DNA of 64,000 bases from Alphaproteobacteria bacterium PA2 (lineage in GTDB: Bacteria; Pseudomonadota; Alphaproteobacteria; Caulobacterales; Caulobacteraceae), in the NCBI GenBank assembly GCA_002256425.1, contig NKIZ01000001.1, positions 3,197,001 to 3,261,000 of the forward strand. The letters are read 5' to 3'. How positions within the stretch are numbered: position 1 is the first letter of the stretch; each line of letters begins with the position of its first letter. The notes below the pieces were generated by a model that had not been told where the DNA came from, did not search any database, and saw nothing but the letters and a program-made list of their open reading frames with translations. Positions 1-64,000 of the stretch are shown here, piece after piece. A program made the position numbers and the translations under genes.

Positions 1-47
1 CCGGTGATGATGGCGACCTTGCCGGTCAGATCGAAGAGCTCGCCCAT
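1..47 (-). CDS. SDR-family oxidoreductase, N-terminal fragment
   Basis: Only the first 15 codons are in the window; the gene continues past its left edge. The reverse strand reads MGELFDLTGKVAIITG, the typical opening of a classical short-chain dehydrogenase/reductase (beta-strand 1 and the start of the glycine-rich NAD(P)-binding loop). An AGAGGAAA ribosome-binding sequence lies just upstream of the ATG. The substrate cannot be told from this fragment. It is divergent from the FMN-binding gene at 258, with a hairpin repeat between them. Confidence 0.8.
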   Translation of the reverse strand, partial: MGELFDLTGKVAIIT

Positions 48-138
48 GATGTTTCCTCTTAAACGCGCGTTTGATTGTTGGATGTCATTTGCCGTTGGGG
101 TGGACGGGAGGTCAAGGCTTGGGTTTGATCGGGTCCGG

Positions 139-244
139 AGCTTGGTCCGATAAGTGGGAACCGGTTATCGGATCGAACCAAGCTCCAACTTCTTGAGATT
201 GAGCCTCATCCCTTGAGACGAAACCGTTTCAAGGGATGAGGCTC
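139..244 (-). repeat. Double-hairpin intergenic repeat, diverged copy, inverted
   Basis: There are two adjacent palindromes. At 139-184 an outer stem AGCTTGGT/ACCAAGCT encloses an inner stem CCGATAA/TTATCGG. At 201-244 a perfect 16-bp stem starts GAGCCTCATCCCTTGA. Read on the minus strand, the module order and the core GATAACCGGTTCCCAC followed by TTATC match the tandem copies at 46562-46785, so this is a diverged, inverted member of the same family. The layout resembles the RIME-type mosaic elements of Rhizobiales. The second hairpin ends 13 nt before the ATG at 258 and abuts its GGGGAG ribosome-binding site. Confidence 0.8.
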
Positions 245-257
245 GGGGAGACAAAAC

Positions 258-869
258 ATGACCGTGATCACCAGCATCGAAGGCCTTGAGCAAATCTATG
301 GCGCTGTCGGGCCGACCTCGGCTCTCAAGGAGTTAGATCATCTCAATCCGGAATACCGCGCCTATATCGAGGCCTCGCCCTTCTGCGCCCTGGCGACCAG
401 CGGGCCGGAGGGCCTGGACTGCTCCCCCCGGGGCGACAGGGGCAGCGTGGTCCGCATTGCTGACGAGCGGACCCTGCTCATGCCCGACCGGCGGGGAAAC
501 AACCGTATCGATTCCCTGAGGAACATTGTCCGCGATCCCCGGGTGGCCCTGATGTTCCTGGTGCCGGGCTCGAACACCGCCATGCGGGTGAATGGCCAGG
601 GCTCTGTCTCAGTCGACCCGGACCTGCTCGACAGCTTTGTCATGGAGGGAAAGCCGCCAAGGTCGGTGATCGTCATCAGGGTCGACACCGTCTATTTCCA
701 GTGCGCCCGGGCCCTGATGCGGGGCGAAGTCTGGAACCCTGCAGCCTTCATTGACCCGGAAACCCTGCCCAGTGCGGGCCAGATGCTGGCTGCGGCCAGC
801 CAGGGTCAGGTCGGAGGAGAGGCCTACGACAAGGAATGGCCAGATCGCGCCAGGGCGTCGATGTGGTAG
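258..869 (+). CDS. Pyridoxamine 5'-phosphate oxidase-family FMN-binding protein
   Basis: A 203-aa protein of the split-barrel flavin-binding (PNPOx-like) superfamily, resembling the MSMEG_1061-type subfamily. Features seen: the SPFCALATSGPEGLDCSPRGD segment (residues 40-60) that opens the barrel, LLMPDRRGNNRIDSLRNI (about 73-90) typical of the FMN-phosphate region, and VYFQCARALMRGEVW near residues 145-160. Such proteins usually bind FMN or F420 and reduce small molecules; the substrate is unknown. The ATG at 258 has GGGGAG upstream and a strong hairpin directly before that. The M20 peptidase gene follows after 25 bp. The family call is firm; a true PdxH role is unlikely because the length and motifs differ. 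Confidence 0.85.
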   Translation: MTVITSIEGLEQIYGAVGPTSALKELDHLNPEYRAYIEASPFCALATSGPEGLDCSPRGDRGSVVRIADERTLLMPDRRGNNRIDSLRNIVRDPRVALMFLVPGSNTAMRVNGQGSVSVDPDLLDSFVMEGKPPRSVIVIRVDTVYFQCARALMRGEVWNPAAFIDPETLPSAGQMLAAASQGQVGGEAYDKEWPDRARASMW

Positions 870-894
870 TGCAGACCCAAACGGAGGCGGCCCC

Positions 895-2367
895 ATGAAG
901 ACCCCAGCAAAAATCCTTCTGGTCGGCGTCTGCGCCGGCGCACTGGTGGCAGGCGTGGTCGCCGTGCGGACGATCGGCCTGAAGCCTGCCGCAACCGAGA
1001 GCGATGTCACTGTCGCCCCATCCATAACCTATGACAGGGCGGCGGCCGCCCGGCATCTGTCCGAGGCCATCCAGATCCAGACCGTCAGCCATCAGGACCG
1101 GACGGAGGACGACCCGGCCCAGTGGGACAGACTGCATGCCTGGCTGCAGACCACCTATCCCGCCACCCACAAGGCCATGACCCGCGAGGTCGTGGCAGGC
1201 CATGGCCTGATCTACACCTGGAAGGGCTCAGATCCCGCCCTCGACCCGATCATCCTGATGGCGCACCAGGACGTGGTCCCGGTGACTCCCGGTACCGAAG
1301 GCGACTGGAAGTACGCACCATTCGCCGGACAAATTGCTGAAGGCGCCGTCTGGGGCCGTGGCGCCATCGACGACAAGGGTTCACTGGTCACCACCTTCGA
1401 GGCCATCGAGGCTTTGATGAAGTCAGGCTTTGCGCCCAAACGGACCATCATCCTGGTTTCCGGCCACGATGAAGAAGTTCGCGGCGAGGGCGCCGAAGCC
1501 GCATCTGCAGCCCTGAAGGCGCGGGGCGTGAAGGCTCACCTGGTCCTGGACGAAGGCCTGGTGGTGGTCGCCGATAATCCGATCACGGGAGGCCCTGCCG
1601 CCCTGATCGGCATTGCCGAGAAGGGTTATGGCACCCTCCAGGTCACGGCGAAGGCGGCTGGCGGGCACTCTTCAGCACCGCCGGCGGATGGCGGCGGGGT
1701 CGTGACCCTGTCCCGCGCCGTAACCGCCATCGCCGATCATCCCTTCCCCCTGGATCTGTCCGGACCCGGCGGGGAAATGCTCAAGGCTCTGGCGCCTCTG
1801 GGCAAGCTGCCGATCCGGATGGCGGTGGCCAATACCTGGCTTTTCAAGTCCGTGATCCTGAAGCAGATGGCGGCCACACCGGCCGGGGCGGCCATGCTGC
1901 ACACCACCATCGCGCCCACCATGCTGAAGGGCAGCCCCAAGGAAAATGTCCTGCCCCAGGACGCTACGGCCCAGATCAACTACCGCATAGCGCCCGGCGA
2001 CACCTCCGCAAGGGTCATGGCCAGGGCGAAGGCCGCCGTCGGCGATCTTGCCGTCGAACTCTCCTGGCCCACCGCGCCGCGTGAACCCTCAGCAGTGTCG
2101 TCCACCACCTCTGACGCCTGGAAGACCCTTGCGGCAGTCGCCGGTACAGTCTCGAAAGCGCCAGTGGCGCCGGGCCTGGTCACTGCCGGTACGGACAGCC
2201 GGTCCATGCAGCCCATCGCCTCGGACATATACCGGTTCCAGCCCCTGGTCCTCAGCCTGAAGGACACGGCCATGATCCACGGGACCAATGAGTACCTCAC
2301 CCTGGAGAATCTGGATCGGTGCGTAGATTTCTATGCGCGCTTGATTGCAACGGCGGGCTCCAAGTAA
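895..2367 (+). CDS. M20-family metallopeptidase (carboxypeptidase S-like)
   Basis: A 490-aa zinc-dependent M20 peptidase. The start at 895 was chosen because ACGGAGG precedes it and it gives an N-terminal hydrophobic segment (about residues 5-23) that acts as a signal or membrane anchor. Metal-site motifs: [10 protein letters not shown] (zinc His with the usual Asp two residues on), [11 protein letters not shown] (bridging Asp), [11 protein letters not shown] (catalytic Glu pair) and GTDSR near the C terminus. The dimerisation domain lies between ([21 protein letters not shown]). This pattern matches CPS1/Gly-X carboxypeptidases and related aminoacylases. It probably acts in the periplasm on peptides or N-acyl amino acids; the substrate is not predictable. 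Confidence 0.9.
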
Positions 2368-2453
2368 AACCCGACCAACTTCGGGGAGCCCCCTTGCAGT
2401 GCGCGGCGGCGCACATCAGGTTCCCTTCCATGGATACGCGGAGCAAAGACACC

Positions 2454-3062
2454 ATGCGCAATTGGCGGCTGGACGAAGACGAGGAAGAGGGCGAGCCCAA
2501 ACCGGACATGCCGATGACGGCGGGGCCGGTCCAGAACGCCCTGTTCAAGTCGCGCACCGTGCTGATCTTCGGCCCGATCAATATGCGCCTGGCCGAGCGG
2601 GTCACCGCCCAGCTCCTGGCCCTGGCTAATGACGACGCTGAAAAGCCGATCCGGGTGATCATCAACTCGCCGGGCGGTCACGTGGAAAGCGGCGACACCA
2701 TCCACGACATGATCAAGTTCTGCGGTCCGCAGGTAAAGATGATCGGCACCGGCTGGGTGGCCAGCGCCGGCGCCAGCATCTTTGTGGGCGCGGCCAAGGA
2801 AAACCGCTTCTGCCTGCCCAATACCCGCTTCCTGCTGCACCAGCCCTCGGGCGGCGTGCGCGGTCAGGCTTCGGACATCGCCATCGAGGCCGAGGAAATC
2901 GTCAAGATGCGCGAGAGGATGAACCGCATCTACGCCAAGGAAACCGGCCAGACCTACGAGAAGATCCTGGCAGACACCCAGCGGAACTTCTGGATGGGCG
3001 CTGAGGCGGCCGTGGCCTATGGCCTGGCGTCAAAGATCATCAGCCGCCCGGACGAGGCTTAA
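2454..3062 (+). CDS. ClpP-like protease subunit with Ser-His-Asn triad
   Basis: A 202-aa protein of the ClpP/crotonase fold. The nucleophile is Ser104 (GWVASAG), the general base His129 (FLLHQP) and the oxyanion loop [10 protein letters not shown] (71-80). The third triad residue, Asp in E. coli ClpP (TERDRF), aligns with Asn178 here (TQRNFW). Ser-His-Asn triads are known in some ClpP paralogues such as Listeria ClpP1. An acidic N-terminal extension (DEDEEEGE) replaces the usual propeptide. The ATG at 2454 follows GGAG; an in-frame ATG at 2430 is an alternative. It is coupled to the GH13 gene by a 3-bp gap, and no Clp ATPase is adjacent, so it is probably a paralogue rather than the housekeeping ClpP. 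Confidence 0.85.
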
Positions 3063-3065
3063 GAC

Positions 3066-4664
3066 ATGACGGCCGCGCCTTGGTGGAAGGGCGCGGTCGT
3101 CTATCACATCTATGTCCGCAGCTTCTGCGACTCCAATGGCGACGGTCACGGCGACCTGGCTGGCGTGCGCTCGAAGCTCGACTACATCCAGAGCCTGGGC
3201 GTCGACGCCATCTGGCTTTCCCCCATCCACCCCTCGCCCAACCGGGACTGGGGCTATGACGTCGCCGACTTTGAAGGTGTCCACCCCGATTATGGGACCC
3301 TGGCCGATCTCGACGGCCTGATCGCCGACGCCCACGGGCGGGGGATCAAGGTCATGCTGGACGAAGTCCTGGCCCATACCTCTGACGAACACGCCTGGTT
3401 CGCCGAAAGCCGGGATGGCGGGCCGGAAGGCCCCAAGGCCGACTGGTATGTCTGGGCTGATCCGGCCGACGACGGCACGGCGCCCAACAACTGGCTGTCC
3501 GTCTTCGGCGGCCCTGCCTGGTCCTATCAGCCTGCCCGTCGCCAGCACTATCACCACAAGTTCCTGCGCCAGCAGCCCAAGCTGAACTGGCTCAACCCGG
3601 ATGCCCGGGAGGCAGCCCTCAAGGTTCTGGACTTCTGGCTGGCCCGTGGCGTCGACGGCTTCCGGCTGGATGTGGCCGGCTGCTTCCTGCACGACGAGGC
3701 CCTGCGGGACAATCCAGCCATTCCGGCCGCCCAGCGGGAGCGCCACCACTGGTCCCACGCCGGGGACATGCAGCAGCACCTGTTCGACTCCAACCTGCCT
3801 GAGAACATTCCCCTGCTGGACGTGGTCCGGCGACGGGTGGACGCCCACAATGGCCGGAACGGCGGCGATCGGTTCGTCTTCGGCGAATTCTCCGAGGAGG
3901 AAGAGCGCTGCGGCGCCTATTGCTCCCCGGAAGAAGGCCTGCACTCGGCCTATACCTTCGTCCTGCTCAAGGCGCGTCGGCTGCAGGCGAAGGTGTTCCG
4001 AGAACACCTGCAGACCCTGGAGCGCTTCCCGGATCACTGGCCCTGCATCTCCTTCTGCAATCACGACATTCCCCGCACGGTCAGCCGCTTCGGCGGGACC
4101 GAGGCCGTCGCCCGGCTGATGTTCACTCTGCTGCTGACCCTGAAGGGCGCGACCCTGATCTATCAGGGCGAGGAGCTGGGCCTGCCCGAAGGTCAGAGTC
4201 TCACCCGCACCCAGCTGCGCGACCCTGTCGGCGACCTCTACTGGCCTGTGGCCAAGGGCCGCGATGGCGCCCGTACCCCAATGCCCTGGACCGAAGACGA
4301 GTCGGCTCCAGGCTGGCTGCCCAGGGCGGTTGAGCACAGGGGCATGTCGGCGGCGACCCAGGAGGCTAACCCGGACTCCATGCTGGCCTTCAGCCGCCGG
4401 ATGATCGCCCTGCGCAAGGCCTCCCCGGCCTTGACCCGGGGCGCAACCGCCCTGATCGAGACGCCGGAACCGGTCCTGGCCTTCACCCGGACAGAAGGGG
4501 ATGAGACCATGCTTTGCGTTTTCAACATGAGCGAAGGGTCAGTCTCTTTTTCAGACCCACGTCTGTCGGCCGCAGGAATGCTTCAACTTTCCACCGGGGA
4601 TGCGGCACTGTCTGGTGAAACCCTGTCCCTGGGCCCTGCGGCAGCCGCCCTGTTCCGCCTCTAG
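3066..4664 (+). CDS. GH13 alpha-glucosidase / alpha-amylase family enzyme
   Basis: A 532-aa (beta/alpha)8-barrel glycoside hydrolase of family 13, oligo-alpha-glucosidase type. Motifs in order: the calcium-like loop SNGDGHGDLAG (23-33), region I DEVLAHTSDEH (99-109, where the usual Asn before His-Thr is Ala), region II GFRLDVA with nucleophile Asp202, region III FGEFSEEE with acid/base Glu274, and region IV FCNHDIPR with Asp334. All three catalytic carboxylates are present. A C-terminal beta-sandwich follows (FTRTEGDETMLCVFNMS). There is no signal peptide, so it is likely cytoplasmic and acts on imported maltose-type sugars. It lies 3 bp after the ClpP-like gene, so the two are probably cotranscribed. 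Confidence 0.92.
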   Translation: MTAAPWWKGAVVYHIYVRSFCDSNGDGHGDLAGVRSKLDYIQSLGVDAIWLSPIHPSPNRDWGYDVADFEGVHPDYGTLADLDGLIADAHGRGIKVMLDEVLAHTSDEHAWFAESRDGGPEGPKADWYVWADPADDGTAPNNWLSVFGGPAWSYQPARRQHYHHKFLRQQPKLNWLNPDAREAALKVLDFWLARGVDGFRLDVAGCFLHDEALRDNPAIPAAQRERHHWSHAGDMQQHLFDSNLPENIPLLDVVRRRVDAHNGRNGGDRFVFGEFSEEEERCGAYCSPEEGLHSAYTFVLLKARRLQAKVFREHLQTLERFPDHWPCISFCNHDIPRTVSRFGGTEAVARLMFTLLLTLKGATLIYQGEELGLPEGQSLTRTQLRDPVGDLYWPVAKGRDGARTPMPWTEDESAPGWLPRAVEHRGMSAATQEANPDSMLAFSRRMIALRKASPALTRGATALIETPEPVLAFTRTEGDETMLCVFNMSEGSVSFSDPRLSAAGMLQLSTGDAALSGETLSLGPAAAALFRL

Positions 4665-4707
4665 CCGACACCTTCCCCTGAAGCCTGGGTCAGACTAGAT
4701 TGCCCTC

Positions 4708-5811
4708 ATGCCTGATGGTGAAACCAAGATCGTCAATCCGCCCGGCGCCGACACCCGGTTCGGCCGCGGCTTCCTGTATGACATCTGGTACTTCGCCGCC
4801 CTGTCCCGGGACCTGAAACCCGGCAAGCTCCAGCGCTACGAATTCCTGGGCGAGCCTGTCCTGCTGGGCCGGGACCGCAAGGGCAAGGTCTATGGGGTCA
4901 AGGATATCTGTCCCCACCGCGCCGCGCCCCTGTCGGCTGGACGGCTGACGGAAGAGCCCGACGGTCGCTCGTCCGTGGAATGTCCCTATCATGGCTGGCG
5001 GTTCGGCACCGACGGCGCCTGCGCAGCCATTCCCTCCCTGGTGGACGATCAGGATCTGGACATTGCCCGGATCCGCATCCGCCGCTACCCGACGGCCGAG
5101 AGCCAGGGGATGGTCTTCATCTGGATCAGCGCCGATCCCCGCTTTGATGGCGAGCCGCCCGAACCCCCGCCCGTGTTCGAGGGCGCGGAAGGCGCGCCAA
5201 AATTCATCGACCGCATGGATTTCGACGCCCATATGGATCACGCCGTCGTCGGCCTGATGGACCCGACCCATGCGCCCTATGTCCATGGCCAGTGGTGGTC
5301 GCGGAAGGCCAAGGGCCAGCATGATAAGGCCAAGGCCTTCGCGCCTTCTGAGCGGGGCTTCTGCATGACCCGCCATCCGCCCTCAAAGAGCAACCGGCTC
5401 TATCGCCTGCTGGGCGGCGATCCACAGACCGAGATCACCTTCGCCCTGCCTGGCCAGAGGTGGGAGCATGTAATTGTCGGCAAGTACCAGGTCCTGGCCC
5501 TGACCTGCCTGACCCCTGTCCATGACCGCAAGACCCGCATCACCCAGATCGTCTGGACCGATCACTGGGTGGCCAGCCTGCTGGCGCCCTGGTTCAGGCG
5601 GATGATCCGTGTCTTCCTGCATCAGGACGGCGACATGGTGAACCTGCAGAACGAGGGCCTGAAATACGACCCGTCCCTTCTGTGGATCGACGATGCAGAC
5701 AAACAGGCCAAGTGGTACCAGCAGCTGAAACGGGAATGGGCGGCAAGCCGGGAGGCCAGGCGGCCCTTCAAAAATCCCGTTGAGGCCGTGACCCTGCGCT
5801 GGCGCAGCTGA
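4708..5811 (+). CDS. Rieske non-haem iron oxygenase, alpha-type subunit
   Basis: A 367-aa aromatic-ring-hydroxylating or O-demethylase-type oxygenase. The Rieske [2Fe-2S] ligands are Cys68-x-His70 (DICPHRAAPL) and Cys92-x2-His95 (CPYHGWRFG). The mononuclear iron site is in the catalytic domain: Asp185-x2-His188-x4-His193 (DPTHAPYVH). The length and spacing fit the single-component alpha subunits that need a separate reductase, and none is encoded nearby. The substrate is unknown; relatives include vanillate demethylase, PaO-like and phthalate oxygenases. The HAD phosphatase gene begins 5 bp after the stop. Confidence 0.9.
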   Translation: MPDGETKIVNPPGADTRFGRGFLYDIWYFAALSRDLKPGKLQRYEFLGEPVLLGRDRKGKVYGVKDICPHRAAPLSAGRLTEEPDGRSSVECPYHGWRFGTDGACAAIPSLVDDQDLDIARIRIRRYPTAESQGMVFIWISADPRFDGEPPEPPPVFEGAEGAPKFIDRMDFDAHMDHAVVGLMDPTHAPYVHGQWWSRKAKGQHDKAKAFAPSERGFCMTRHPPSKSNRLYRLLGGDPQTEITFALPGQRWEHVIVGKYQVLALTCLTPVHDRKTRITQIVWTDHWVASLLAPWFRRMIRVFLHQDGDMVNLQNEGLKYDPSLLWIDDADKQAKWYQQLKREWAASREARRPFKNPVEAVTLRWRS

Positions 5812-5816
5812 CCGAC

Positions 5817-6470
5817 TTGCCGATCATTTTCGACTTTGACGGCGTCATCGCCGACTCCGAAATCCCCTCAAGCCTCGCCGTGGCCCAGGCCCTGACCGAG
5901 ACCGGCATGCCCACCAGCCTCGAAGACGTGCTCGAGCACTATCTGGGGCGAAACCAGCAGGACAGCCGCGCGACCATACACAGGCTCTGGGGTCGGGCGC
6001 CTGACCCGAATCTTGACCAGCGCATCAGGGCCATCATGGCGTCAGGCGCGGTGGGACCAGTTGCGTCGGTTCCCGGGGTGTCTGAATTCCTGGCCAGCCT
6101 GGGCGGCCGGACCCGCGCCATCGCCTCTTCCAGCAGTCCGCAATGGATCATGGAGCATCTGGACCAGCTGGGCCTGCGCAGCCACTTTGAGGATGACAGG
6201 ATCTTCAGCGCCGCCATCCATGTGGCCCGGGGCAAGCCTCACCCGGACATCTACCTCCATGCGGCGAAGAGCCTCGGCGTCAGCCCCGACCGGGTGATCG
6301 TGATCGAGGACTCCCCCACCGGGGTCGCCGCAGCCTCTGCGGCTGGCGCACGGGTGATCGGCCTCTGCGCCGGCGGCCATATCCGGCCAGGTCATGACGC
6401 GGCCCTGAGGGCGGCCGGCGCCCATGAGATCGCATGGTCCTATGCAGAGGTCGCGCAGCTGGCAGGTTGA
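5817..6470 (+). CDS. HAD-IA family phosphatase (phosphoglycolate / beta-phosphoglucomutase-like)
   Basis: A 217-aa haloacid dehalogenase-superfamily hydrolase. Motif I IIFDFDGVIADSE has nucleophile Asp6 and Asp8. Motif II is IASSSSPQW, motif III has the Lys of RGKPHPDIYLHA, and motif IV is VIVIEDSPTGVAAA. The helical cap between motifs I and II is the subfamily I type. It hydrolyses or transfers a phosphate on a small metabolite; the substrate is unknown. The start is a TTG 5 bp after the Rieske stop, giving the canonical MPIIFDFDG opening. Cotranscription with the upstream gene is likely. Confidence 0.88.
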   Translation: MPIIFDFDGVIADSEIPSSLAVAQALTETGMPTSLEDVLEHYLGRNQQDSRATIHRLWGRAPDPNLDQRIRAIMASGAVGPVASVPGVSEFLASLGGRTRAIASSSSPQWIMEHLDQLGLRSHFEDDRIFSAAIHVARGKPHPDIYLHAAKSLGVSPDRVIVIEDSPTGVAAASAAGARVIGLCAGGHIRPGHDAALRAAGAHEIAWSYAEVAQLAG

Positions 6471-6489
6471 ACGCCGCCAATGGCCCCGG

Positions 6490-7215
6490 CTAGTAGGGGA
6501 TTTGCTGGCCATCCCAGGCGAAGAAACCGCCGGAGTCCTTGACCTCGAGCCCTGCCAGCACATTCAGCAGGGCTTCAGCGGAGGCCTGGGGCGACATCCT
6601 TGCGCCTTCACCACCCGAAAAGGGGGCTGAAAGCGCCGTCTCCACTGTTCCTGGATGGAGCGCGACACACAGGGCCATGGGATGGCTGCGGGCCAGTTCG
6701 ATGGCCAGGGTGTGAATGATCTGGTTGAGGGCGGCCTTTGACGCCCGATATCCGTACCAGCCGCCCAGTCGATTGTCTGAAATGCTGCCGACCCGGGCGG
6801 AGAGAGCGGCGAAGACGCTGCGCTCCTGGCGCGGGAGAAGTGGCAGGATGTGCTTGGCGATCAGGGCAGGCCCAATCGTATTGACGGCGAAACTGTGCGC
6901 CAGGGCCACCGGATCCAGGGCCCGCCAGGATTTCTCGGGCGTGGTGACGGCATCCTGCAGGACCCCGTTCGTCACAATCGCCAGACGGAGGGTGTCTCCA
7001 CTGTCTTTCAGCTCGTCTGCAAGGCCTGAAAGCGAGGCTTCGTCGGCTGGATCGATCTGGCGGGTGGCCAGCTTGGCATCATGAAATTGCGGTGGACGCC
7101 GGGATATGGACCACACCCTGGAAATTCTGGGATTGGCGATCAGGCGCTCGGTCAAGGCCCGTCCGATGCCGCCTGCGCCGAATACGGCGGCGGCGTAGGT
7201 CGCCCGGACTGTCAT
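6490..7215 (-). CDS. SDR-family oxidoreductase (C-factor-like)
   Basis: A 241-aa short-chain dehydrogenase. The cofactor loop is GAGGIGRAL (14-22). The active site is YGYRASKAALNQ, with the Tyr-x3-Lys pair and an upstream Ser in the FAALSARVGSI strand. The Arg after beta-2 (SISRRPPQ) suggests NADP(H). It resembles the small SDRs annotated as cell-signalling C-factor/CsgA-like proteins, which in many proteobacteria lie in light-induced photolyase clusters. It is divergent from the MerR/B12 regulator, with 42 bp between the assigned starts, so it is the obvious regulatory target. Confidence 0.85.
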   Translation of the reverse strand: MTVRATYAAAVFGAGGIGRALTERLIANPRISRVWSISRRPPQFHDAKLATRQIDPADEASLSGLADELKDSGDTLRLAIVTNGVLQDAVTTPEKSWRALDPVALAHSFAVNTIGPALIAKHILPLLPRQERSVFAALSARVGSISDNRLGGWYGYRASKAALNQIIHTLAIELARSHPMALCVALHPGTVETALSAPFSGGEGARMSPQASAEALLNVLAGLEVKDSGGFFAWDGQQIPY

Positions 7216-7257
7216 AATCTGTAAGGTCCAGGTTCTTTACCGGGCCCATTATCTGCT

Positions 7258-8328
7258 ATGGTGGCTTGGAAAACTGTTGTCACGGAAGAGCCGGCTCTTG
7301 GGTATACGGGAGAATGTCATGGACAAATCCCGAACCCGGACTGGAAATGCCGTCTAATCTTGGGGTTTTTGGGCAGTTTGTCCAGGACAAAACAGATTGT
7401 GCCCGGTGGGGCTGACCCGGCCATCGTCGTCGCGGGTAGTCATGGGCAATTGTCGATCGCCTCGGTTGAGCGCGATACGGGCATACCAAAAGAGACCTTG
7501 AGGGTCTGGGAGCGGCGCTATGGCTTCCCGGCCCCTGTACGGGACGCCCAGGATGACAGGGTCTATTCAGCAGAAGATCTGGAAAAGCTCAGACTCATTC
7601 GTCGCCTGATCGCCGTTGGCCACCGCCCCGGCAAGATCCTGAATCTGGATCTGCAGGAACTGGTGGTCCTTTCCACTGACTCCGCCGGCACAGAGTCCGA
7701 GGAAGTACAGCATGCCCTGGGCCTTCTGGTGGATAATGATGTCGACAGGTTTGAGGCCTGGCTGGCGACAGCCCTGGGGCGTGACGGCCTGAAGAGCTTT
7801 GTCCTGACGACCGCTCCAGGTCTGACGGTCGCCGTTGGCGAGGCCTGGGCCAGGGGCAAGCTGCAAATCCATCATGAGCATGTTTTCAGCGAGATCATGA
7901 CGCGTCTCCTGCGGACAGCGATCGCTGCGACGCCGCGCAAGGCCCGCGCCCCAAGGGTCCTGCTGACGACCTTTCCCCTTGAGCCTCATACCATCGGTCT
8001 CTTGATGGCCGAGGCCATGTTCGCGATCAGCGGCTGCGCCTGCATTAGCCTCGGGCCACAGACTCCTGTGCCCGACATCGCCCTGGCTGCGGGGGCCCAC
8101 CGGGCAGACATAGTTGCGCTCTCGTTCTCAAAGACCCTTGCCGCCAATCGTGTGACACAGGGATTGATCGAACTTCGGGGCATGCTGCCGCAAACCGTTG
8201 CGATCTGGGCGGGAGGCGCCTCGGAAAGTCTTGGCCGGGTGAAATCCGCCGACATCCTGATCCTGAGGGACCTGGAAAAAATCCCTGAGGCCGTCAGCGC
8301 CTGGCGGGCGGCGCTTCAGTCCGCGTAG
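7258..8328 (+). CDS. MerR-type regulator with cobalamin-binding domain (CarH/LitR-like light sensor)
   Basis: A 356-aa protein as drawn. The MerR helix-turn-helix is at about residues 65-105 (LSIASVERDTGIPKETLRVWERRYGFP). A helical cap domain follows with Trp197-x9-Glu207-His208 (WARGKLQIHHEH), the signature of AdoCbl photoreceptors such as CarH. The Rossmann B12-binding domain has Glu242-x-His244-x2-Gly247 (EPHTIG), the lower-axial-ligand motif. By family knowledge the dark AdoCbl-bound tetramer represses and light breaks it. No ribosome-binding site precedes the ATG at 7258; GTG 7399, which would leave about 17 residues before the HTH, is a likely alternative start. The 3' end overlaps the convergent thiolase gene by 13 bp. 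Confidence 0.87.
   Translation: MVAWKTVVTEEPALGYTGECHGQIPNPDWKCRLILGFLGSLSRTKQIVPGGADPAIVVAGSHGQLSIASVERDTGIPKETLRVWERRYGFPAPVRDAQDDRVYSAEDLEKLRLIRRLIAVGHRPGKILNLDLQELVVLSTDSAGTESEEVQHALGLLVDNDVDRFEAWLATALGRDGLKSFVLTTAPGLTVAVGEAWARGKLQIHHEHVFSEIMTRLLRTAIAATPRKARAPRVLLTTFPLEPHTIGLLMAEAMFAISGCACISLGPQTPVPDIALAAGAHRADIVALSFSKTLAANRVTQGLIELRGMLPQTVAIWAGGASESLGRVKSADILILRDLEKIPEAVSAWRAALQSA
7319..7357 (+). CDS. Possible 12-codon leader ORF upstream of the B12 regulator
   Basis: An ATG preceded by a GGGAGA sequence 4-5 nt away encodes MDKSRTRTGNAV and then TAA. It lies in another frame from the regulator, inside the doubtful 5' part of that gene. If the regulator really starts at GTG 7399, this would be a short upstream ORF in its leader. 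It could equally be chance. Confidence 0.2.
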   Translation: MDKSRTRTGNAV

Positions 8329-9857
8329 CAGAAGCGGTTGAAACCCTGCTCATCGGTGCGCACCAGAATGGTTCGGCCGAGAGGATCGCGGGACCGGGAC
8401 TCGGCCAGGGTAGCCAGATCCCCTTCTTCGGCCATGGCGGCGAAGCGTCGGTCATTGTCAGCCAGACGCCCGATCACCACCACCACGTCCCCGTCACGAT
8501 GGGGCAGGATGGTATAGGTTTCGACCCGCCCTGCGCCCGAGGCCGCTTCTACTTCAAGCCCAAGAACGGGGGCGTCGGCGACCTTGCCCCTGCGCAATTC
8601 CGGCTTTGTCCAGTCGGCAGGCTGCGTGGAATAGATGCCGGTGGAATACTTGGACAGCATACCGCCATTGGCGCCAACCAGCCCAAACAGACCTGGCCGC
8701 AGGCGAAGTATGCCAATGGCCTCAGCGATGGCGTGCATGGAATAGTCATTTCCGGCGCCGCCAAAATACGGGAGCCCGCCCGTAAGGGTCAGACCCCGGG
8801 GATCATCCGGTTCAAGGCCAAGGCCATCGAGCATGTTGAAGACCGCGATCGGAAAGCAGCTGTAGAAGTCGAAGATGGCGATCTCTGAAACCGATTTCCC
8901 GGCAAGGCTGAGGGCCAGCCTGGCTGAGGCGATGGACTGGGGGCTCGCCGAAAGGTCTGGCCGCTCCATTGGCGTGAGCTCATTGGCGTCGCCCTGTCCG
9001 TGGAGAAAGACCCAGCGATCTTCGGGTACGCCCATGGCCCGGGCGGCGCCGACAGAACTTATGAGCACCGCAGCAGCCTGATTGACCTGGTCCCGGGCGA
9101 CCAGCATGCGGGTGAAGGGATCGGCGACGATCCTGTTGCGCTCGGTCACTTCGACAAGTTCTGCGGCGCTTCTGGCGGTGGGCGCTGCGGAGAACGGATT
9201 CTGCGCCGCGACTTCGGAGAAGGGCGCAAAAAGCTCGCCCATGTCGCGGGCGTAAGCCTCCCGGGACTTGCCCACCCGACCCCGGCGCGCGTTCTCGAAG
9301 AGTGCATAGCAGGGAATGGCGCCCCGGATCCTGTGCTTGATCAGCGCCGCCGTGAACATGCCGTCCAGACCATAGCCGCGATCTTCCATGTCGCCTTCGA
9401 CCGTCTCGGACCAGTCTGGTGTTTCACCCTTGGCCTGCAGGTGCAGCACAGTCGACATGGCTTCAGATCCGACCAGCAGGACGGTTTCAGCCTGGCCCTC
9501 AGCGATAGCGGCGCAGAATTCCCCAACCAGTCTCTGCGGGCCCTGCCCCCCCGTGATCTCGAGTATTGCGCGGCGGGGATTGGCGCCAATGCGCCGGGCC
9601 ACGGATCGGGGGAAGTTATTGGAGGCGCCAAAGGGCGGCTTGGCGCCCGGCGTTGAAATCTCGAACTGCCGGATAGCGGCCAGGGTATCGATCGAGGCCG
9701 CAAGCGCGCCGCCAGCCCTGGCGTCGGCAATGGCGGCCAGGGCTGCTTCTCCAGCAAGGTCCGCAGGAGAGAGGGCCCTGTAGTTCGGATCCGAAGGGCG
9801 CTCCGCAGCCTGGCCAACACCGATTATGATGGGGGTACGGTCATTCATGGTGGTCAT
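8316..9857 (-). CDS. Thiolase-like / acetyl-CoA acetyltransferase family protein
   Basis: A thiolase-superfamily protein of about 513 aa, similar to SCP2-type acetyl-CoA acetyltransferases. Visible segments: the N-terminal strand TPIIIGVGQAAERP, AEGQAETVLLVGSEAM (the region that normally holds the nucleophilic Cys, not obviously conserved here), the His-containing GLTLTGGLPYFGGAGNDYSMHAIAEAI, and GANGGMLSKYSTGIYST near the C terminus. It is longer than biosynthetic thiolases (about 390 aa) and has an extra C-terminal domain. It may act in acyl-CoA or lipid/sterol-type degradation. In-frame ATGs at 9878 and 9848 are alternative starts. Confidence 0.8.
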   Translation of the reverse strand: MTTMNDRTPIIIGVGQAAERPSDPNYRALSPADLAGEAALAAIADARAGGALAASIDTLAAIRQFEISTPGAKPPFGASNNFPRSVARRIGANPRRAILEITGGQGPQRLVGEFCAAIAEGQAETVLLVGSEAMSTVLHLQAKGETPDWSETVEGDMEDRGYGLDGMFTAALIKHRIRGAIPCYALFENARRGRVGKSREAYARDMGELFAPFSEVAAQNPFSAAPTARSAAELVEVTERNRIVADPFTRMLVARDQVNQAAAVLISSVGAARAMGVPEDRWVFLHGQGDANELTPMERPDLSASPQSIASARLALSLAGKSVSEIAIFDFYSCFPIAVFNMLDGLGLEPDDPRGLTLTGGLPYFGGAGNDYSMHAIAEAIGILRLRPGLFGLVGANGGMLSKYSTGIYSTQPADWTKPELRRGKVADAPVLGLEVEAASGAGRVETYTILPHRDGDVVVVIGRLADNDRRFAAMAEEGDLATLAESRSRDPLGRTILVRTDEQGFNRFCYAD

Positions 9858-10418
9858 TTTTGCTGTCCGGCTGTCCATTCCTGGTTTGACCCAAGTCTAG
9901 CCCAGCCCGCCCTGCAGGGAGCAATCCCCTGAACAGGATTGGCGACGATTTTCCCGCGTGGACCAGGATTGCTCAGTCCTCCAGGGCGACGACCGCAATG
10001 GGTCCGGGAACCGTCAGGGTCTGTCTGCGCCTGACTGTTCATCACCACCGGCAATTTTCGCGCCAGACCCATCGCAACTTGGGCGCGACAAAACGACACA
10101 GCGTGGGATGGTGAACCCCTGACCGATTACCGCCAGGAGCGGGTGAGCGCGAGATAGCTGTCGGTGCAAGCTCCCGGCCATGCAGCGCTTTCCGGCGGAG
10201 GGCCTCCACATGATTCGACCACAAGCCTGTCCTGCGTTTGGGTCCGACCACTCAATCCAGCGGCGAAGCGCGCATTGCATGCCGCACTGAATCTGATTTG
10301 TAGGGGTGCATTTTGAAGTTCCACCAAGTGGCGCGTGAGGTCGCCACGGCAGCAAACTAACGGGCTAATTCGGCCAAAACTGACGGAGAATACACCTCTG
10401 CCTCCCTCGTCATGACAA

Positions 10419-10442
10419 TACACCTAATGAGGGTGTGTTTTT
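10419..10442 (+). terminator. Terminator-like hairpin in the non-coding stretch
   Basis: The stem ACACC/GGTGT is extended at both ends by T-G wobble pairs, has a 5-nt loop, and is followed by TTTTT. The orientation would end a plus-strand transcript, but no plus-strand gene lies directly upstream. It is either the end of an undetected RNA or fortuitous. Confidence 0.4.
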
Positions 10443-10603
10443 GTCCTGAACAAACTTCTGTTGCGATCTTTCCATCGAGACCATTCATCGCCCGTTCAGA
10501 TTCAACTGGAGTGACATTTCGCACACCCAGCTTTGAGACATCGTGGAATAGAGCAGTGCCGGATTTTGCCCTGTGAGCCGCAGACTTCTTCCAGTTCCTG
10601 TGT

Positions 10604-10616
10604 ACTCATATTGAGT
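10604..10616. promoter_or_regulatory. Candidate operator dyad upstream of XRE regulator
   Basis: A perfect inverted repeat ACTCA-TAT-TGAGT is immediately followed by the palindrome AGTGCACT (10614-10621). An AGTGCAC word recurs at 10706-10712. Paired sites of this kind before an XRE gene suggest autoregulation, but this rests on pattern only. Confidence 0.35.
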
Positions 10617-10777
10617 GCACTGTAGCTAGAGTGTCCTTTCACAGCCCGAAATCACAAATGACCTGTTCTTTTGAAACTCTTTTCAAGTCTGGGCGTTTCG
10701 ACTTAAGTGCACATCATTGGAGAGTTTCGGCGGCCGCGCCGGACTTGCGTGGGTACCGCAGAAGGAGAAACCCCCAG

Positions 10778-11182
10778 GTGACGTCGCCCTCGAACAAGAC
10801 GCCGGACCCGATGGACGTTGCGCTCGGCGCAGCCGTACGCATTCGTCGCCGAACCATCGGACTATCTCAGGAAGCTCTCGCCAATCAGTGCGGGGTCAGT
10901 TTTCAGCAGATCCAGAAATACGAAAACGGCGCCAACCGCATCTCGTTCTCACGCCTTGTACAGATCGCCAAGGCGCTGCGCTGTCGCGTGGTGGACCTTA
11001 TGGACGTCCTTGATGCGCCCGGGGCCGAAGCCCAGGGCGAGGTCGATGTTCTGAGCCGCATGCGCACCCCTGGCGCCCTGGAACTGCTCGCGGCCTTTGA
11101 ACAACTGCCGCAGGACTCGCGCTCGTCCCTGATCGGGTTCATGCGCAGCCTGACGCCCATGGACCACAACCCCGAGCCCTGA
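10778..11182 (+). CDS. XRE-family transcriptional regulator
   Basis: A 134-aa protein with a Cro/CI-type helix-turn-helix at about residues 15-70: GAAVRIRRRTIGLSQEALANQCGVSF, then QQIQKYENGANRISFSRL. The C-terminal tail (RMRTPGALELLAAFEQLP) resembles the short helical extension of alphaproteobacterial XRE regulators that keep a single HTH. The GTG at 10778 is preferred over the upstream ATG at 10631 because AAGGAG lies 11 nt before it and the extra 49 residues look non-coding. It stands alone between the non-coding stretch and the convergent tlpA gene; no toxin gene is adjacent. Confidence 0.85.
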   Translation: MTSPSNKTPDPMDVALGAAVRIRRRTIGLSQEALANQCGVSFQQIQKYENGANRISFSRLVQIAKALRCRVVDLMDVLDAPGAEAQGEVDVLSRMRTPGALELLAAFEQLPQDSRSSLIGFMRSLTPMDHNPEP

Positions 11183-11194
11183 ACGGCTCCTCGA

Positions 11195-11812
11195 CTATTC
11201 GGCCAGGAGCTTGTCGATGACAGCCCTGGCGTCCGGGCTGGACCATTCGGCCGGCCCCATGATCCTGCCCCTCTCAACGCCATCCTTGCCGTAGATGACT
11301 GTCGTCGGCATGGCCGAACTCGGCGGAATCAGGGCGTAGGGAAGCTTCATTTTCGGGTCATGATAGAAGGCAAGGTTCGCGAACCTGCCGATAAAGGCCT
11401 CCGCCTTGTCCTTCTGCCGGTCCCCGTCCAGTGACACCGCCACCACAGCGACAGGCTTGTCCTTGTAGGCGCCGGCAAGCTCGTCGAGGGTCGGCATCTC
11501 AAGAACGCAGGGCGCGCACCAAGTGGCCCAGATATTCACGACCGTAACCTTGCCCTGGAAGTCCGCGATCCGGGTGGGCTTGCCGTCCTTGTCCAGGAAG
11601 CTCGTGGCGGGCGGCGCCCCGGCTGAAACGGGCAGGACCAGCTTGGACATCTCGCCCTTGGCGAGGCTCTTGATCCCCATTTCCTGTCGGGGGTTTATGA
11701 CGGCCTGCCCTATGATGTAGAGAATGGCCGCGACGCCGATCCCGGCGACGCCCCGGAGGGCCCACTTCAAAGGGCTGGCCTTGGGTTTTTCCGCCTCGTG
11801 ATCCTGGCTCAT
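11195..11812 (-). CDS. tlpA: TlpA-family membrane-anchored thiol:disulfide oxidoreductase
   Basis: A 205-aa thioredoxin-fold protein. One N-terminal membrane anchor spans about residues 18-38. The redox motif is WCAPC (Cys99/Cys102) in [19 protein letters not shown], and the cis-Pro loop is SAMPTT. It probably faces the periplasm and reduces or isomerises disulfides, for example in cytochrome c or cytochrome oxidase maturation as for TlpA/ResA/CcmG relatives. The ATG at 11812 abuts the argH ATG on the opposite strand (CATATG). Its GAGGAG ribosome-binding site lies inside argH codons. The longer open frame to 12166 is antisense to argH and was rejected. Confidence 0.9.
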
Positions 11813-13231
11813 ATGACGAACGACTCCTCGCATGACTCGAACGGCCAACCTGACGGGCAGGCCATGTGGGGTGGACGCTTTAGCGCAAAACCCGCTGAAT
11901 TGATGCAGGCGATCAACGTCTCCATCGGATTTGACCGGCGGCTGGCAAGCCAGGATCTGGCAGGGTCGCGCGCCCACGCGGCCATGTTGCGCCAGCAGGG
12001 CGTGATCTCCAAGGCAGATGAAGCTGAAATCCAGCGGGGCCTGACCGCCATCGAGGCCGAAATGGCCGCCGGGACCTTTCCATTCCGCGAGGAATTCGAA
12101 GACATTCACATGAATGTCGAGGCGCGCCTGCGCGAGCTGATCGGGCCGACGGCCGGACGTCTGCACACGGCGCGGAGCCGCAATGATCAGGTCGCCCTGG
12201 ATTTCCGCCTCTGGGTGCGCGAGGCCTGTGACCGCACCATCAGCCAGCTCAAGGCCCTGCAGTCAGCCCTGATCCGCAAGGCCGAGGCCCACGCTGATAC
12301 CCTGATGCCGGGGTTCACCCACCTGCAACCGGCCCAGCCGGTGACCTTCGGCCATCACCTGCTGGCCTATGTGGAAATGTTCGGTCGGGACGCCGGACGG
12401 TTCTCGGACGCCCGCCGCCGGATGAACGAGAGCCCCCTGGGCGCCGCCGCCCTGGCGGGATCGCCCTTCCCGATCGACCGGGACCAGACCGCCCAGGCCC
12501 TGGGCTTTGACCGTCCGACCGCCAATTCCCTCGACAGCGTTTCAGACCGCGACTTTGCGCTCGAAGCCCTCGGCGCCGCTACCCTGTGCGGTGTTCACCT
12601 GTCGCGTCTGGCCGAAGAAATTGTCATCTGGACCACCCCGCAATTCGGCTTCATCCGCCTATCCGACGCCTTCACCACCGGCTCTTCGATCATGCCGCAG
12701 AAGAAGAACCCGGACGCGGCCGAGCTGATCCGGGCCAAGGTTGGCCGGCTGCTCGGGTCCTTCACCCAGCTGACCGTTGTGATGAAGGGCCTGCCCCTGG
12801 CCTATTCCAAGGACATGCAGGAGGACAAGGTCCCGACCTTCGAGGCCTTTGACGCCCTGGAGTTGTCCCTCCTGGCCATGGCGGGCATGATTGATGATCT
12901 GGAACCGGTTCCTTCGCGGATGGCCCATGCGGCTGGCGCCGGGTTCTCGACGGCGACGGATCTGGCTGACTGGCTGGTCCGCACCCTCGACATGCCCTTC
13001 CGCGACGCGCACCACGTCACGGGTCAGGCCGTGAAGCGGGCTGAAGCCCTTGGGTGCGACCTGTCGGAACTGCCGCTGGCGGACCTCCAGGCCCTGTCGC
13101 AGGGCATTACCGCCGATGTCTATGAGGTGCTGACCCCCCGCGCCTCGGCCGCCAGCCGCAGGTCCTATGGTGGCACATCCCCGGATCAGGTCCGCGCCCA
13201 GGCTGCGCGTTGGAAGGACAAACTGAAATGA
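11813..13231 (+). CDS. argH: Argininosuccinate lyase
   Basis: A 472-aa member of the fumarase/aspartase superfamily that splits argininosuccinate into arginine and fumarate, the last step of arginine synthesis. Seen: [14 protein letters not shown], the substrate loop [12 protein letters not shown] (119-130), THLQPAQP (169-176) with the catalytic His region, and the signature [11 protein letters not shown] (291-301) carrying the catalytic Ser. No clear ribosome-binding site precedes ATG 11813; the in-frame ATG at 11864 would give a length nearer E. coli ArgH. The end overlaps the lipoprotein gene (ATGA), starting an argH-lptM-lysA operon. Confidence 0.96.
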
Positions 13232-13452
13232 TGCGTCAGGTCATTACCCTTATCTGCATGGGGGCAGCTCTCTGCGTAGCCGGATGCGGCAAGCTGGGCG
13301 CCCTGGAGCGGCCCGGCCCGGCTACAGGCGTCGATGTCGGAGCCGATCCCATGAAGGCCTCGCGCACGATTGATCCGCGCAACCGCAATGCCGACCCCTC
13401 GCCATCGGTCTCTGCAGCCGAACCTGGTCCCGCGACGCCCGGTCCGCAATGA
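13228..13452 (+). CDS. lptM: Small LptM (YifL)-like lipoprotein
   Basis: A 74-aa protein with a signal peptide and the lipobox VAGC followed by GKLGALERP, then a Pro/Ala-rich disordered tail. A short lipoprotein with GCGxxG after the lipobox is typical of LptM/YifL, which in E. coli helps the LptD-LptE LPS translocon mature. Its position between argH and lysA, with ATGA overlaps on both sides, is common in proteobacteria. The family call rests on the lipobox context and synteny because the rest of the sequence carries little information. Confidence 0.75.
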
Positions 13453-14732
13453 ACCACTTCGAGCCGATCGACGGCGAGCTTGCCTGTGAAGGCGTGCCCC
13501 TGCGCGAGATTGCCCAATCCGTGGGTACTCCGGTCTATGTCTATTCCAGCGCCACCCTCGAGCGGCACTATGGGGTCCTGCGCGACGCCCTGGCCGCCGA
13601 AGGTCTGAAGGGGGAGAATGGCGGCGAGGCGCTGATCGCCTTTGCCGTGAAGGCCAATTCAAACCTGGCCGTACTCAAGACCCTGGCCCGCCAGGGCGCC
13701 GGCGCCGATACGGTTTCCGAAGGCGAGATCCGCCGGGCCCTGGCCGCCGGAATTCCAGCCCACCGGATAGTCTTTTCCGGCGTAGGCAAGACAGCCGGGG
13801 AGCTGGCCTTCGCCCTCAAGGCCGGAGTCTCGGAGATCAATGTCGAGTCCGAGCCGGAAATGCACCTGGCCTCTCAGGTCGCCCAGAGCCTGGGAACCCG
13901 GGCGGTCATCGCCATCCGCGTCAATCCTGACGTCTCGGCGGGCGGCCACGCCAAGATCGCTACGGGCAAGGCGGACAACAAGTTCGGGGTTTCGTTTTCG
14001 GAGGCCGAACGCCTCTATGCCCAGGCCTCCAACAATGCCGGTCTGAAGCCCGTGGGCGTGACCTGTCACATCGGCAGCCAGATTACCGACCTGGCTCCCA
14101 TGTCAGCAGCGTTTTCAAAGATGAAGGGCCTTGTCCAGCGCCTGCGCGGCGAGGGACTTAACGTCGAACGGCTGGATCTCGGCGGGGGACTGGGCGTGCC
14201 ATACTTCCATCAGCCGACCCCGCCTTCCCCTGCTGACTATGCCAGGATGATCGCCCAGACCATGGGCGGACTGGATGTCGCCTATTCCTTTGAACCGGGC
14301 CGGATGATCGCGGCCAACGCCGGTGTCCTGGTGGCCCAGGTGCTGCATGTTCATGAGCGCCCCGAAGGCCGGAAGTTCGCTGTGCTGGACGCCGCCATGA
14401 ACGATCTGATCCGTCCGGCCATGTACGACGCCTATCACGACATCAAGCCACTGGCCGTCCGCCCCGGCCCGGCCGAAGTCTATGACGTTGTAGGGCCGAT
14501 CTGCGAGACCGGGGACACCTTCACCCGGGAGCGGGCCCTCCCACCCCTTATGGCAGGGGATCTGATCGCCTTCATGAGCGCCGGCGCCTATGGCGCGGTC
14601 ATGTCCAGTGAGTACAACAGCCGCCTGCTGGTTCCCGAAGTCCTGGTCCAGGGGGACCGGTACGCCGTCGTGCGGCCCCGGCCGACCTATGAGGACATGC
14701 TCGGCAAGGATGCTGTGCCGGACTGGCTCTGA
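13449..14732 (+). CDS. lysA: Diaminopimelate decarboxylase
   Basis: A 427-aa fold-type III PLP enzyme that makes L-lysine from meso-diaminopimelate. The PLP lysine is Lys68 in FAVKANSN. Other landmarks: HIGSQITD, the glycine loop LDLGGGLGV, SFEPGRMI (phosphate binding) and GPICETGDTF with the active-site Cys of the partner subunit. The length is normal for the family. The start overlaps the lipoprotein stop by 4 bp. It converges with the phosphoribosyltransferase gene, with a 4-bp gap and no visible terminator. Confidence 0.96.
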   Translation: MNHFEPIDGELACEGVPLREIAQSVGTPVYVYSSATLERHYGVLRDALAAEGLKGENGGEALIAFAVKANSNLAVLKTLARQGAGADTVSEGEIRRALAAGIPAHRIVFSGVGKTAGELAFALKAGVSEINVESEPEMHLASQVAQSLGTRAVIAIRVNPDVSAGGHAKIATGKADNKFGVSFSEAERLYAQASNNAGLKPVGVTCHIGSQITDLAPMSAAFSKMKGLVQRLRGEGLNVERLDLGGGLGVPYFHQPTPPSPADYARMIAQTMGGLDVAYSFEPGRMIAANAGVLVAQVLHVHERPEGRKFAVLDAAMNDLIRPAMYDAYHDIKPLAVRPGPAEVYDVVGPICETGDTFTRERALPPLMAGDLIAFMSAGAYGAVMSSEYNSRLLVPEVLVQGDRYAVVRPRPTYEDMLGKDAVPDWL

Positions 14733-14736
14733 AGAC

Positions 14737-15267
14737 CTAGTCCAGGGCGCCCACATAGGGCAGGCCGCGCTGGGCGCCGGCGGCGTCCATCCCGTAGCCC
14801 ACCAGAAAACGCGCGGGCGCAGCCCAGGCGCTGAAATCGGGTTCGATGGCCCTCTTCGTCGGCCAGGGCTTGGATGCGAAGACGGCGGTCAGCACCTCGC
14901 TGGCGCCCGCGTCGCGGACCAGACGATGAGCCTCTGACAGGGACAGGCCCGTATCAACCACATCGTCAATGATAAGGGCGCGCCGGCCCGAAAGCGGTCG
15001 TTGAAGGTCAGCCCGGACTTCACACCGGCCAAGGCTCGCCCGCTCGTCGCCATAGGAGGCGAGCCAGAGGGCGTCGAAGCGCACATTGCGGCCAATCCGC
15101 GCCAGGGCGCGGGTCAGGTCCGCCGCAAACCAGATGCCGCCGGTCAGCAGGCAGACGGCGACGGTCTCATCGTCAATCCGGGGTGCGATCCGGGCGGCGA
15201 GCTCGGCGACCTTCTCAGCCACCTCCTGCTCGGTCAGCAGGACCGTCGGCGTACGGGCGTCAGCCAT
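14737..15267 (-). CDS. hpt: Hypoxanthine/guanine phosphoribosyltransferase-like protein
   Basis: A 176-aa type I phosphoribosyltransferase for purine salvage. The PRPP-binding motif is ALIIDDVVDTGLSL, the substrate hood has the PWPTKRAI lysine region, and the flexible loop is around WLASYGDERAS. The C-terminal FLVGYGMDAAGAQRGLPYVG is the usual Hpt closing segment. The start overlaps the end of the zinc-ribbon gene by 8 bp, so the two form an operon. Xanthine/guanine specificity cannot be excluded. Confidence 0.88.
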   Translation of the reverse strand: MADARTPTVLLTEQEVAEKVAELAARIAPRIDDETVAVCLLTGGIWFAADLTRALARIGRNVRFDALWLASYGDERASLGRCEVRADLQRPLSGRRALIIDDVVDTGLSLSEAHRLVRDAGASEVLTAVFASKPWPTKRAIEPDFSAWAAPARFLVGYGMDAAGAQRGLPYVGALD

Positions 15268-16237
15268 GGGGGTTCAGGGCGTAAGGTGAGGATTCGGGAA
15301 GGGGCTTTACCTCGACCGGCGCAGGGCCGGACTGGCCGGCCGGTGCATGACCAGCGGGGGCGTGAACTTCCGCACCATGAGCTTCCGGGGCATGAGCCTC
15401 AGAACCGTGCGCCTCGGCGCCATGCGCTGGGGCTTCGGCGTGGCTACGCAAGGCAGGCGCTGCTGCGGCCTTTTCCCTGGCGGTCCGATGGGCGGGTTTG
15501 TGCGCCGCCTCAGGCGCGAAGGCGACCTCCAGCTGACTGGCTGTCAGGGGAGGATCCAGAATGGCGATGGTGAAATGCCGGGTCTCGCCCGCAGGAACAA
15601 TGGCGTCGCCGGGCTGGGCGATCTTGGTGGCGACCGACTTGCCGGCTTTGTTGAGCAGGCTGACCCGCAGTGGCGGCGCCTCGATCGCCTTGTCCTTGAC
15701 GTTGCGCAGCACACCGGAAACGGAAAGGGCGGCGTGTCCGTCCTGGAGCGACGGCTTGGCCTGAACGCCCTCGATGGTCAGGCCCAGACTGTTGACCGGC
15801 AGGCCAACCCACGCATAGGCCGCTGCGCTCTTTGGCCAGAGATTGACCACATTGATCCGGAACACGGCGGCCATGGCCAGGATGACGACAAGCGCCGCCG
15901 CCATGCCGGCCCAGATTATTCCGGTGGCCGCCGCCTGACGGACCTTGCGCTCATCAGCCTTCTTAGCCCGATAGACCTTTGGAATCTCGGGACCTTCGGC
16001 TTCTGAAAGGTCCGTGGTTTCCGGGGCTGGCGGCTCGACCGCGATGATATCGTCAACCGGCGGCGCCGGAGTCGCCACCGACGCCGCAAAGACGTCGTCA
16101 CCATCCACCGCAAGGGACACAGCCTGGGCTGACCAGCGATGCCCACAGCTGGCGCACTTCACCGTGCGCCCCTCTGGCGGAATCTTCGACGCGTCGACCG
16201 TGTAACTGGTGGCGCATTTGGGACAGGTCAGGATCAT
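15260..16237 (-). CDS. MJ0042-type zinc-ribbon membrane protein with DUF3426
   Basis: A 325-aa protein. It begins with a four-cysteine ribbon (Cys5, Cys8, Cys28, Cys31: CPKCATSY, then KCASCGHRW), followed by an acidic/Pro linker, one membrane span (about 104-124, IIWAGMAAALVVILAMAAVF) and a DUF3426 beta-domain (GLTIEGVQAKP to FTIAILDPPLT). The C-terminal 60 residues are a His/Ala/Glu repeat (AEAHGSEAHAPEAHGAE) that could bind metal. The function is unknown. It is divergent from ftsE, with a 237-bp gap, and heads the hpt operon. Confidence 0.85.
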   Translation of the reverse strand: MILTCPKCATSYTVDASKIPPEGRTVKCASCGHRWSAQAVSLAVDGDDVFAASVATPAPPVDDIIAVEPPAPETTDLSEAEGPEIPKVYRAKKADERKVRQAAATGIIWAGMAAALVVILAMAAVFRINVVNLWPKSAAAYAWVGLPVNSLGLTIEGVQAKPSLQDGHAALSVSGVLRNVKDKAIEAPPLRVSLLNKAGKSVATKIAQPGDAIVPAGETRHFTIAILDPPLTASQLEVAFAPEAAHKPAHRTAREKAAAAPALRSHAEAPAHGAEAHGSEAHAPEAHGAEVHAPAGHAPAGQSGPAPVEVKPLPESSPYALNPHG

Positions 16238-16474
16238 GGAGTGACCAGTGTAGGGGTGTTCGCAAAAAAGATGCGACCCCAGATTCGCAGATTTCCCATA
16301 GATTTGCCTAGGTTGCGCAGGAAATTCCCGGGCTGTGTCGGCAATCCGTGTTCAGGTGCGCGCAACAGGCTCCCCGGACTCCGGGGGCGGAGGCCTGCGA
16401 GAGAATCGCAAGCCCGCTCTGCATTTGTGCTATGGACGCAATCTTCCCGTGTCTGAGGAGCAGGACCGTTACAA

Positions 16475-17188
16475 TTGGCCAGGGTGATCGACAACTTGTT
16501 CGCCGCGGAAGAGGTCCTGCGGTTCGACAATGTCTCGCTGGCCTATGGTCGGAATGACGAGACCTTGAGCGACATCAGCTTCGCGCTGAAGCCGGGGTCC
16601 TTTCACTTCATCACCGGGGCGTCCGGAGCGGGCAAGAGCTCGCTCATGAAGCTCATCTACATGGCCGCCCAGCCGACTTCAGGCCGGATCGAGCTCTTCG
16701 GGCATGAGATTTCCAGGGTTTCGGCCCGGGACCTTCCCCTGTTGCGGCGGCGGGTTGGCGTTGTCTTTCAGGATTTCCGGCTGCTGGACCATCTCTCAGC
16801 TTTTGACAATGCAGCCCTGCCCCTGCGTATCACCGGCAGAAAGCCGGAGTCCTACCGCAATGACGTGGCCGAACTGCTGACCTGGGTAGGCCTGAGTGAC
16901 CGCATGAATGTCATGCCGCCCACCCTGGCCGGAGGCGAAAAGCAGAGGCTCGCCATCGCCCGCGCTGTGGTCGCCCGGCCGGAAATCCTGCTTGCCGACG
17001 AGCCGACGGGCAATCTCGACACCGAGATGAGCCAGCGAATCCTGAAACTGTTCTCGGAACTGAACCGGCTGGGGACCACCGTGCTGATCGCCACTCACGA
17101 CCAGGCCATGGTGGAGCGCTCAGGCATGCCGGTGCTTCATCTGCAAGACGGACGTCTGACACGGCTCGCGTCGGGATCAGGCCGATGA
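16475..17188 (+). CDS. ftsE: Cell division ATP-binding protein FtsE
   Basis: A 237-aa ABC ATPase that, with FtsX, couples the divisome to periplasmic peptidoglycan hydrolase activation. Walker A is GASGAGKSS (48-56), the Q-loop VVFQDFRLLDHLS, the signature LAGGEKQRLAIARA, Walker B ILLADEPTGNLD and the H-loop IATHD. The start is TTG with GAGGAG about 14 nt upstream; the in-frame GTG at 16484 is possible. The stop overlaps ftsX (ATGA). A CCCCGG-ACT-CCGGGG palindrome at 16372-16386 lies in the upstream gap. Confidence 0.95.
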   Translation: MARVIDNLFAAEEVLRFDNVSLAYGRNDETLSDISFALKPGSFHFITGASGAGKSSLMKLIYMAAQPTSGRIELFGHEISRVSARDLPLLRRRVGVVFQDFRLLDHLSAFDNAALPLRITGRKPESYRNDVAELLTWVGLSDRMNVMPPTLAGGEKQRLAIARAVVARPEILLADEPTGNLDTEMSQRILKLFSELNRLGTTVLIATHDQAMVERSGMPVLHLQDGRLTRLASGSGR

Positions 17189-18075
17189 GCGACGCTTTTG
17201 CCCGACGTTGGCGGCCCGCGCCCTTCCTTCCGGAATCCGATAACCGGGACGGAAGCCTGATCTTCGTTGTGGCGACCCTGTGCTTCCTGGCCTGCCTTAT
17301 GGCCCTCACAGTCCTGGCGACCAATCGGGCGGTCAAGGGCTGGTCCGACCAACTCAACAGCCAGGCGACCATCATTGTCAGGCCCCGGGCAAATGAAACC
17401 CCGGACCTTGCTGCAGCCCGGGCGGCGGAAGCCCTGGCCGGCGTGCCCGGCGTCACCGAAGCCCGCGCCCTGGAGCGGGAAAAGGCAGAGGCCCTGGTCG
17501 AACCCTGGCTGGGGGACATTACCGACCTTGAGGATCTGCCGATCCCGCGTCTGGTAGCTGTCGATCTCGACAATGCCCGGCCGGCCTCTTCAGCCACCCT
17601 GGCTGCAGCCCTCAAGGCGCGCGGGATAGACGGCATCATCGACGACCACTCCATCTGGACCCGGGACATAGCCCGTTCCGCGGGGGTGCTGCGCTGGGTG
17701 TGCGGCGGGGTCTTCATCCTGATTACGGCGTCCGCAGGCGCCATTGTCGCCTTCGCCACCCGGGCGGGTCTGCTGGCCAGGCGCGAGGTCGTGGAAGTGC
17801 TGCACCTGACCGGCGCGGAAAATCTCTATATCGCCCGGCTGTTTCAGGCCCGGTTTGCACAGCTGGCCGCCTGGGCAGGCGCTCTGGGGGCCATTGGCGC
17901 GGCAGGGGTCGGGGCGATCCTGCGCCTTGCCGGAGGCGGCGGCGGTCTGACGCCGGCCATCCCGATCATCTGGTCCGACCTGCTGGCCGTGGCGCCCTGT
18001 CCCCTTGTCGCCGCTCTTGTCGCCGCCATCGCCGCCCGCCTGACGGCGGAGCGCATGATCCTGGAAATCACATGA
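17185..18075 (+). CDS. ftsX: Cell division protein FtsX (permease-like)
   Basis: A 296-aa inner-membrane protein. TM1 is at about residues 27-47 (SLIFVVATLCFLACLMALTVLA). The extracytoplasmic PLD-like domain is 50-160 (QATIIVRPRANETPDL to LKARGIDGIIDDHS). Three more spans follow: WVCGGVFILITASAGAIVAF, AQLAAWAGALGAIGAAGVGAI and LLAVAPCPLVAALVAAIAA. The length and topology match FtsX. It is translationally coupled to ftsE and to the ydcF gene by ATGA overlaps. Confidence 0.94.
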   Translation: MSDAFARRWRPAPFLPESDNRDGSLIFVVATLCFLACLMALTVLATNRAVKGWSDQLNSQATIIVRPRANETPDLAAARAAEALAGVPGVTEARALEREKAEALVEPWLGDITDLEDLPIPRLVAVDLDNARPASSATLAAALKARGIDGIIDDHSIWTRDIARSAGVLRWVCGGVFILITASAGAIVAFATRAGLLARREVVEVLHLTGAENLYIARLFQARFAQLAAWAGALGAIGAAGVGAILRLAGGGGGLTPAIPIIWSDLLAVAPCPLVAALVAAIAARLTAERMILEIT

Positions 18076-18671
18076 AGACCCTGGCCGCCCTCCTGCTGAT
18101 GGCCGCCATCTGGGCGGTGGGTCTGGTCACCTTCGCCGACCGGGTGGAAAGGTCCACGCCTGCCCCCCTGCCCGTCCCGGCGCAAGGCGTGGTGGCGCTA
18201 ACCGGCATAGGCTCGAACGCGCGGATCGGCGCCGGGGTGAACCTGCTCGAGGCCGGCCGGGCCCGACGCATGCTGGTCTCAGGGGTCAACCGGGAGGCCA
18301 GTCGCGAGGACATACGCGCTGTCAGCAAGGCCGCCCGCCGGATCTATGACTGCTGCGTGGATCTGGGCTTTACGGCTGCAGACACGGTGGGCAATGCGCG
18401 GGAGACCGCCGAGTGGGCCCGGGCCATGCGCTATGACAGCCTGATCGTCGTCACCGCTGACTATCACATGCCCCGCGCCATGCTTGAACTGCGTTCGGCC
18501 ATGCCTGAAGCGAAGTTGCAGGCCTATCCTGTGGCCACTTCCGTCTTCAACGCCCACCGCTGGTGGCGGAGTTCGAAGTCCGCCCGCTTGATGATCGTCG
18601 AGTATTCGAAGTATCTGGCCATTCTGGGTCGCGAAACCATCCGCGCCCTCGGCCCACCGGCGAAAGGCTGA
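18072..18671 (+). CDS. YdcF/ElyC-family (DUF218) envelope protein
   Basis: A 199-aa protein with an N-terminal signal anchor (residues 4-20) and a DUF218 Rossmann-like domain: VVALTGIGSNARIGAGVNLLEAG, RMLVSGVNREASREDI, GNARETAEWARAM, SLIVVTADYHMPRAMLELR. Family members such as ElyC and SanA affect peptidoglycan or envelope integrity. Its place after ftsEX and before plsC fits an envelope role. The start overlaps the ftsX stop by 4 bp. Confidence 0.88.
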   Translation: MKTLAALLLMAAIWAVGLVTFADRVERSTPAPLPVPAQGVVALTGIGSNARIGAGVNLLEAGRARRMLVSGVNREASREDIRAVSKAARRIYDCCVDLGFTAADTVGNARETAEWARAMRYDSLIVVTADYHMPRAMLELRSAMPEAKLQAYPVATSVFNAHRWWRSSKSARLMIVEYSKYLAILGRETIRALGPPAKG

Positions 18672-18674
18672 TCC

Positions 18675-19385
18675 TTGACCCTTGTCCGATCCCTGATCTT
18701 TGCGGTCCTGTTCTATCTCTGGTCGCTGATCTTCTCGCTCTCCATGATGCCCTTCCTGCTGCTGCCTCCCCTGTGGACGGTGCGGGCCCTGCGGTTCTGG
18801 AGCGCCGGCATCAACTTCCTTGTCCGGATCATATGCGGCGTGAAGGTCGAGATCCGCGGTCGGGAACACATGCCCACAGGCCCGGCTATTGTCGCGCCAA
18901 AGCATCAGTGCATGCTGGACGTCTTCGCCCAGTTCGGCGCCCTTCCTTCGGTCCTCTTCGTGATGAAGAAGGAGCTGACCTATATTCCGCTGTTCGGCTG
19001 GATTGCCCTGAAGATGGGCAGCATTGTCGTTGACCGGGACGGGCATTCCGCAGCCCTCAAGAAGATGGTCAAGGACGCCCTGGTCCAGTTCGGACGCTCC
19101 CCCCGCCAGCTTCTGATATTCCCGGAAGGCACCCGCGGCGAACCGGGAGCAGAGACGACCTACAAGCCCGGCATCGCCGCCCTCTATCGCGAATTGAACC
19201 TGCCGGTTCACCCGGTGGCGACCAATTCGGGAACACATTGGCCGGCTCATGGCCTGATGCGCCATCCCGGAACCATCGTCTTTGAATACCTGGAACCGAT
19301 CCCGCCGGGCCTGAAGCGCGGCGAGTTCATGCGCATCCTGCAGGAGCGGATCGACACGGCGTCTGAAAAGCTGATGGGCCTTTAG
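18675..19385 (+). CDS. plsC: 1-acyl-sn-glycerol-3-phosphate acyltransferase
   Basis: A 236-aa membrane-associated acyltransferase making phosphatidic acid from lysophosphatidic acid. It has an N-terminal hydrophobic segment (about 5-32). Block 1 is HQCMLD (the H-x4-D motif), block 2 the YIPLFGWIALKMGSIVVDRDG region and block 3 FPEGTR. The start is a TTG 3 bp after the ydcF stop. Its stop overlaps that of the convergent chaC gene (TTAG). Confidence 0.94.
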   Translation: MTLVRSLIFAVLFYLWSLIFSLSMMPFLLLPPLWTVRALRFWSAGINFLVRIICGVKVEIRGREHMPTGPAIVAPKHQCMLDVFAQFGALPSVLFVMKKELTYIPLFGWIALKMGSIVVDRDGHSAALKKMVKDALVQFGRSPRQLLIFPEGTRGEPGAETTYKPGIAALYRELNLPVHPVATNSGTHWPAHGLMRHPGTIVFEYLEPIPPGLKRGEFMRILQERIDTASEKLMGL

Positions 19386-19909
19386 GTCGAACCTTCCACC
19401 AGGGCCTTGAGACGGATCATGGCAGGATCGCGGATGCCCTCCGCCGCCAGATGATCCACCAGATCGCTGAGATAGTCCTCATTGCGCCCGGACAATCCTA
19501 CTGCGCCGGATATCAGCTCGGCCTGACGCTCCAGGGTCAGCGCACCTGCCCACTGCGGGTGGGCGACGTCAGACAGGAAGGTCAGGGCGTTGATCCTGCG
19601 TTCGCCGGGCAGATGCACCTGAACCCGGGCCTCGACATAGGTTTCGGTCGGCTGCTCCCGGTCCCGCAGATAGGCATAGGTTTCGTCCCAGTCCTTCCGG
19701 GCTATGCGGAAGGCCGCCCCGCGAACGGACCCCCCGGGCGCCAGGCCCAGCACCAGGCCCGGCCGTTCGTAAGTGCCCCGGTGGTGGACGGAATAGATGC
19801 AGAAGGCGCGTCTCCGACCGTATAAGGTGGCGGGACATCTCTCTTCGAACGCAAAGCCGGGGCGCCACATCAGCGACCCATAGCCAAAGACCCAATGCTC
19901 AGACGCCAT
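19382..19909 (-). CDS. chaC: ChaC-like gamma-glutamylcyclotransferase
   Basis: A 175-aa protein of the gamma-glutamylcyclotransferase fold. The substrate loop is VFGYGSLMWRPGF near the N terminus. YAYLRDREQ carries the catalytic Glu typical of ChaC enzymes, which cleave glutathione to 5-oxoproline and Cys-Gly. The DYLSDLVDHLAAEGIRD helix is the usual C-terminal part. The start codon overlaps that of the divergent DUF2125 gene by 2 nt (CATG). Confidence 0.9.
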   Translation of the reverse strand: MASEHWVFGYGSLMWRPGFAFEERCPATLYGRRRAFCIYSVHHRGTYERPGLVLGLAPGGSVRGAAFRIARKDWDETYAYLRDREQPTETYVEARVQVHLPGERRINALTFLSDVAHPQWAGALTLERQAELISGAVGLSGRNEDYLSDLVDHLAAEGIRDPAMIRLKALVEGST

Positions 19910-20945
19910 GTTCCGCCGTTCTGCTCCTGACGCTACGCCACCGCCTTCGGGAGAGACTGCGCCCAGGCCCCGGCGTTGGGGACTCTACGGTCCCTATATC
20001 GCCTTGGCTATCGCCGTCGCCCTTTGGTCAGGCGCCTGGCTGACGGCGCGGTCCGAGGTCATTCGCCGCATGGACAGTCTGGTAGCCAGCTTCGAAGCCA
20101 GCGGCCATCACCTGCAATGGTCCCAAAGAACAGTCGGCGGCTATCCGTTCCGGCTGAGCGTCGTCGTGACTGATTTCAAAGGCCAGGCTCCTGGCGGCTG
20201 GGGGGTCGAATCCAGGCGGCTGGAGGCCGAAGCCTTCATGCATGCGCCGGGCCACTGGGTGCTCGCGGCCCCTGAGGGGCTGACCCTTCTCCGTCCAGCC
20301 GGCGGACCGGTGGACATCACAGGAACACCAATCCACGCCAGCTTGCATGGACTTGCCGTGCGGCCGCCCAGCTTCTCCCTGGAAGGGCTGGACCTCCGCT
20401 TTACGGGCCGGGAAAAGCCCTTTGTCCTTTCCGGCGCCGACAAATTCGAGCTGCATCTGCGTCCGGGACCCGATCGACAGGGCGCGATACTGTTCCGGCT
20501 GACCAATGGACGGGCAAATCCCCCCGGCCTGTTGGGCAGGATTGCCGGGAACCAGCCGGTGAATCTTGAGCTGGAGGCCATACTGTCCAGGGCAGACGCC
20601 CTGAAGGGCCCGGGTTGGTCGCGGGCTGTCAGGGCGTGGGCCGCAGCAGGGGGCCGGGCGAATCTGAGATCGGCAAGGGCGTCGGCTGGCTCCGCCATGA
20701 TTGAGGCCAAGCCTGGAGAGCTATCGCTGTCACAGGACGGGCGACTGGCAGGGCAGATCAATGTCACCCTTCGCAAGGCCCCGGAGGCCCTGAGCGACCT
20801 GACAAGCCAGGGCGTCATCCCTGGAAGCGCGTCTGCAGGCCTGCCCCCAGGATCTGATCCCGCGGCCCAGGCGACCCTCACCTTCAAGGACGGGGCGACC
20901 TTTCTGGGTCAGATCCCCATCGGTCCCGCGCCGAGACTTTTCTGA
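19908..20945 (+). CDS. DUF2125 domain protein, membrane-anchored
   Basis: A 345-aa protein with a Pro/Arg-rich cytoplasmic start, one N-terminal membrane span (about residues 28-46, YGPYIALAIAVALWSGAWL), then a long extracytoplasmic beta-rich domain matching DUF2125 (WSQRTVGGYPFRLSVVVTDFKGQAP, LEGLDLRFTG). DUF2125 proteins are widespread in alphaproteobacteria; their function is unknown, and the repeated beta segments recall AsmA-like lipid-transport proteins. It is divergent from chaC with overlapping start codons. Confidence 0.85.
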   Translation: MFRRSAPDATPPPSGETAPRPRRWGLYGPYIALAIAVALWSGAWLTARSEVIRRMDSLVASFEASGHHLQWSQRTVGGYPFRLSVVVTDFKGQAPGGWGVESRRLEAEAFMHAPGHWVLAAPEGLTLLRPAGGPVDITGTPIHASLHGLAVRPPSFSLEGLDLRFTGREKPFVLSGADKFELHLRPGPDRQGAILFRLTNGRANPPGLLGRIAGNQPVNLELEAILSRADALKGPGWSRAVRAWAAAGGRANLRSARASAGSAMIEAKPGELSLSQDGRLAGQINVTLRKAPEALSDLTSQGVIPGSASAGLPPGSDPAAQATLTFKDGATFLGQIPIGPAPRLF

Positions 20946-21056
20946 CAGTCCGACAGGGCCAACTGGTTTCCGACGCAACTTTATTCCCGCAACCGCGGCT
21001 ATTGCGCCTCGCGCCGCAATGACATATCCGCCAACCCTCAGTTTTCGGGGAAGAAT

Positions 21057-21866
21057 ATGGCGAAGCCGGACACAGACGCGCCATCACTGGACGACATCCG
21101 CGCGCGGCTCGACGTGCTGGATGGCCAGATGTTCGCCTTGATCGATGAGCGGGCGGGTCTGGCGAGGCAGGTCGCGGCAGCCAAGGCTGCGGCGGGGGAT
21201 GGCGGCAAGTTCGGGCTGCGGCCGGGCCGGGAAGCGCAATTGCTGCGGAGCCTGCTGGCCAAACCCAGGAACGCTGCAACGCCGAGCCTGATCACCAGGG
21301 TCTGGCGGGAAATCATAGGTGACAGTCTTTCGCGCCAGGGGCCATTCCACGTGGCGGTCTATGGCGGCAGGACCCCGGCACGGTCTGTCGAGTTCGCCCG
21401 GGCCCGCTTTGGCGCAGCGCCAGGCATGGTCTCGGTCGCCAGGCCGGAGGACGCCATCGCCGCCGCCCGGACTCCTGGCGGGGTCGCTGTCCTGGCGCTC
21501 TCCAGCGAAACGCCCTGGTGGGGTCGCCTGCTGGCCGAGCCGAAGATGAAGGTCTTCGCCGCCCTGCCCTGCCTCAATGGCTGGGGCCCCCTGACCGCCC
21601 TGGCGGCCGCAGAGATCGAAGTCGAACCCACAGGGGACGATCTGACCTATTGGGTGACCGATTCCCCCCTGGCCGCGTCGGCCATCGAGGACGCACTCAG
21701 CCGTGACGGGGTCGCCGCCGACCTCCTGGCGGAGGCCGGCGGACTGAAGCTCTTCGCCCTGATCGGCTATTACCAGCCCCAGGACGAGCGCCTGGCCAGG
21801 GCGCCTGGCCGACTGACCGGGGTCATCGGCGCAGCGGCGGCGGCGCTCGACAACCCGGCAGCCTAA
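21057..21866 (+). CDS. Chorismate mutase (AroQ-type) with C-terminal extension
   Basis: A 269-aa protein. The N-terminal 90 residues form an AroQ helical chorismate mutase: DIRARLDVLDGQMFALIDERAGLARQVAAAK, then PGREAQLLRSLL. This domain makes prephenate from chorismate. The rest (VAVYGGRTPARSVEFARARFG to LFALIGYY) resembles a degenerate prephenate dehydratase-like or regulatory domain without an obvious TRDT motif. It belongs functionally with the HisC-type aminotransferase and TyrA genes at 26.3-28.4 kb, now separated by the peroxidase module. GGGGAAG precedes the ATG. Confidence 0.85.
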   Translation: MAKPDTDAPSLDDIRARLDVLDGQMFALIDERAGLARQVAAAKAAAGDGGKFGLRPGREAQLLRSLLAKPRNAATPSLITRVWREIIGDSLSRQGPFHVAVYGGRTPARSVEFARARFGAAPGMVSVARPEDAIAAARTPGGVAVLALSSETPWWGRLLAEPKMKVFAALPCLNGWGPLTALAAAEIEVEPTGDDLTYWVTDSPLAASAIEDALSRDGVAADLLAEAGGLKLFALIGYYQPQDERLARAPGRLTGVIGAAAAALDNPAA

Positions 21867-23944
21867 CCCCGGAAGACGAAGTCCGTCATCGACAACTGAT
21901 GGGGGTTCACACCCACCAGGGTGATGTGATCCGTGCCGAGATCTATCACGGTGTTTGCGCCCACCTGGCGGATCCTCAATCCCTGGGCGGAATGGTCGAA
22001 GGTCAGATGATCCTGACCGACCTGAAAGTCGGTGATCCTGGCCGAGACATCGGAACCGGCAAACTGGAAGTCATCCTTGCCGGCGCCGCCGGTAAGAAGC
22101 TGGACGCCCCGCCCTGCGACCAGGATGTCATTGTTTACCCCGCCGACAAGGGTGTCTGCGCCATCTGACCCGATGATCAACTGGCGCGCCTCCGGGTGCT
22201 CGGCTTCACCGCCGGACGCCAATCCGCCGTGTCGGTCATAGTACACGAAGGCGTCAGCCTGGATGTGCTGGGTGTCGGTATTGCGCAGAATGATGTCGGA
22301 CAGACTTGTGTGCTGGATCTGCGAGAGGGTCTGACCATCGAAGCCCTGGTTCTGGTACCAGAAGCGGTCGCCGTCCCGCAGGGCTTCGAACTGGTCGCCG
22401 ATGATGATCTGGAAGGTCTGGCCCATCATGGCGCCAGGCAGGTGATCCTCAGCCAGACCGCCGACCCAGAGGTCGACCTTGTCTATGCTGCCATAGGCGT
22501 TCTTGAGCGCGGCGGCCGTGGTGGGATCTGACGTCAGCTCACTGAAGTCAGCATAGGGCTTGAGATGCAGGGCGATCCGGGTCTCGTTCAAGGTGCCCAG
22601 ACCCAGGTCACGGCCTCTCTGGATGTTGATCGCGGCCAGATCCATGGCCACAGGCGGGACGTCCAGGAAGTTCCGCAGGTCATCGACGATGTGGACATCC
22701 ATGGCGTTGGAGAGATCGCCGGAGAGGTGTCGCAGCAGGCCGTCCGCGCCGCCATCGGCGACAAAGTCGCTGGTGGACTGGAAGAAGGCGTCCTTCAGGG
22801 TCACAGCCGGCCCGACATCCTGGCCCTGCTCACCCACCTTCTGGAGATTGGCCGAAACTATGGAATGCCCGAACCGGAAAGCCGCACCGGCGAATTCCTC
22901 GCTGATGGTGGCGTTCACCGACGCGTCATAACCCTTGTAGGCGCTGATGGCGGTGGGTCCGAGCAGGTGGGGCAGGAACTCTGAATAGGTAATATGCGCG
23001 ATTTCCGCCGTCACGATGGCCTTGGCCTGCTGGTAGAGGTGATCGCCGGTCCAGTCCGGGTGCAGGGCCTTCAGATGGTCGACCTGGTAGTTGTGTTCGC
23101 GGACAAACAGGGTCTGGAGCGCCGTCAGGTCGGGATTCTCCTGGACCCGGATATCGCCGGCTGCGAAGCCGCCATTGACGATCGGCAGGTTGTTTCCTGC
23201 AGAGGTCAGCATGTGGCCATCGGCGGTGCGCAGGCTGGCGGCCGTCGCAGCGTCCGAACCATAGACCTGTGATCCGTCCAGCCAGCCGGTCACCGAGTTT
23301 ACGGCTGCCGCGGGCTTTCCATCGACGCCGGTGGCCGGGTCAATGACCGTGCGGGTCATGGAAATCTTGGTGGCCGAGAGATCTGGATCTCCTGTCGGAA
23401 TGGTGATGTCGATGTGGGTCTTGCCATCTGTCCTGGCGAGGTCGAGGTCATGGTCCAGGAACTGACCCCAGGCATACATCATGCCCGACAGGCCCTCGGC
23501 GTTGACCTCATCGCCGTGGCCGGCGACCACGATGTTCGAGATATCCCGGGCATTGGGCAGGTCGGTGAACATGCTGCCCACGCCGTCAGCGAAGTTCGCC
23601 GGTCCGATCCTGACAAAGTCAGCGCCGACCGCATTCATGTTGGTGTGGGTCAGATTGTTTCCTGACCCGTCTACGGTCCGGAAGATGGGCTCCTGCACCC
23701 GAGGGCCGCCCTGCCCGCCGCCGGCGCCGCCGCCAAGCGATGGCGATGGCGAGGGCGACGGCGAAGGACCGGGCGCGGGCTGGGGCGGTGGCGGTGCTGG
23801 CCTGGGCGCACCTTCAACAGAGATCGAAGCTTCGGCCGTCAGACCGCTCGTCGTCGCCGAAATCGGGCCAGGCCTGAGGCTGTTGGCGCCAATCTGGTCG
23901 GGGAAGAACTCATCGTTGAAGGTGAAGTGCTCGCCTGGGTTCAT
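21863..23944 (-). CDS. Secreted animal-type haem peroxidase with RTX-like C terminus
   Basis: A 693-aa protein of the peroxidase-cyclooxygenase superfamily. The active site appears complete by comparison with myeloperoxidase: Gln161, the haem-linking Asp164 and distal His165 (WGQFLDHDLD), the calcium loop WLDGSQVYGS (221-230), distal Arg282 in VREHN, and proximal His360 in AFRFGHS. Residues 46-80 are a Pro/Ser/Gly-rich linker. Near 605-645 is a degenerate RTX calcium repeat (GSDGADTLVGG, GGAGKDDFQF), and there is no N-terminal signal peptide, so type I secretion is likely. No secretion genes are nearby. The start at 23944 has GGAGG 6 nt upstream. Confidence 0.9.
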   Translation of the reverse strand: MNPGEHFTFNDEFFPDQIGANSLRPGPISATTSGLTAEASISVEGAPRPAPPPPQPAPGPSPSPSPSPSLGGGAGGGQGGPRVQEPIFRTVDGSGNNLTHTNMNAVGADFVRIGPANFADGVGSMFTDLPNARDISNIVVAGHGDEVNAEGLSGMMYAWGQFLDHDLDLARTDGKTHIDITIPTGDPDLSATKISMTRTVIDPATGVDGKPAAAVNSVTGWLDGSQVYGSDAATAASLRTADGHMLTSAGNNLPIVNGGFAAGDIRVQENPDLTALQTLFVREHNYQVDHLKALHPDWTGDHLYQQAKAIVTAEIAHITYSEFLPHLLGPTAISAYKGYDASVNATISEEFAGAAFRFGHSIVSANLQKVGEQGQDVGPAVTLKDAFFQSTSDFVADGGADGLLRHLSGDLSNAMDVHIVDDLRNFLDVPPVAMDLAAINIQRGRDLGLGTLNETRIALHLKPYADFSELTSDPTTAAALKNAYGSIDKVDLWVGGLAEDHLPGAMMGQTFQIIIGDQFEALRDGDRFWYQNQGFDGQTLSQIQHTSLSDIILRNTDTQHIQADAFVYYDRHGGLASGGEAEHPEARQLIIGSDGADTLVGGVNNDILVAGRGVQLLTGGAGKDDFQFAGSDVSARITDFQVGQDHLTFDHSAQGLRIRQVGANTVIDLGTDHITLVGVNPHQLSMTDFVFRG

Positions 23945-24043
23945 TGTCGCCTCCAATTTGGTCGCCACGCTGGTGACCGGATCGAAGGCACGCCTAGGGG
24001 CGGTTTGTGGACGCAATATGGATGAAGGCGGCTAACTGGGAAT

Positions 24044-24766
24044 TCAGGTTACCGGATCGAAGCGGTATCCGACGCCATAGACCGAGACAATCGGCCCGAT
24101 TTCCGGGGCGAATGCGGACATTTTTCGACGGATATTCTTAATGTGACTGTCGATGGCGCGGTCGGTGACGTCCCGAAAATCTGCAGACATCAGATCAAGC
24201 AGGTCGGCCCTGGTGAAGACCCTGCCAGGCCTGGACATCATGGGTTTCAGCAGGCGGAACTCATGAGGCGTCAGTCCCAGACAGACGCCCCGGCAGAGTA
24301 TGCGCATCCCCTCATCGTCGATCAGGTAGGGGCGGGCTTCGACCACCAGGCGGCCTTCAGCACGGCGAATGGCGGCGCGCACCCTGGCGATCACCTCCTT
24401 TGGTCGAAAGGGCTTGCAGATATAGTCATCAGCACCGCCATCCAGTCCCGCGAGTTGGTCGGCTTCAGCAACCCGGGCGGTCAGCATCAGGATCGGCGCC
24501 GATGAGAACCGCCTTACCTCCCTGCAGACGTCCTGGCCGCCCAGGCCCGGCAACATCAGGTCAAGCAGGATCGCCGCAGGCTCGGCCTGCCTGACGGCAG
24601 GCGCCACCAGTCGGCCATCCGCAATGAGCTTGGGGGTAAAGCCTGCGTCTTCCAGATAGTCCGCCAGGAGGCATGCGATCTTGGGGTCGTCCTCCACCAC
24701 CATGACCTGTCGACCCGCGCCATCTCTGGCGTTCCCGGCATGGTCGGCGCTAATGGACTTGCCCAT
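24044..24766 (-). CDS. OmpR-family response regulator
   Basis: A 240-aa two-component regulator. The receiver has the acidic pair in VMVVEDDPK, the phospho-acceptor Asp in AILLDLMLPGLGG, and the Lys of ICKPFRPKEV. The C-terminal winged helix is CLGLTPHEFRLLKPMMSRPGRVFTRADLLD, then IDSHIKNIRRK. The start at 24766 was chosen because GGAG lies 5 nt upstream. It is 99 bp upstream of the peroxidase gene in the same direction, and divergent from its likely kinase gene across 65 bp. This supports control of the peroxidase by this system. Confidence 0.9.
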   Translation of the reverse strand: MGKSISADHAGNARDGAGRQVMVVEDDPKIACLLADYLEDAGFTPKLIADGRLVAPAVRQAEPAAILLDLMLPGLGGQDVCREVRRFSSAPILMLTARVAEADQLAGLDGGADDYICKPFRPKEVIARVRAAIRRAEGRLVVEARPYLIDDEGMRILCRGVCLGLTPHEFRLLKPMMSRPGRVFTRADLLDLMSADFRDVTDRAIDSHIKNIRRKMSAFAPEIGPIVSVYGVGYRFDPVT

Positions 24767-24831
24767 CATGTCTCCACATTCGTCGTGCAAAAGCGGCGAA
24801 AGCTGGGCGGCTCAGGGCGGAAGGGATTGGT

Positions 24832-26262
24832 TTGCAGGTGCGCGTTCGTCTGTTCCACACCATTGTCCTTGTCCTGGCGTCTTTCGCGGTGGCGACGGTC
24901 GTGGGTATGGGCGCCCTGATGATGGGCAGCCTGAAGACCGGGTTCGGCGCCTATGTCGCCGCCCGGGACGCCGCGAGACTCGAGCAGTTTGCCGCCTACA
25001 CCGCCATCGCCCTTCCGCAGATCGGGGGGCTGGAGGCCATGGTTGAGCGACCCGGGCTTTTCCGCAAGATGATGGACGATCAGAACAGGCCCTTCAGCCC
25101 GCCCGGACGACCGGGCCCGGAAGGGCCCCCGTTCGGGCCGCCACCCTTTGGCCCACCTCCGCCCAGGGCCGACGGCTTCGAAAGACGTCTTGCCCTCCTG
25201 ACCCCCCAGGGTGTGTGGGTCGCCGGTCATCGCCCCCAGCCAGGGGATCAGGGATTGATTGCCCCGGTGGTCGTGAACGGACAGACGATTGCAAAGGTTG
25301 AACTCCTGCAGCCGCCGGGCGGCGAGGCGCCGGTGGACGCCGAGTTCCTGCGACAGCAATATGGCCGAATCGCCCTGATGGGCGCCGTCCTGATCATCCT
25401 GGCCATCGGGGTTTCGGTATTCGCCGCCAGAGCTCTGGCGAAACCCCTGCTGGCCGTGCGGCAGGCCACAAACCGGATTTCGCGGGGCGACTTCGCAACA
25501 CGGATCGCCCCCTCCGGCGCCCAGGAACTGGTGGAGATGATCGGTGACATCAACCAGATGGCCCTGGAGCTGGAACGCCAGCAATCAGGCCGGCGCCGCT
25601 GGCTGGCCGAGATCGCCCATGAACTTCGAACGCCACTCACCATTCTGACCGGCGAACTGGACGCCCTGATTGATGGCGTCAGGCCGGTTTCCAGGCAGGC
25701 GCTGGAGTCCTTTCAGGAGGAGCTTGCCCGCCTGAACGGACTGGTCGAAGACCTCCATGTCCTGTCCATGTCAGACCTAAACGCCCTGAGCTGCACCTTT
25801 GAGGACCTGGATGTTGTCGAGCTGCTGGGGCAGATCGTCGAACGGCACAGGCCCCGCCTGGCAGGCGCAGAGATCACCCTGGATTGGCGCAGGCCAGACA
25901 CCCCGGTCGAGGCCAGTTGGGATCCCCAGAGGATCGAACAGCTCATGCTCAACCTGCTGGAAAACAGCAGGCGCCATACCCGCGCACCCGGCCGGGCGAG
26001 TCTGCGGAGTGAAGTCGGCCCCGACCGGATCGTGATCCAGCTGGACGACACGGCCCCCGGGGTCGCGATTGAACACCTCGGTCACCTCGGCGAGCCTCTG
26101 TTCAGGACCGATGAGGCCCGGGAAAAAAGCAAGGGCGGCAGCGGCCTTGGCCTGGCCGTCTGCAGGGCCATTGCAGCGAGCCATGGCGGCAGGCTGGAAT
26201 TCACGCCCTCCGGCCTCGGGGGCCTGTGCGTGCGGATTGACCTGCCCCGACATCCGGCCTGA
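24832..26262 (+). CDS. Sensor histidine kinase, BaeS-like
   Basis: A 476-aa membrane kinase. TM1 is at about 6-30, TM2 at about 182-200 (IALMGAVLIILAIGVSVFAA). The periplasmic part has a strongly Pro/Gly/Phe-rich stretch (about residues 84-106, PGRPGPEGPPFGPPPFGPPP). HAMP follows, then HisKA with the phospho-His in WLAEIAHELRTPLTIL, and HATPase_c with LMLNLLENSRRH and GGSGLGLAVCRAI. The start is TTG 24832 with GGAAGGG upstream; GTG 24838 is an alternative. It is divergent from the response regulator. The signal sensed is unknown. Confidence 0.9.
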   Translation: MQVRVRLFHTIVLVLASFAVATVVGMGALMMGSLKTGFGAYVAARDAARLEQFAAYTAIALPQIGGLEAMVERPGLFRKMMDDQNRPFSPPGRPGPEGPPFGPPPFGPPPPRADGFERRLALLTPQGVWVAGHRPQPGDQGLIAPVVVNGQTIAKVELLQPPGGEAPVDAEFLRQQYGRIALMGAVLIILAIGVSVFAARALAKPLLAVRQATNRISRGDFATRIAPSGAQELVEMIGDINQMALELERQQSGRRRWLAEIAHELRTPLTILTGELDALIDGVRPVSRQALESFQEELARLNGLVEDLHVLSMSDLNALSCTFEDLDVVELLGQIVERHRPRLAGAEITLDWRRPDTPVEASWDPQRIEQLMLNLLENSRRHTRAPGRASLRSEVGPDRIVIQLDDTAPGVAIEHLGHLGEPLFRTDEAREKSKGGSGLGLAVCRAIAASHGGRLEFTPSGLGGLCVRIDLPRHPA

Positions 26263-26308
26263 TCGCACCCCCTACCCCCGGGCCGTTCCCGAGCCTATAA
26301 GCGCCGCC

Positions 26309-27433
26309 ATGTCTGATCAGCCTAACCTCGACCGCGCCAACGCCGACCGCCCGATGCCGAAGTCCGGTATCCTGGACATCGCCCCCTATACGCCTGGGAA
26401 AGCGAAGATTGAGGGGGTGGAAAATCCCTTGAAGCTGTCGGCCAATGAAAATGTCCTGGGCTCCAGTCCCAAGGCCCAGGAGGCCTTCGCCGGCGCCATC
26501 AGCCAGCTGCATATGTACCCGGAAGGACGCTCCAACATCCTGCGGGCGGCCATTCACGAGCGTTACGGCCTTGAGCCCGAGCGCCTGCTTTTCGGCTGCG
26601 GCTCTGACGAGATCTTCCAGCTGCTGAACCAGACCTTCCTTGAACCCGGCGACAACATCGTCCAGGGCGAATACGGCTTTGGCGCCTATGCCATCGGCGC
26701 CCGCGCCTGCCAGGGCGAGGTCCGCATGGCGCCGGAAAAGGATTACCGGATCGACGTCGACGAGATCCTGAAATGCGTGGATGCGCGCACCCGGCTGGTC
26801 TTCATCGCCAATCCGGGGAACCCGACCGGCACCTGGATCAACGGCTCGGAGGTCCGCCGTCTGCACGCCGGCCTGGCGCCCAGCGTCATACTGGTGCTGG
26901 ACGGCGCCTATGCAGAGTTCGTCGACGACGCGACCTTTGAGGACGGCCTCTCCATGGTGCGCGAATTCCAGAATGTCGTGGTCACCCGCACCTTCAGCAA
27001 GCTGCACGGCCTGGCGGCCCTGCGGGTCGGCTGGGCCTACATGCCGCCGGAAATGGCGGACGCCGTTGACCGGATCCGCCTGCCCTTCAACCTGAACATC
27101 CCGGCCCAGCTGGCCGCTGTAGCGGCGCTGGGAGATCGGGACTTCGAAGAGCGCTCCATCGCCCTGGTCAACCAGTGGCGGCCCTGGCTGGCCCAGCAAC
27201 TGGGCGGCCTGGGGCTGGACGTGGTGCCCTCAGCCGCCAACTTCCTGCTGATCGGCTTTCCGACGACGCCGGGCAAGACGGCCCTGGACGCCAATGACTA
27301 TCTGTCCTCCCGGGGCATCATCCCGCGGGTTGTGGCGGGCTATGGCCTGCCCAACCACCTGCGGATCACCATCGGGCTCGAGGCGCACAACCGCGCGGTC
27401 GTCGACGCCCTGGCCGACTTCATGAAGGCCTGA
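26309..27433 (+). CDS. hisC: Histidinol-phosphate / aromatic amino-acid aminotransferase
   Basis: A 374-aa fold-type I PLP aminotransferase. Motifs: LSANENVLGSSP, FGCGSDEIFQLL, ANPGNPTGTW, LDGAYAEFVD, and TRTFSKLHGLAALRVGW with the PLP Lys. It is followed after 4 bp by tyrA, as expected for an aromatic (tyrosine/phenylalanine) aminotransferase of the HisC2 type. It may also serve histidine synthesis. It starts 46 bp after the kinase stop. Confidence 0.92.
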   Translation: MSDQPNLDRANADRPMPKSGILDIAPYTPGKAKIEGVENPLKLSANENVLGSSPKAQEAFAGAISQLHMYPEGRSNILRAAIHERYGLEPERLLFGCGSDEIFQLLNQTFLEPGDNIVQGEYGFGAYAIGARACQGEVRMAPEKDYRIDVDEILKCVDARTRLVFIANPGNPTGTWINGSEVRRLHAGLAPSVILVLDGAYAEFVDDATFEDGLSMVREFQNVVVTRTFSKLHGLAALRVGWAYMPPEMADAVDRIRLPFNLNIPAQLAAVAALGDRDFEERSIALVNQWRPWLAQQLGGLGLDVVPSAANFLLIGFPTTPGKTALDANDYLSSRGIIPRVVAGYGLPNHLRITIGLEAHNRAVVDALADFMKA

Positions 27434-27437
27434 TCCC

Positions 27438-28370
27438 ATGTCGACTGTCATCTTCCAGAAAATGGCCGTCGTTGGGTGCGGCCTGATCGGCTCGTCAGTG
27501 ATCCGGGCCGCCCGGGCGGCCGGCGCCGTTGGAACTGTGGCGGTCGCTGACGCCAGTGCGGAACACCGGGCGGAAATTGGCCGCCTCGGCTATGCCGATC
27601 TGGTCACCGGCGATGTGGCGCAGGCCGTGGCGGATGCAGATCTGGTGGTCTTCGCCGTTCCGGTTCTGGCCATGGGCCCCGCCGCCCTGCAGGCCGCCAG
27701 CGGCCTCAAGCCCGGCGCCATCGTCACCGATGTGGGGTCGGTCAAGGGCTCCGTGGCCGAAGCCCTGCTGGCCGCCACTCCGGCCCATGCCTTTGTGATT
27801 CCGGGACACCCGATCGCCGGGACCGAACAGTCTGGCCCCAGCGCCGGCTTCGCCGAACTCTTCGACAAGCGCTGGGTTATCCTGACGCCGCAGGACCGGA
27901 CCGACGCGCCCTATCAGGACGCCATAGGGAAGCTGAGCGCCTTCTGGTCAGCCCTTGGCGCCAATGTCGAAAGCATGGACGCGGCCCATCACGATCTGGT
28001 CCTGGCGGTCACCAGCCACCTGCCCCACCTGATCGCCTACAACATTGTCGGTACTGCGGCCGACATGGAAGAGGTCACCCAGGCCGAGGTCATGAAGTAT
28101 TCGGCCGGCGGTTTCCGCGACTTCACCCGTATCGCCGCGTCTGACCCCACCATGTGGCGGGACGTCTTCGTGGCCAACAAGGATGCTGTCCTGGAAATCC
28201 TCGGCCGCTTCACCGAGGACCTGCAGGCGCTCAGCCGCGCCATCCGCTGGGGGGAATCGGACAAGCTGTTCGAACTGTTCAGCCGCACCCGCGAAATCCG
28301 CAGGGGCATCATCGCCGCCGGCCAGGAAAGCGCCGAGCCCAATTTCGGCCGCGACCGGAACAAGCAGTAG
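27438..28370 (+). CDS. tyrA: Prephenate / arogenate dehydrogenase
   Basis: A 310-aa NAD(P)-dependent enzyme of tyrosine synthesis. The Rossmann loop is VVGCGLIGSSVIRA, with VFAVPVLAMG and TDVGSVKGSV after it. The catalytic region is IPGHPIAGTEQSGPSAGFAELF with the conserved His and Ser, and the C-terminal helical dimer domain has HHDLVLAVTSHLPHLIAY. No ACT domain is present, so there is no obvious tyrosine feedback site. Confidence 0.93.
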   Translation: MSTVIFQKMAVVGCGLIGSSVIRAARAAGAVGTVAVADASAEHRAEIGRLGYADLVTGDVAQAVADADLVVFAVPVLAMGPAALQAASGLKPGAIVTDVGSVKGSVAEALLAATPAHAFVIPGHPIAGTEQSGPSAGFAELFDKRWVILTPQDRTDAPYQDAIGKLSAFWSALGANVESMDAAHHDLVLAVTSHLPHLIAYNIVGTAADMEEVTQAEVMKYSAGGFRDFTRIAASDPTMWRDVFVANKDAVLEILGRFTEDLQALSRAIRWGESDKLFELFSRTREIRRGIIAAGQESAEPNFGRDRNKQ

Positions 28371-28378
28371 GACACCCC

Positions 28379-28708
28379 ATGAACGGCTATGTCTGGCTCA
28401 GCATCGCCATCATGGCCGAGGTGGTCGCCACCACCTTCCTCAAGGCGTCGGAGGGCTTTACCCGCCCGATCCCCGCCATCATCACGACCCTGGGCTATGG
28501 CCTGGCCTTCTGGTGTCTTTCCCATGCCATGAAGACCGTGCCGGTTGGCGTCGGCTATGCGATCTGGTCCGGTGTGGGGATCATCGCCATCACCGCCATT
28601 GCCTGGATCTGGTTCAGCCAGAAGCCCGACCTGCCCGCAATGGCGGGCATGGGCTTGATCCTCGCTGGGGTTCTGGTGATCAATCTCTTCTCCAAGAGTC
28701 AGGCCTGA
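28379..28708 (+). CDS. SMR-family multidrug efflux protein
   Basis: A 109-aa protein with four membrane helices and the invariant Glu14 in TM1 (IAIMAEVVATTFLKAS), the proton/cation coupling residue of EmrE. TM3 has VPVGVGYAIWSGVGI and the end is GVLVINLFSKSQA. It probably works as an antiparallel dimer exporting quaternary cations, but Gdx (guanidinium) function is possible. It starts 8 bp after tyrA and may be cotranscribed. Confidence 0.9.
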   Translation: MNGYVWLSIAIMAEVVATTFLKASEGFTRPIPAIITTLGYGLAFWCLSHAMKTVPVGVGYAIWSGVGIIAITAIAWIWFSQKPDLPAMAGMGLILAGVLVINLFSKSQA

Positions 28709-28718
28709 GGAACGTCCC

Positions 28719-29660
28719 ATGCGGTCACGCTTTGAAAACCTGGCCCGCACAGGCGGGGCGCCTGGCGACGCAGAGCGTTTTTCCGCGGCGGTGAAGGCTG
28801 GAGACACAGCCGCCCTCCCGGATCTGGCGGCCCTCTGGCTTCACGCCGCCGCCGCCGCGCCCTCACGACTTGGCGAGATCTATGACGGGTCATCCAAGGG
28901 GTGGCTTGGCCGGGAGCCGGCAGCTCCACACCTGGCGGCCGAAAGCGAGACCGTGGAAATTCCCGACGCCTTCTGGCCCGACTTCTGGGCCCTGGTCAGC
29001 GATCAGACCGCTGGCGGCGATGCCGGCCTCATCACCCAGAGGACTGCGGCTCTGTCCGGTGGTCTGGCGCCTGATTTCAGGGCCGCCGCGGTCGCCGCCG
29101 CCCTGACCTATCCAGGGGTCAACGATGCGGCAGCCGATGGCTTCCCTGAGAAGTTCACCCTCGAGGCCATGGCCCGCGCACCTGAAGGCTCCCTGGGCGC
29201 TGAATTTCATCACCTGATCGTCAGCAATGGCTTTGACCTTGAGGTTCTGGATCGCGACGCCCTGGGCCTGGCCGACCTGCCGCCGCCCCTGGACTATCTG
29301 AACGCCCGGATCCTGCAGTGCCACGACCTCTGGCACATTACGGCGGGCTATCAGACCACCGGCCTGCACGAGGTGGCGATCTCGGGCTTCCAGGCCGGCC
29401 AGTTCGGCCACAACTATTCGGCCATGTTCCTGGCCATGGTTCTGACCAAGATGGCGCTCAACCCCATGGCGCCCGCCAGCCTCATGCTGGATGTGATCCT
29501 GTCGGCCTGGACCCATGGCCGCGAAACCCCGCCCCTGCTGCCTGTAAACTGGCCGGAGCTCTGGGACCTTTCGGTGGAGGACATCCGCACAAGGCTGGGC
29601 GTGAGGGCCTATGCCTCCCCCTATCCCGCCAACCTGTTTGAAAGCCTGCGGGCAGCCTAA
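28719..29660 (+). CDS. Coq4-family ubiquinone biosynthesis protein
   Basis: A 313-aa protein with the COQ4 zinc motif HD-x2-H-x11-E, seen as HDLWH, eleven residues, then Glu, leading into VAISGFQAGQFGHNYSAMFL. In eukaryotes COQ4 is required for coenzyme Q synthesis, and C1 decarboxylation/hydroxylation of the ring has been assigned to it; bacterial members are poorly studied. The first 120 residues are Ala-rich and less conserved. It follows the SMR gene by 10 bp and shares overlapping stops (CTAA) with the convergent helicase gene. Confidence 0.85.
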   Translation: MRSRFENLARTGGAPGDAERFSAAVKAGDTAALPDLAALWLHAAAAAPSRLGEIYDGSSKGWLGREPAAPHLAAESETVEIPDAFWPDFWALVSDQTAGGDAGLITQRTAALSGGLAPDFRAAAVAAALTYPGVNDAAADGFPEKFTLEAMARAPEGSLGAEFHHLIVSNGFDLEVLDRDALGLADLPPPLDYLNARILQCHDLWHITAGYQTTGLHEVAISGFQAGQFGHNYSAMFLAMVLTKMALNPMAPASLMLDVILSAWTHGRETPPLLPVNWPELWDLSVEDIRTRLGVRAYASPYPANLFESLRAA

Positions 29661-32449
29661 GGGGCCAGGAAGGCCGCTGTCGCCTCTATGGCTTCCACCA
29701 GGGTCACCCGCTGGATTTCGACCCCTTCGGGCAGGCTGGAGAACAGGCGGGTCGGCGCAGCGGCGTCCAGAATGACGAAGACCCCCTTGTCGTCGGCCCG
29801 GCGGATCAGGCGGCCAAAGGCCTGGGCGATACGCCCCCGGGCCACCGCGTCGTCATAGGACTTGCCGCCAAACCGCACCCGGCGCGCCTTGTGCAGAATG
29901 TCAGGACGGGGCCAGGGCACCCGGTCAAACACCAGCAGGCGCAGGCTGCGTCCGGGCACGTCCACACCGTCCCGGACCGCGTCTGTCCCCAGCAGGCAGG
30001 CGTCTTCCTCGGCCCTGAAAATGTCGACCAGGGCGCCGACCTCCAGGGGATCCACATGCTGGGCGTAGAGGGCCAGCCCCTTGTCCGCCAGGGGGGCGAC
30101 AATCCGCTCATGGACAGCCCGCAGGCGCCGGATCGCCGTGAACAGGCCCAGGCCGCCACCGCCCGCCGCCAGGAAGAGCTCGCGCATGGCCGCACCGACC
30201 TGCCGGGCGTCATCGCGCCCGACATCCGTCACTACAAAAGCCCGGGCCCTTGAGGCATAGTCAAAGGGCGAGGCCAGCCTGAGGGTCTTGGGGCGCTCTG
30301 GCAGCCGGGCTGCGCCGGTGCGCATTTCCGCCAGGGCGAAGGGGTCGATCAGGGTCGAGTCCGCCAGGGTGGCGCTGGTCACCAGCACCCCATGGGCCGG
30401 CGCGATGACGGCATTGGTCAGGGGCTCGGTCGGGTCTACCCAATGGCGGCGGCAGGCGGCGTCGACCACCCGCCCATAGAGGAAGGTGGCGTCGAACCAG
30501 TCTACGAAATCAGGGTCATCCTCGGCGTCCTCGTCTATGGCGCGGAGCATGGACCGCCAGGCTGGCAGGACCATCCGGGCCCGCCGGTCCAGACCCCGCA
30601 GGGCGCCTTCGATCCGCGCCCGGTCGGTCTGGGTCAGGGTGGCCGCCTCGTCGTCGAGGACGTCTTCCAGATACCGGGCCAGGGCCAGCAGGGGCGCCTC
30701 GACGCTGGCCAGGGCGGCGGCGGCCTCCCGGGCCGTATCACGCACCAGGTCCAGGGCCGGGCGGGCGGCGCACTCCATGCCCACATCGGAGGGCGCTGCG
30801 CGGGCCCGCAGCTGCTCGATCACCGCCACCAGGAAATGCTCGATGGCGCCTATGGGATTGACCTCGCCATTGGGCGGCGCCACGCGACCGGACCAACCTT
30901 CGCCAGGCAGGGCGGCGGCAGCGCGGGTGGCGTCCACCAGGGCGCGCCGGGCGTCGTCCCGGTCGCCCAGGGTCTCCATCAGCCTGGTCTCAAGCCCCCT
31001 GCCACGGCGGCCGCGGCCCTCGGGACCCCGGATCCAGCGGCGCAGTTCGGCGGCTTCCTGACCCGAAAGGGCGGCGGCGAAGGCGCTGTCGGCGGCGTCG
31101 AAGAGGTGGTGGCCCTCGTCAAAGACGATCCGCTTGAGCTGGGTGGTCTCGCCATCGGCCTTGGAGCCCCGCGCCGCCCGGGCGCCGTCAAAGGCGGCCT
31201 GGGTAAGAACCAGGGCGTGGTTGGCGATGACCAGATCGGCCCGGCGGGAGCCGCGAATGGCCTTCTCCACAAAGCAGGTCCGATAGTGGGCGCAGCCGGC
31301 GTGAATGCACTCGCCGCGGCGGTCCACCAGATTGCCCGGGCTGGCCTGGGCGGCGGGCGGCACGGCGAACAGGCCAGACAGCCAGGCTGGAAAATCTCCG
31401 CCGGTCATGTCGCCATCCCGGGTCGCCCGCACCCACCGGGCGGTCAGGCCCATGCCGATCAGGTCGGCCGAGCCCAGCTGGGCGGCATTGGTCTGGTCCT
31501 GGAAATTCAGCAGGCAGAGATAGTTCTCCCGTCCCTTGCGGACCACCGCCTTGCGAGCCCGGACCTTGGGATCAGGATAGAGGGCGTGGCTCTCCCGCTC
31601 GATCTGCCTCTGCAGGGCCCGGGTATAGGTCGAGACCCAGACCGAAGGACCATTGGCCTCGGCCCAGAGGGAGGCCGGCGCAAGATAGGCCATGGTCTTG
31701 CCAATGCCGGTGCCGGCTTCGGCCAGCATCATCCGGGGTTCGCCCTCCCGCTCACGGGGCTGAAAGGCGAAGGCGGCTTCAGCCGCAAAGGTCGCCTGGG
31801 CGGGACGGGCCTCGTCCAGACCTGCCGCGGTCAGCAACTCCGCCAGACGCGCCGCCGCCGCTTCGGGTGGAAAGGGCTTTGACCCGGCCTCCCCCAGGGG
31901 GGCCTGATCCTCCCACTCACTGACCCGGGTCCAGACATCCAGCCCCGAGGTCCGGAACTGGTTGCCAACCGGCTGGGACCGCAGGGCGCCGATCACCAGG
32001 GCGCCCCAGCACCATCCGCCACGGGCCAGGGTCTCGGCTATGGCCAGGGCCTCCTCCCGGGAGGGGGTTGGACTGGTGGCGAGTTCGGAAAGCAGGGCTT
32101 TGACGCTGTCCATCAGGCTGGCGGCCTGGGCTTCGGCCCCTCGCGGCTCCGCCAGATCCAGGGCTAGGGCCAGACCTGCCGCCGAGGGCGCGCAGAAGGT
32201 CGCAGGGCGAACGAATGCGAAGAGTTCAAGGGCGTCGAACAGGCGAGGCGAGCGCGGGCGCGCATTCAGACCCAGCCGCTTGGCGGTCATGCCTGCATGG
32301 GCGACGATGACCGGACCGCGGTCGAAGAGGTCCCGGGCATCAGGAATTCGCAGGGACTGAACGCGCCCCCCATCGGCGACAGCGGACCGTCCGCCCGGCA
32401 AGGTCACCAGACAGACGGCAATATCCAGGAGGGCGGCGGGTGCATTCAC
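29657..32449 (-). CDS. DinG-like ATP-dependent DNA helicase with Fe-S cluster
   Basis: A 930-aa superfamily 2 (XPD/DinG) helicase. The first 200 residues form an extra N-terminal domain. Walker A is GTGIGKT (246-252) and Walker B DEGH (444-447). The four Fe-S cysteines are Cys312, Cys381, Cys386 and Cys392 (CIHAGCAHYRTC). C-terminal motifs include GVLVTSATLADS, LLGTDAVRDGVDVPG and QAFGRLIRRADD. It probably unwinds 5'-overhang, R-loop or damaged DNA. It is monocistronic as far as seen. Confidence 0.93.
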   Translation of the reverse strand: MNAPAALLDIAVCLVTLPGGRSAVADGGRVQSLRIPDARDLFDRGPVIVAHAGMTAKRLGLNARPRSPRLFDALELFAFVRPATFCAPSAAGLALALDLAEPRGAEAQAASLMDSVKALLSELATSPTPSREEALAIAETLARGGWCWGALVIGALRSQPVGNQFRTSGLDVWTRVSEWEDQAPLGEAGSKPFPPEAAAARLAELLTAAGLDEARPAQATFAAEAAFAFQPREREGEPRMMLAEAGTGIGKTMAYLAPASLWAEANGPSVWVSTYTRALQRQIERESHALYPDPKVRARKAVVRKGRENYLCLLNFQDQTNAAQLGSADLIGMGLTARWVRATRDGDMTGGDFPAWLSGLFAVPPAAQASPGNLVDRRGECIHAGCAHYRTCFVEKAIRGSRRADLVIANHALVLTQAAFDGARAARGSKADGETTQLKRIVFDEGHHLFDAADSAFAAALSGQEAAELRRWIRGPEGRGRRGRGLETRLMETLGDRDDARRALVDATRAAAALPGEGWSGRVAPPNGEVNPIGAIEHFLVAVIEQLRARAAPSDVGMECAARPALDLVRDTAREAAAALASVEAPLLALARYLEDVLDDEAATLTQTDRARIEGALRGLDRRARMVLPAWRSMLRAIDEDAEDDPDFVDWFDATFLYGRVVDAACRRHWVDPTEPLTNAVIAPAHGVLVTSATLADSTLIDPFALAEMRTGAARLPERPKTLRLASPFDYASRARAFVVTDVGRDDARQVGAAMRELFLAAGGGGLGLFTAIRRLRAVHERIVAPLADKGLALYAQHVDPLEVGALVDIFRAEEDACLLGTDAVRDGVDVPGRSLRLLVFDRVPWPRPDILHKARRVRFGGKSYDDAVARGRIAQAFGRLIRRADDKGVFVILDAAAPTRLFSSLPEGVEIQRVTLVEAIEATAAFLAP

Positions 32450-32811
32450 AGGACCGGGTCTATCCGGGAACAGGAGATAAGTCAGCGGCCATGTTCTGGT
32501 TTTAGTCTCATTTTCAGCCGCCGCAGGGGCGACCGAAGCGGCAGCTCCTGGCGTCGAGGAAAGTCACTGCTTGTCGTCGCGATAAATCCCGGATTGGCCC
32601 ATCCGTGAGTGTCGCGTGAATACTTCGTAATTCAAGAAACACTTCAGTACTACAGACTTGAACTACATAACGCCTATGAGATGGTGAACGGCGAATTCAC
32701 CATGATCATTGAAAAATCTGGGTGCGACAGATTGTCACCATCAGGCATTGCAATCTCTTATCAACAAAAGCCGGTTAGGGTTAGCCTCTAGTCCCCGACC
32801 GACAGGCCGAA
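32450..32811. other. Intergenic region between helicase and receiver gene (362 bp)
   Basis: No supportable gene. It becomes AT-rich from about 32600 and holds a perfect 8-bp inverted repeat at 32681-32703. It must carry the helicase promoter (minus strand) and the promoter of the receiver gene (plus strand). The short open frame at 32609-32791 has no recognisable ribosome-binding site or family. Confidence 0.5.
32681..32703. promoter_or_regulatory. Candidate operator: perfect dyad ATGGTGAA-N7-TTCACCAT
   Basis: Two perfect 8-bp arms around a 7-nt spacer lie about 110 bp upstream of the receiver gene in an AT-rich promoter-like region. The arm length and spacing suit a dimeric regulator. No matching known consensus was recognised. 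Confidence 0.4.
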
Positions 32812-33294
32812 ATGTCATCCGCTTTTCAAAACGTCAAAGTGCTGATCGTCGATCACAACCAGGGCATGCGCAGCATTGTTGCGACAGTCCTGCGCGGGTT
32901 GGGATTCCCGAGTCTGCAGCTGGCGGAAAACGGTGAGGACGCCCTCCGTAATATCGAGAGCTACGGCCCTGATCTGGTCATAACCGAGCTGAAAATGCCG
33001 GTTATGGATGGCCCCACCTTTGTGCGCCGCCTGCGCAAGGACGAGAACAATCCCAGCAATATGGTGCCGATCATCATCGCCAGTGGCCATACCGAGGACA
33101 AATACGTCCGCGAATGCCTGATCGCCGGCGCTGACCAGTTCCTGGCTCGTCCGATATCCGGCCAGAGCCTGGCCGACCGGATCAGCCGCATCATCCGCGA
33201 CGAGCGGCAGTTTGTCCGCACGCCGGACTATATCGGCCCGGCGCGGAACCTGAAGGTCGTGGAAATGATGAAGGCCGCCAAGCCAGCGGCCTAG
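32812..33294 (+). CDS. Stand-alone receiver protein with degenerate phosphorylation site
   Basis: A 160-aa CheY-like single-domain protein. The fold signature is intact (VKVLIVDHNQGMRSIV, PDLVITELKMPVMDGPTFV, VPIIIASGHTE, GADQFLARPIS). However, the phospho-acceptor Asp is Glu59 (ITELKMP), the acidic pair is Asp14-His15, and the conserved Lys is Arg113. Normal Mg-dependent phosphorylation is therefore unlikely, and Glu may mimic the active state. The C-terminal tail (RQFVRTPDYIGPARNLK) resembles that of alphaproteobacterial CheY-like proteins. No kinase is adjacent. It shares overlapping stops (CTAG) with the DUF2891 gene. Confidence 0.88.
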   Translation: MSSAFQNVKVLIVDHNQGMRSIVATVLRGLGFPSLQLAENGEDALRNIESYGPDLVITELKMPVMDGPTFVRRLRKDENNPSNMVPIIIASGHTEDKYVRECLIAGADQFLARPISGQSLADRISRIIRDERQFVRTPDYIGPARNLKVVEMMKAAKPAA

Positions 33295-34298
33295 ACTTCG
33301 CTCAGCGCTAACAGGGCGTAACTCGCCAGCCAGTGCTCGCCCATATAGTCACCGGCCACATGGGGCAGGCTGGCCTGGAGATGCTTCTCCGCCGCCGCAC
33401 GCGCAACAGTCTGTACGGGATGGTCATCCGCCAGCCCTGAAGCGATGGACCGCCAGCACCAGGCCCGGCTGAGATTGAGGCCGTCCAGATGGGCGATCTT
33501 GCCGTCCGTGCGGTCGCTGACCCGGGCGGGGGTGAACAGGGTTCCAGGCGACCCTGCAGCCGCCTGAGGCAGGAAGCGATCAAACCAGGCCGGAAAGTCT
33601 CCTTCCCCCATCAATCGGCGCATGCATTCGGCCTCCATCAGGGCCGGGGACAGGAAATCATCTACGGATGGCTCCCAGGCCTGACAGGCCTGATCCTGGC
33701 CATACCAGGCCATGGCCTTGGCGGTGAGCAGGTCCAGCAGGTTCTGATCCCCGACGGCCCGGGCATAGTCGGCGCTGAGGGCCAGGGCGAAGGCGGTCGA
33801 AGAGTGGACGCCGGTCCGGATCGGATAGTCGCAGCGGGGCAGGAAGGTCTTGAACCGATCAGCAAAGGCGGACGCCAGGGGTTCGAAGTTTGCAGCCCAG
33901 GGCGCGTCATGCACCACCAGCTCGCTGTGGAGCTTGAGCAGCCAGGCCCAGCCATAGGGCCGCGAAAACCCCCGGGCGGAATCCGCCGACATGTAGGCCC
34001 GCTCGGCCTCGACCTTTTCAGGGGTGAAGGCGCCGTCAAACAGGGTGCGTATGGCGTCCGCCTGGGGAATGCCTGGATGCAGACGCAGGAGGCTGGCCAG
34101 CAGCCAGTGGCTGTGGACGCAGGAGTGCCAGTCAAAGCTGCCATAGAAGATCGGATGCAGGGCCTGGGGGCCCCGAACATCCTGTGGCCCGGTCATCATA
34201 TGATCGAGCTTGTTGGGGTATTCCTGGTTCACATGACCCAGGGCGATACCCGCAAGCTTTGCAGCAAGTTCAGCCGTGAGGACGGAAGGCGAAGACAT
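33291..34298 (-). CDS. DUF2891 family protein
   Basis: A 335-aa soluble protein matching DUF2891: the N-terminal HPIFYGSFDWHSCVHSHWLLASLLR with several His residues, FSRPYGWAWLLKLHSEL, YPIRTGVHSSTAFAL, and the C-terminal HLDGLNLSRAWCWR and GDYMGEHWLASYALLAL. The repeated helices and aromatic/His positions suggest an alpha/alpha-toroid enzyme, but the activity is not established. Its 5' end overlaps the DUF979 gene by 29 bp, so translation is coupled and a shared pathway with the transporter-like genes is likely. Confidence 0.85.
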   Translation of the reverse strand: MSSPSVLTAELAAKLAGIALGHVNQEYPNKLDHMMTGPQDVRGPQALHPIFYGSFDWHSCVHSHWLLASLLRLHPGIPQADAIRTLFDGAFTPEKVEAERAYMSADSARGFSRPYGWAWLLKLHSELVVHDAPWAANFEPLASAFADRFKTFLPRCDYPIRTGVHSSTAFALALSADYARAVGDQNLLDLLTAKAMAWYGQDQACQAWEPSVDDFLSPALMEAECMRRLMGEGDFPAWFDRFLPQAAAGSPGTLFTPARVSDRTDGKIAHLDGLNLSRAWCWRSIASGLADDHPVQTVARAAAEKHLQASLPHVAGDYMGEHWLASYALLALSEV

Positions 34299-35232
34299 AC
34301 ATCAGGACCATGTTGATCAGAAGGAGCGGCAGGGCGGTGGGGGTCTGGGCGCGGATGACCGCGAAGCGGTCCTTCAACTCCAGCAGGGCGGTGGGCACAA
34401 CATTGAAGTTGGCGGCCAGGGGGGTCATCAGCGTGCCGCAGAAACCTGACAGCATGCCCATGGCGCAGATGACGGCGGGATCGCCGCCAAACCTGTGGAT
34501 CAGGAACGGTAGGGCGACTCCAGCGGTGATGACCGGGAAGGCTGCGAAGGCGTTGCCCATGACCAGGGTGAACAGGGCCATGCCGATGCAGTAAACCGCC
34601 ACCGCCATGAAGGGCGTGTTCATGGGGATCCAGGTGGTCACCAGATCACCCACCACCTTGCCGACCCCGGCCAGGGCGAAGAGGGCGCCCAGGGCCGCCA
34701 GCATCTGGGGCAGCAGGGCCGCCCAGCCTACCAGATCCATCAGCCGACGCCCTTCCTGCAAAGGCGTGATCATGGGCTGACGGAACAGGGCGAAGGCCGC
34801 CCCGGCGGCAAGCAGGGCGCCGGCGGCCAGGGAAATCAGGGTCGCCTGTTTCGGATCCAGCAGGGGAACCTCTCCCAGCTTCCAGGTCTTGACCACCAGG
34901 GTCCCGAACAGGACCACCGCAGGAATGACCAGGGCCGGCAGGAAGAGCCGGTTTCCGAACCTGAGGGCCGAGGCCTGCCGGTCCGCCAGGAGGGCGACGC
35001 CGCCGGTCCCCTGACCCAGTTTCCCGACCCCCGCTGTCACCGCCAGGACAAGAACCAGCACGCCATTGCCCAGATCACCGAAGTGGTCCCCGGCCAGGAA
35101 GCTGGCGGCCAGCAGGCCCCAGAAGAGGGCGTTGCGCCAGCGCCGGGGATTGGTCTGGTCCCGCGCGCTGAGCAGGGCATAGGCGGCGAAGACCAGCCCG
35201 GCCAGAATGTAGACGAACCCCAGCTTGATCAT
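34270..35232 (-). CDS. DUF979 family membrane protein (predicted transporter subunit)
   Basis: A 320-aa protein with about nine hydrophobic helices (VYILAGLVFAAYALL, ALFWGLLAASFLAG, MAVAVYCIGMALFTLVMG and others), matching DUF979. DUF969 and DUF979 genes pair across bacteria. From memory, comparative genomics has linked them to 5-oxoproline uptake because they cluster with pyroglutamyl peptidase or 5-oxoprolinase genes; neither is seen here. The start at 35232 was chosen for the 4-bp overlap with DUF969 and the hydrophobic MIKLGFVYILAGL opening. Confidence 0.85.
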   Translation of the reverse strand: MIKLGFVYILAGLVFAAYALLSARDQTNPRRWRNALFWGLLAASFLAGDHFGDLGNGVLVLVLAVTAGVGKLGQGTGGVALLADRQASALRFGNRLFLPALVIPAVVLFGTLVVKTWKLGEVPLLDPKQATLISLAAGALLAAGAAFALFRQPMITPLQEGRRLMDLVGWAALLPQMLAALGALFALAGVGKVVGDLVTTWIPMNTPFMAVAVYCIGMALFTLVMGNAFAAFPVITAGVALPFLIHRFGGDPAVICAMGMLSGFCGTLMTPLAANFNVVPTALLELKDRFAVIRAQTPTALPLLLINMVLMYVFAFRPHG

Positions 35233-35897
35233 GCACCCGCCCTCCGGGCCAGCCGACGGCCGAAGATCAGGATCCGGGCGCCGTGGATGGCGAAGGCGGC
35301 GATGGCGGTGGGTATGGCCCAACGCGACAGGTCCAGGGGCTCGAGCCGAACCCCGCTCTGATCGAGGAAGCCGACCATCAGCAGGATGGAGCCGATGGCC
35401 ATGAAGATGTCTTCGCCGAAGAACAGGCCGATATTGTCGGTGGCCGCAGCAAATGCCTTCACCCTCTGGCGGTCGCTGTCGACCAGTTCGCCGCCGTCGG
35501 ATTCCACAGCGGCCTCCGCCATGGGCGCCAACAGGGGCCGAACAGTCTGGGTCTGACCGGCGATGGAGGTCAGGCCAAGGGCTGAGGTCAGTTGCCGGAA
35601 CAGCAGATATCCCACCATCAGGTGGCCAAAGGTCACCCCTTTCAGGCCACGGATAAGATCCCGCGCCCTTTCCTGCAGGCCTGCCCGCTCCAGCATGCCG
35701 ATCACCGGCAGGATCAACCAGGCGGCGCTCACATAGCGGTTTTCGTTGAAGGCCTTGCCGAAGGCGCTCAGTACCTCGACCGGGGAAAGGCCCGCCGCAA
35801 GACCTGTGGCGAAGGCCGAGGCCATGACCACCAGCAGGGGATTGAAACCCGCGGCGAAGCCGGCCACCACAACGGCGACCCCCAACAGGATCAGCAT
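35229..35897 (-). CDS. DUF969 family membrane protein (predicted transporter subunit)
   Basis: A 222-aa membrane protein with N-terminal spans at about 2-22 (ILLGVAVVVAGFAAGFNPLLV) and further helices at 25-45, 65-80, 168-182 and 195-212, matching DUF969. Conserved-looking segments: AFNENRYVSAAWLILPVIGMLERAGL, TSIAGQTQTVRPLLAPMAE, AATDNIGLFFGEDIF. It is the first gene of the DUF969-DUF979-DUF2891 operon and overlaps DUF979 by 4 bp. The substrate is unknown. Confidence 0.85.
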   Translation of the reverse strand: MLILLGVAVVVAGFAAGFNPLLVVMASAFATGLAAGLSPVEVLSAFGKAFNENRYVSAAWLILPVIGMLERAGLQERARDLIRGLKGVTFGHLMVGYLLFRQLTSALGLTSIAGQTQTVRPLLAPMAEAAVESDGGELVDSDRQRVKAFAAATDNIGLFFGEDIFMAIGSILLMVGFLDQSGVRLEPLDLSRWAIPTAIAAFAIHGARILIFGRRLARRAGA

Positions 35898-35934
35898 TCC
35901 TTACCCCCGAGTCTCAAAGCGTCAGGGGAAGGAC

Positions 35935-36801
35935 TTAACCCTCAAACCCATCAAACCGATAGGCCTGGCCGTCGCGGACCACATGGCCGGCCGTCGGGGC
36001 GGCGAAATGGGTGCCGATGACGAGGATTGGCTTGTCGGCCGTATCCTCGAACATCCGGCGGCGCATGACCGCCGAGGCCTTACCGTCACTGTCAAAGGGC
36101 GGCGACCAGTCCGGGTGGGCCAGCTGGCAGGGATGATGGACGGCGTCGCCGGTAATCATGGCGACCTGACCCTCGGACTCGATCATCACGCTCACATGGC
36201 CGGGGGTGTGGCCCGGCGTCGGGATCAAGCGGACCTCGGCCGAAAGGCGATGGTCCATCTCGACCAGTTCAGCCAGGCCTGCATCAAAGATCGGCTGGAC
36301 CGAGTCGGACAGGATGACCTGCTGCTCAGCGTCCTCGTGGGCGCTCCAGTGGGCATATTCCCTGGCCCCGATCAGGTACTTCGCCTTCGGGAAGGTCGGG
36401 ACCCATTTGCCGTCCACCTGCATGGTGTTCCAGCCCACATGGTCCACGTGGAGATGGGTGCAGACAACGTGATCGACACTCTCCCGGGACCAGCCGGCGG
36501 CCTCGAGCTGGGTCAGGAAGTCCGTGGCCAGGGCCTGGCCGCCCAGCAGGCTGCGGGGTCGGTCATTGCCGATGCAGGTGTCCACCACCAGCCTCAGACC
36601 CGGCGCCTCGACCAGCAGGGCGTGAATGGACAGGCGCAGGGACCCGTCCTCGTTCACGTAGTTGGGATAGAGCCACGGAATGGTCTTGAGCACCTCCGGA
36701 CGGGCTTCCAGCAGGAAGGGCCGCGCCTCGGAATAAGGCACAGGCAGTTCGATCTCGACAATGCGCGTGACAGTGACGGCGCCGATCTTCCAGGTGAGCA
36801 T
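35935..36801 (-). CDS. MBL-fold metallo-hydrolase
   Basis: A 288-aa metallo-beta-lactamase-fold hydrolase. The zinc motif is HLHVDHVGW, with a second His in IPTPGHTPGHVSV and the bridging Asp in MITGDAVHHP. It resembles AHL-lactonase/AttM-like and other family hydrolases, and the substrate cannot be decided from motifs. It starts 8 bp after the oxidoreductase beta subunit stop, so it is probably part of that operon. It has no signal peptide. Confidence 0.88.
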   Translation of the reverse strand: MLTWKIGAVTVTRIVEIELPVPYSEARPFLLEARPEVLKTIPWLYPNYVNEDGSLRLSIHALLVEAPGLRLVVDTCIGNDRPRSLLGGQALATDFLTQLEAAGWSRESVDHVVCTHLHVDHVGWNTMQVDGKWVPTFPKAKYLIGAREYAHWSAHEDAEQQVILSDSVQPIFDAGLAELVEMDHRLSAEVRLIPTPGHTPGHVSVMIESEGQVAMITGDAVHHPCQLAHPDWSPPFDSDGKASAVMRRRMFEDTADKPILVIGTHFAAPTAGHVVRDGQAYRFDGFEG

Positions 36802-36809
36802 GCCGGCGC

Positions 36810-37865
36810 CTAGCGGAGGTCTGCGTTGATCTTGGCGAGGACCGAGGAGCCCGGAATCAGGTCCGGGCCGCCCAGGCTGTTCAGCGGCCGCTCAACGGTG
36901 TCGAGGGAGTCGTGCAGGTCGCTGGCTTCCGGGTCCACATAGAGCAGGCCCGTGACCACCTCGCCCTGGGCCTGGCGCTGGGCCAGATAGGTCATGGCGG
37001 CGATCCGGTCGGTAGGATCATAGTGCTCGGCCAGCTTGTGCAGGGCCAGGACCGATCCGTCATGCTGGGTCACGGTGGTGGTTGTGCCCGGGGCATAGTC
37101 CACCTCTATCGGCGCGCGCTTGGCGATGACATCGAGGCGGTTCACGGCCTCATTGTGCTCGCGCACATAGTCATAGCTCTTGGTCGAGCCGGCGTGATTG
37201 TTGAACTGCACGCAGGGGCTGACGCAGTCGATGAAGGCCGCGCCCTTGTGGGCCAGGGCGGCGCGGATCAGCGGCGCCAGCTGGGCCTTGTCGCCCGAGA
37301 AGGACCGGGCCACGAAGGTGGCGCCCAGCTGCAGGGCAAGGCTGACAAGGTCGATGGCCGAGTCGTGGTTTTCCACGCCCTTCTTGGACTTGGAGCCCTT
37401 GTCGGAGGTGGCTGAAAACTGACCCTTGGTCAGGCCATAGACCCCGTTGTTCTCGACGATATAGGTCATGTTGACCCCGCGACGGATGGCGTGGGCGAAC
37501 TGGCCAAGGCCGATGGAGGCGCTGTCGCCGTCGCCGGAGACCCCCAGATAGATCAGCTCGCGATTGGCCAGATTGGCGCCGGTCAGCACGGACGGCATGC
37601 GGCCATGGACAGTGTTGAAGCCGTGGGAGGCGCCCAGGAAGTAGTCCGGCGTCTTTGACGAGCAGCCAATGCCCGACAGCTTGGCCAGCCGGTGGGGCGG
37701 CAGGTTCAGGTCATAACAGGCCTGGATGATGGCCGCAGAGATCGAGTCGTGTCCGCAGCCGGCGCAGAGGGTCGAAACCGAGCCCTCATAGTCCCGGCGG
37801 GTAAAGCCCAGCTCGTTGGCCGCAAGGCTGGGGTGATGCAGGCGGGGTTTGAGCAGATAGGTCAT
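36810..37865 (-). CDS. 2-oxoacid:ferredoxin oxidoreductase, beta subunit
   Basis: A 351-aa TPP-binding subunit. Motifs: the Fe-S cysteines in LCAGCGHDSIS, IGCSSKTPDYF and DCVSPCVQF, and the TPP motif GDGDSASIGLGQFAHAIRRGVN followed by YIVENNGVYGLTKG. With the alpha subunit it oxidatively decarboxylates a 2-oxoacid (2-oxoglutarate, pyruvate or branched-chain) to acyl-CoA, passing electrons to ferredoxin. It overlaps the alpha gene by 4 bp. Confidence 0.92.
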   Translation of the reverse strand: MTYLLKPRLHHPSLAANELGFTRRDYEGSVSTLCAGCGHDSISAAIIQACYDLNLPPHRLAKLSGIGCSSKTPDYFLGASHGFNTVHGRMPSVLTGANLANRELIYLGVSGDGDSASIGLGQFAHAIRRGVNMTYIVENNGVYGLTKGQFSATSDKGSKSKKGVENHDSAIDLVSLALQLGATFVARSFSGDKAQLAPLIRAALAHKGAAFIDCVSPCVQFNNHAGSTKSYDYVREHNEAVNRLDVIAKRAPIEVDYAPGTTTTVTQHDGSVLALHKLAEHYDPTDRIAAMTYLAQRQAQGEVVTGLLYVDPEASDLHDSLDTVERPLNSLGGPDLIPGSSVLAKINADLR

Positions 37866-39703
37866 TCTGCGGCCTCCGGAACAGGGGAACGCGGCGCGGC
37901 GGCGCCAAGGCGGGCGCCGATTTCGGCGGCGATGAAGCGGGCGGTGATCGGGGTGCCGTCATAGTGCAGGACGGGCGGCAGCTTGCCCGGGTCCACATCG
38001 CCCTCATTGACGATCAGGGTGCGCAGCTGGGCGTCACGGTTCTGCTCGACCACGAAGACGCGGTCATGGGCGGCGATGAAATCATAGACCTCGTCGCTGA
38101 AGGGGAAGCCCCGCACGCGCAGGGCGTCCAGGTGCATGCCCTTGGCCTCAAGGATTTCCAGGGCCTCATGCATGGCCGGGGTGGTAGATCCGAAATAGAT
38201 CACGCCGGTCCTTGTCGCCTTGCCCGACTTCCGCAGGACGGGCGCCGGGATCAGGGACTTGGCGGTCTCGAACTTCCGCAGCAGGCGCTGCATGTTGTCC
38301 ACATAGACATGACCTTCCTCGCTGTAGCGTGCATAGGGATTGCGCGAGGTGCCCCGGGTGAAATAGGCGCCCTTGGAGGGGTGGACGCCGGGATAGGTGC
38401 GGTAGGGAATTCCGTCGCCATCCACATCCTTGTAGCGACCGAAATCAACCCCGGCCTCCAGCTCCTCATAGGTCATGACCTTGCCGCGATCGAGATTGCG
38501 GCTGTCGTCCCACTTGAAGGGCTCGGTGAGCCATTCGTTCATGCCGATGTCCAGATCCTGCATCAGGAAGATGGTGGTCTGCAGGCGGTCCGAAAGATCG
38601 AAGGCCAGGGCCGCCATCTCGAAGCATTCGCCCGGATCCTGCGGCAACAGCATGGGATGCTTGGTGTCGCCGTGACCGGCATAGGCTGCACCGATCAGGT
38701 CGGCCTGCTGGGTCCGGGTCGGCATGCCGGTGGAGGGTCCGCCCCGCTGGACGTCGATGATCACCGCCGGGATTTCCGCGAAATAGGAAAGGCCGATGAA
38801 CTCGGTCATCAGGGAAACGCCGGGTCCGGAGGTGGCGGTAAAGGCCCTGGCGCCGTTCCAGCCGGCGCCGATCACCATGCCGATGGAGGCGATTTCGTCC
38901 TCGGCCTGGACAATGGCGTACTTGGCCTGACCGGTTTCCTTGTCGGTCCTGAACTCGGCGCAATAGTCCATGAAGGCCTCAACCACCGAGGTGGAGGGCG
39001 TGATGGGATACCAGGCGCATACCGTGGCGCCGCCATAGACCGCGCCAAGGGCTGCGGCGGAATTGCCTTCCACATAGATCCGGTCGCCCACGGCGTCGGC
39101 CCGGCGGACCTGCAGACCCAGGGGCTTGAGGTTTGCCTTCACATAGTCGCGACCCATGTGCAGGGCCTCGAAATTGGCCTTGATCAGACGGTCCTTGCCG
39201 GCGAACTGCTCAGACAGCAGGGTCTCGATAACCTCGATCTCGATGCCCAGCAGGGCCGCCAGGGCGCCCACATAGATGATGTTCTTGAAGAGCTGGCGCT
39301 CCCGGGGAACCGAATAGACCTCGTTGCAGATGCGCGTCAGGGGCACACCGACCACGGTGATGTCTTCCCGGAACTTGCTCTCCGGCATGGCCTTGGTGGA
39401 GTCGTAGAACAGATATCCGCCGGGCTCGATCTCGGCGATGTCGCGATCCCAGGTCTGGGGGTTCATGGCGACCATCAGGTCCACCCCGCCCCGCCGGCCC
39501 AGATGGCCATCGCCGGTCACCCGCACCTCGTACCAGGTGGGCAGGCCCTGAATGTTGGACGGGAAGATGTTCCGCGCCGCCACCGGCACGCCCATCCGCA
39601 GGACGGACTTGGCGAACATGGAGTTGGCGCTGGCAGACCCCGAGCCGTTCACATTGGCGAACTTGACGACGAAGTCGTTGGTGAGGTTCAGCGAGCCTGA
39701 CAT
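37862..39703 (-). CDS. 2-oxoacid:ferredoxin oxidoreductase, alpha (gamma-alpha fused) subunit
   Basis: A 613-aa protein. Residues 1-190 form the gamma (CoA/Fe-S-linked) domain (DFVVKFANVNGSGSASANSMFAK, GDGHLGRRGGVDLMVAMNP). The rest is the alpha pyrimidine-binding region: GNSAAALGAVYGGATVCAWYPITPST, QAEDEIASIGMVIGAGWNGARAFTATSGPG, and RGGPSTGMPTRTQQADL. The gamma-alpha fusion is typical of KorA/OorA-type enzymes. The start at 39703 overlaps the upstream FAD/Fe-S gene by 16 bp. Substrate preference is open. Confidence 0.92.
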   Translation of the reverse strand: MSGSLNLTNDFVVKFANVNGSGSASANSMFAKSVLRMGVPVAARNIFPSNIQGLPTWYEVRVTGDGHLGRRGGVDLMVAMNPQTWDRDIAEIEPGGYLFYDSTKAMPESKFREDITVVGVPLTRICNEVYSVPRERQLFKNIIYVGALAALLGIEIEVIETLLSEQFAGKDRLIKANFEALHMGRDYVKANLKPLGLQVRRADAVGDRIYVEGNSAAALGAVYGGATVCAWYPITPSTSVVEAFMDYCAEFRTDKETGQAKYAIVQAEDEIASIGMVIGAGWNGARAFTATSGPGVSLMTEFIGLSYFAEIPAVIIDVQRGGPSTGMPTRTQQADLIGAAYAGHGDTKHPMLLPQDPGECFEMAALAFDLSDRLQTTIFLMQDLDIGMNEWLTEPFKWDDSRNLDRGKVMTYEELEAGVDFGRYKDVDGDGIPYRTYPGVHPSKGAYFTRGTSRNPYARYSEEGHVYVDNMQRLLRKFETAKSLIPAPVLRKSGKATRTGVIYFGSTTPAMHEALEILEAKGMHLDALRVRGFPFSDEVYDFIAAHDRVFVVEQNRDAQLRTLIVNEGDVDPGKLPPVLHYDGTPITARFIAAEIGARLGAAAPRSPVPEAAE

Positions 39704-41490
39704 GCACCGCCTCCCGTCATGGTCGTGGCATGGGTCATTTCCAGGGTGAACCTCTGCATGTCCCAGGCGCCGGTCGGGCAGCGTTCTGCACACAGTCCGC
39801 AGTGCAGACAGACGTCTTCGTCCTTCACCATCACCCGTCCGGTTTTCAGTTTGCTTGAGACCAGCAGGTCCTGGTCAAGGTGCAGGGACGGCGCCTTGAG
39901 CCTTCCCCTCAGATCTTCTTCCTCACCGTCTTCGGTGAAGGTGATGCAGTCCACCGGACAGATGTCGACGCAGGCGTCGCACTCGATGCACAGGGGCTCG
40001 GCGAACACGGTCTGGACATCGCAGTTCAGGCAACGCTGGGCCTCGGCGAAGCCCAGCTTGGGATCAAAGCCCAGTTCGACCTCCAGCCTCACGTCCTTCA
40101 GGGACTCGACCTTGTCCCTTTGCGGCACCCGGAACCGGGCGTCGTTGGAGACGTCGTTGTCATAGCTCCACTCGTGAATGCCCATCTTCTGGGAGGTGAG
40201 GGAGAAGCCTGGGGGCGGCCGATCGTGAACGTCCTCGCCCTGGCAGTAGCGATGGATGGAAACCGCGGCGTCATGGCCCTGGGCCACAGCCCAGATGATG
40301 TTCTTGGGGCCGAAGGCGGCGTCGCCACCAAAGAAGACGCCCGGGCGGGTGGACTGGAAGGTGACTTCGTCGACCCTGGGCATGCCCCATTCGTCGAAGT
40401 CGAGGCCGATGTCCCGCTCAATCCACGGGAAGGCGTTTTCCTGTCCCACGGCGACCAGGACGTCATCGCAAGCATGGTGCTCGTCAGGTTCGCCCGACGC
40501 CACCAGACGGCGGCGACCCTTGTCGTCGTACTGGGCCTCGACCACTTCGAAGACCACGCCGGTCAGCTTGCCGTTTTCATGGGTGAAGGCCTTGGGCACC
40601 CGGAAGTTCAGGATCGGGATGTCCTCGTGAAGGGCGTCCTCCTTTTCCCAGGGACTGGCCTTCATCTCCTCAAATCCCGACCGGACCACCACCTTGACGT
40701 CCTCGCCGCCCAGACGGCGGGAGGTGCGGCAGCAGTCCATGGCGGTATTGCCGCCGCCCAGGACGATGACCCGACGGCCGATCTTTTCGATGTGTCCGAA
40801 GGAGACGCTGGAAAGCCAGTCAATGCCGATGTGGATGTTGGCCGCCGCTTCAGCGCGGCCGGGAAGGTCAAGATCCCGTCCCCTCGGCGCACCGGTGCCG
40901 ATGAAGACCGCATCATAGTTTTCGGCCAGCAGGTCTTTCAGGCTGTCAACGCTGTGACCCAGGCGAACATCCATGCCCAGGCCGGTAATGTAGCCGACCT
41001 CCTCATCGATCACTTCTTCCGGCAGACGGAAGCGCGGGATCTGGCTGCGGATCATGCCGCCGGCCTTGGCGTCGCGGTCATAGACCACCAGGTCGTAGCC
41101 AAGGGGAGCCAGGTCCCTTGCCACGGTAAGGGCGGCGGGACCGGCGCCGACCAGGGCTATGCGCTTGCCATTGCGGTTGGCGGCAGGCGGCGGCAGGCGG
41201 CTGGAAATGTCGTCCTTGTTGTCTGCAGCCACGCGCTTGAGGCGGCAGATGGCGACGGGCTCGTCCTCGACCCGCCCGCGGCGGCAGGCCGGCTCACAGG
41301 GGCGGTCGCAGGTCCGTCCCAGGACACCGGGAAAGACATTGGACTTCCAGTTGATCATGTAGGCGTCGGAATAACGGCCCTCGGCGATCAGCCGGATGTA
41401 TTCCGGAACCGGCGTGTGGGCGGGACAGGCCCACTGGCAATCCACGACCTTGTGATAGTAGTCCGGGCCTTCGGTACGCGTAGGCTGCAA
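39688..41490 (-). CDS. GltD-like FAD oxidoreductase with two 4Fe-4S ferredoxin motifs
   Basis: A 600-aa protein. An N-terminal Fe-S domain as in glutamate synthase small subunits (CQWACPAHTPVPEYIRLIAEG, CDRPCEPACRRG) leads to the FAD motif ALVGAGPAALTVARDLA and the NADP motif RVIVLGGGNTAMDCCR. At the C terminus are two 4Fe-4S clusters, CIECDACVDICPVDC and CLHCGLCAERCPTG. It probably links NAD(P)H with the ferredoxin pool of the following oxidoreductase subunits. The TTG at 41490 is chosen because GGGGAG lies 8 nt upstream and the open frame before it does not fit the family. Confidence 0.88.
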   Translation of the reverse strand: MQPTRTEGPDYYHKVVDCQWACPAHTPVPEYIRLIAEGRYSDAYMINWKSNVFPGVLGRTCDRPCEPACRRGRVEDEPVAICRLKRVAADNKDDISSRLPPPAANRNGKRIALVGAGPAALTVARDLAPLGYDLVVYDRDAKAGGMIRSQIPRFRLPEEVIDEEVGYITGLGMDVRLGHSVDSLKDLLAENYDAVFIGTGAPRGRDLDLPGRAEAAANIHIGIDWLSSVSFGHIEKIGRRVIVLGGGNTAMDCCRTSRRLGGEDVKVVVRSGFEEMKASPWEKEDALHEDIPILNFRVPKAFTHENGKLTGVVFEVVEAQYDDKGRRRLVASGEPDEHHACDDVLVAVGQENAFPWIERDIGLDFDEWGMPRVDEVTFQSTRPGVFFGGDAAFGPKNIIWAVAQGHDAAVSIHRYCQGEDVHDRPPPGFSLTSQKMGIHEWSYDNDVSNDARFRVPQRDKVESLKDVRLEVELGFDPKLGFAEAQRCLNCDVQTVFAEPLCIECDACVDICPVDCITFTEDGEEEDLRGRLKAPSLHLDQDLLVSSKLKTGRVMVKDEDVCLHCGLCAERCPTGAWDMQRFTLEMTHATTMTGGGACQAR

Positions 41491-41714
41491 AGTCCGTCTC
41501 CCCCTCGGGTCACCGCAGACATTCGGGACAGATGACGATTTCCGTTGGCCGGAAATTCGGCGGTTCAGTCCGCAGCGGTGTTCCCTGCTATCTAAATGCC
41601 GATATGCGACCCGCGCCAAGACGCTTTTTCAGCAAGGCCCCTTCCGCGCGCCGGAATCTCTCACTGGTCAAGAGTCTGTGAACACCAGTCGGACGGCCCT
41701 TCCCCACGGGATTA

Positions 41715-41732
41715 ACAAACCGTAAAGTTTGT
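41715..41732. promoter_or_regulatory. Perfect dyad ACAAAC-CGTAAA-GTTTGT before the 51-aa ORF
   Basis: A perfect 6-bp inverted repeat lies 46 bp upstream of the small ORF. The overlapping TTAA-N7-TAAA spacing is one base from the CtrA consensus (TTAA-N7-TTAA), which is relevant for Caulobacterales, but a single near-match is weak evidence. Confidence 0.35.
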
Positions 41733-41777
41733 CGGCCCGGTGGATATTGCGGGCGCAGAAGTTCGGGAGTCAGATCA

Positions 41778-41933
41778 ATGCCTTCGCCCTTCGAAATGCC
41801 TGCAGAAGCCTCTGCGGAACTGCACGACGCCATTCCCTCGCCATTCGAAGCGCAAGATGATGATCTGGAGATCAATCTGCGGCGGGCAGCGGCTGAGAAT
41901 GCTGAAACCCTGAGGCTGGCCCGCGCCCTCTGA
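41778..41933 (+). CDS. Small hypothetical protein with duplicated SPFE motif (51 aa)
   Basis: An ORF with a good ribosome-binding site (GGGAG, 8 nt before the ATG) encoding an acidic, probably disordered N-terminal half with PSPFEMPAE and PSPFEAQDD repeats. A short amphipathic Arg/Ala/Leu helix follows (INLRRAAAENAETLRLARAL). The third-position GC is coding-like. No family was recognised. It stands alone between the divergent oxidoreductase operon and the aldo/keto reductase. A dyad and near-CtrA site lie upstream. Confidence 0.6.
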   Translation: MPSPFEMPAEASAELHDAIPSPFEAQDDDLEINLRRAAAENAETLRLARAL

Positions 41934-41997
41934 TCCTGCTGGACCGCCAGCGGTCAGGCCCTATGGTGCTGTCAAAATCAGCTCAGGGGATCGCGGG

Positions 41998-42933
41998 ATG
42001 GAACTTCGTCGTCTTGGAACAAGTGGCCTGAAGGTCAGTGCGGTCGGCCTCGGCTGCAACAATTTCGGCATGCGCATCGATCAGGCCCAGACCCAGGCGG
42101 TCGTGGATGCCGCCCTTGAAGCCGGGATCACCCTCTTTGATACGGCTGACATCTATGGGGGATCAAAGTCCGAGGTGTTTCTGGGCGAGGCCCTGAAGGG
42201 CAAGCGCAACAAGGCCGTCATCGCCACCAAGTTCGCCAACCCCATGGGAGAAGGCGCCTATCTCAAGGGCGGATCGCGCCGCTATATCGTCTCCGCCGTC
42301 GAGGCCAGCCTGAAGCGCCTGCAGACGGACCACATCGATCTCTACCAGATGCATGTGCCGGACGCGGACACCCCGATTGAAGAGACGCTGCGCGCCCTCG
42401 ACGACCTGGTGCGGGACGGGAAGGTTCTCTACCTGGGTAATTCCAACTTTACCGGCTGGCAGATTGCCGACGCAGAATGGATTTCCCGGACTTCGAAGCT
42501 GGACCGCTTCGTCAGCGCCCAGAACCTGTTCAGCCTGCTCGAGCGTGGCGCGGCCAAGGAAGTACTTCCTGCCTGCGACCACTTCGGTCTGGGCTTCCTG
42601 CCCTTCTTCCCCCTGGCGTCGGGCCTGCTCACAGGCAAATACAAACGGGGTGAAGCTGCGCCCGAAGGCACCCGGCTGGCGGCCTGGGGCGCGCGGGGTC
42701 AGGCGGCGCTGAGTGAGCGCAATCTGGATCGGGTGGAGAAGCTTGAAGCCTGGGCGAGCAACCAGGGACATACCCTTCTGGAACTGGCCTTTGCCTGGCT
42801 GCTGGCCCACCCGGCGGTCTCTTCGGTCATCGCCGGCGCCACCAGCCCTGAACAGGTGCACGCCAACGCCGCCGCGGCCAGCTGGACTCTTTCAGCCCAG
42901 GACCGCGACGAGGTGACGAAGCTGATCAGTTAG
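41998..42933 (+). CDS. Aldo/keto reductase
   Basis: A 311-aa TIM-barrel NADPH-dependent reductase. The catalytic tetrad is visible: Asp48 and Tyr53 (FDTADIYGGS), Lys78 (VIATKFANP) and the His in DLYQMHVPD. The C-terminal NADP segment is SSVIAGATSPEQVHANAAA. It is similar to the YajO/AKR11-type general stress reductases. The physiological substrate is unknown. Its stop overlaps that of the convergent RidA gene (TTAG). Confidence 0.92.
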   Translation: MELRRLGTSGLKVSAVGLGCNNFGMRIDQAQTQAVVDAALEAGITLFDTADIYGGSKSEVFLGEALKGKRNKAVIATKFANPMGEGAYLKGGSRRYIVSAVEASLKRLQTDHIDLYQMHVPDADTPIEETLRALDDLVRDGKVLYLGNSNFTGWQIADAEWISRTSKLDRFVSAQNLFSLLERGAAKEVLPACDHFGLGFLPFFPLASGLLTGKYKRGEAAPEGTRLAAWGARGQAALSERNLDRVEKLEAWASNQGHTLLELAFAWLLAHPAVSSVIAGATSPEQVHANAAAASWTLSAQDRDEVTKLIS

Positions 42934-43418
42934 GGCTTCTTGGCGGCCTGGACTTCGATCTCGGCGAGCATTCCAGGCGCAACCAGGGCCGCAACCTGGG
43001 AGGTGACGCGGGCCGGCTTGTTCGGTTGGTCAGCCGTGCCGAAGAACTGGCTGTAGCCTTCCATCATTCCGGCGAAGTCCATCTTTCCGCCCTTGGCGGG
43101 GTCTCCCACCAGATAGACGCGCATCATGAAGACGTCGCCCATGGTCAGACCCTGGCCCTTCAGCACGTCCTGGATCTTCTTCATGACACCAATGGTCTGG
43201 GTCTTGGTGTCGCCAAACTCCACGGGAGTCCCTGCCGGTGCGCCGGCATTGAGCGGCGGCGGGGTCTGACCGCTGACATAGACAACGGTGTAGCCGCCGG
43301 GGACGACGGTGGCTGATGCGATGGCGGCGGTCGGAGATCCGACATGAACCACCTGCGCAATCGCCGGAGCAGCGCAGACCAGTGGGATTAAGCTGAGGAT
43401 GGCGGGCAAGACTCGCAT
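42930..43418 (-). CDS. Exported RidA-family protein
   Basis: A 162-aa protein with a clear signal peptide (MRVLPAILSLIPLVCAAPAIA), then a RidA/YjgF fold: GYTVVYVSGQTPPP, KTQTIGVMKKIQDVLKGQGLTMGDVFMMRVYLV, and the C-terminal ARVTSQVAALVAPGMLAEIEVQA. Classical RidA deaminates reactive enamines in the cytoplasm. The Arg of the usual R-x-C/V motif aligns near PARVTSQVA, so some activity is possible. The periplasmic location is unusual for the family. Confidence 0.88.
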   Translation of the reverse strand: MRVLPAILSLIPLVCAAPAIAQVVHVGSPTAAIASATVVPGGYTVVYVSGQTPPPLNAGAPAGTPVEFGDTKTQTIGVMKKIQDVLKGQGLTMGDVFMMRVYLVGDPAKGGKMDFAGMMEGYSQFFGTADQPNKPARVTSQVAALVAPGMLAEIEVQAAKKP

Positions 43419-44004
43419 TCGGAACTCCTGGGTTTGATCAGTTTCATAACGGTTGCGTCACGGGCTGCGACTTTGGTCCACGAAGGTCTCCCCTGGCCCA
43501 CACCCGGAACCTGAATCGCACAAAATTGCAGCGCTTCGCCCGGATTTTAGACTCTGAACGATCAGAGTTTAGGCAATCCTTCCAAGTATCCATCTACGCT
43601 TCCATAGAGTTTGCGCAGTCAGTTCAGATCGCGCCTGAAGCGAATTTCAGATTTCAACGCTGATATTTTTGGCATCAGACGGCTGATTTTTTGGCCATGC
43701 CCCCTTTTTGCGTCGCAACAGACTTTCCGTGTTGACCGTGAACCGGCCCGGGAGAACCGTTGGCTATCGATCGGATATGTCCACGTTTCTGCGGGGAAAT
43801 AGACGCACGTATGACTGGATCTGGGCGTTTCTGAGTTTGCTGCATTGCGCAATCCTGCGCGAAGCGGACGGCTTCAACGGATGAATTCCGTTAGGTCGCT
43901 CATATGCTCCCCGAGACAGCTCGAAGACTTCACAATCAGCTCTCAATGTTGGGCTGAACAACACGAAAGCGACCAAAAAGGTCGGCGGTAGAGGGGCTTA
44001 CTTT
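43419..44004. other. Intergenic region before the TonB receptor (586 bp)
   Basis: No supportable gene. The region is AT-richer than its neighbours from about 43500, holds the hairpin at 43548-43571 and several poly-T tracts (43665-43720), and probably carries a long 5' leader and promoter for the receptor. A short open frame at 43611-43802 has no ribosome-binding site or family features. Confidence 0.5.
43548..43571. promoter_or_regulatory. Hairpin or operator ACTCTGA-ACGA-TCAGAGT
   Basis: A perfect 7-bp stem, extendable to 10 bp with one wobble, and a 4-nt loop, 130 bp upstream of the RidA start and 434 bp upstream of the receptor. No T-tract follows directly, so a regulator site is as likely as a terminator. 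Confidence 0.35.
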
Positions 44005-46500
44005 ATGACTCAAAGAAATAAACTCAAACTTCTTGGCGGGGCCTCCCTCGCGGGGTTCATGCTGCTGGCTGGCCAGGCCTTGGCCGATGACGCCGCCGCG
44101 CCTGCAGGCACCGTAGATGAAGTCATCGTCACCGGCACCCGTCAGACCGGCCTGAAGGTCGAAGACAGTCCGGCGCCGGTTCAGGTGGTGGGCATCACCG
44201 CCCTGCAGCAATCAGGTCAAACCGATCTGCGTATCGGCCTTGCCAATGTCGTGCCGTCCTTCACGGCCCAGGCTTTCGGCGGTGATACGGCCAACCTGAC
44301 CCTTTCCGCCCGCCTTCGCGGCCTGTCTCCGAACCATGCGCTTGTTCTGGTGAACGGCAAGCGTCGCCACACCACGGCGAACCTCGCCGTTCTCGGCGGC
44401 GCCTTCCAAGGCGGCGCATCCGCCGACCTGAACTTCATTCCCATGGCCTCGATCGACCACATCGAAGTCCTTCTTGAAGGCGCGGCCGCCCAGTACGGCA
44501 CGGACGCCATCGCCGGCGTCATCAACATCATCCAGAAAAAGGGCACATCCGGCGGCGAAATCGCCGTGGGCGGTGGTCAGTACTTCGATGAGGGCGGCCT
44601 CACCGGTGACTTCTCGGCGAATATCGGCATCGAGCCGATCGAGAACGCCTATCTGAACGTCACCTTCCAGTCGAAGTATCATGACTTCAGCTTCCGCGGC
44701 GACGTGGATCCCCGGGTTCTGAACACCCCCTACAACACCACCTCCAGCAACCGACTGGGCAATTATCCCGCCCTGGCCAATGCGCCGGGCTACCCCTACA
44801 TGAACCGCATCTCGGGCGACGCCGAGTATCGCTTGAACACCGTGGCCATCAATGCCGGCTACAAGGTCTCGGATAACCTCGAAATCTACTCCTTCGGCAC
44901 CTATGGCCATAAGATGGGCCAGGCCTATGAAAACTACCGGGTCCCTTCCCGCGTCGTCGGCAAGAACGGCGTCCGCCCGAGGCCCCTGGGCTTCAGCCCG
45001 AAGGAATCCATCATCGAGGATGATTACGCCTTCACGGTGGGCACAAGCGGCGTCGCCGGTGGGTGGAATTTCGATGTAGCGACCACCTACGGCAAGGACG
45101 TGGAATCAGTAAACGTCCTCGACTCGCTCAATGCCTCGCTCTACGTCGACACGTCCACGGCCACCAGCAACGGCTTCTCGCCGACGGACTTCCACGCCGG
45201 CGACTTCATCGCCAGCCAGTGGTCCACAACGGTCGACCTTTCCAAGGAATATGATGTCGGCATGGCCGGTCCTCTGACCGTCGCCTATGGCGCTGAATAC
45301 CGTAAGGACACCTACGAGATCAAACCCGGGGATGCGGGCTCAACCTACAAGGAAGGCTCACAGTCCTATCCGGGCTTCCTCGCTACCGACGCCGGCAAGC
45401 ACGAGCGCACCAACTATGCGGTCTATGCCAACCTGGCGGGCAATCCTGTCGAAGGACTGCTGCTCGACGCCGCCCTTCGGTTTGAAGACTTCAGCGACTT
45501 CGGCAACACCACCGTCGCAAAGCTGACCGGTCGCTATGACTTCAACGACATGCTGGCGGTGCGGGCGACGGCGTCGACAGGCTTCCGGGCGCCGACCCTG
45601 GCGGAATCGTTCTACTCCGCCACCAACGTGTCCCCGACTTCGGCCTTTGTTCAGCTTCCGCCGAACTCTGCGGCCGCCAAGCTGGTCGGCGTCAACGGCC
45701 TGAAGCCCGAGAAATCGACCAATCTCAGCCTCGGCTTCGTCGCACACCCGGTTGGTGGTCTGACCGCCACCCTGGACATCTACCAGATCAAGATCGAAGA
45801 CCGCATTGTGGGCTCAGGCTCGCTGTTCGGCTCGGGCGGCGCGATCAATTCGCCCTCCGTAACGGCGGCGATCAAGGCCAACGGCAATATTCTGGACTCC
45901 ACCGTCACCCAGACCGGCATCAACATCTTCACCAACGGCCTCGACACCCGGACCCGCGGCGCAGACTTCGTGCTGACCTACAGCACGGCCCTGGAGACCT
46001 ATGGCCGCATCGACTGGACGGCGACTGCGAACTTCACCGACACCAAGGTGACCAAGATTGCGGCATCGCCCACCCAGCTGGCTGCCGGCGTCTCCCTGTT
46101 CGACCAGTCCGCCCTGGCCTTCCTGGAAACTGCGGCGCCCAAGTACAAGTTCACCGGCGGCGCCGTGTGGAACTGGTCTGGTCTGACAGTCAGCCTGAAG
46201 GAGTCCCTGTTCGGGAAGTCCTCCAGCCTGGGCAGCCTTGATGGCAAGGACTACTACAAGACCGAAATCAAGCCGACGCTGATCACCGACCTGGATGTCA
46301 GCTACAAGGTTATCCCTTCGGTCAAGGTCACCATCGGCGCCAACAACCTGTTCAACAAATACCCGAACAAGGTGAACGCAACGCTGCGGGCCAAGTACTT
46401 CGAGACAAACCAGAACGCCTATGTGACCCAGTATCCGACCATTTCGCCCTTCGGCATCAATGGCGGCTACTATTATGGCCGCATCATCTACACCTTCTAG
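44005..46500 (+). CDS. TonB-dependent outer-membrane receptor
   Basis: An 831-aa receptor. A signal peptide (MTQRNKLKLLGGASLAGFMLLAGQALA) is followed by a TonB-box-like DEVIVTG, the plug domain (SPAPVQVVGITALQQSG, LRGLSPNHALVLVNGKRRHTT, QYGTDAIAGVINIIQKKG) and a 22-strand barrel ending in YYYGRIIYTF with the C-terminal Phe needed for BAM assembly. The ligand is unknown; no siderophore, cobalamin or sugar genes lie beside it. A strong terminator follows at 46526. Confidence 0.93.
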   Translation: MTQRNKLKLLGGASLAGFMLLAGQALADDAAAPAGTVDEVIVTGTRQTGLKVEDSPAPVQVVGITALQQSGQTDLRIGLANVVPSFTAQAFGGDTANLTLSARLRGLSPNHALVLVNGKRRHTTANLAVLGGAFQGGASADLNFIPMASIDHIEVLLEGAAAQYGTDAIAGVINIIQKKGTSGGEIAVGGGQYFDEGGLTGDFSANIGIEPIENAYLNVTFQSKYHDFSFRGDVDPRVLNTPYNTTSSNRLGNYPALANAPGYPYMNRISGDAEYRLNTVAINAGYKVSDNLEIYSFGTYGHKMGQAYENYRVPSRVVGKNGVRPRPLGFSPKESIIEDDYAFTVGTSGVAGGWNFDVATTYGKDVESVNVLDSLNASLYVDTSTATSNGFSPTDFHAGDFIASQWSTTVDLSKEYDVGMAGPLTVAYGAEYRKDTYEIKPGDAGSTYKEGSQSYPGFLATDAGKHERTNYAVYANLAGNPVEGLLLDAALRFEDFSDFGNTTVAKLTGRYDFNDMLAVRATASTGFRAPTLAESFYSATNVSPTSAFVQLPPNSAAAKLVGVNGLKPEKSTNLSLGFVAHPVGGLTATLDIYQIKIEDRIVGSGSLFGSGGAINSPSVTAAIKANGNILDSTVTQTGINIFTNGLDTRTRGADFVLTYSTALETYGRIDWTATANFTDTKVTKIAASPTQLAAGVSLFDQSALAFLETAAPKYKFTGGAVWNWSGLTVSLKESLFGKSSSLGSLDGKDYYKTEIKPTLITDLDVSYKVIPSVKVTIGANNLFNKYPNKVNATLRAKYFETNQNAYVTQYPTISPFGINGGYYYGRIIYTF

Positions 46501-46525
46501 ATCCTCGGATCTGGAATCCCCGAGG

Positions 46526-46554
46526 AAGGGCGGCCCGCGAGGGTCGCCCTTTTT
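46526..46554 (+). terminator. Intrinsic terminator of the TonB receptor gene
   Basis: An 11-bp GC-rich stem (AAGGGCGGCCC with GGGTCGCCCTT, one G-T wobble) with a GCGA tetraloop, followed by a T-run, 26 nt after the stop codon. Confidence 0.92.
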
Positions 46555-46561
46555 CGTTCTG

Positions 46562-46673
46562 GAGCGCGTTCCCTTTAGACGGAATCGTCTAAAGGGTAAA
46601 ACTGCGCTCTGATTCAAAGGTTTAGAGCACGCTGGTCGCGATAACCGGTTCCCACTTATCGCGGCGGGCTCTA
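46562..46673 (+). repeat. Double-hairpin intergenic repeat, tandem copy A (112 bp)
   Basis: Module 1 has outer arms GAGCGC/GCGCTC around the stem CCCTTTAGACG/CGTCTAAAGGG. A short spacer (TCTGATTCAAAGGTT) follows. Module 3 has outer arms TAGAGC/GCTCTA around the inner stem CGCGATAA/TTATCGCG with core CCGGTTCCCAC. It is immediately followed by copy B, which differs at only a few bases. Confidence 0.92.
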
Positions 46674-46785
46674 GAGCGCGTTCCCTTTAGACGGACCCGT
46701 CTAAAGGGTAAAACTGCGCTCTGATTCAAAGGTTTAGAGCACGCTTGTCGCGATAACCGGTTCCCACTTATCGCGGCGGGCTCTA
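46674..46785 (+). repeat. Double-hairpin intergenic repeat, tandem copy B (112 bp)
   Basis: The same architecture and period as copy A, with GGACCC instead of GGAATC in the first loop and CTTG instead of CTGG later. Its last three bases (CTA) are the stop codon of the minus-strand GNAT gene, so the repeat overlaps that coding end. Confidence 0.92.
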
Positions 46786-47334
46786 GGCCAGGATCTTGCC
46801 CATGCGCTTCAGGGGAACGACCACCCCCCGGGAGGTCTGTCCGTCGAATGGCTCCAGCACCTCATATCCCATGGCCAGATAGAGCGGCTCACCCGACAGG
46901 GTGGCGGCCATTTCAGCCCGCCTGAACCCTTCGGCCGCCGCTGCGGCTTCACAGGTCCTGATCACCAGGCTTCCGACGCCCTGCCGGGCGAAGGCCGGGT
47001 GAGTGTACATGGCGCGGATACGTGCGGCGTCGGTCAACGGATCCAGAACGGCGGCATTCCGGCCGGGTGTCTGGTCGCCGCCAAACAAGGTGGCGCGACG
47101 GCTCCATCCGCCACACCCGGCTATCTGGTCGCCGGACTCTACCAGGAAATAGGTGCCATCGAGGATGAGCTGGGTGTCGAGCCCCATGATTTCATGTGAC
47201 GCTTCCACTTGCTCCGGTGTGAGGAATTCAGACTGGAGGTGATTGATGGAAAGCTTCATCAGGGCCGAAAGTGCGGCGAGGTCGTCCGTCGTCGCCTGGC
47301 GGATAGAAAGCGGGCTTGGGTCAGTATTGGTCAT
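46783..47334 (-). CDS. GNAT-family N-acetyltransferase
   Basis: A 183-aa acetyltransferase. The acetyl-CoA motif A is MYTHPAFARQGVGSLVIRTCEAAA (Q/R-x-x-G-x-G pattern RQGVGS). The N-terminal strand IRQATTDDLAALSALM and the ending MGYEVLEPFDG are typical of the fold. The acceptor substrate is unknown. It is translationally coupled (ATGA) to the AT-rich membrane-protein gene upstream. Its TAG stop is supplied by the end of repeat copy B. Confidence 0.9.
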   Translation of the reverse strand: MTNTDPSPLSIRQATTDDLAALSALMKLSINHLQSEFLTPEQVEASHEIMGLDTQLILDGTYFLVESGDQIAGCGGWSRRATLFGGDQTPGRNAAVLDPLTDAARIRAMYTHPAFARQGVGSLVIRTCEAAAAAEGFRRAEMAATLSGEPLYLAMGYEVLEPFDGQTSRGVVVPLKRMGKILA

Positions 47335-47813
47335 CGCCAGAATCTAGCGAGCTTCGCCACATCGCGCCAATGGGCGTTGGGAAACCGGTCGTCCGAGACC
47401 AGGGCCAAGGCGAAGCAGGAGTGCGCAAGCCAGGTGAAAAACTCCGATGTAAACATGGATGACCAGAAAAGCTCTCCTCCGTTCAGCATTATTGTCGCCG
47501 TTGCTATCCAGGTAAGAGTTACGCTGGCAGCAAAAATTAGCAAAAATAAACTCTTCGCGCTCCTGATGATTATCAGGATTGTAATTAGATCAATAAGGAA
47601 ACTAATTGATCGCATTGATATTGAATTATCTGGAAAATGGAGAACATACTTCAGAAAATTTGCGACATAATACTGAGACATGACCCCCCAGATCGCAAAC
47701 TTGGTCTCGGGGGAGCCTCTTACCAATGACCAGATGCAAATGACCGGCAGGGACAGATAGAGCGCCGCGTGCTCGACCAGGGTCAGAAATTCCAGCATCT
47801 CGGTCCGGGACAA
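47331..47813 (-). CDS. Hypothetical membrane protein in AT-rich DNA
   Basis: A 160-aa protein with about four to five hydrophobic helices (EHAALYLSLPVICIWSLV, SISFLIDLITILIIIRSA, SLFLLIFAASVTLTWIATATIML, FFTWLAHSCFALALV). No family was recognised. Codon use is far more AT-rich than in any neighbour (for example runs of ATA, AAA, TTA and AAT codons between 47500 and 47670), suggesting recent acquisition. The start is TTG 47813, or the in-frame ATG 47798. It overlaps the GNAT start by 4 bp. A coding origin is supported by the coupling and the coherent helices. Confidence 0.65.
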   Translation of the reverse strand: MSRTEMLEFLTLVEHAALYLSLPVICIWSLVRGSPETKFAIWGVMSQYYVANFLKYVLHFPDNSISMRSISFLIDLITILIIIRSAKSLFLLIFAASVTLTWIATATIMLNGGELFWSSMFTSEFFTWLAHSCFALALVSDDRFPNAHWRDVAKLARFWR

Positions 47814-47928
47814 TCAGTCTCTTGCTTGAACATCATTGTCGCGCACGTCGGGCGTGTGGAACAAGCCGTTTTGTCGAGCTGCGCCGCGACCCCGTGACAA
47901 TTTGGTTGGGCCGGGTCAGTCTCAAGCC

Positions 47929-48966
47929 ATGAGCACCCTGCCGCCCCTACCCAAGCAACCCCACGGATTATCCTGGCCAACTGCCGCATGGCCAACGGGC
48001 GATCTACCCGCAAGTCTCGACCGGACGGGGTTTGAATCCGCCATGACCCGGGGCTTCGCCGATTTCGGGGAGACCCATGCTGTCGTCGTCATTCAAGGCG
48101 GGCGGTTGATCTATGAACGCTATGGACCCGGCCACGGCCCGGACGCGACCTGCATGTCCTGGTCAAAAGCCAAGAGCATCACCCATGCCCTTGCCGGCCT
48201 TGTGGTCGGCGATGGCCTTCTGGACATCGAGGCGCCAGCCGATGTCCCGGAGTGGCGGACACCGGGAGATCCCCGGGGTGGCATAACCACAGATCAATTG
48301 CTCCGCATGTCCAGCGGCCTGACCTTTGCCGAGGTCTATGAAGCCGACCAGGCTTCCGACACGATCGCCATGATGTGGGGCGAGGGCAAGCAGGACGTGG
48401 CGCACTATGCTGCTTCAAAGCCCCTGGCATTCGCGCCGGGCAGCTTCTGGTCCTATTCTTCTGGAACCACAAACATCGTTTCCCGCCTGCTGGCCCGACG
48501 CCTCGACTCCTATGGCGATGACTTCCTGGACTTCATGAGAACGCGTCTCTTCGAGCCGCTGGGCATGACCAGCCCAGTTCCCAAATTTGACCCGGCGGGC
48601 ACCTTCATCGGGTCGTCCTTCTGTTTCGCCACAGCCAGCGACTTCGCACGTTTTGGTCTGCTCTACCTTCGGGACGGCCAGTGGGAAGGCCGACAGATCC
48701 TGCCAGCCAACTGGGCGGACTATGCGCGCATTCCCACCTGGCAACAGGACGGGATCACGGACGGCCCCTACGGCGCGCACTGGTGGCTGGGACTGGGCGG
48801 GCCCGGATCGTTTTCCGCCAACGGGCATGAGGGCCAGTATACGGTCGTGGTTCCAGACCTCGACATGGTCTTTGTCCGCCACGGCAAGACGCCGACACCC
48901 CTGCGGGACGACCTGAAGGCCTGGGTGGGAAGTACGATCAACCTGTTCCGGAGCCCTGCCCCATGA
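47929..48966 (+). CDS. Serine hydrolase of the class C beta-lactamase family
   Basis: A 345-aa penicillin-binding-protein-like hydrolase. The nucleophile motif S-x-x-K is Ser77/Lys80 (MSWSKAKSI), the Tyr motif is around FWSYSSGTTN, and the third motif is GHEGQYTVV. There is no signal peptide, so the location is uncertain. Relatives include esterases, 6-aminohexanoate-oligomer hydrolases and D-amino-peptidases. The ATG at 47929 was chosen over the longer frame because the upstream part looks non-coding. The stop overlaps the OPT transporter start (ATGA), suggesting joint peptide or amide use. Confidence 0.88.
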   Translation: MSTLPPLPKQPHGLSWPTAAWPTGDLPASLDRTGFESAMTRGFADFGETHAVVVIQGGRLIYERYGPGHGPDATCMSWSKAKSITHALAGLVVGDGLLDIEAPADVPEWRTPGDPRGGITTDQLLRMSSGLTFAEVYEADQASDTIAMMWGEGKQDVAHYAASKPLAFAPGSFWSYSSGTTNIVSRLLARRLDSYGDDFLDFMRTRLFEPLGMTSPVPKFDPAGTFIGSSFCFATASDFARFGLLYLRDGQWEGRQILPANWADYARIPTWQQDGITDGPYGAHWWLGLGGPGSFSANGHEGQYTVVVPDLDMVFVRHGKTPTPLRDDLKAWVGSTINLFRSPAP

Positions 48967-50990
48967 CCTCGCCTGTTTCGGACCCTGGCTCAGGCGCTGG
49001 CAGAGTAGAACTCACCGTCCGGGGCCTGCTCCTTGGCGTCGCGATCACCTTCGTGTTCACGGCGGCCAATGTCTATCTGGGTCTCAAGGTGGGTCTGACC
49101 TTCGCCTCCTCCATTCCAGCTGCGGTCATTTCCATGGCCCTGCTGAAGGGCTTCAGATCCTCGACCATCTATGAGAACAACATTGTCCAGACCGTCGCGT
49201 CAGCGGCGGGGGCCATGTCGTCGATCATCTTCGTGTTGCCAGGCCTTGTGATGATCGGCTGGTGGACCGGTTTTCCATTCTGGACCTCCTTCACCATCTG
49301 TGCGGCGGGCGGCGTTCTCGGGGTCATGTACACCATCCCCCTGCGCCGTGCCCTGGTGACCCAATCGACCCTCCCCTACCCCGAAGGCGTCGCGGCCGCG
49401 GAGGTCCTGCGTGTTGGAACCGCAAGCCGGGGAGACGGCGACTCCGCGGCGGACGAGGGCCGCGCAGGTCTGGGCGCCATTCTGATCGGAACCCTGGCTT
49501 CGGCGGGCTTCGCCCTGGCGACGGCTGCCGGGATTTTCGTGGCGGAAGTTTCGAAATACTTCCGCCTGGCGACGGGCGGGGCCACGGGACTGGGCGCTGC
49601 CATGTCCCTTGCCCTGATTGGCGCAGGCCACCTGATGGGGATCGCCGTGGGCATGGCCATGCTAACAGGCCTGATCATCGCCTGGGGAATAGCTGTGCCT
49701 GTCCTCACTCATCTGGCGCCAGGGACCGGCCCCGCGGCCGATCTGGCCCAGGGAATCTGGTCCCAGAAGGTTCGCTTCATCGGCGCTGGCGCCATCGGCG
49801 TCGCGGCCATCTGGACCCTGGGCAAGCTGGCGGCGCCGGTCTGGCTGGGCCTGAAGTCAGCCATTGCCGCACAGGGCCTGCGCAACACCCCCGCCGGCGG
49901 CGCCCTGCCGCGGGTTGAACAGGATATTCCCATAGCCTGGGTCGGGGTCATTTCCCTGGCATGCCTGATTCCAATCGCCTGGGTCGTCGCCCATTTTGTT
50001 TCCAGCGGATCCCTCTCCGCCCTGCCCCTGACCCTGGGCGCCCTGGGCTATGTAGTGGTGGCGGGTTTCGCGGTCGCAGCAGTCTGCGGCTATATGGCCG
50101 GGCTGATCGGCTCATCCAACAGTCCGGTTTCCGGGATGGCCATTCTGGCGGTTCTGGGGGCGGCCCTTCTGACCCTGGCCATAGCAAAGCCCTTCATCAT
50201 TGATGGCGACGCCAGGCCCCTTGTGGCCTTCGCCCTTCTGATCACAGCCATTCTGCTGGCCGTCGCGGTCAGCGCCAATGACAATCTGCAGGACCTGAAG
50301 ACCGGCCAGCTGGTGGACGCCACCCCATGGCGTCAGCAGGTCGCCCTCTTGCTGGGGGTTGTGGCGGGGTCGGCGGTCATTCCGCCGATTCTGGACCTGC
50401 TCAACAAGGCGAACGGCTTCGCCGGTGTTGATGGTCACGCCATTTCCGCCAATCCCCTGCCGGCGCCTCAGGCGACGCTGATCTCCACCATCGCCACAGG
50501 CGTGATCGATGGGCGGCTGGACTGGGGGCTCATCGCCATTGGCGGGGCTCTGGGCGCCATACTGGTCATGGTCGATGAGGGCCTGCGCGCCGCCAGTCGC
50601 AACAGGCCCGATGGCCGAACCCTGTCCCTGCCCCCCCTCGGCGTGGGAATCGCCATCTACCTGCCCTCGACGGTCACCTTCCCCGTGGTTCTCGGCGCCC
50701 TGGCTGGATGGGCCTATGATCGCCACGCCCAGGGAAAGCCGCGCGGCGAGGCGGCCCGCCGCCTCGGCGTCCTGATGGTCTCAGGCCTGATCGTCGGCGA
50801 GGGCCTGTTCAATGTCGCCCTCGCCCTGCTGATCGTGGTGTCCGGCAAGGGCGCGCCCCTGGCTGTAGTGGGCGAAGGATTCTCCGGCGCGGCGACAGCT
50901 CTGGCCGCGATCGCCTTCATCCTGGCGCCGCTGGGGCTCTATATCTGGACATGGCGGCGGTCCCGAACCCTTGAGGGTCAGGACCAGTAG
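48963..50990 (+). CDS. OPT-family oligopeptide transporter
   Basis: A 675-aa protein with about 14-16 membrane helices. Family signatures: the N-terminal NVYLGLKVGLTFASSIPAAVISMALL, YENNIVQTVASAAGAMSSIIF, and YPEGVAAAEVL; NSPVSGMAILAVLGAALL (about 388-405) is a later OPT signature. It probably imports oligopeptides or metal-peptide complexes by proton symport. It is coupled to the serine hydrolase by a 4-bp overlap. Confidence 0.92.
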   Translation: MTSPVSDPGSGAGRVELTVRGLLLGVAITFVFTAANVYLGLKVGLTFASSIPAAVISMALLKGFRSSTIYENNIVQTVASAAGAMSSIIFVLPGLVMIGWWTGFPFWTSFTICAAGGVLGVMYTIPLRRALVTQSTLPYPEGVAAAEVLRVGTASRGDGDSAADEGRAGLGAILIGTLASAGFALATAAGIFVAEVSKYFRLATGGATGLGAAMSLALIGAGHLMGIAVGMAMLTGLIIAWGIAVPVLTHLAPGTGPAADLAQGIWSQKVRFIGAGAIGVAAIWTLGKLAAPVWLGLKSAIAAQGLRNTPAGGALPRVEQDIPIAWVGVISLACLIPIAWVVAHFVSSGSLSALPLTLGALGYVVVAGFAVAAVCGYMAGLIGSSNSPVSGMAILAVLGAALLTLAIAKPFIIDGDARPLVAFALLITAILLAVAVSANDNLQDLKTGQLVDATPWRQQVALLLGVVAGSAVIPPILDLLNKANGFAGVDGHAISANPLPAPQATLISTIATGVIDGRLDWGLIAIGGALGAILVMVDEGLRAASRNRPDGRTLSLPPLGVGIAIYLPSTVTFPVVLGALAGWAYDRHAQGKPRGEAARRLGVLMVSGLIVGEGLFNVALALLIVVSGKGAPLAVVGEGFSGAATALAAIAFILAPLGLYIWTWRRSRTLEGQDQ

Positions 50991-51040
50991 GGCGCATTTC
51001 CTGAATCCCAATTTCAGTCAGGAGGGTCTATTATCGCCCC

Positions 51041-51241
51041 ATGTTGAACATCATCAATTTCCTGATCCCCATTTCCCTGGCGGCCGTAACCCTGGTCCTG
51101 TTCATGGGCCTTTACGCCCTGTTCAGGGGCGGCGACTTCGGTCGATCCAACTCCAACAAGCTCATGCGCCTCCGGGTGCTGATGCAGGCCATAGCCGTCG
51201 CCCTGCTGATGGGCGCCCTCTGGTTCCAGAACCGGGCCTAG
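51041..51241 (+). CDS. Twin-transmembrane HIG1-domain small protein
   Basis: A 66-aa protein with two hydrophobic helices (NFLIPISLAAVTLVLFMGLYALF and MQAIAVALLMGALWFQ) joined by a positively charged loop (GRSNSNKLMRLRV). This matches the HIG1/'twin transmembrane' family, whose mitochondrial members (Rcf1) help respiratory supercomplexes and cytochrome oxidase. The cobalamin adenosyltransferase start follows after 3 bp, an arrangement common in alphaproteobacteria. Confidence 0.88.
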   Translation: MLNIINFLIPISLAAVTLVLFMGLYALFRGGDFGRSNSNKLMRLRVLMQAIAVALLMGALWFQNRA

Positions 51242-51244
51242 GCC

Positions 51245-51817
51245 GTGGTCACCCTGAACCGCATCTACACGCGCACGGGCGATGGCGGGACTACAGGCCT
51301 GGCCAACGGTCAGACGGTCAGCAAGACCGACCTGCGGGTTGCGGCCTATGGTGATGTGGATGAGACCAATTCCTGCATTGGCCTGGCCAGGCTCCACACC
51401 TCGGGAACCGTTCTGGACGAGGTCCTGGGCCGGCTCCAGAATGAACTCTTCGATCTTGGCGCAGACCTGGCGACGCCCGCCCGGGCTGATGAAGCTGAAG
51501 GCGTGGTCCTGCGCATTCTCGACAGTCAGGTGGCGCGACTTGAGGCCGAAATCGACCAGCTCAACTCTGACCTTCCGCCATTGACATCTTTTGTCCTGCC
51601 TGGCGGGACACCTGCCGCAGCAGGGCTGCATCTCGCCCGCACCATCGCCAGACGGGCTGAACGCGCCGTTGTAGCCCTGGCTGAGTCTGGGCAATCGGTC
51701 AGTCCCGCGGCCCAGCGATACATCAACCGGCTGTCGGACCTGTTGTTTGTGGCTGCCCGCACCGCCAATGCATCGGGCCAGGGCGACGTTTTCTGGAAGT
51801 CCGGCGCGACGCGCTGA
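51245..51817 (+). CDS. Cob(I)alamin adenosyltransferase, PduO type
   Basis: A 190-aa enzyme that makes adenosylcobalamin from cob(I)alamin and ATP. The N-terminal ATP motif is YTRTGDGGTTGL. The cobalamin region is AAYGDVDETNSCIGLAR, with LTSFVLPGGTPAAAGLHLARTIARRAERA and INRLSDLLFVAARTAN after it. The start is a GTG 3 bp after the HIG1-like gene. It could supply AdoCbl to the CarH-like regulator at 7.3 kb and to mutases. Confidence 0.92.
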   Translation: MVTLNRIYTRTGDGGTTGLANGQTVSKTDLRVAAYGDVDETNSCIGLARLHTSGTVLDEVLGRLQNELFDLGADLATPARADEAEGVVLRILDSQVARLEAEIDQLNSDLPPLTSFVLPGGTPAAAGLHLARTIARRAERAVVALAESGQSVSPAAQRYINRLSDLLFVAARTANASGQGDVFWKSGATR

Positions 51818-51819
51818 GC

Positions 51820-52086
51820 CTATTTTTCAGCCTTTTCGGCCTTCAGTCTGGCGACCTCGGCCTTGGCGGCATCCCGCGCGGCATCGTCCTTGATGATGCG
51901 GCCGGTTATCGAGGAAATCGCGATCGGGGTCGCGCACTCCCGGGTGCGCCAGTCCCACCACTTGCCTGCCTCTTCGCAACGCTCTCCGGGCCAGATCCAG
52001 ACAATCTGCACGAAGAAAATGGCGAAGGTGGTCGCCAGGAAAACGCCGAAGATGATCTTGGTCTGGCGTTCGATGGTCAGCTTCAT
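51820..52086 (-). CDS. Hypothetical single-span membrane protein
   Basis: An 88-aa protein: a short cytoplasmic start, one membrane helix (IIFGVFLATTFAIFFVQIVWI), a Trp-rich segment with two Cys (RCEEAGKWWDWRTRECA), and a C-terminal charged coiled helix (AKAEVARLKAEKAEK). The function is unknown; its compact form suggests a conserved alphaproteobacterial small protein. It converges with the adenosyltransferase gene, with a 2-bp gap, and is divergent from etfB. Confidence 0.8.
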   Translation of the reverse strand: MKLTIERQTKIIFGVFLATTFAIFFVQIVWIWPGERCEEAGKWWDWRTRECATPIAISSITGRIIKDDAARDAAKAEVARLKAEKAEK

Positions 52087-52211
52087 GTCGTCCGTCTTGC
52101 CGTAGATTCACGGCGCCCCGCGGGCGCCTGCCTTGAAATTCACGTAACACATATATGGCGGCGCGCTTGCAAACGCCGCTCAAATGGTTATGCCCCAACC
52201 CGTCGAATTTG

Positions 52212-52222
52212 TTGCAATGCAA
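52212..52222. promoter_or_regulatory. Candidate operator TTGCA-A-TGCAA upstream of etfB
   Basis: A perfect short inverted repeat lies 20 bp before the etfB ATG, in the 156-bp gap shared with the divergent small membrane-protein gene. No known consensus was matched. Confidence 0.3.
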
Positions 52223-52242
52223 TTTGAGGCGCTAGGCAAGTC

Positions 52243-52992
52243 ATGAAGGTGCTCGTCCCGGTAAAGCGGGTGATCGATTATAACGTGAAGGCGCGAGTGA
52301 AGGCCGACCAGACCGGCATCGATCTCGCCAACGTCAAAATGTCGATGAACCCGTTCTGCGAAATCGCAGTCGAAGAAGCAGTCCGCCAGAAGGAAAAAGG
52401 CGTCGTGACGGAAGTCGTCGCCGTCTCCATCGGTCCGGCCCAGGCCCAGGAAACCCTGCGCACGGCCCTGGCCATGGGCGCTGACCGCGCCATCCTGATC
52501 CAGACCGATGTCGATCCTGAGCCCCTGGCGATCGCCAAGCTGCTCAAGGCCGTGATCGCCCAGGAAAATCCCGATGTGGTGATCATGGGCAAGCAGGCCA
52601 TTGATGGCGACAACAACGCCACGGGCCAGATGCTGTCGGCCATGCTGGACTGGCCCCAGGCCACCTTCGCCAACTCGATCGAACTCTCGGCTGGCAAGGC
52701 GACCGTCTGCCGCGATGTGGACGGCGGCATCCAGACCGTGGACGTGGCCCTTCCGGCCATCATCACGGCGGACCTGCGGCTCAATGAACCGCGCTACGCC
52801 TCCCTGCCCAACATCATGAAGGCCAAGAAGAAGCCGCTGGATGTCACCGATGCGGCGTCCCTTGGCGTCGACATGGCGCCGCGCCTCTCCGTGGTGAAGG
52901 TCACCGAGCCGCCGAAGCGTGGCGGTGGGATCAAGGTCGAAACGGCCGCTGATCTGGTCAACAAGCTCAAGACTGAAGCGGGGGTTCTCTAA
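52243..52992 (+). CDS. etfB: Electron transfer flavoprotein, beta subunit
   Basis: A 249-aa protein. Motifs: [20 protein letters not shown] at the N terminus, [13 protein letters not shown], and the AMP-binding segment [32 protein letters not shown]. The C-terminal [21 protein letters not shown] is the recognition loop region for acyl-CoA dehydrogenases. With EtfA it carries electrons from beta-oxidation dehydrogenases to ETF:quinone oxidoreductase. The stop overlaps the etfA start by 1 nt (TAATG). Confidence 0.96.
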
Positions 52993-53936
52993 TGGCCGTT
53001 CTCGTCGTCGCTGATCACGACAATGCGTCCCTGAAGGACAACACACACAAGACCGTAACCGCCGCCCTGGCCATGTCGGGAGACGTCGACATCCTGGTGG
53101 CCGGCTCCGGCGCCAAGGGCGTCGCCGACGCCGCTGCCAAGATCGCCGGTGTCCGCAAGGTCCTGCTGGCCGAAAGCGATTCCCTGGGTCAGGGCCTGGC
53201 TGAAGCCGTCGAAGCCGTCATTACGCCGCTCATGGCCAATTATGACGCCGTCCTCACCCCGGCGACCTCGCAGGGCAAGAACTTCAGCCCCCGCGTCGCC
53301 GCCAAGCTGGACGTCGCCCAGATCTCGGAAATCGTCGAAGTCGTCGACGGCTCGACCTTTGTCCGGCCGATCTACGCCGGCAACGCCCTCGAGACCGTCA
53401 AGTCTTCGGATGGCAAGAAGGTCATCACCGTCCGCGCCACCGCCTTCAAGGCGGCCGGTGAAGGCGGCTCGGCCTCGGTAGAGTCCATCGGCGCTGGTCC
53501 GGGCGCAGGCAAGACGACCTTTGTCAGCCAGCAGCTGGTCAAGTCGGCCCGTCCGGAACTGACCGCCGCGAAGATCGTGGTTTCCGGCGGTCGCGCCATG
53601 GGCTCGGCCGAGGAATTCCAGCGGGTCATCGAACCCCTGGCCGACAAGCTGGGCGCCGCCGTCGGCGCGTCCCGCGCGGCAGTCGACGCGGGCTATGCCC
53701 CCAACGACTATCAGGTTGGCCAGACCGGCAAGGTTGTGGCTCCGGAACTCTATGTCGCCATCGGCATTTCCGGCGCCATCCAGCACCTGGCCGGCATGAA
53801 GGACTCCAAGGTCATCGTCGCCATCAACAAGGACGGCGATGCGCCGATCTTCCAGGTGGCCGATTACGGCCTGGTCGCCGACTACAAGGCCGCTGTTCCT
53901 GAACTGATGGAAGCCCTGGCCGCCGCAGGCGTCTGA
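52992..53936 (+). CDS. etfA: Electron transfer flavoprotein, alpha subunit
   Basis: A 314-aa protein that binds FAD. The C-terminal FAD domain has [42 protein letters not shown], the signature [35 protein letters not shown], and [15 protein letters not shown]. The N-terminal domain opens with [13 protein letters not shown]. It is followed by a strong terminator, and the hbd gene lies 207 bp downstream. Confidence 0.96.
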
Positions 53937-53956
53937 GGCCTTTCCAGACCAGATTG

Positions 53957-53990
53957 AGAGAGCCGGGTCTTTGGGCCCGGCTCTTTTTTT
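53957..53990 (+). terminator. Intrinsic terminator of etfBA
   Basis: A perfect 9-bp stem AGAGCCGGG/CCCGGCTCT with an 8-nt loop, followed by seven T residues, 20 nt after the etfA stop codon. Confidence 0.93.
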
Positions 53991-54143
53991 GCCCGTAATC
54001 CCGGTGGCGGCGCGGCGCCCAGGACACAGTCCGGCGCCTCCTTTCCGCTGCGTTGCAGCAAATCCTTGGCGACGGCCCCTCCGCCTATGTTAGAGAACTG
54101 TCACAGGCGGCGAGATGGGCCGCCCTCTTGAGGCATTGGTCGC

Positions 54144-55022
54144 ATGGTTGATATCCGCTCGGTCGGCATTGTCGGCGCAGGTCAGATGGGTTCGGGCATT
54201 GCCCACGTGGTGGCCCTTGGGGGCTATGACGTCCACCTGCACGACGTCAGCGCAGACCGGATCGAAGCCGGCCTCAAGCAGATCGAGCGCAATATGAGCC
54301 GTCAGGTGGTGCGCGGCATCATCACACAGGAGGCCATGGACGCCGGGATCGCCCGGATCAAGGCCGCCCCTGAACTGCAGACCCTGGGCTCCACGGACCT
54401 GGCCATCGAGGCGGCCACCGAGAACGAAGAGGTCAAGAAGTCGATCTTCAAGGCCCTGACCCCCTATCTGAAGCCGGAAACCATTCTGGCCTCGAACACC
54501 TCGTCCATCTCGATTACCCGCCTGGCCTCGGCCTCGGACCGCCCGGACCGGTTCATCGGCCTGCACTTCATGAATCCCGTGCCCCTGATGAAGCTGGTGG
54601 AGATCATCCGCGGCATCGCCACCGGCGCCGCGACCTACGAGGTCGCAGTCAATTTCGCCAAGTCACTGGGCAAGACCACGGCCAATGCCGAAGACTTCCC
54701 GGCCTTCATCGTCAACCGCGTCCTGGTGCCGATGATCAATGAAGCCATCTACACCCTCTATGAAGGGGTCGGCACGGTCGACGCCATCGACACCGCCATG
54801 AAGCTGGGCGCCAACCATCCCATGGGTCCGCTGGAACTGGGCGACTTCATCGGTCTGGACACCGTCCTGTCGATCATGAACGTCCTGCACGAGGGCCTGG
54901 CCGACTCAAAGTACCGACCCTGCCCCCTGCTGACCAAGTATGTGGAAGCTGGCTGGCTGGGCCGCAAATCGGGTCGCGGCTTCTACGACTATCGCGGCGA
55001 GACCCCGATTCCGACCCGATAA
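54144..55022 (+). CDS. hbd: 3-hydroxybutyryl-CoA dehydrogenase
   Basis: A 292-aa NAD-dependent 3-hydroxyacyl-CoA dehydrogenase. The Rossmann motif is VGIVGAGQMGSGIAHVVALGG. The family signature is around DFPAFIVNRVLVPMINEAIYTLYEGVG, with the catalytic His in FIGLHFMNPVPLMKLVEII and Asn in the SNTSSISIT loop. The short length fits the PHB/butanoate-type enzyme rather than FadB fusions. Its place after etfBA suits fatty-acid or polyhydroxybutyrate metabolism. Confidence 0.95.
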   Translation: MVDIRSVGIVGAGQMGSGIAHVVALGGYDVHLHDVSADRIEAGLKQIERNMSRQVVRGIITQEAMDAGIARIKAAPELQTLGSTDLAIEAATENEEVKKSIFKALTPYLKPETILASNTSSISITRLASASDRPDRFIGLHFMNPVPLMKLVEIIRGIATGAATYEVAVNFAKSLGKTTANAEDFPAFIVNRVLVPMINEAIYTLYEGVGTVDAIDTAMKLGANHPMGPLELGDFIGLDTVLSIMNVLHEGLADSKYRPCPLLTKYVEAGWLGRKSGRGFYDYRGETPIPTR

Positions 55023-55110
55023 GGCCCGGCAGCGGGGCGTTTTCGTCTAATTGGGTCGACTTGACCAAGGTCCGTAGACGATACTGATCGCTGATTCGGA
55101 TCGGCGAAAC

Positions 55111-56379
55111 ATGCGACGCCTAACCCTGCCTCTGCTGACGGCCAGCTATGTCATACTGGCCATGATCCTGGCCCTGTTGCTGTGGCGCAACGGGGGTGGC
55201 TGGGGTGCGGGTCTTGCGGCCATGGTCGGCGCCCTCGGGCTCTGCTTCGCCTTTCACGGACTGATCAGCCGGGCCCTCGAGACCACGGCCCTGCGCGGCG
55301 AGCTGGAAGCCATCCGCGAAGCCCACCGCATTGTCATCGACCAGATGGAGCGCATGGACAGGCGTGTCTCCGAAGTGGTCGAGATCACCACCGTCGACGC
55401 CCAGCGCCGGTCAGAGGAACTGACCAGCGAGGTTCACCTGCTGGAAGACCTCGTCCAGCGCATGAGCCAGAAGCTGGAAGAGCGGCTCTCGAACCCCACC
55501 GTATCGGGCGCCCCGCGCGACTTCGACCGCAACCACCGCCAGTCCGTCGCCCTGCTGGAAACCGTTCGCCAGGCCCTGGCCGACAACCGGGTCGACCTCT
55601 ATCTCCAGCCGGTGGTGAACCTGCCCCAGCGCCGGACCGTCTTCTACGAAAGCTTCTCCCGCCTGCGGGACGAAACCGGCCGGGTGATGATGCCGGCGGA
55701 ATACCTGACCGTCGCAGAGCCTGAAGGCCTGGTCACCGCTATCGACAACCTGCTGCTCTTCCGCTGCGTGCAGATCGTTCGCCGCCTGGCCAAGACCGAC
55801 AAGAAGATCGGCATCTTCTGCAATGTCTCCATGGGCAGCCTGGGGGATGAGACCTTCTTCCCGCAGTTCCTGGAACTGCTGTCGGAGAACCGTGATCTGG
55901 CCGGCGCCCTGATCTTCGAATTCGGCCAGGCCGCCTTCGACACCCGCGGCTCGGTGGAGGCCCGCAATATGGGCAAGCTGGCCGATCTGGGCTTCCGCTT
56001 CAGCCTGGACAAGATCATCGACCTGGACCTCGACTTCCAGGACCTGGCCCGCTCGGACGTCAAGTTCATCAAGGTCGGCGCCCAGTTCCTGCTCGACCAG
56101 CTGGTTGAGACCGACGAAGGCCTGATCCTGAAGTCCCTGCCGGACCTCGCCGCCCAGGACTTCTCGGCCCTGACCCAGCGGTACGGCGTCGAGATCATCG
56201 TGGAAAAGGTCGAGGCCGAGCGCCAGATCGTCGATATTCTCGAGCTGGAAATCGGCTATGGCCAGGGTCACCTGTTCGGCGAACCCCGGCCAATCCGCGA
56301 CGCCGTCCTGGCCGAAACCACGCCGCCATCTGACTTCATGCGCCCCGCAACGCGCAAGCGGGTCGCGCGCCGCGGTTGA
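55111..56379 (+). CDS. tipF: TipF-like c-di-GMP receptor with degenerate EAL domain
   Basis: A 422-aa protein. Two N-terminal membrane helices (residues 6-25 and 31-50), a coiled coil (about 60-128, ELEAIREAHRIVIDQMERM) and an EAL domain from 145. The EAL motif is ESF (Glu180). The metal-binding residues are altered: E-x-T-E becomes FEFGQ and DDFG becomes SLDKI. The domain therefore probably binds c-di-GMP without cleaving it, as shown for TipF, which positions the flagellum in Caulobacter crescentus. Neighbours (HAD, MaoC, ribF, ileS, lspA) run in the same direction. Confidence 0.87.
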   Translation: MRRLTLPLLTASYVILAMILALLLWRNGGGWGAGLAAMVGALGLCFAFHGLISRALETTALRGELEAIREAHRIVIDQMERMDRRVSEVVEITTVDAQRRSEELTSEVHLLEDLVQRMSQKLEERLSNPTVSGAPRDFDRNHRQSVALLETVRQALADNRVDLYLQPVVNLPQRRTVFYESFSRLRDETGRVMMPAEYLTVAEPEGLVTAIDNLLLFRCVQIVRRLAKTDKKIGIFCNVSMGSLGDETFFPQFLELLSENRDLAGALIFEFGQAAFDTRGSVEARNMGKLADLGFRFSLDKIIDLDLDFQDLARSDVKFIKVGAQFLLDQLVETDEGLILKSLPDLAAQDFSALTQRYGVEIIVEKVEAERQIVDILELEIGYGQGHLFGEPRPIRDAVLAETTPPSDFMRPATRKRVARRG

Positions 56380-56410
56380 CCCCCGGCGTCCCGGCGGCTA
56401 CCGCCCCTCC

Positions 56411-57268
56411 ATGACGACGCTGATCTCCGGACTGTCCGCCCTCGCTGACCGCTATGATGTGGTGCTCTCTGACGTCTGGGGGGTGATCCACAATGGCCGG
56501 GAAAGCTTCCCCGAGCCCTGCGCGGCCCTGGCCCGCTGGGGCGCCGAGCGCGGCCCCATGGTGCTGATCTCCAACGCCCCCCGACCGGCGGCGGCTGTAG
56601 TTTCCCAGCTGGACGAGCTGGGTGTGCCCCGCGCAACCTGGCAGGCCTTTGTGACCTCAGGCGATGCAACCCGCACCCTGCTGGCCCCCCGGGCGCCAGG
56701 CCCTGCCTGGGCCATTGGTCCAGAGCGCGCCCAGACCCTCTATACGGGCCTTGGCCTGGAATTCGCCGATCTGGAAAACTCTGCCTTTATCGCCCTCACC
56801 GGCCCCTATGATGACGAGACCGAGACGCCGGAGGACTACCGCGCCCGCTTCGAAGTCGCCGTAGCCCGGGGCATGCCGATGATTTGCGCCAACCCCGACA
56901 TTGTCGTCCAGCGCGGGGACAAGCTGATCTATTGCGGCGGCGCCTTGGCCCAACTTTACGAACAGATGGGCGGCGAGGTCTTCATGGCAGGCAAGCCCCA
57001 CGCCCCGATCTATGACCTCTGTCTGGTCGAAGCCGAACGCCTGCTGGGCCGCCCGGTGGACCGCAGCCGCGTCCTCTGCATCGGCGATGGCCTGCCAACG
57101 GACATCAAGGGCGCCAATGACCAGGGCCTGGACGTCCTGTTCATCGCCAGCGGCATTCATGGCGGCGAGACCCTGGGGCCTGACGGGCTCAATCTTGAGG
57201 CCGTGAATGGTCTGTTGAACCAGGCCGGGGCTCGCGCCACCTACGCCATGGCGGATCTGGCCTGGTAG
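56411..57268 (+). CDS. TIGR01459-type HAD-family hydrolase
   Basis: A 285-aa HAD-IIA hydrolase (NagD/PGP-like cap C2). Motif I is VVLSDVWGVIHNGRE, with nucleophile Asp, but the second Asp of DxD is replaced by Trp (DVW). Motif II is VLISNAPRP, the Lys is in MAGKPHAPIYDL, and motif III VLCIGDGLPTDIKGAND. The DVWG variant is characteristic of this alphaproteobacterial subfamily. The substrate is unknown. It lies 31 bp after tipF. Confidence 0.88.
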   Translation: MTTLISGLSALADRYDVVLSDVWGVIHNGRESFPEPCAALARWGAERGPMVLISNAPRPAAAVVSQLDELGVPRATWQAFVTSGDATRTLLAPRAPGPAWAIGPERAQTLYTGLGLEFADLENSAFIALTGPYDDETETPEDYRARFEVAVARGMPMICANPDIVVQRGDKLIYCGGALAQLYEQMGGEVFMAGKPHAPIYDLCLVEAERLLGRPVDRSRVLCIGDGLPTDIKGANDQGLDVLFIASGIHGGETLGPDGLNLEAVNGLLNQAGARATYAMADLAW

Positions 57269-57312
57269 CGTCAGGCCGCGCCAGACGGTATGAAGCGGAA
57301 GAGAATTCGGGG

Positions 57313-57753
57313 GTGACCGTGCAGGGATTGTTTTTCGAGGATCTGAGCCTGGGACAGAGCGCCCAGATGAGCAAGATCGTCACCGCCTCCGATATCGAAG
57401 CCTTCGCCGCCGTCTCCGGCGACGTCAATCCGGTCCATCTGGATGAAGCCTATGCCCGGACTACACCCTTCCAGGGCCGCATCGCCCACGGCATGCTGTC
57501 GGGCGCCTATATCTCGGCGGTGATCGGCACCAGATTGCCGGGGCCCGGCGCAATCTATCTGTCCCAGAGCCTGAAATTCCGCCGCCCGGTGAAGATCGGC
57601 GACGCTGTCGTCGCCACGGTCACGGTTTCGGCCCTGGATGAGCGCCGGGGCCATGTCACCTTCGTCACCACCTGCCAGGTCGACGGCAAGACCGTCGTCG
57701 AAGGCGAGGCCGTCATCATGGCTCCCCGCCGGACACCAGCTGAAGGCCGCTGA
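57313..57753 (+). CDS. MaoC-like hot-dog (R)-hydratase
   Basis: A 146-aa single hot-dog domain. The hydratase-2 motif is DVNPVHLDEAYA, then FQGRIAHGML: the catalytic Asp and His are both present. It probably hydrates enoyl-CoA to (R)-3-hydroxyacyl-CoA, as PhaJ does. The start is a GTG at 57313 and the ribF ATG follows 4 bp after the stop. Confidence 0.9.
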   Translation: MTVQGLFFEDLSLGQSAQMSKIVTASDIEAFAAVSGDVNPVHLDEAYARTTPFQGRIAHGMLSGAYISAVIGTRLPGPGAIYLSQSLKFRRPVKIGDAVVATVTVSALDERRGHVTFVTTCQVDGKTVVEGEAVIMAPRRTPAEGR

Positions 57754-57757
57754 GCCC

Positions 57758-58699
57758 ATGCGGATTGTCCGAAGCTGGAAGGAACTTGCCGACGCCGATC
57801 GCGGCGCCTCGGTGGCTCTGGGTAATTTTGACGGCGTACACAAGGGCCATCAGAGCGTCATCGCCCTGGCTGCAGAGGCGGCGAGGGCGACCGGCGCCCC
57901 CCTGGGCGTGATCAGCTTCAATCCCCACCCCCGCCGGATCTTCCAGCCCGACGCCCCGGCCTTCCGCCTCATGAACCTGGACCAGCAGGCCAAGGCCCTG
58001 GCCGACCTCGGCGTGGACATCTTCTACATCCTGCCCTTCGACCTCGAGATGGAACATCTGAGCGATCGGGACTTCGCCCAGAAGGTTTTGCACGACGGCC
58101 TTGGGGTAAGTCACGTCAGTGTCGGTTTCGACATCTCGTTCGGGAAGGGCCGCACCGGCAGTCCCCAATCCATGAGCGCCTATGGCGCCGAGATGGGCTT
58201 TGGGGTTTCCATCGCCCAGCCGGCGGGGCCTGCGGGCTCCAAGTATTCCTCAACCGCGATCCGGACCGCCCTGCGGGAAGGCAGGCCGGATGAGGCGGCA
58301 GAGATCCTCGGCCGTCCCTTCGCCATTCGCGGGCCCGTCGAACGGGGTCGGCAGCTGGGCCGGACCATCGGCTTTCCCACCGCCAATGTCGCCCTGGCCG
58401 ACTATGTCGGGCCCCGCTTCGGCGTCTACGCCACCCGCACCCGCCTGCCCGATGGCCGTGAGGTTCCCGGGGTCGCCAACATCGGCGTCAATCCGACCAT
58501 TGAGGGCGAGATCGCGCCTCGCCTGGAGGTCTGGCTCTTCGACTTCGATGAAGACATCTATGACCAGGTCATCGAGACCGACCTGGTAGCCTTCCTGCGG
58601 GACGAAGCCAAGTTCGACGGTCTGGAGACCATGACCGCCCAGATCCACAAGGACGCCGACGAGGCGCGGGCCCTGCTGACGGCCTCGAAAAACCGCTAG
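57758..58699 (+). CDS. ribF: Bifunctional riboflavin kinase / FAD synthetase
   Basis: A 313-aa protein. The N-terminal nucleotidyltransferase has GNFDGVHKGHQSVI and SFNPHPRRIF, then VGFDISFGKGRTG and YSSTAIRTALREG. The C-terminal riboflavin kinase domain has GRTIGFPTANV, GVANIGVNPTI and the LEVWLFDFDEDIYDQ segment. It makes FMN and FAD from riboflavin. The gene order ribF-ileS-lspA is widely conserved in proteobacteria. Confidence 0.95.
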   Translation: MRIVRSWKELADADRGASVALGNFDGVHKGHQSVIALAAEAARATGAPLGVISFNPHPRRIFQPDAPAFRLMNLDQQAKALADLGVDIFYILPFDLEMEHLSDRDFAQKVLHDGLGVSHVSVGFDISFGKGRTGSPQSMSAYGAEMGFGVSIAQPAGPAGSKYSSTAIRTALREGRPDEAAEILGRPFAIRGPVERGRQLGRTIGFPTANVALADYVGPRFGVYATRTRLPDGREVPGVANIGVNPTIEGEIAPRLEVWLFDFDEDIYDQVIETDLVAFLRDEAKFDGLETMTAQIHKDADEARALLTASKNR

Positions 58700-58854
58700 G
58701 GCTTGGGTTCCCGCCCGGCCTCTGCTACAGCCCCGCCATGATTTTGGTTCGGACAGGTCAGCGAATTCGTCGCCCGGCGTGACGCCGTCGGACATAGTTC
58801 CAGCGCGCGCCGGGTTTCCCGCACCCCATTCTCCGAGACCGGTTGGAAAGTCCC

Positions 58855-61782
58855 ATGGCCGACGACGCTGACAAGCCCACACGCGATTATCGCGAAACCG
58901 TATTCCTCCCCGACACCCCCTTCCCCATGCGGGCGGGGCTGCCGCAGAAGGAGCCCGAGACCCTGGCCCGCTGGGAAGCGGCGGATCTCTACAACACCAT
59001 CCGCAAGGACCGTCAGGGCCGCGGCGCGCCCCTGTTCGTCCTGCACGACGGCCCGCCCTACGCCAATGGCGCCATCCACATCGGCCACTCCCTGCAGAAG
59101 ACCCTGAAGGACTTCGTGGTCCGTTCGCGGTTCGCCCTGGGCTATGACGTGGACTATGTCCCCGGCTGGGATTGTCACGGCCTGCCCATCGAGTGGAAGA
59201 TCGAGGAAGAGCTGCGCGCCAAGGGTCGCCGCAAGGACGAGGTCTCCAAGGCCGAGTTCCGCTCCCTATGCCGCACCTATGCCGACCACTGGATCGGCGT
59301 GCAGATGGACGGCTTCAAGCGCCTGGGCGTCCTGGGCGACTGGGCCAACCGCTATGCGACCATGGACTATGGCAGCGAGGCCACCATCGTCGCCGAGTTC
59401 CACAAGTTCATGATGAGCGGCCAGCTCTATCGCGGCTCCAAGCCGGTCATGTGGAGCCCCGTTGAGCGCACCGCCCTGGCCGACGCCGAGGTGGAGTATC
59501 ACGACCACAACAGCCCGACCGTCTGGGTGAAGTTCCCGGTCGTCGAAGGCCCCAATGACGCCAGCGTGGTCATCTGGACCACCACCCCCTGGACCATCCC
59601 GGCCAACCGGGCGATCAGCTTCTCGGAAAAGATCAGCTATGGCCTCTATGAGGTCTCGGCCATGGAGACGGGGCTGGAATTCGAACCCTGGGCCAAGGCT
59701 GGCGACCGCCTGATCGTCGCCGACAAGCTGGCCGATGACGTGGCGAAATCCGCGAAGATCGCCGCCTGGACCCGACTGGACGCCGTCGATCCAACCGGCA
59801 TGGTCTGCGCCCATCCCCTGGCGACCTTCGACTCCTACTACGGCTTCAAGGTGCCCCTGCTGGAAGGCGACCATGTCACCGACGACGCCGGCACGGGCTT
59901 TGTCCACACTGCGCCTGGCCACGGCCAGGACGACTACCTGATCTGGCTCAAGCGCCGGGCCGACCTGGAAGCCCTGGGGGTTGATCCGACCATCCCCGAA
60001 ACCGTGGATCCGGACGGCGCCTATTATCCCCACGTCGCCCTGTTTGCGGACCTGAAGGTTCTGGAAACCGAGGGCAAGAAGTCGGGCAAGTTCGGCCCCG
60101 CCAACCCGGCGGTGATGGACAAGCTGATCGAGGCCGGAAACCTGCTGGCCCGGGGACGGACCGAGCACTCCTATCCGCACTCCTGGCGGTCCAAGGCGCC
60201 GGTCATCTTCCGCAATACGCCCCAGTGGTTCATCCGCATGGACCAGCCGATCGATACCCCGGCCCACGGCGGCAAGACCCTGCGCGAGACGGCCCTGGCC
60301 GCCATAGCCGCCACAGCCTTCCATCCTGAAGCCGGGCGTAACCGCATCCGCTCCATGGTCGAGAGCCGCCCCGACTGGCTGATCAGCCGTCAGCGGGCCT
60401 GGGGCGCGCCCCTGGCCATGTTCGTCGACAAGACCACCGGTCAGCCCCTGCTGGACAAGGCGGTCAATGAACGGATCATCGACCTGATCAACAAGGAAGG
60501 CGCCGACGCCTGGTTCGCCCGGCCGGTCACCGACTTCCTGGGCGACCATGATCCCGAGGCCTATGAGAAGATCGAAGACATCCTCGATGTCTGGTTCGAC
60601 TCAGGCTCGACCCACGCCTTCACCCTGGAAGGCCGCGAGCACACCCGCTGGCCCGCCGACCTCTATCTGGAAGGCTCGGACCAGCATCGTGGCTGGTTCC
60701 AGTCCAGCCTGCTGGAAAGCTCGGGCACCCGGGGCCGCGCGCCTTACAACGCCGTTCTGACGCATGGCTTCACCATGGATGAGAACGGCGAGAAGATGTC
60801 CAAGTCCAAGGGCAATGTCCTGGACCCGGCCAACGTCATCCGCGAGAGCGGCGCCGAGATCATCCGTCTGTGGGTGGCTATGGTCGACTATTCCGACGAC
60901 CAGAGGATCGGCAAGACCATCCTCAACACCACCACCGACGCCTATCGCAAGCTGCGCAATACGGTGCGCTATCTGCTGGGCGCCCTGGCCGGGTTTGATG
61001 AGTCCGAACAGGTCGCACTGGAAGACATGCCGCCCCTGGAGCGGTTCATCCTGCACCGTCTGCACGAGCTGGATGGCCAGGTCCGCACGGCCTATGACGC
61101 CTTCCTGTTCCAGGACGTGATCCGGCCCCTGATGGAATTCTGTCAGGTGGAGCTGTCCTCCCTGTTCTTCGACATCCGCCGGGACGCGCTCTATTGCGAC
61201 CAGCCGACCTCGCTGAAGCGCCGGGCCGCCCGGACGGTCATGAACGCCGTCTTTGAACGCCTGACCATCTGGCTCTCCCCCCTGGTTCCCTTCACCATGG
61301 AAGAGGCCTGGACGACCCGTTACCCGGACGCTGTGTCCAATTCCCTGCGCGTCTTCCCGGAGACCCCGGCCAGCTGGGCCAATCCGGCCGAGGCCGGGCG
61401 TTGGGCGAAGATCCAGTCCGTCACCTCCGTAGTGACTGGCGCCCTGGAAATCGAACGTCGTGAGAAGCGCATGGGCGCCGCCCTCGAAGCCGCCCCCCGG
61501 GTGCATATCAGCCAGGCTGACCTGCTGGCGGCCTTTGACGGCCTCGACGCCGCAGAGCTGTTCCGCACCAGCCAGGCCACTCTGGTCGCCGGCGAGGGAC
61601 CAGCTTCGGCCTTCCGCCTGTCTGAGTCGCCGGGCGTCACTGTAGAGCCCCTGAAGGCCGAAGGCCGCAAGTGCGCCCGGTCCTGGCGCATCCTGCCCGA
61701 GGTTGGACAGGACGCCCGCTATCCGGACCTGTCCCTGCGGGACGCCGAGGCCGTCGCCGCCTGGGACGCCGCCCGTGGCTAA
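58855..61782 (+). CDS. ileS: Isoleucyl-tRNA synthetase
   Basis: A 975-aa class I synthetase. The HIGH motif is NGAIHIGHSLQK, the KMSKS motif GEKMSKSKGN; the editing domain (CP1) includes VIWTTTPWTIPANRAI and GTGFVHTAPGHGQDD. The C-terminal zinc knuckle of E. coli IleRS (two CxxC pairs) is mostly lost: only RKCARSWRILPEVG remains and the second Cys pair is absent. The start at ATG 58855 is preferred; TTG 58843 is an in-frame alternative. It overlaps lspA by 8 bp. Confidence 0.96.
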   Translation: MADDADKPTRDYRETVFLPDTPFPMRAGLPQKEPETLARWEAADLYNTIRKDRQGRGAPLFVLHDGPPYANGAIHIGHSLQKTLKDFVVRSRFALGYDVDYVPGWDCHGLPIEWKIEEELRAKGRRKDEVSKAEFRSLCRTYADHWIGVQMDGFKRLGVLGDWANRYATMDYGSEATIVAEFHKFMMSGQLYRGSKPVMWSPVERTALADAEVEYHDHNSPTVWVKFPVVEGPNDASVVIWTTTPWTIPANRAISFSEKISYGLYEVSAMETGLEFEPWAKAGDRLIVADKLADDVAKSAKIAAWTRLDAVDPTGMVCAHPLATFDSYYGFKVPLLEGDHVTDDAGTGFVHTAPGHGQDDYLIWLKRRADLEALGVDPTIPETVDPDGAYYPHVALFADLKVLETEGKKSGKFGPANPAVMDKLIEAGNLLARGRTEHSYPHSWRSKAPVIFRNTPQWFIRMDQPIDTPAHGGKTLRETALAAIAATAFHPEAGRNRIRSMVESRPDWLISRQRAWGAPLAMFVDKTTGQPLLDKAVNERIIDLINKEGADAWFARPVTDFLGDHDPEAYEKIEDILDVWFDSGSTHAFTLEGREHTRWPADLYLEGSDQHRGWFQSSLLESSGTRGRAPYNAVLTHGFTMDENGEKMSKSKGNVLDPANVIRESGAEIIRLWVAMVDYSDDQRIGKTILNTTTDAYRKLRNTVRYLLGALAGFDESEQVALEDMPPLERFILHRLHELDGQVRTAYDAFLFQDVIRPLMEFCQVELSSLFFDIRRDALYCDQPTSLKRRAARTVMNAVFERLTIWLSPLVPFTMEEAWTTRYPDAVSNSLRVFPETPASWANPAEAGRWAKIQSVTSVVTGALEIERREKRMGAALEAAPRVHISQADLLAAFDGLDAAELFRTSQATLVAGEGPASAFRLSESPGVTVEPLKAEGRKCARSWRILPEVGQDARYPDLSLRDAEAVAAWDAARG

Positions 61783-62272
61783 TCCGGTCGGAACCCGGAT
61801 CGGCGGAATGGGTCTGGTTCTGGCGGCAGGGATCCTGATCGCTGATCAGGCGAGCAAGGCCGCCTTCCTGAATCTCGGCCTGCTGGAGGGCATGTCCCGT
61901 CCCCTGTTTGGCCCCTTCAACCTGACCATGGTCTGGAACAAGGGAATCAGCTTCGGCCTTCTGAGCGCCCATCACGATCTGGCGCGCTGGGCCCTGACCC
62001 TGTTCGCCATGGCCGTGGCGATCTTCCTGGGCTCCATGTTGCGGACAGCTGACCGTCGTCTCCTGGCCATTGGTCTGGGCCTGGTCATGGGCGGCGCCAT
62101 CGGCAACGCCATCGACCGGATCCGATTCGGCGCCGTGGTGGATTTCTTCGACGCCACCAGCCTGATGTTTCCGTGGATCTTCAATCTGGCCGACAGCGCC
62201 ATAACCATCGGCGTGATCTTCCTGCTGCTGGATTCCCTGCTTCACAAACCGGACGCACCCGGGGCGGACTGA
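61775..62272 (+). CDS. lspA: Lipoprotein signal peptidase (signal peptidase II)
   Basis: A 165-aa inner-membrane aspartyl protease with four helices. The catalytic Asp residues are in GNAIDRIRFGAVVDFFD and FNLADSAITIG; MVWNKGISFGLL is the conserved substrate-lid Asn region. The start is a GTG inside the last codons of ileS. It processes prolipoproteins such as the DUF3035 lipoprotein encoded next and the LptM-like protein at 13.2 kb. Confidence 0.95.
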   Translation: MANPVGTRIGGMGLVLAAGILIADQASKAAFLNLGLLEGMSRPLFGPFNLTMVWNKGISFGLLSAHHDLARWALTLFAMAVAIFLGSMLRTADRRLLAIGLGLVMGGAIGNAIDRIRFGAVVDFFDATSLMFPWIFNLADSAITIGVIFLLLDSLLHKPDAPGAD

Positions 62273-62362
62273 GCCCCCGCTCGAAAGCGTTGGCGTCGGC
62301 TCTGGTTTGCGCTATCCCATCTGCATCCCGGCCGGGGGCGGTCAAATGGAGCTATTGCGTTC

Positions 62363-62920
62363 ATGCGTCTGAACCAAGTGATCATCGCCACCGCCATCAT
62401 GGGTGCTGTCGGCCTCGCCGGTTGCGCCTCGGGAAAGCAGGCCCTGGGCATGGCCAAGGTCGTCCCAGATGAATTCCGCGTTGTCTCGAAGGCCCCGCTG
62501 GTGGTGCCGCCGGACTACGCCCTGCGCCCACCGGCTCCTGGCGAGCCCCGCCCGCAGGAACTGCAGCCGGAAAGCGCCGCCCGCACCGCCCTGCTGGGCC
62601 GCCGTCAGGCCGAAGACCGTTCCGGCGGTGAAGCCCTTCTGGTGACCAAGGCTGGCGCCGACAAGGCCGATCCCCTGATCCGCTTCGTCGTCGACGACGA
62701 GAATGGCGACATCTCCCACAAGGACAGATCCTTCTCGGACAAGGTCATGTTCTGGAAGAAGGGACAGCAGGCCCCGCTGGTTTCGGCCGCCGACGGCGAC
62801 AATGTGCCCGCACCCATCGACCCGGCCGCTGAAGACGCAAAGATCAAGGCCCTGATCGGCGACAAGCCGGTGATCATCGCCCGCGAGAAGTCCAGCCGGT
62901 TCAAGCTGCCGGGCCTCTAG
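62363..62920 (+). CDS. DUF3035 lipoprotein (BamF-like BAM complex subunit)
   Basis: A 185-aa lipoprotein with lipobox LAGC (Cys21) and the motif FRVVSKAPLVVPPDYALRPPAPGEPRP, which resembles the conserved N-terminal segment of BamC. DUF3035 proteins have been named BamF in alphaproteobacteria, as extra subunits of the outer-membrane protein assembly complex. The rest is charged and partly disordered, ending in SSRFKLPGL. It follows lspA by 90 bp. The BamF link is from memory of the family. Confidence 0.82.
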   Translation: MRLNQVIIATAIMGAVGLAGCASGKQALGMAKVVPDEFRVVSKAPLVVPPDYALRPPAPGEPRPQELQPESAARTALLGRRQAEDRSGGEALLVTKAGADKADPLIRFVVDDENGDISHKDRSFSDKVMFWKKGQQAPLVSAADGDNVPAPIDPAAEDAKIKALIGDKPVIIAREKSSRFKLPGL

Positions 62921-62929
62921 GGGTCAGGG

Positions 62930-63883
62930 CTAGTCCTCGCCGGGGGTCTTCACAACAAATCCGGCTGATCTCAACCTGTCCAGCACGCCCCCCTGTGAAA
63001 GCAGGGGGCGCAACTGCACCACCGCTATGGCGTGACCCGGCGTTTTCAGGGCGGCTGTGATGTCGGCGACCATGTCGCCCTTCACGCGGCCATCAAAAGC
63101 CAGGGCGCCCGGTGTCGCGGCGAGACAGCGCTCATAGGTGCGTTCCGCGGCCAGGGCGCCCATGACGTCGCCGTCCGCCCAGGCGCGGGAAGCCGCCAGG
63201 ACGCCGCCGGGGCCCTCCTCCACGTCCTGAATGGCCTCATCCAGACAGGTCTGTCCGGCGGACTGCGGCGTCTTGGCGATCTGGCCCAGCAGGGGGCCGA
63301 GGTCGTAGGCCCTCTGCACCACCCGCACCTTGCTGCGCCGGGCCAGGTAGGCGATCAGCTTGGTGGGGTCTGTGGTGGTCAGGCCGGTCTTGTCGCGATA
63401 GTCATTGATCAGGGTCAGCCCCGCCGCCAGCGGATGGCGGATCTTGTAGTGGTCGGCGGGCTGGCCGACCTTTGTTCTGGCCGCCACAAACCGTGACCGG
63501 GCGGCGCCCTCCAGACCCTCTTCAAAGGGCTTGCTGGACTTGAGCCTCAGATAGCTGAAGGCCGCGCCTGGCGCGCCGGCCAGACGAACCTTCAGTCCAT
63601 TGAAAGGCAGAATGACCTGCGTGGCCCCCTGCAGGCGCCGGTCGAAGATTACAGTGTTCCAGGCCTGACGCTTGGGGGCGATGGACGGCGTACCCAGGAC
63701 ATAGACCGTGGTGTCCCCGTCCATGACCCGCCACCAGGCTGGCCCCGGCAGGCGGGCGGTCACTACCAGTTCCTCCACAAGGGTGGCGTCTGGGTCGACC
63801 GGCTGCAGGTCGACCTGGGCCCTGGCGGCCGAGCTCAGGGTAAGGGCCAGGGCAAGGCTGGCCACAAATACCGTCCGGGTCAT
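62930..63883 (-). CDS. TraB/GumN-family exported protein
   Basis: A 317-aa protein with a signal peptide (MTRTVFVASLALALTLSSAARA). The TraB/GumN core has PAWWRVMDGDTTVYVLGTPSIAPK near residue 48, where the usual GxxH is GTPS, so the putative metal-site His of Tiki-like relatives is missing. Two Cys (QTCLDEA and ERCLAA) may form a disulfide. It may be an inactive family member with an unknown envelope role. A repeat copy lies 45 bp upstream of its start. Confidence 0.82.
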   Translation of the reverse strand: MTRTVFVASLALALTLSSAARAQVDLQPVDPDATLVEELVVTARLPGPAWWRVMDGDTTVYVLGTPSIAPKRQAWNTVIFDRRLQGATQVILPFNGLKVRLAGAPGAAFSYLRLKSSKPFEEGLEGAARSRFVAARTKVGQPADHYKIRHPLAAGLTLINDYRDKTGLTTTDPTKLIAYLARRSKVRVVQRAYDLGPLLGQIAKTPQSAGQTCLDEAIQDVEEGPGGVLAASRAWADGDVMGALAAERTYERCLAATPGALAFDGRVKGDMVADITAALKTPGHAIAVVQLRPLLSQGGVLDRLRSAGFVVKTPGED

Positions 63884-63928
63884 GGGTCACCTTTTCATCT
63901 GGCGCGTCCGCTGTCTGGAATCGTCCTA

Positions 63929-64000
63929 GAGCGCGTTCCCTTTAGACGGAATCGTCTAAAGGGTAAAACTGCGCTCTGATTCAAAGGCTTAGGGCACGCT
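63929..64000 (+). repeat. Double-hairpin intergenic repeat, copy C (cut by window end)
   Basis: It matches copies A and B from GAGCGCGTTCCC through the first hairpin and the spacer, with small changes (AAAGGCTTAGGGC). The second module lies beyond the right edge. Confidence 0.9.

Follow-up and report, generated by a model that had tools for sequence, protein, structure and literature searches.

In many CarH proteins, although not in all of them, a histidine of the type of Thermus His132 is the upper ligand of the light state. Published CarH operators are tandem 11-bp direct repeats of the form nnnnTnnACAn (PMC9304148, PMC8156234), and the published signature of light-responsive B12-binding domains consists of GxxW, EH, GxxH and GxxxP (PMC11796333). 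The H132A variant of Thermus CarH mostly remains tetrameric under light, although the same paper cites an earlier contrary report, and Thermus CarH attains its final light state only in the presence of oxygen (PMC10442372); CtMerR, which has an arginine at the His132 position, is nevertheless light-responsive (PMC11796333). Genes for SDR, photolyase, FAD-oxidoreductase, UfaM and fol functions are members of the LitR-linked regions of Pseudomonas (PMC9758184), and the singlet-oxygen regulon of Rhodobacter includes folE2 and an SDR gene (PMC7074977, PMC5507510).

The window (the whole 64,000-nucleotide stretch of Alphaproteobacteria bacterium PA2 analysed here) contains a gene for a CarH/LitR-type MerR regulator with a cobalamin-binding domain (7399-8328, + strand, in a reading frame open from 7258), divergent from a gene for a 241-aa SDR oxidoreductase related to PRK09009 and C-factor (6490-7215, - strand). 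The regulator is the only CarH-like gene in this genome, which is a single 3.47-Mb contig. Its 356-aa open reading frame (7258-8328) has Pfam matches to MerR_1 (E = 2e-12), the four-helix cap B12-binding_2 and the Rossmann-type B12-binding domain (E = 4.6e-9), and the recognition-helix motif RxWERRY of the MerR domain, present as RVWERRYGFP, is conserved among homologues. The top NCBIfam model is CarH (NF052513, E = 2.5e-35), with 122 bits against an equivalog cut-off of 400 bits that is reached in none of 14 control genomes, Thermus composti among them. The best PDB matches are the Thermus CarH structures 5c8d and 3whp (E ~4e-26, residues 61-344), and Thermus CarH structures also come first in searches with an AlphaFold model, which, being built from two sequences and of low confidence (mean pLDDT 61.6), serves solely as support for the fold. 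The SDR matches adh_short in Pfam (E = 7.8e-11) and is closest to PRK09009 in NCBIfam (E = 2.4e-55, under the model's cut-off); its gene is single-copy in the genome. The first-pass annotation had read these two frames as a CarH-like regulator and a divergent SDR gene, and had placed a cobalamin adenosyltransferase gene at 51.2 kb; the profile, structure and model matches bear out the first reading, both frames lie where it put them, and the adenosyltransferase (51245-51817, + strand) is of the PduO type (Pfam Cob_adeno_trans, E = 7e-63; NCBIfam TIGR00636, above cut-off), a cob(I)alamin-modifying enzyme that might supply adenosylcobalamin (AdoCbl).

The regulator probably does not start at the ATG of position 7258, because the operator boxes described below would then fall within the gene and because the homologues begin near residue 64. 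The N-termini of homologues (MSIA...) lie close to the helix-turn-helix (HTH) and align with TTG 7450, and GTG 7399 sits directly 3' of the perfect operator box; one of these two codons is the likely start.

All the residues that the first-pass annotation had quoted for the AdoCbl site, namely Trp197, Glu207, His208, Glu242, His244 and Gly247 (numbered on 356 residues), are exactly in place, and the motifs to which they belong, W-x9-EH and E-x-H-x2-G, are invariant in 23/23 family sequences and in all nine of the more distant homologues, so that chance is not a credible reason for their presence in 32 of 32 proteins. Within the longer cobalamin motif D/E-x-H-x2-G-x41-S-x-T/V-x22-27-GG, the E-x-H-x2-G and GG elements are present and the serine is kept, with S-x-S replacing S-x-T/V in the family. 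With its domains and the two invariant motifs, the regulator is probably an AdoCbl-binding protein of the CarH/LitR type. A very unlikely alternative is that it has kept the B12 fold while acting as a B12-independent repressor under the control of a partner protein, as CarA of Myxococcus acts without B12 despite a retained B12 motif (PMC8156234), and as Pseudomonas class II LitR depends on a LOV protein for its release (PMC9758184). The Trp of W-x9-EH is missing from CarA, however (PMC9304148), and the B12-binding domain of class II LitR is not intact, whereas all homologues analysed here have the two motifs in full.

Other residues of the Thermus photoreceptor are replaced. The position of His132, directly after the conserved Trp, is Ala in the window regulator and A, S, V, I or Y in the family, with His in 0/32; the Arg176-Asp201 salt bridge of the Thermus head-to-tail dimer, for which class I LitR proteins may alternatively have Glu/Asp-Arg, corresponds to Pro and Gln; and of the light-responsive signature (PMC11796333), GxxW and EH are present and GxxH is absent, with Leu at position 174 (Gln in most relatives). 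Since the light-state histidine is replaced by alanine, the Thermus mechanism cannot simply be transferred to this protein. The loss of His132, of the Arg-Asp pair and of Gly174 would also suit a cobalamin-binding protein that reports cobalamin or the redox or oxygen state, not light, and induces oxidative-stress targets when its cofactor is absent or oxidised, as would the oxygen requirement of the final light state of Thermus CarH (PMC10442372) and the presence of oxidative-stress genes among the targets. Such a function is nonetheless unlikely, given that the Trp and EH capping the adenosyl group are invariant (32/32), that photolyase and folE2 as neighbours suggest light, and that light-responsive B12 proteins without His132 exist, CtMerR with its arginine being one (PMC11796333). 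A light sensor thus remains the preferred reading: the window regulator likely senses light, and would need a structural route other than that of Thermus CarH, perhaps linked to its different operator geometry. If so, nature would have provided an equivalent of the engineered H132A variant of Thermus CarH, one that would help to settle whether a light response requires bis-His ligation.

The predicted operator is a palindrome. A perfect box, TTTGTCCAGGACAAA (7377-7391), is the sole exact copy in the genome, and in relatives such a box stands beside the regulator; a second, weaker box, AATGTCATGGACAAA (7313-7327, three mismatches), lies 64 bp from it. The core of the second box, TGTCATGGACAA, is identical to that of the second box of most relatives, and the chance of a match of this kind in that stretch was 0.0065 by shuffling. 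The intergenic DNA of the window and that of its nearest relative, L001 (63% identity), have diverged except for 17 bp that coincide exactly with the box, and the second box of L001 is at the same 64-bp offset with four mismatches. A candidate SDR promoter (7356-7384, - strand) would have its -35 element TGGACA (7384-7379) within the operator, followed by a 17-nt spacer and a weak -10 element, AAGATT (7361-7356). It is weak by consensus and was passed over by a consensus scan because its -10 matches at 3/6 positions; CCAAGATTA is invariant between the window and L001 at the same spacing.

Across the genome, boxes with at most two mismatches are not in excess (four, versus six for a control pattern). 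A one-mismatch box in the window, TTTGTCCTGAACAAA (10440-10454), found in the genome search upstream of an XRE-type HTH gene, is a possible further site; L001 has a one-mismatch box at the syntenic position (10940-10954), and both copies lie about 360 bp before an XRE-type HTH gene, in diverged AT-rich intergenic DNA. Another one-mismatch box in the genome of the window (L053, contig C1: 2122990-2123004) is located just 5' of a gene for a PlsC-like acyltransferase, a possible second member of the regulon.

Of the 390 genomes analysed from the same family, 22 carry an orthologue of the regulator. Exact copies of the palindrome TTTGTCCWGGACAAA occur in 13/390 genomes, all of them among those 22 and each copy beside the regulator, compared with 1/390 for a reversed-pattern control, and a box with at most two mismatches from TTTGTCCWGGACAAA is present at the regulator in 22/22. 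The chance figure of 8e-19 must be read with caution because the motif itself was taken from these regulator loci. Independent of that derivation are the absence of any exact copy away from the regulator and the paired boxes of two betaproteobacterial plasmids whose records lay outside it: two perfect boxes 62 bp apart beside a 47% identical homologue on a plasmid of Eleftheria terrae (L080), and two boxes with one mismatch each, 74 bp apart, beside a 44% identical homologue in Azoarcus KH32C. A second, weaker box is found at most loci, with start-to-start distances of 53-55 bp in the majority, 32-33 bp in one subclade and 64 bp in the window. These distances, like the 62 and 74 bp of the two plasmids, are near whole 10.5-bp turns (chance 0.0004 to 0.005 under different ways of counting the spacings); the exceptions are L046 and L048, with a single box, and L099, whose boxes are 122 bp apart, a distance that does not correspond to whole turns.

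Further boxes were observed in other places. In L045, L047, L049, L080 and L083, an operator-like box lies about 370 bp into the regulator coding sequence, where it encodes FVQD followed by N, T or S, and uses a TTT codon against a preference for TTC in six genes; it may be a coding accident or, in view of the TTT codon, a third, downstream operator. In L078 (G285, C17) and L079 (G287, C2), two boxes spaced by exactly 53 bp stand next to what is left of a regulator/folE2 locus, and these are apparent decayed duplicates; the pair in L079 also adjoins a member of the small membrane protein family seen after the regulator elsewhere. On the Eleftheria terrae plasmid, both perfect boxes are situated between the homologous regulator and a gene for a fasciclin-domain protein; the fasciclin gene RSP_1409 of R. 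sphaeroides is a member of the singlet-oxygen regulon (PMC7074977, PMC5507510).

The common plan of the locus in the family has the regulator facing one way and a divergent set of folE2, a DCC thiol-disulfide oxidoreductase gene, DUF3429 and an SDR gene facing the other, with a photolyase, a SOUL heme protein or a small membrane protein encoded after the regulator; such neighbourhood counts are lower bounds, many loci ending at contig edges. The SDR divergent from the regulator in L030, L031, L036, L043 and L044 is of the same subfamily as that of the window (50-52% identity), and the SDR of L001 is 76% identical to it. In the window and L001, folE2 and photolyase are gone from the locus. More distant homologues of the regulator (43-49% identity, mostly from other proteobacterial classes) are found in FAD-oxidoreductase/DUF1365/CFA/MFS clusters, with a photolyase in one; this neighbourhood is the furan-fatty-acid (ufa/cfa) cluster. 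The Azoarcus cluster also has an SDR, which was dropped as a counterpart of the window SDR because it has no significant similarity to it and is of a different subfamily. On a plasmid of Rhodobacteraceae bacterium M382 (L087), a glutathione peroxidase-DUF393-TspO-SDR operon, with an SDR 47% identical to that of the window, has no box and represents the same gene set under other control.

The SDR gene is probably controlled by the divergent regulator; the first-pass annotation suggested that it is under light control and falls outside the known targets. In this genome it is indeed the sole neighbour with a box: no FolE2 was found, the photolyase gene at 1.53 Mb, 1.67 Mb from the locus, is without a box (its sole match, with three mismatches and within the coding sequence, was taken as chance), and carotenoid crtB was not found. 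A carotenoid link was also rejected, the lone SQS_PSY protein of the genome (227 aa) having weak HpnD/HpnC matches far under cut-off and not representing a crt cluster. A target outside all known light regulons is, however, highly improbable, as relatives have the same SDR subfamily in a folE2-DCC-DUF3429 operon with photolyase or SOUL genes adjacent, and as the published LitR and RpoE-ChrR regions list SDR genes (PMC9758184, PMC5507510), to which the window SDR is likened by gene type. Because relatives keep the same regulator-SDR pair within a known kind of light/photo-oxidative-stress cluster, the target is not new; the layout of that cluster and the losses in the window and L001 argue that the SDR belongs to an ancestral light cluster, of which the window locus would be a reduced version. 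What is new here is the predicted palindromic operator and the variation in the cofactor site of the regulator.

We therefore favour, as probable, an explanation in which an AdoCbl-binding, light-released repressor acts on paired boxes and the SDR gene is a remnant of a reduced photo-oxidative-stress operon. In the dark, the AdoCbl-bound regulator would most likely bind both palindromes from one side of the helix between the two genes, so that the SDR promoter, and perhaps that of its own gene, is masked. Light would break the Co-C bond and the regulator would leave the DNA. The SDR gene may have survived from an ancestral folE2-DCC-DUF3429-SDR operon that had a photolyase gene close by and underwent reduction in this lineage. 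Counting against this explanation are the replacement of His132, of the Arg176-Asp201 pair and of Gly174, the S-x-S in the cobalamin motif, and the weak consensus match of the SDR promoter. Direct observation covers the domains, the residues of the cofactor site, the conservation of the operator and the synteny; from these we infer AdoCbl binding, the light response, repression as the sign of control and the promoter position. The locus would thereby tie a B12-type repressor to a photo-oxidative stress set (folE2, SDR, photolyase, furan fatty acids) that is run by RpoE-ChrR in Rhodobacter and by LitR and LOV proteins in Pseudomonas, and the predicted operator is precise enough for immediate testing.

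A scan of genome contigs returned one close relative only. In a set of 385 genomes that spans the class, one other match appeared, at 33% identity, and a sample of the phylum gave several at 43-48%; in a tree, most of the family sequences group together, with some forks unsettled. Horizontal transfer of the regulator into the family is plausible. More tentatively, and with somewhat less confidence than doubt, these proteins may constitute a proteobacterial clade of CarH-type photoreceptors without a bis-His light state and with another quaternary structure and mode of DNA binding, attaching as dimers to inverted repeats across whole helical turns (as a bridging or looping tetramer) and having folE2/SDR/photolyase or furan-fatty-acid genes as targets instead of carotenoid genes.

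In comparison with known systems, the window regulator resembles the class I LitR proteins, CarH of Thermus thermophilus and of Bacillus megaterium, in its MerR-type HTH, four-helix cap and Rossmann cobalamin domain, in W-x9-EH and E-x-H-x2-G, and in its best structural matches, but it differs in overall sequence (~30% identity), in having Ala, Pro and Gln in place of His132, Arg176 and Asp201, and in its probable target, an SDR gene and not carotenoid genes. The half-site TGGACA agrees with the TnnACA element in CarH operators, whereas the window appears to have an inverted repeat in two copies; the missing histidine and this DNA site make the regulator, by its sequence, an unusual CarH variant. 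CtMerR of Chloracidobacterium thermophilum (8jbs/8jbt) is a light-responsive MerR-family B12 protein that also lacks the bis-His histidine (PMC11796333), but it has Arg at the His132 position and is ~22% identical in a structure match to the low-confidence model. The class II LitR proteins of Pseudomonas (PplR and PmlR) reside in regions with a similar complement of photolyase, SDR, FAD-oxidoreductase, UfaM and fol genes (PMC9758184); unlike the window regulator, with its complete B12-binding domain, they do not have an intact one, and they are released by a LOV protein from an operator of the form TGTACA-N12-TGTACA (PMC9758184). The RpoE-ChrR regulon of Rhodobacter sphaeroides contains the same types of gene as the loci described here, namely folE2, photolyase, SDR (RSP_1087), CFA/UfaM and fasciclin (PMC7074977, PMC5507510), but places them under an ECF sigma factor and its anti-sigma factor and not under a B12 repressor.
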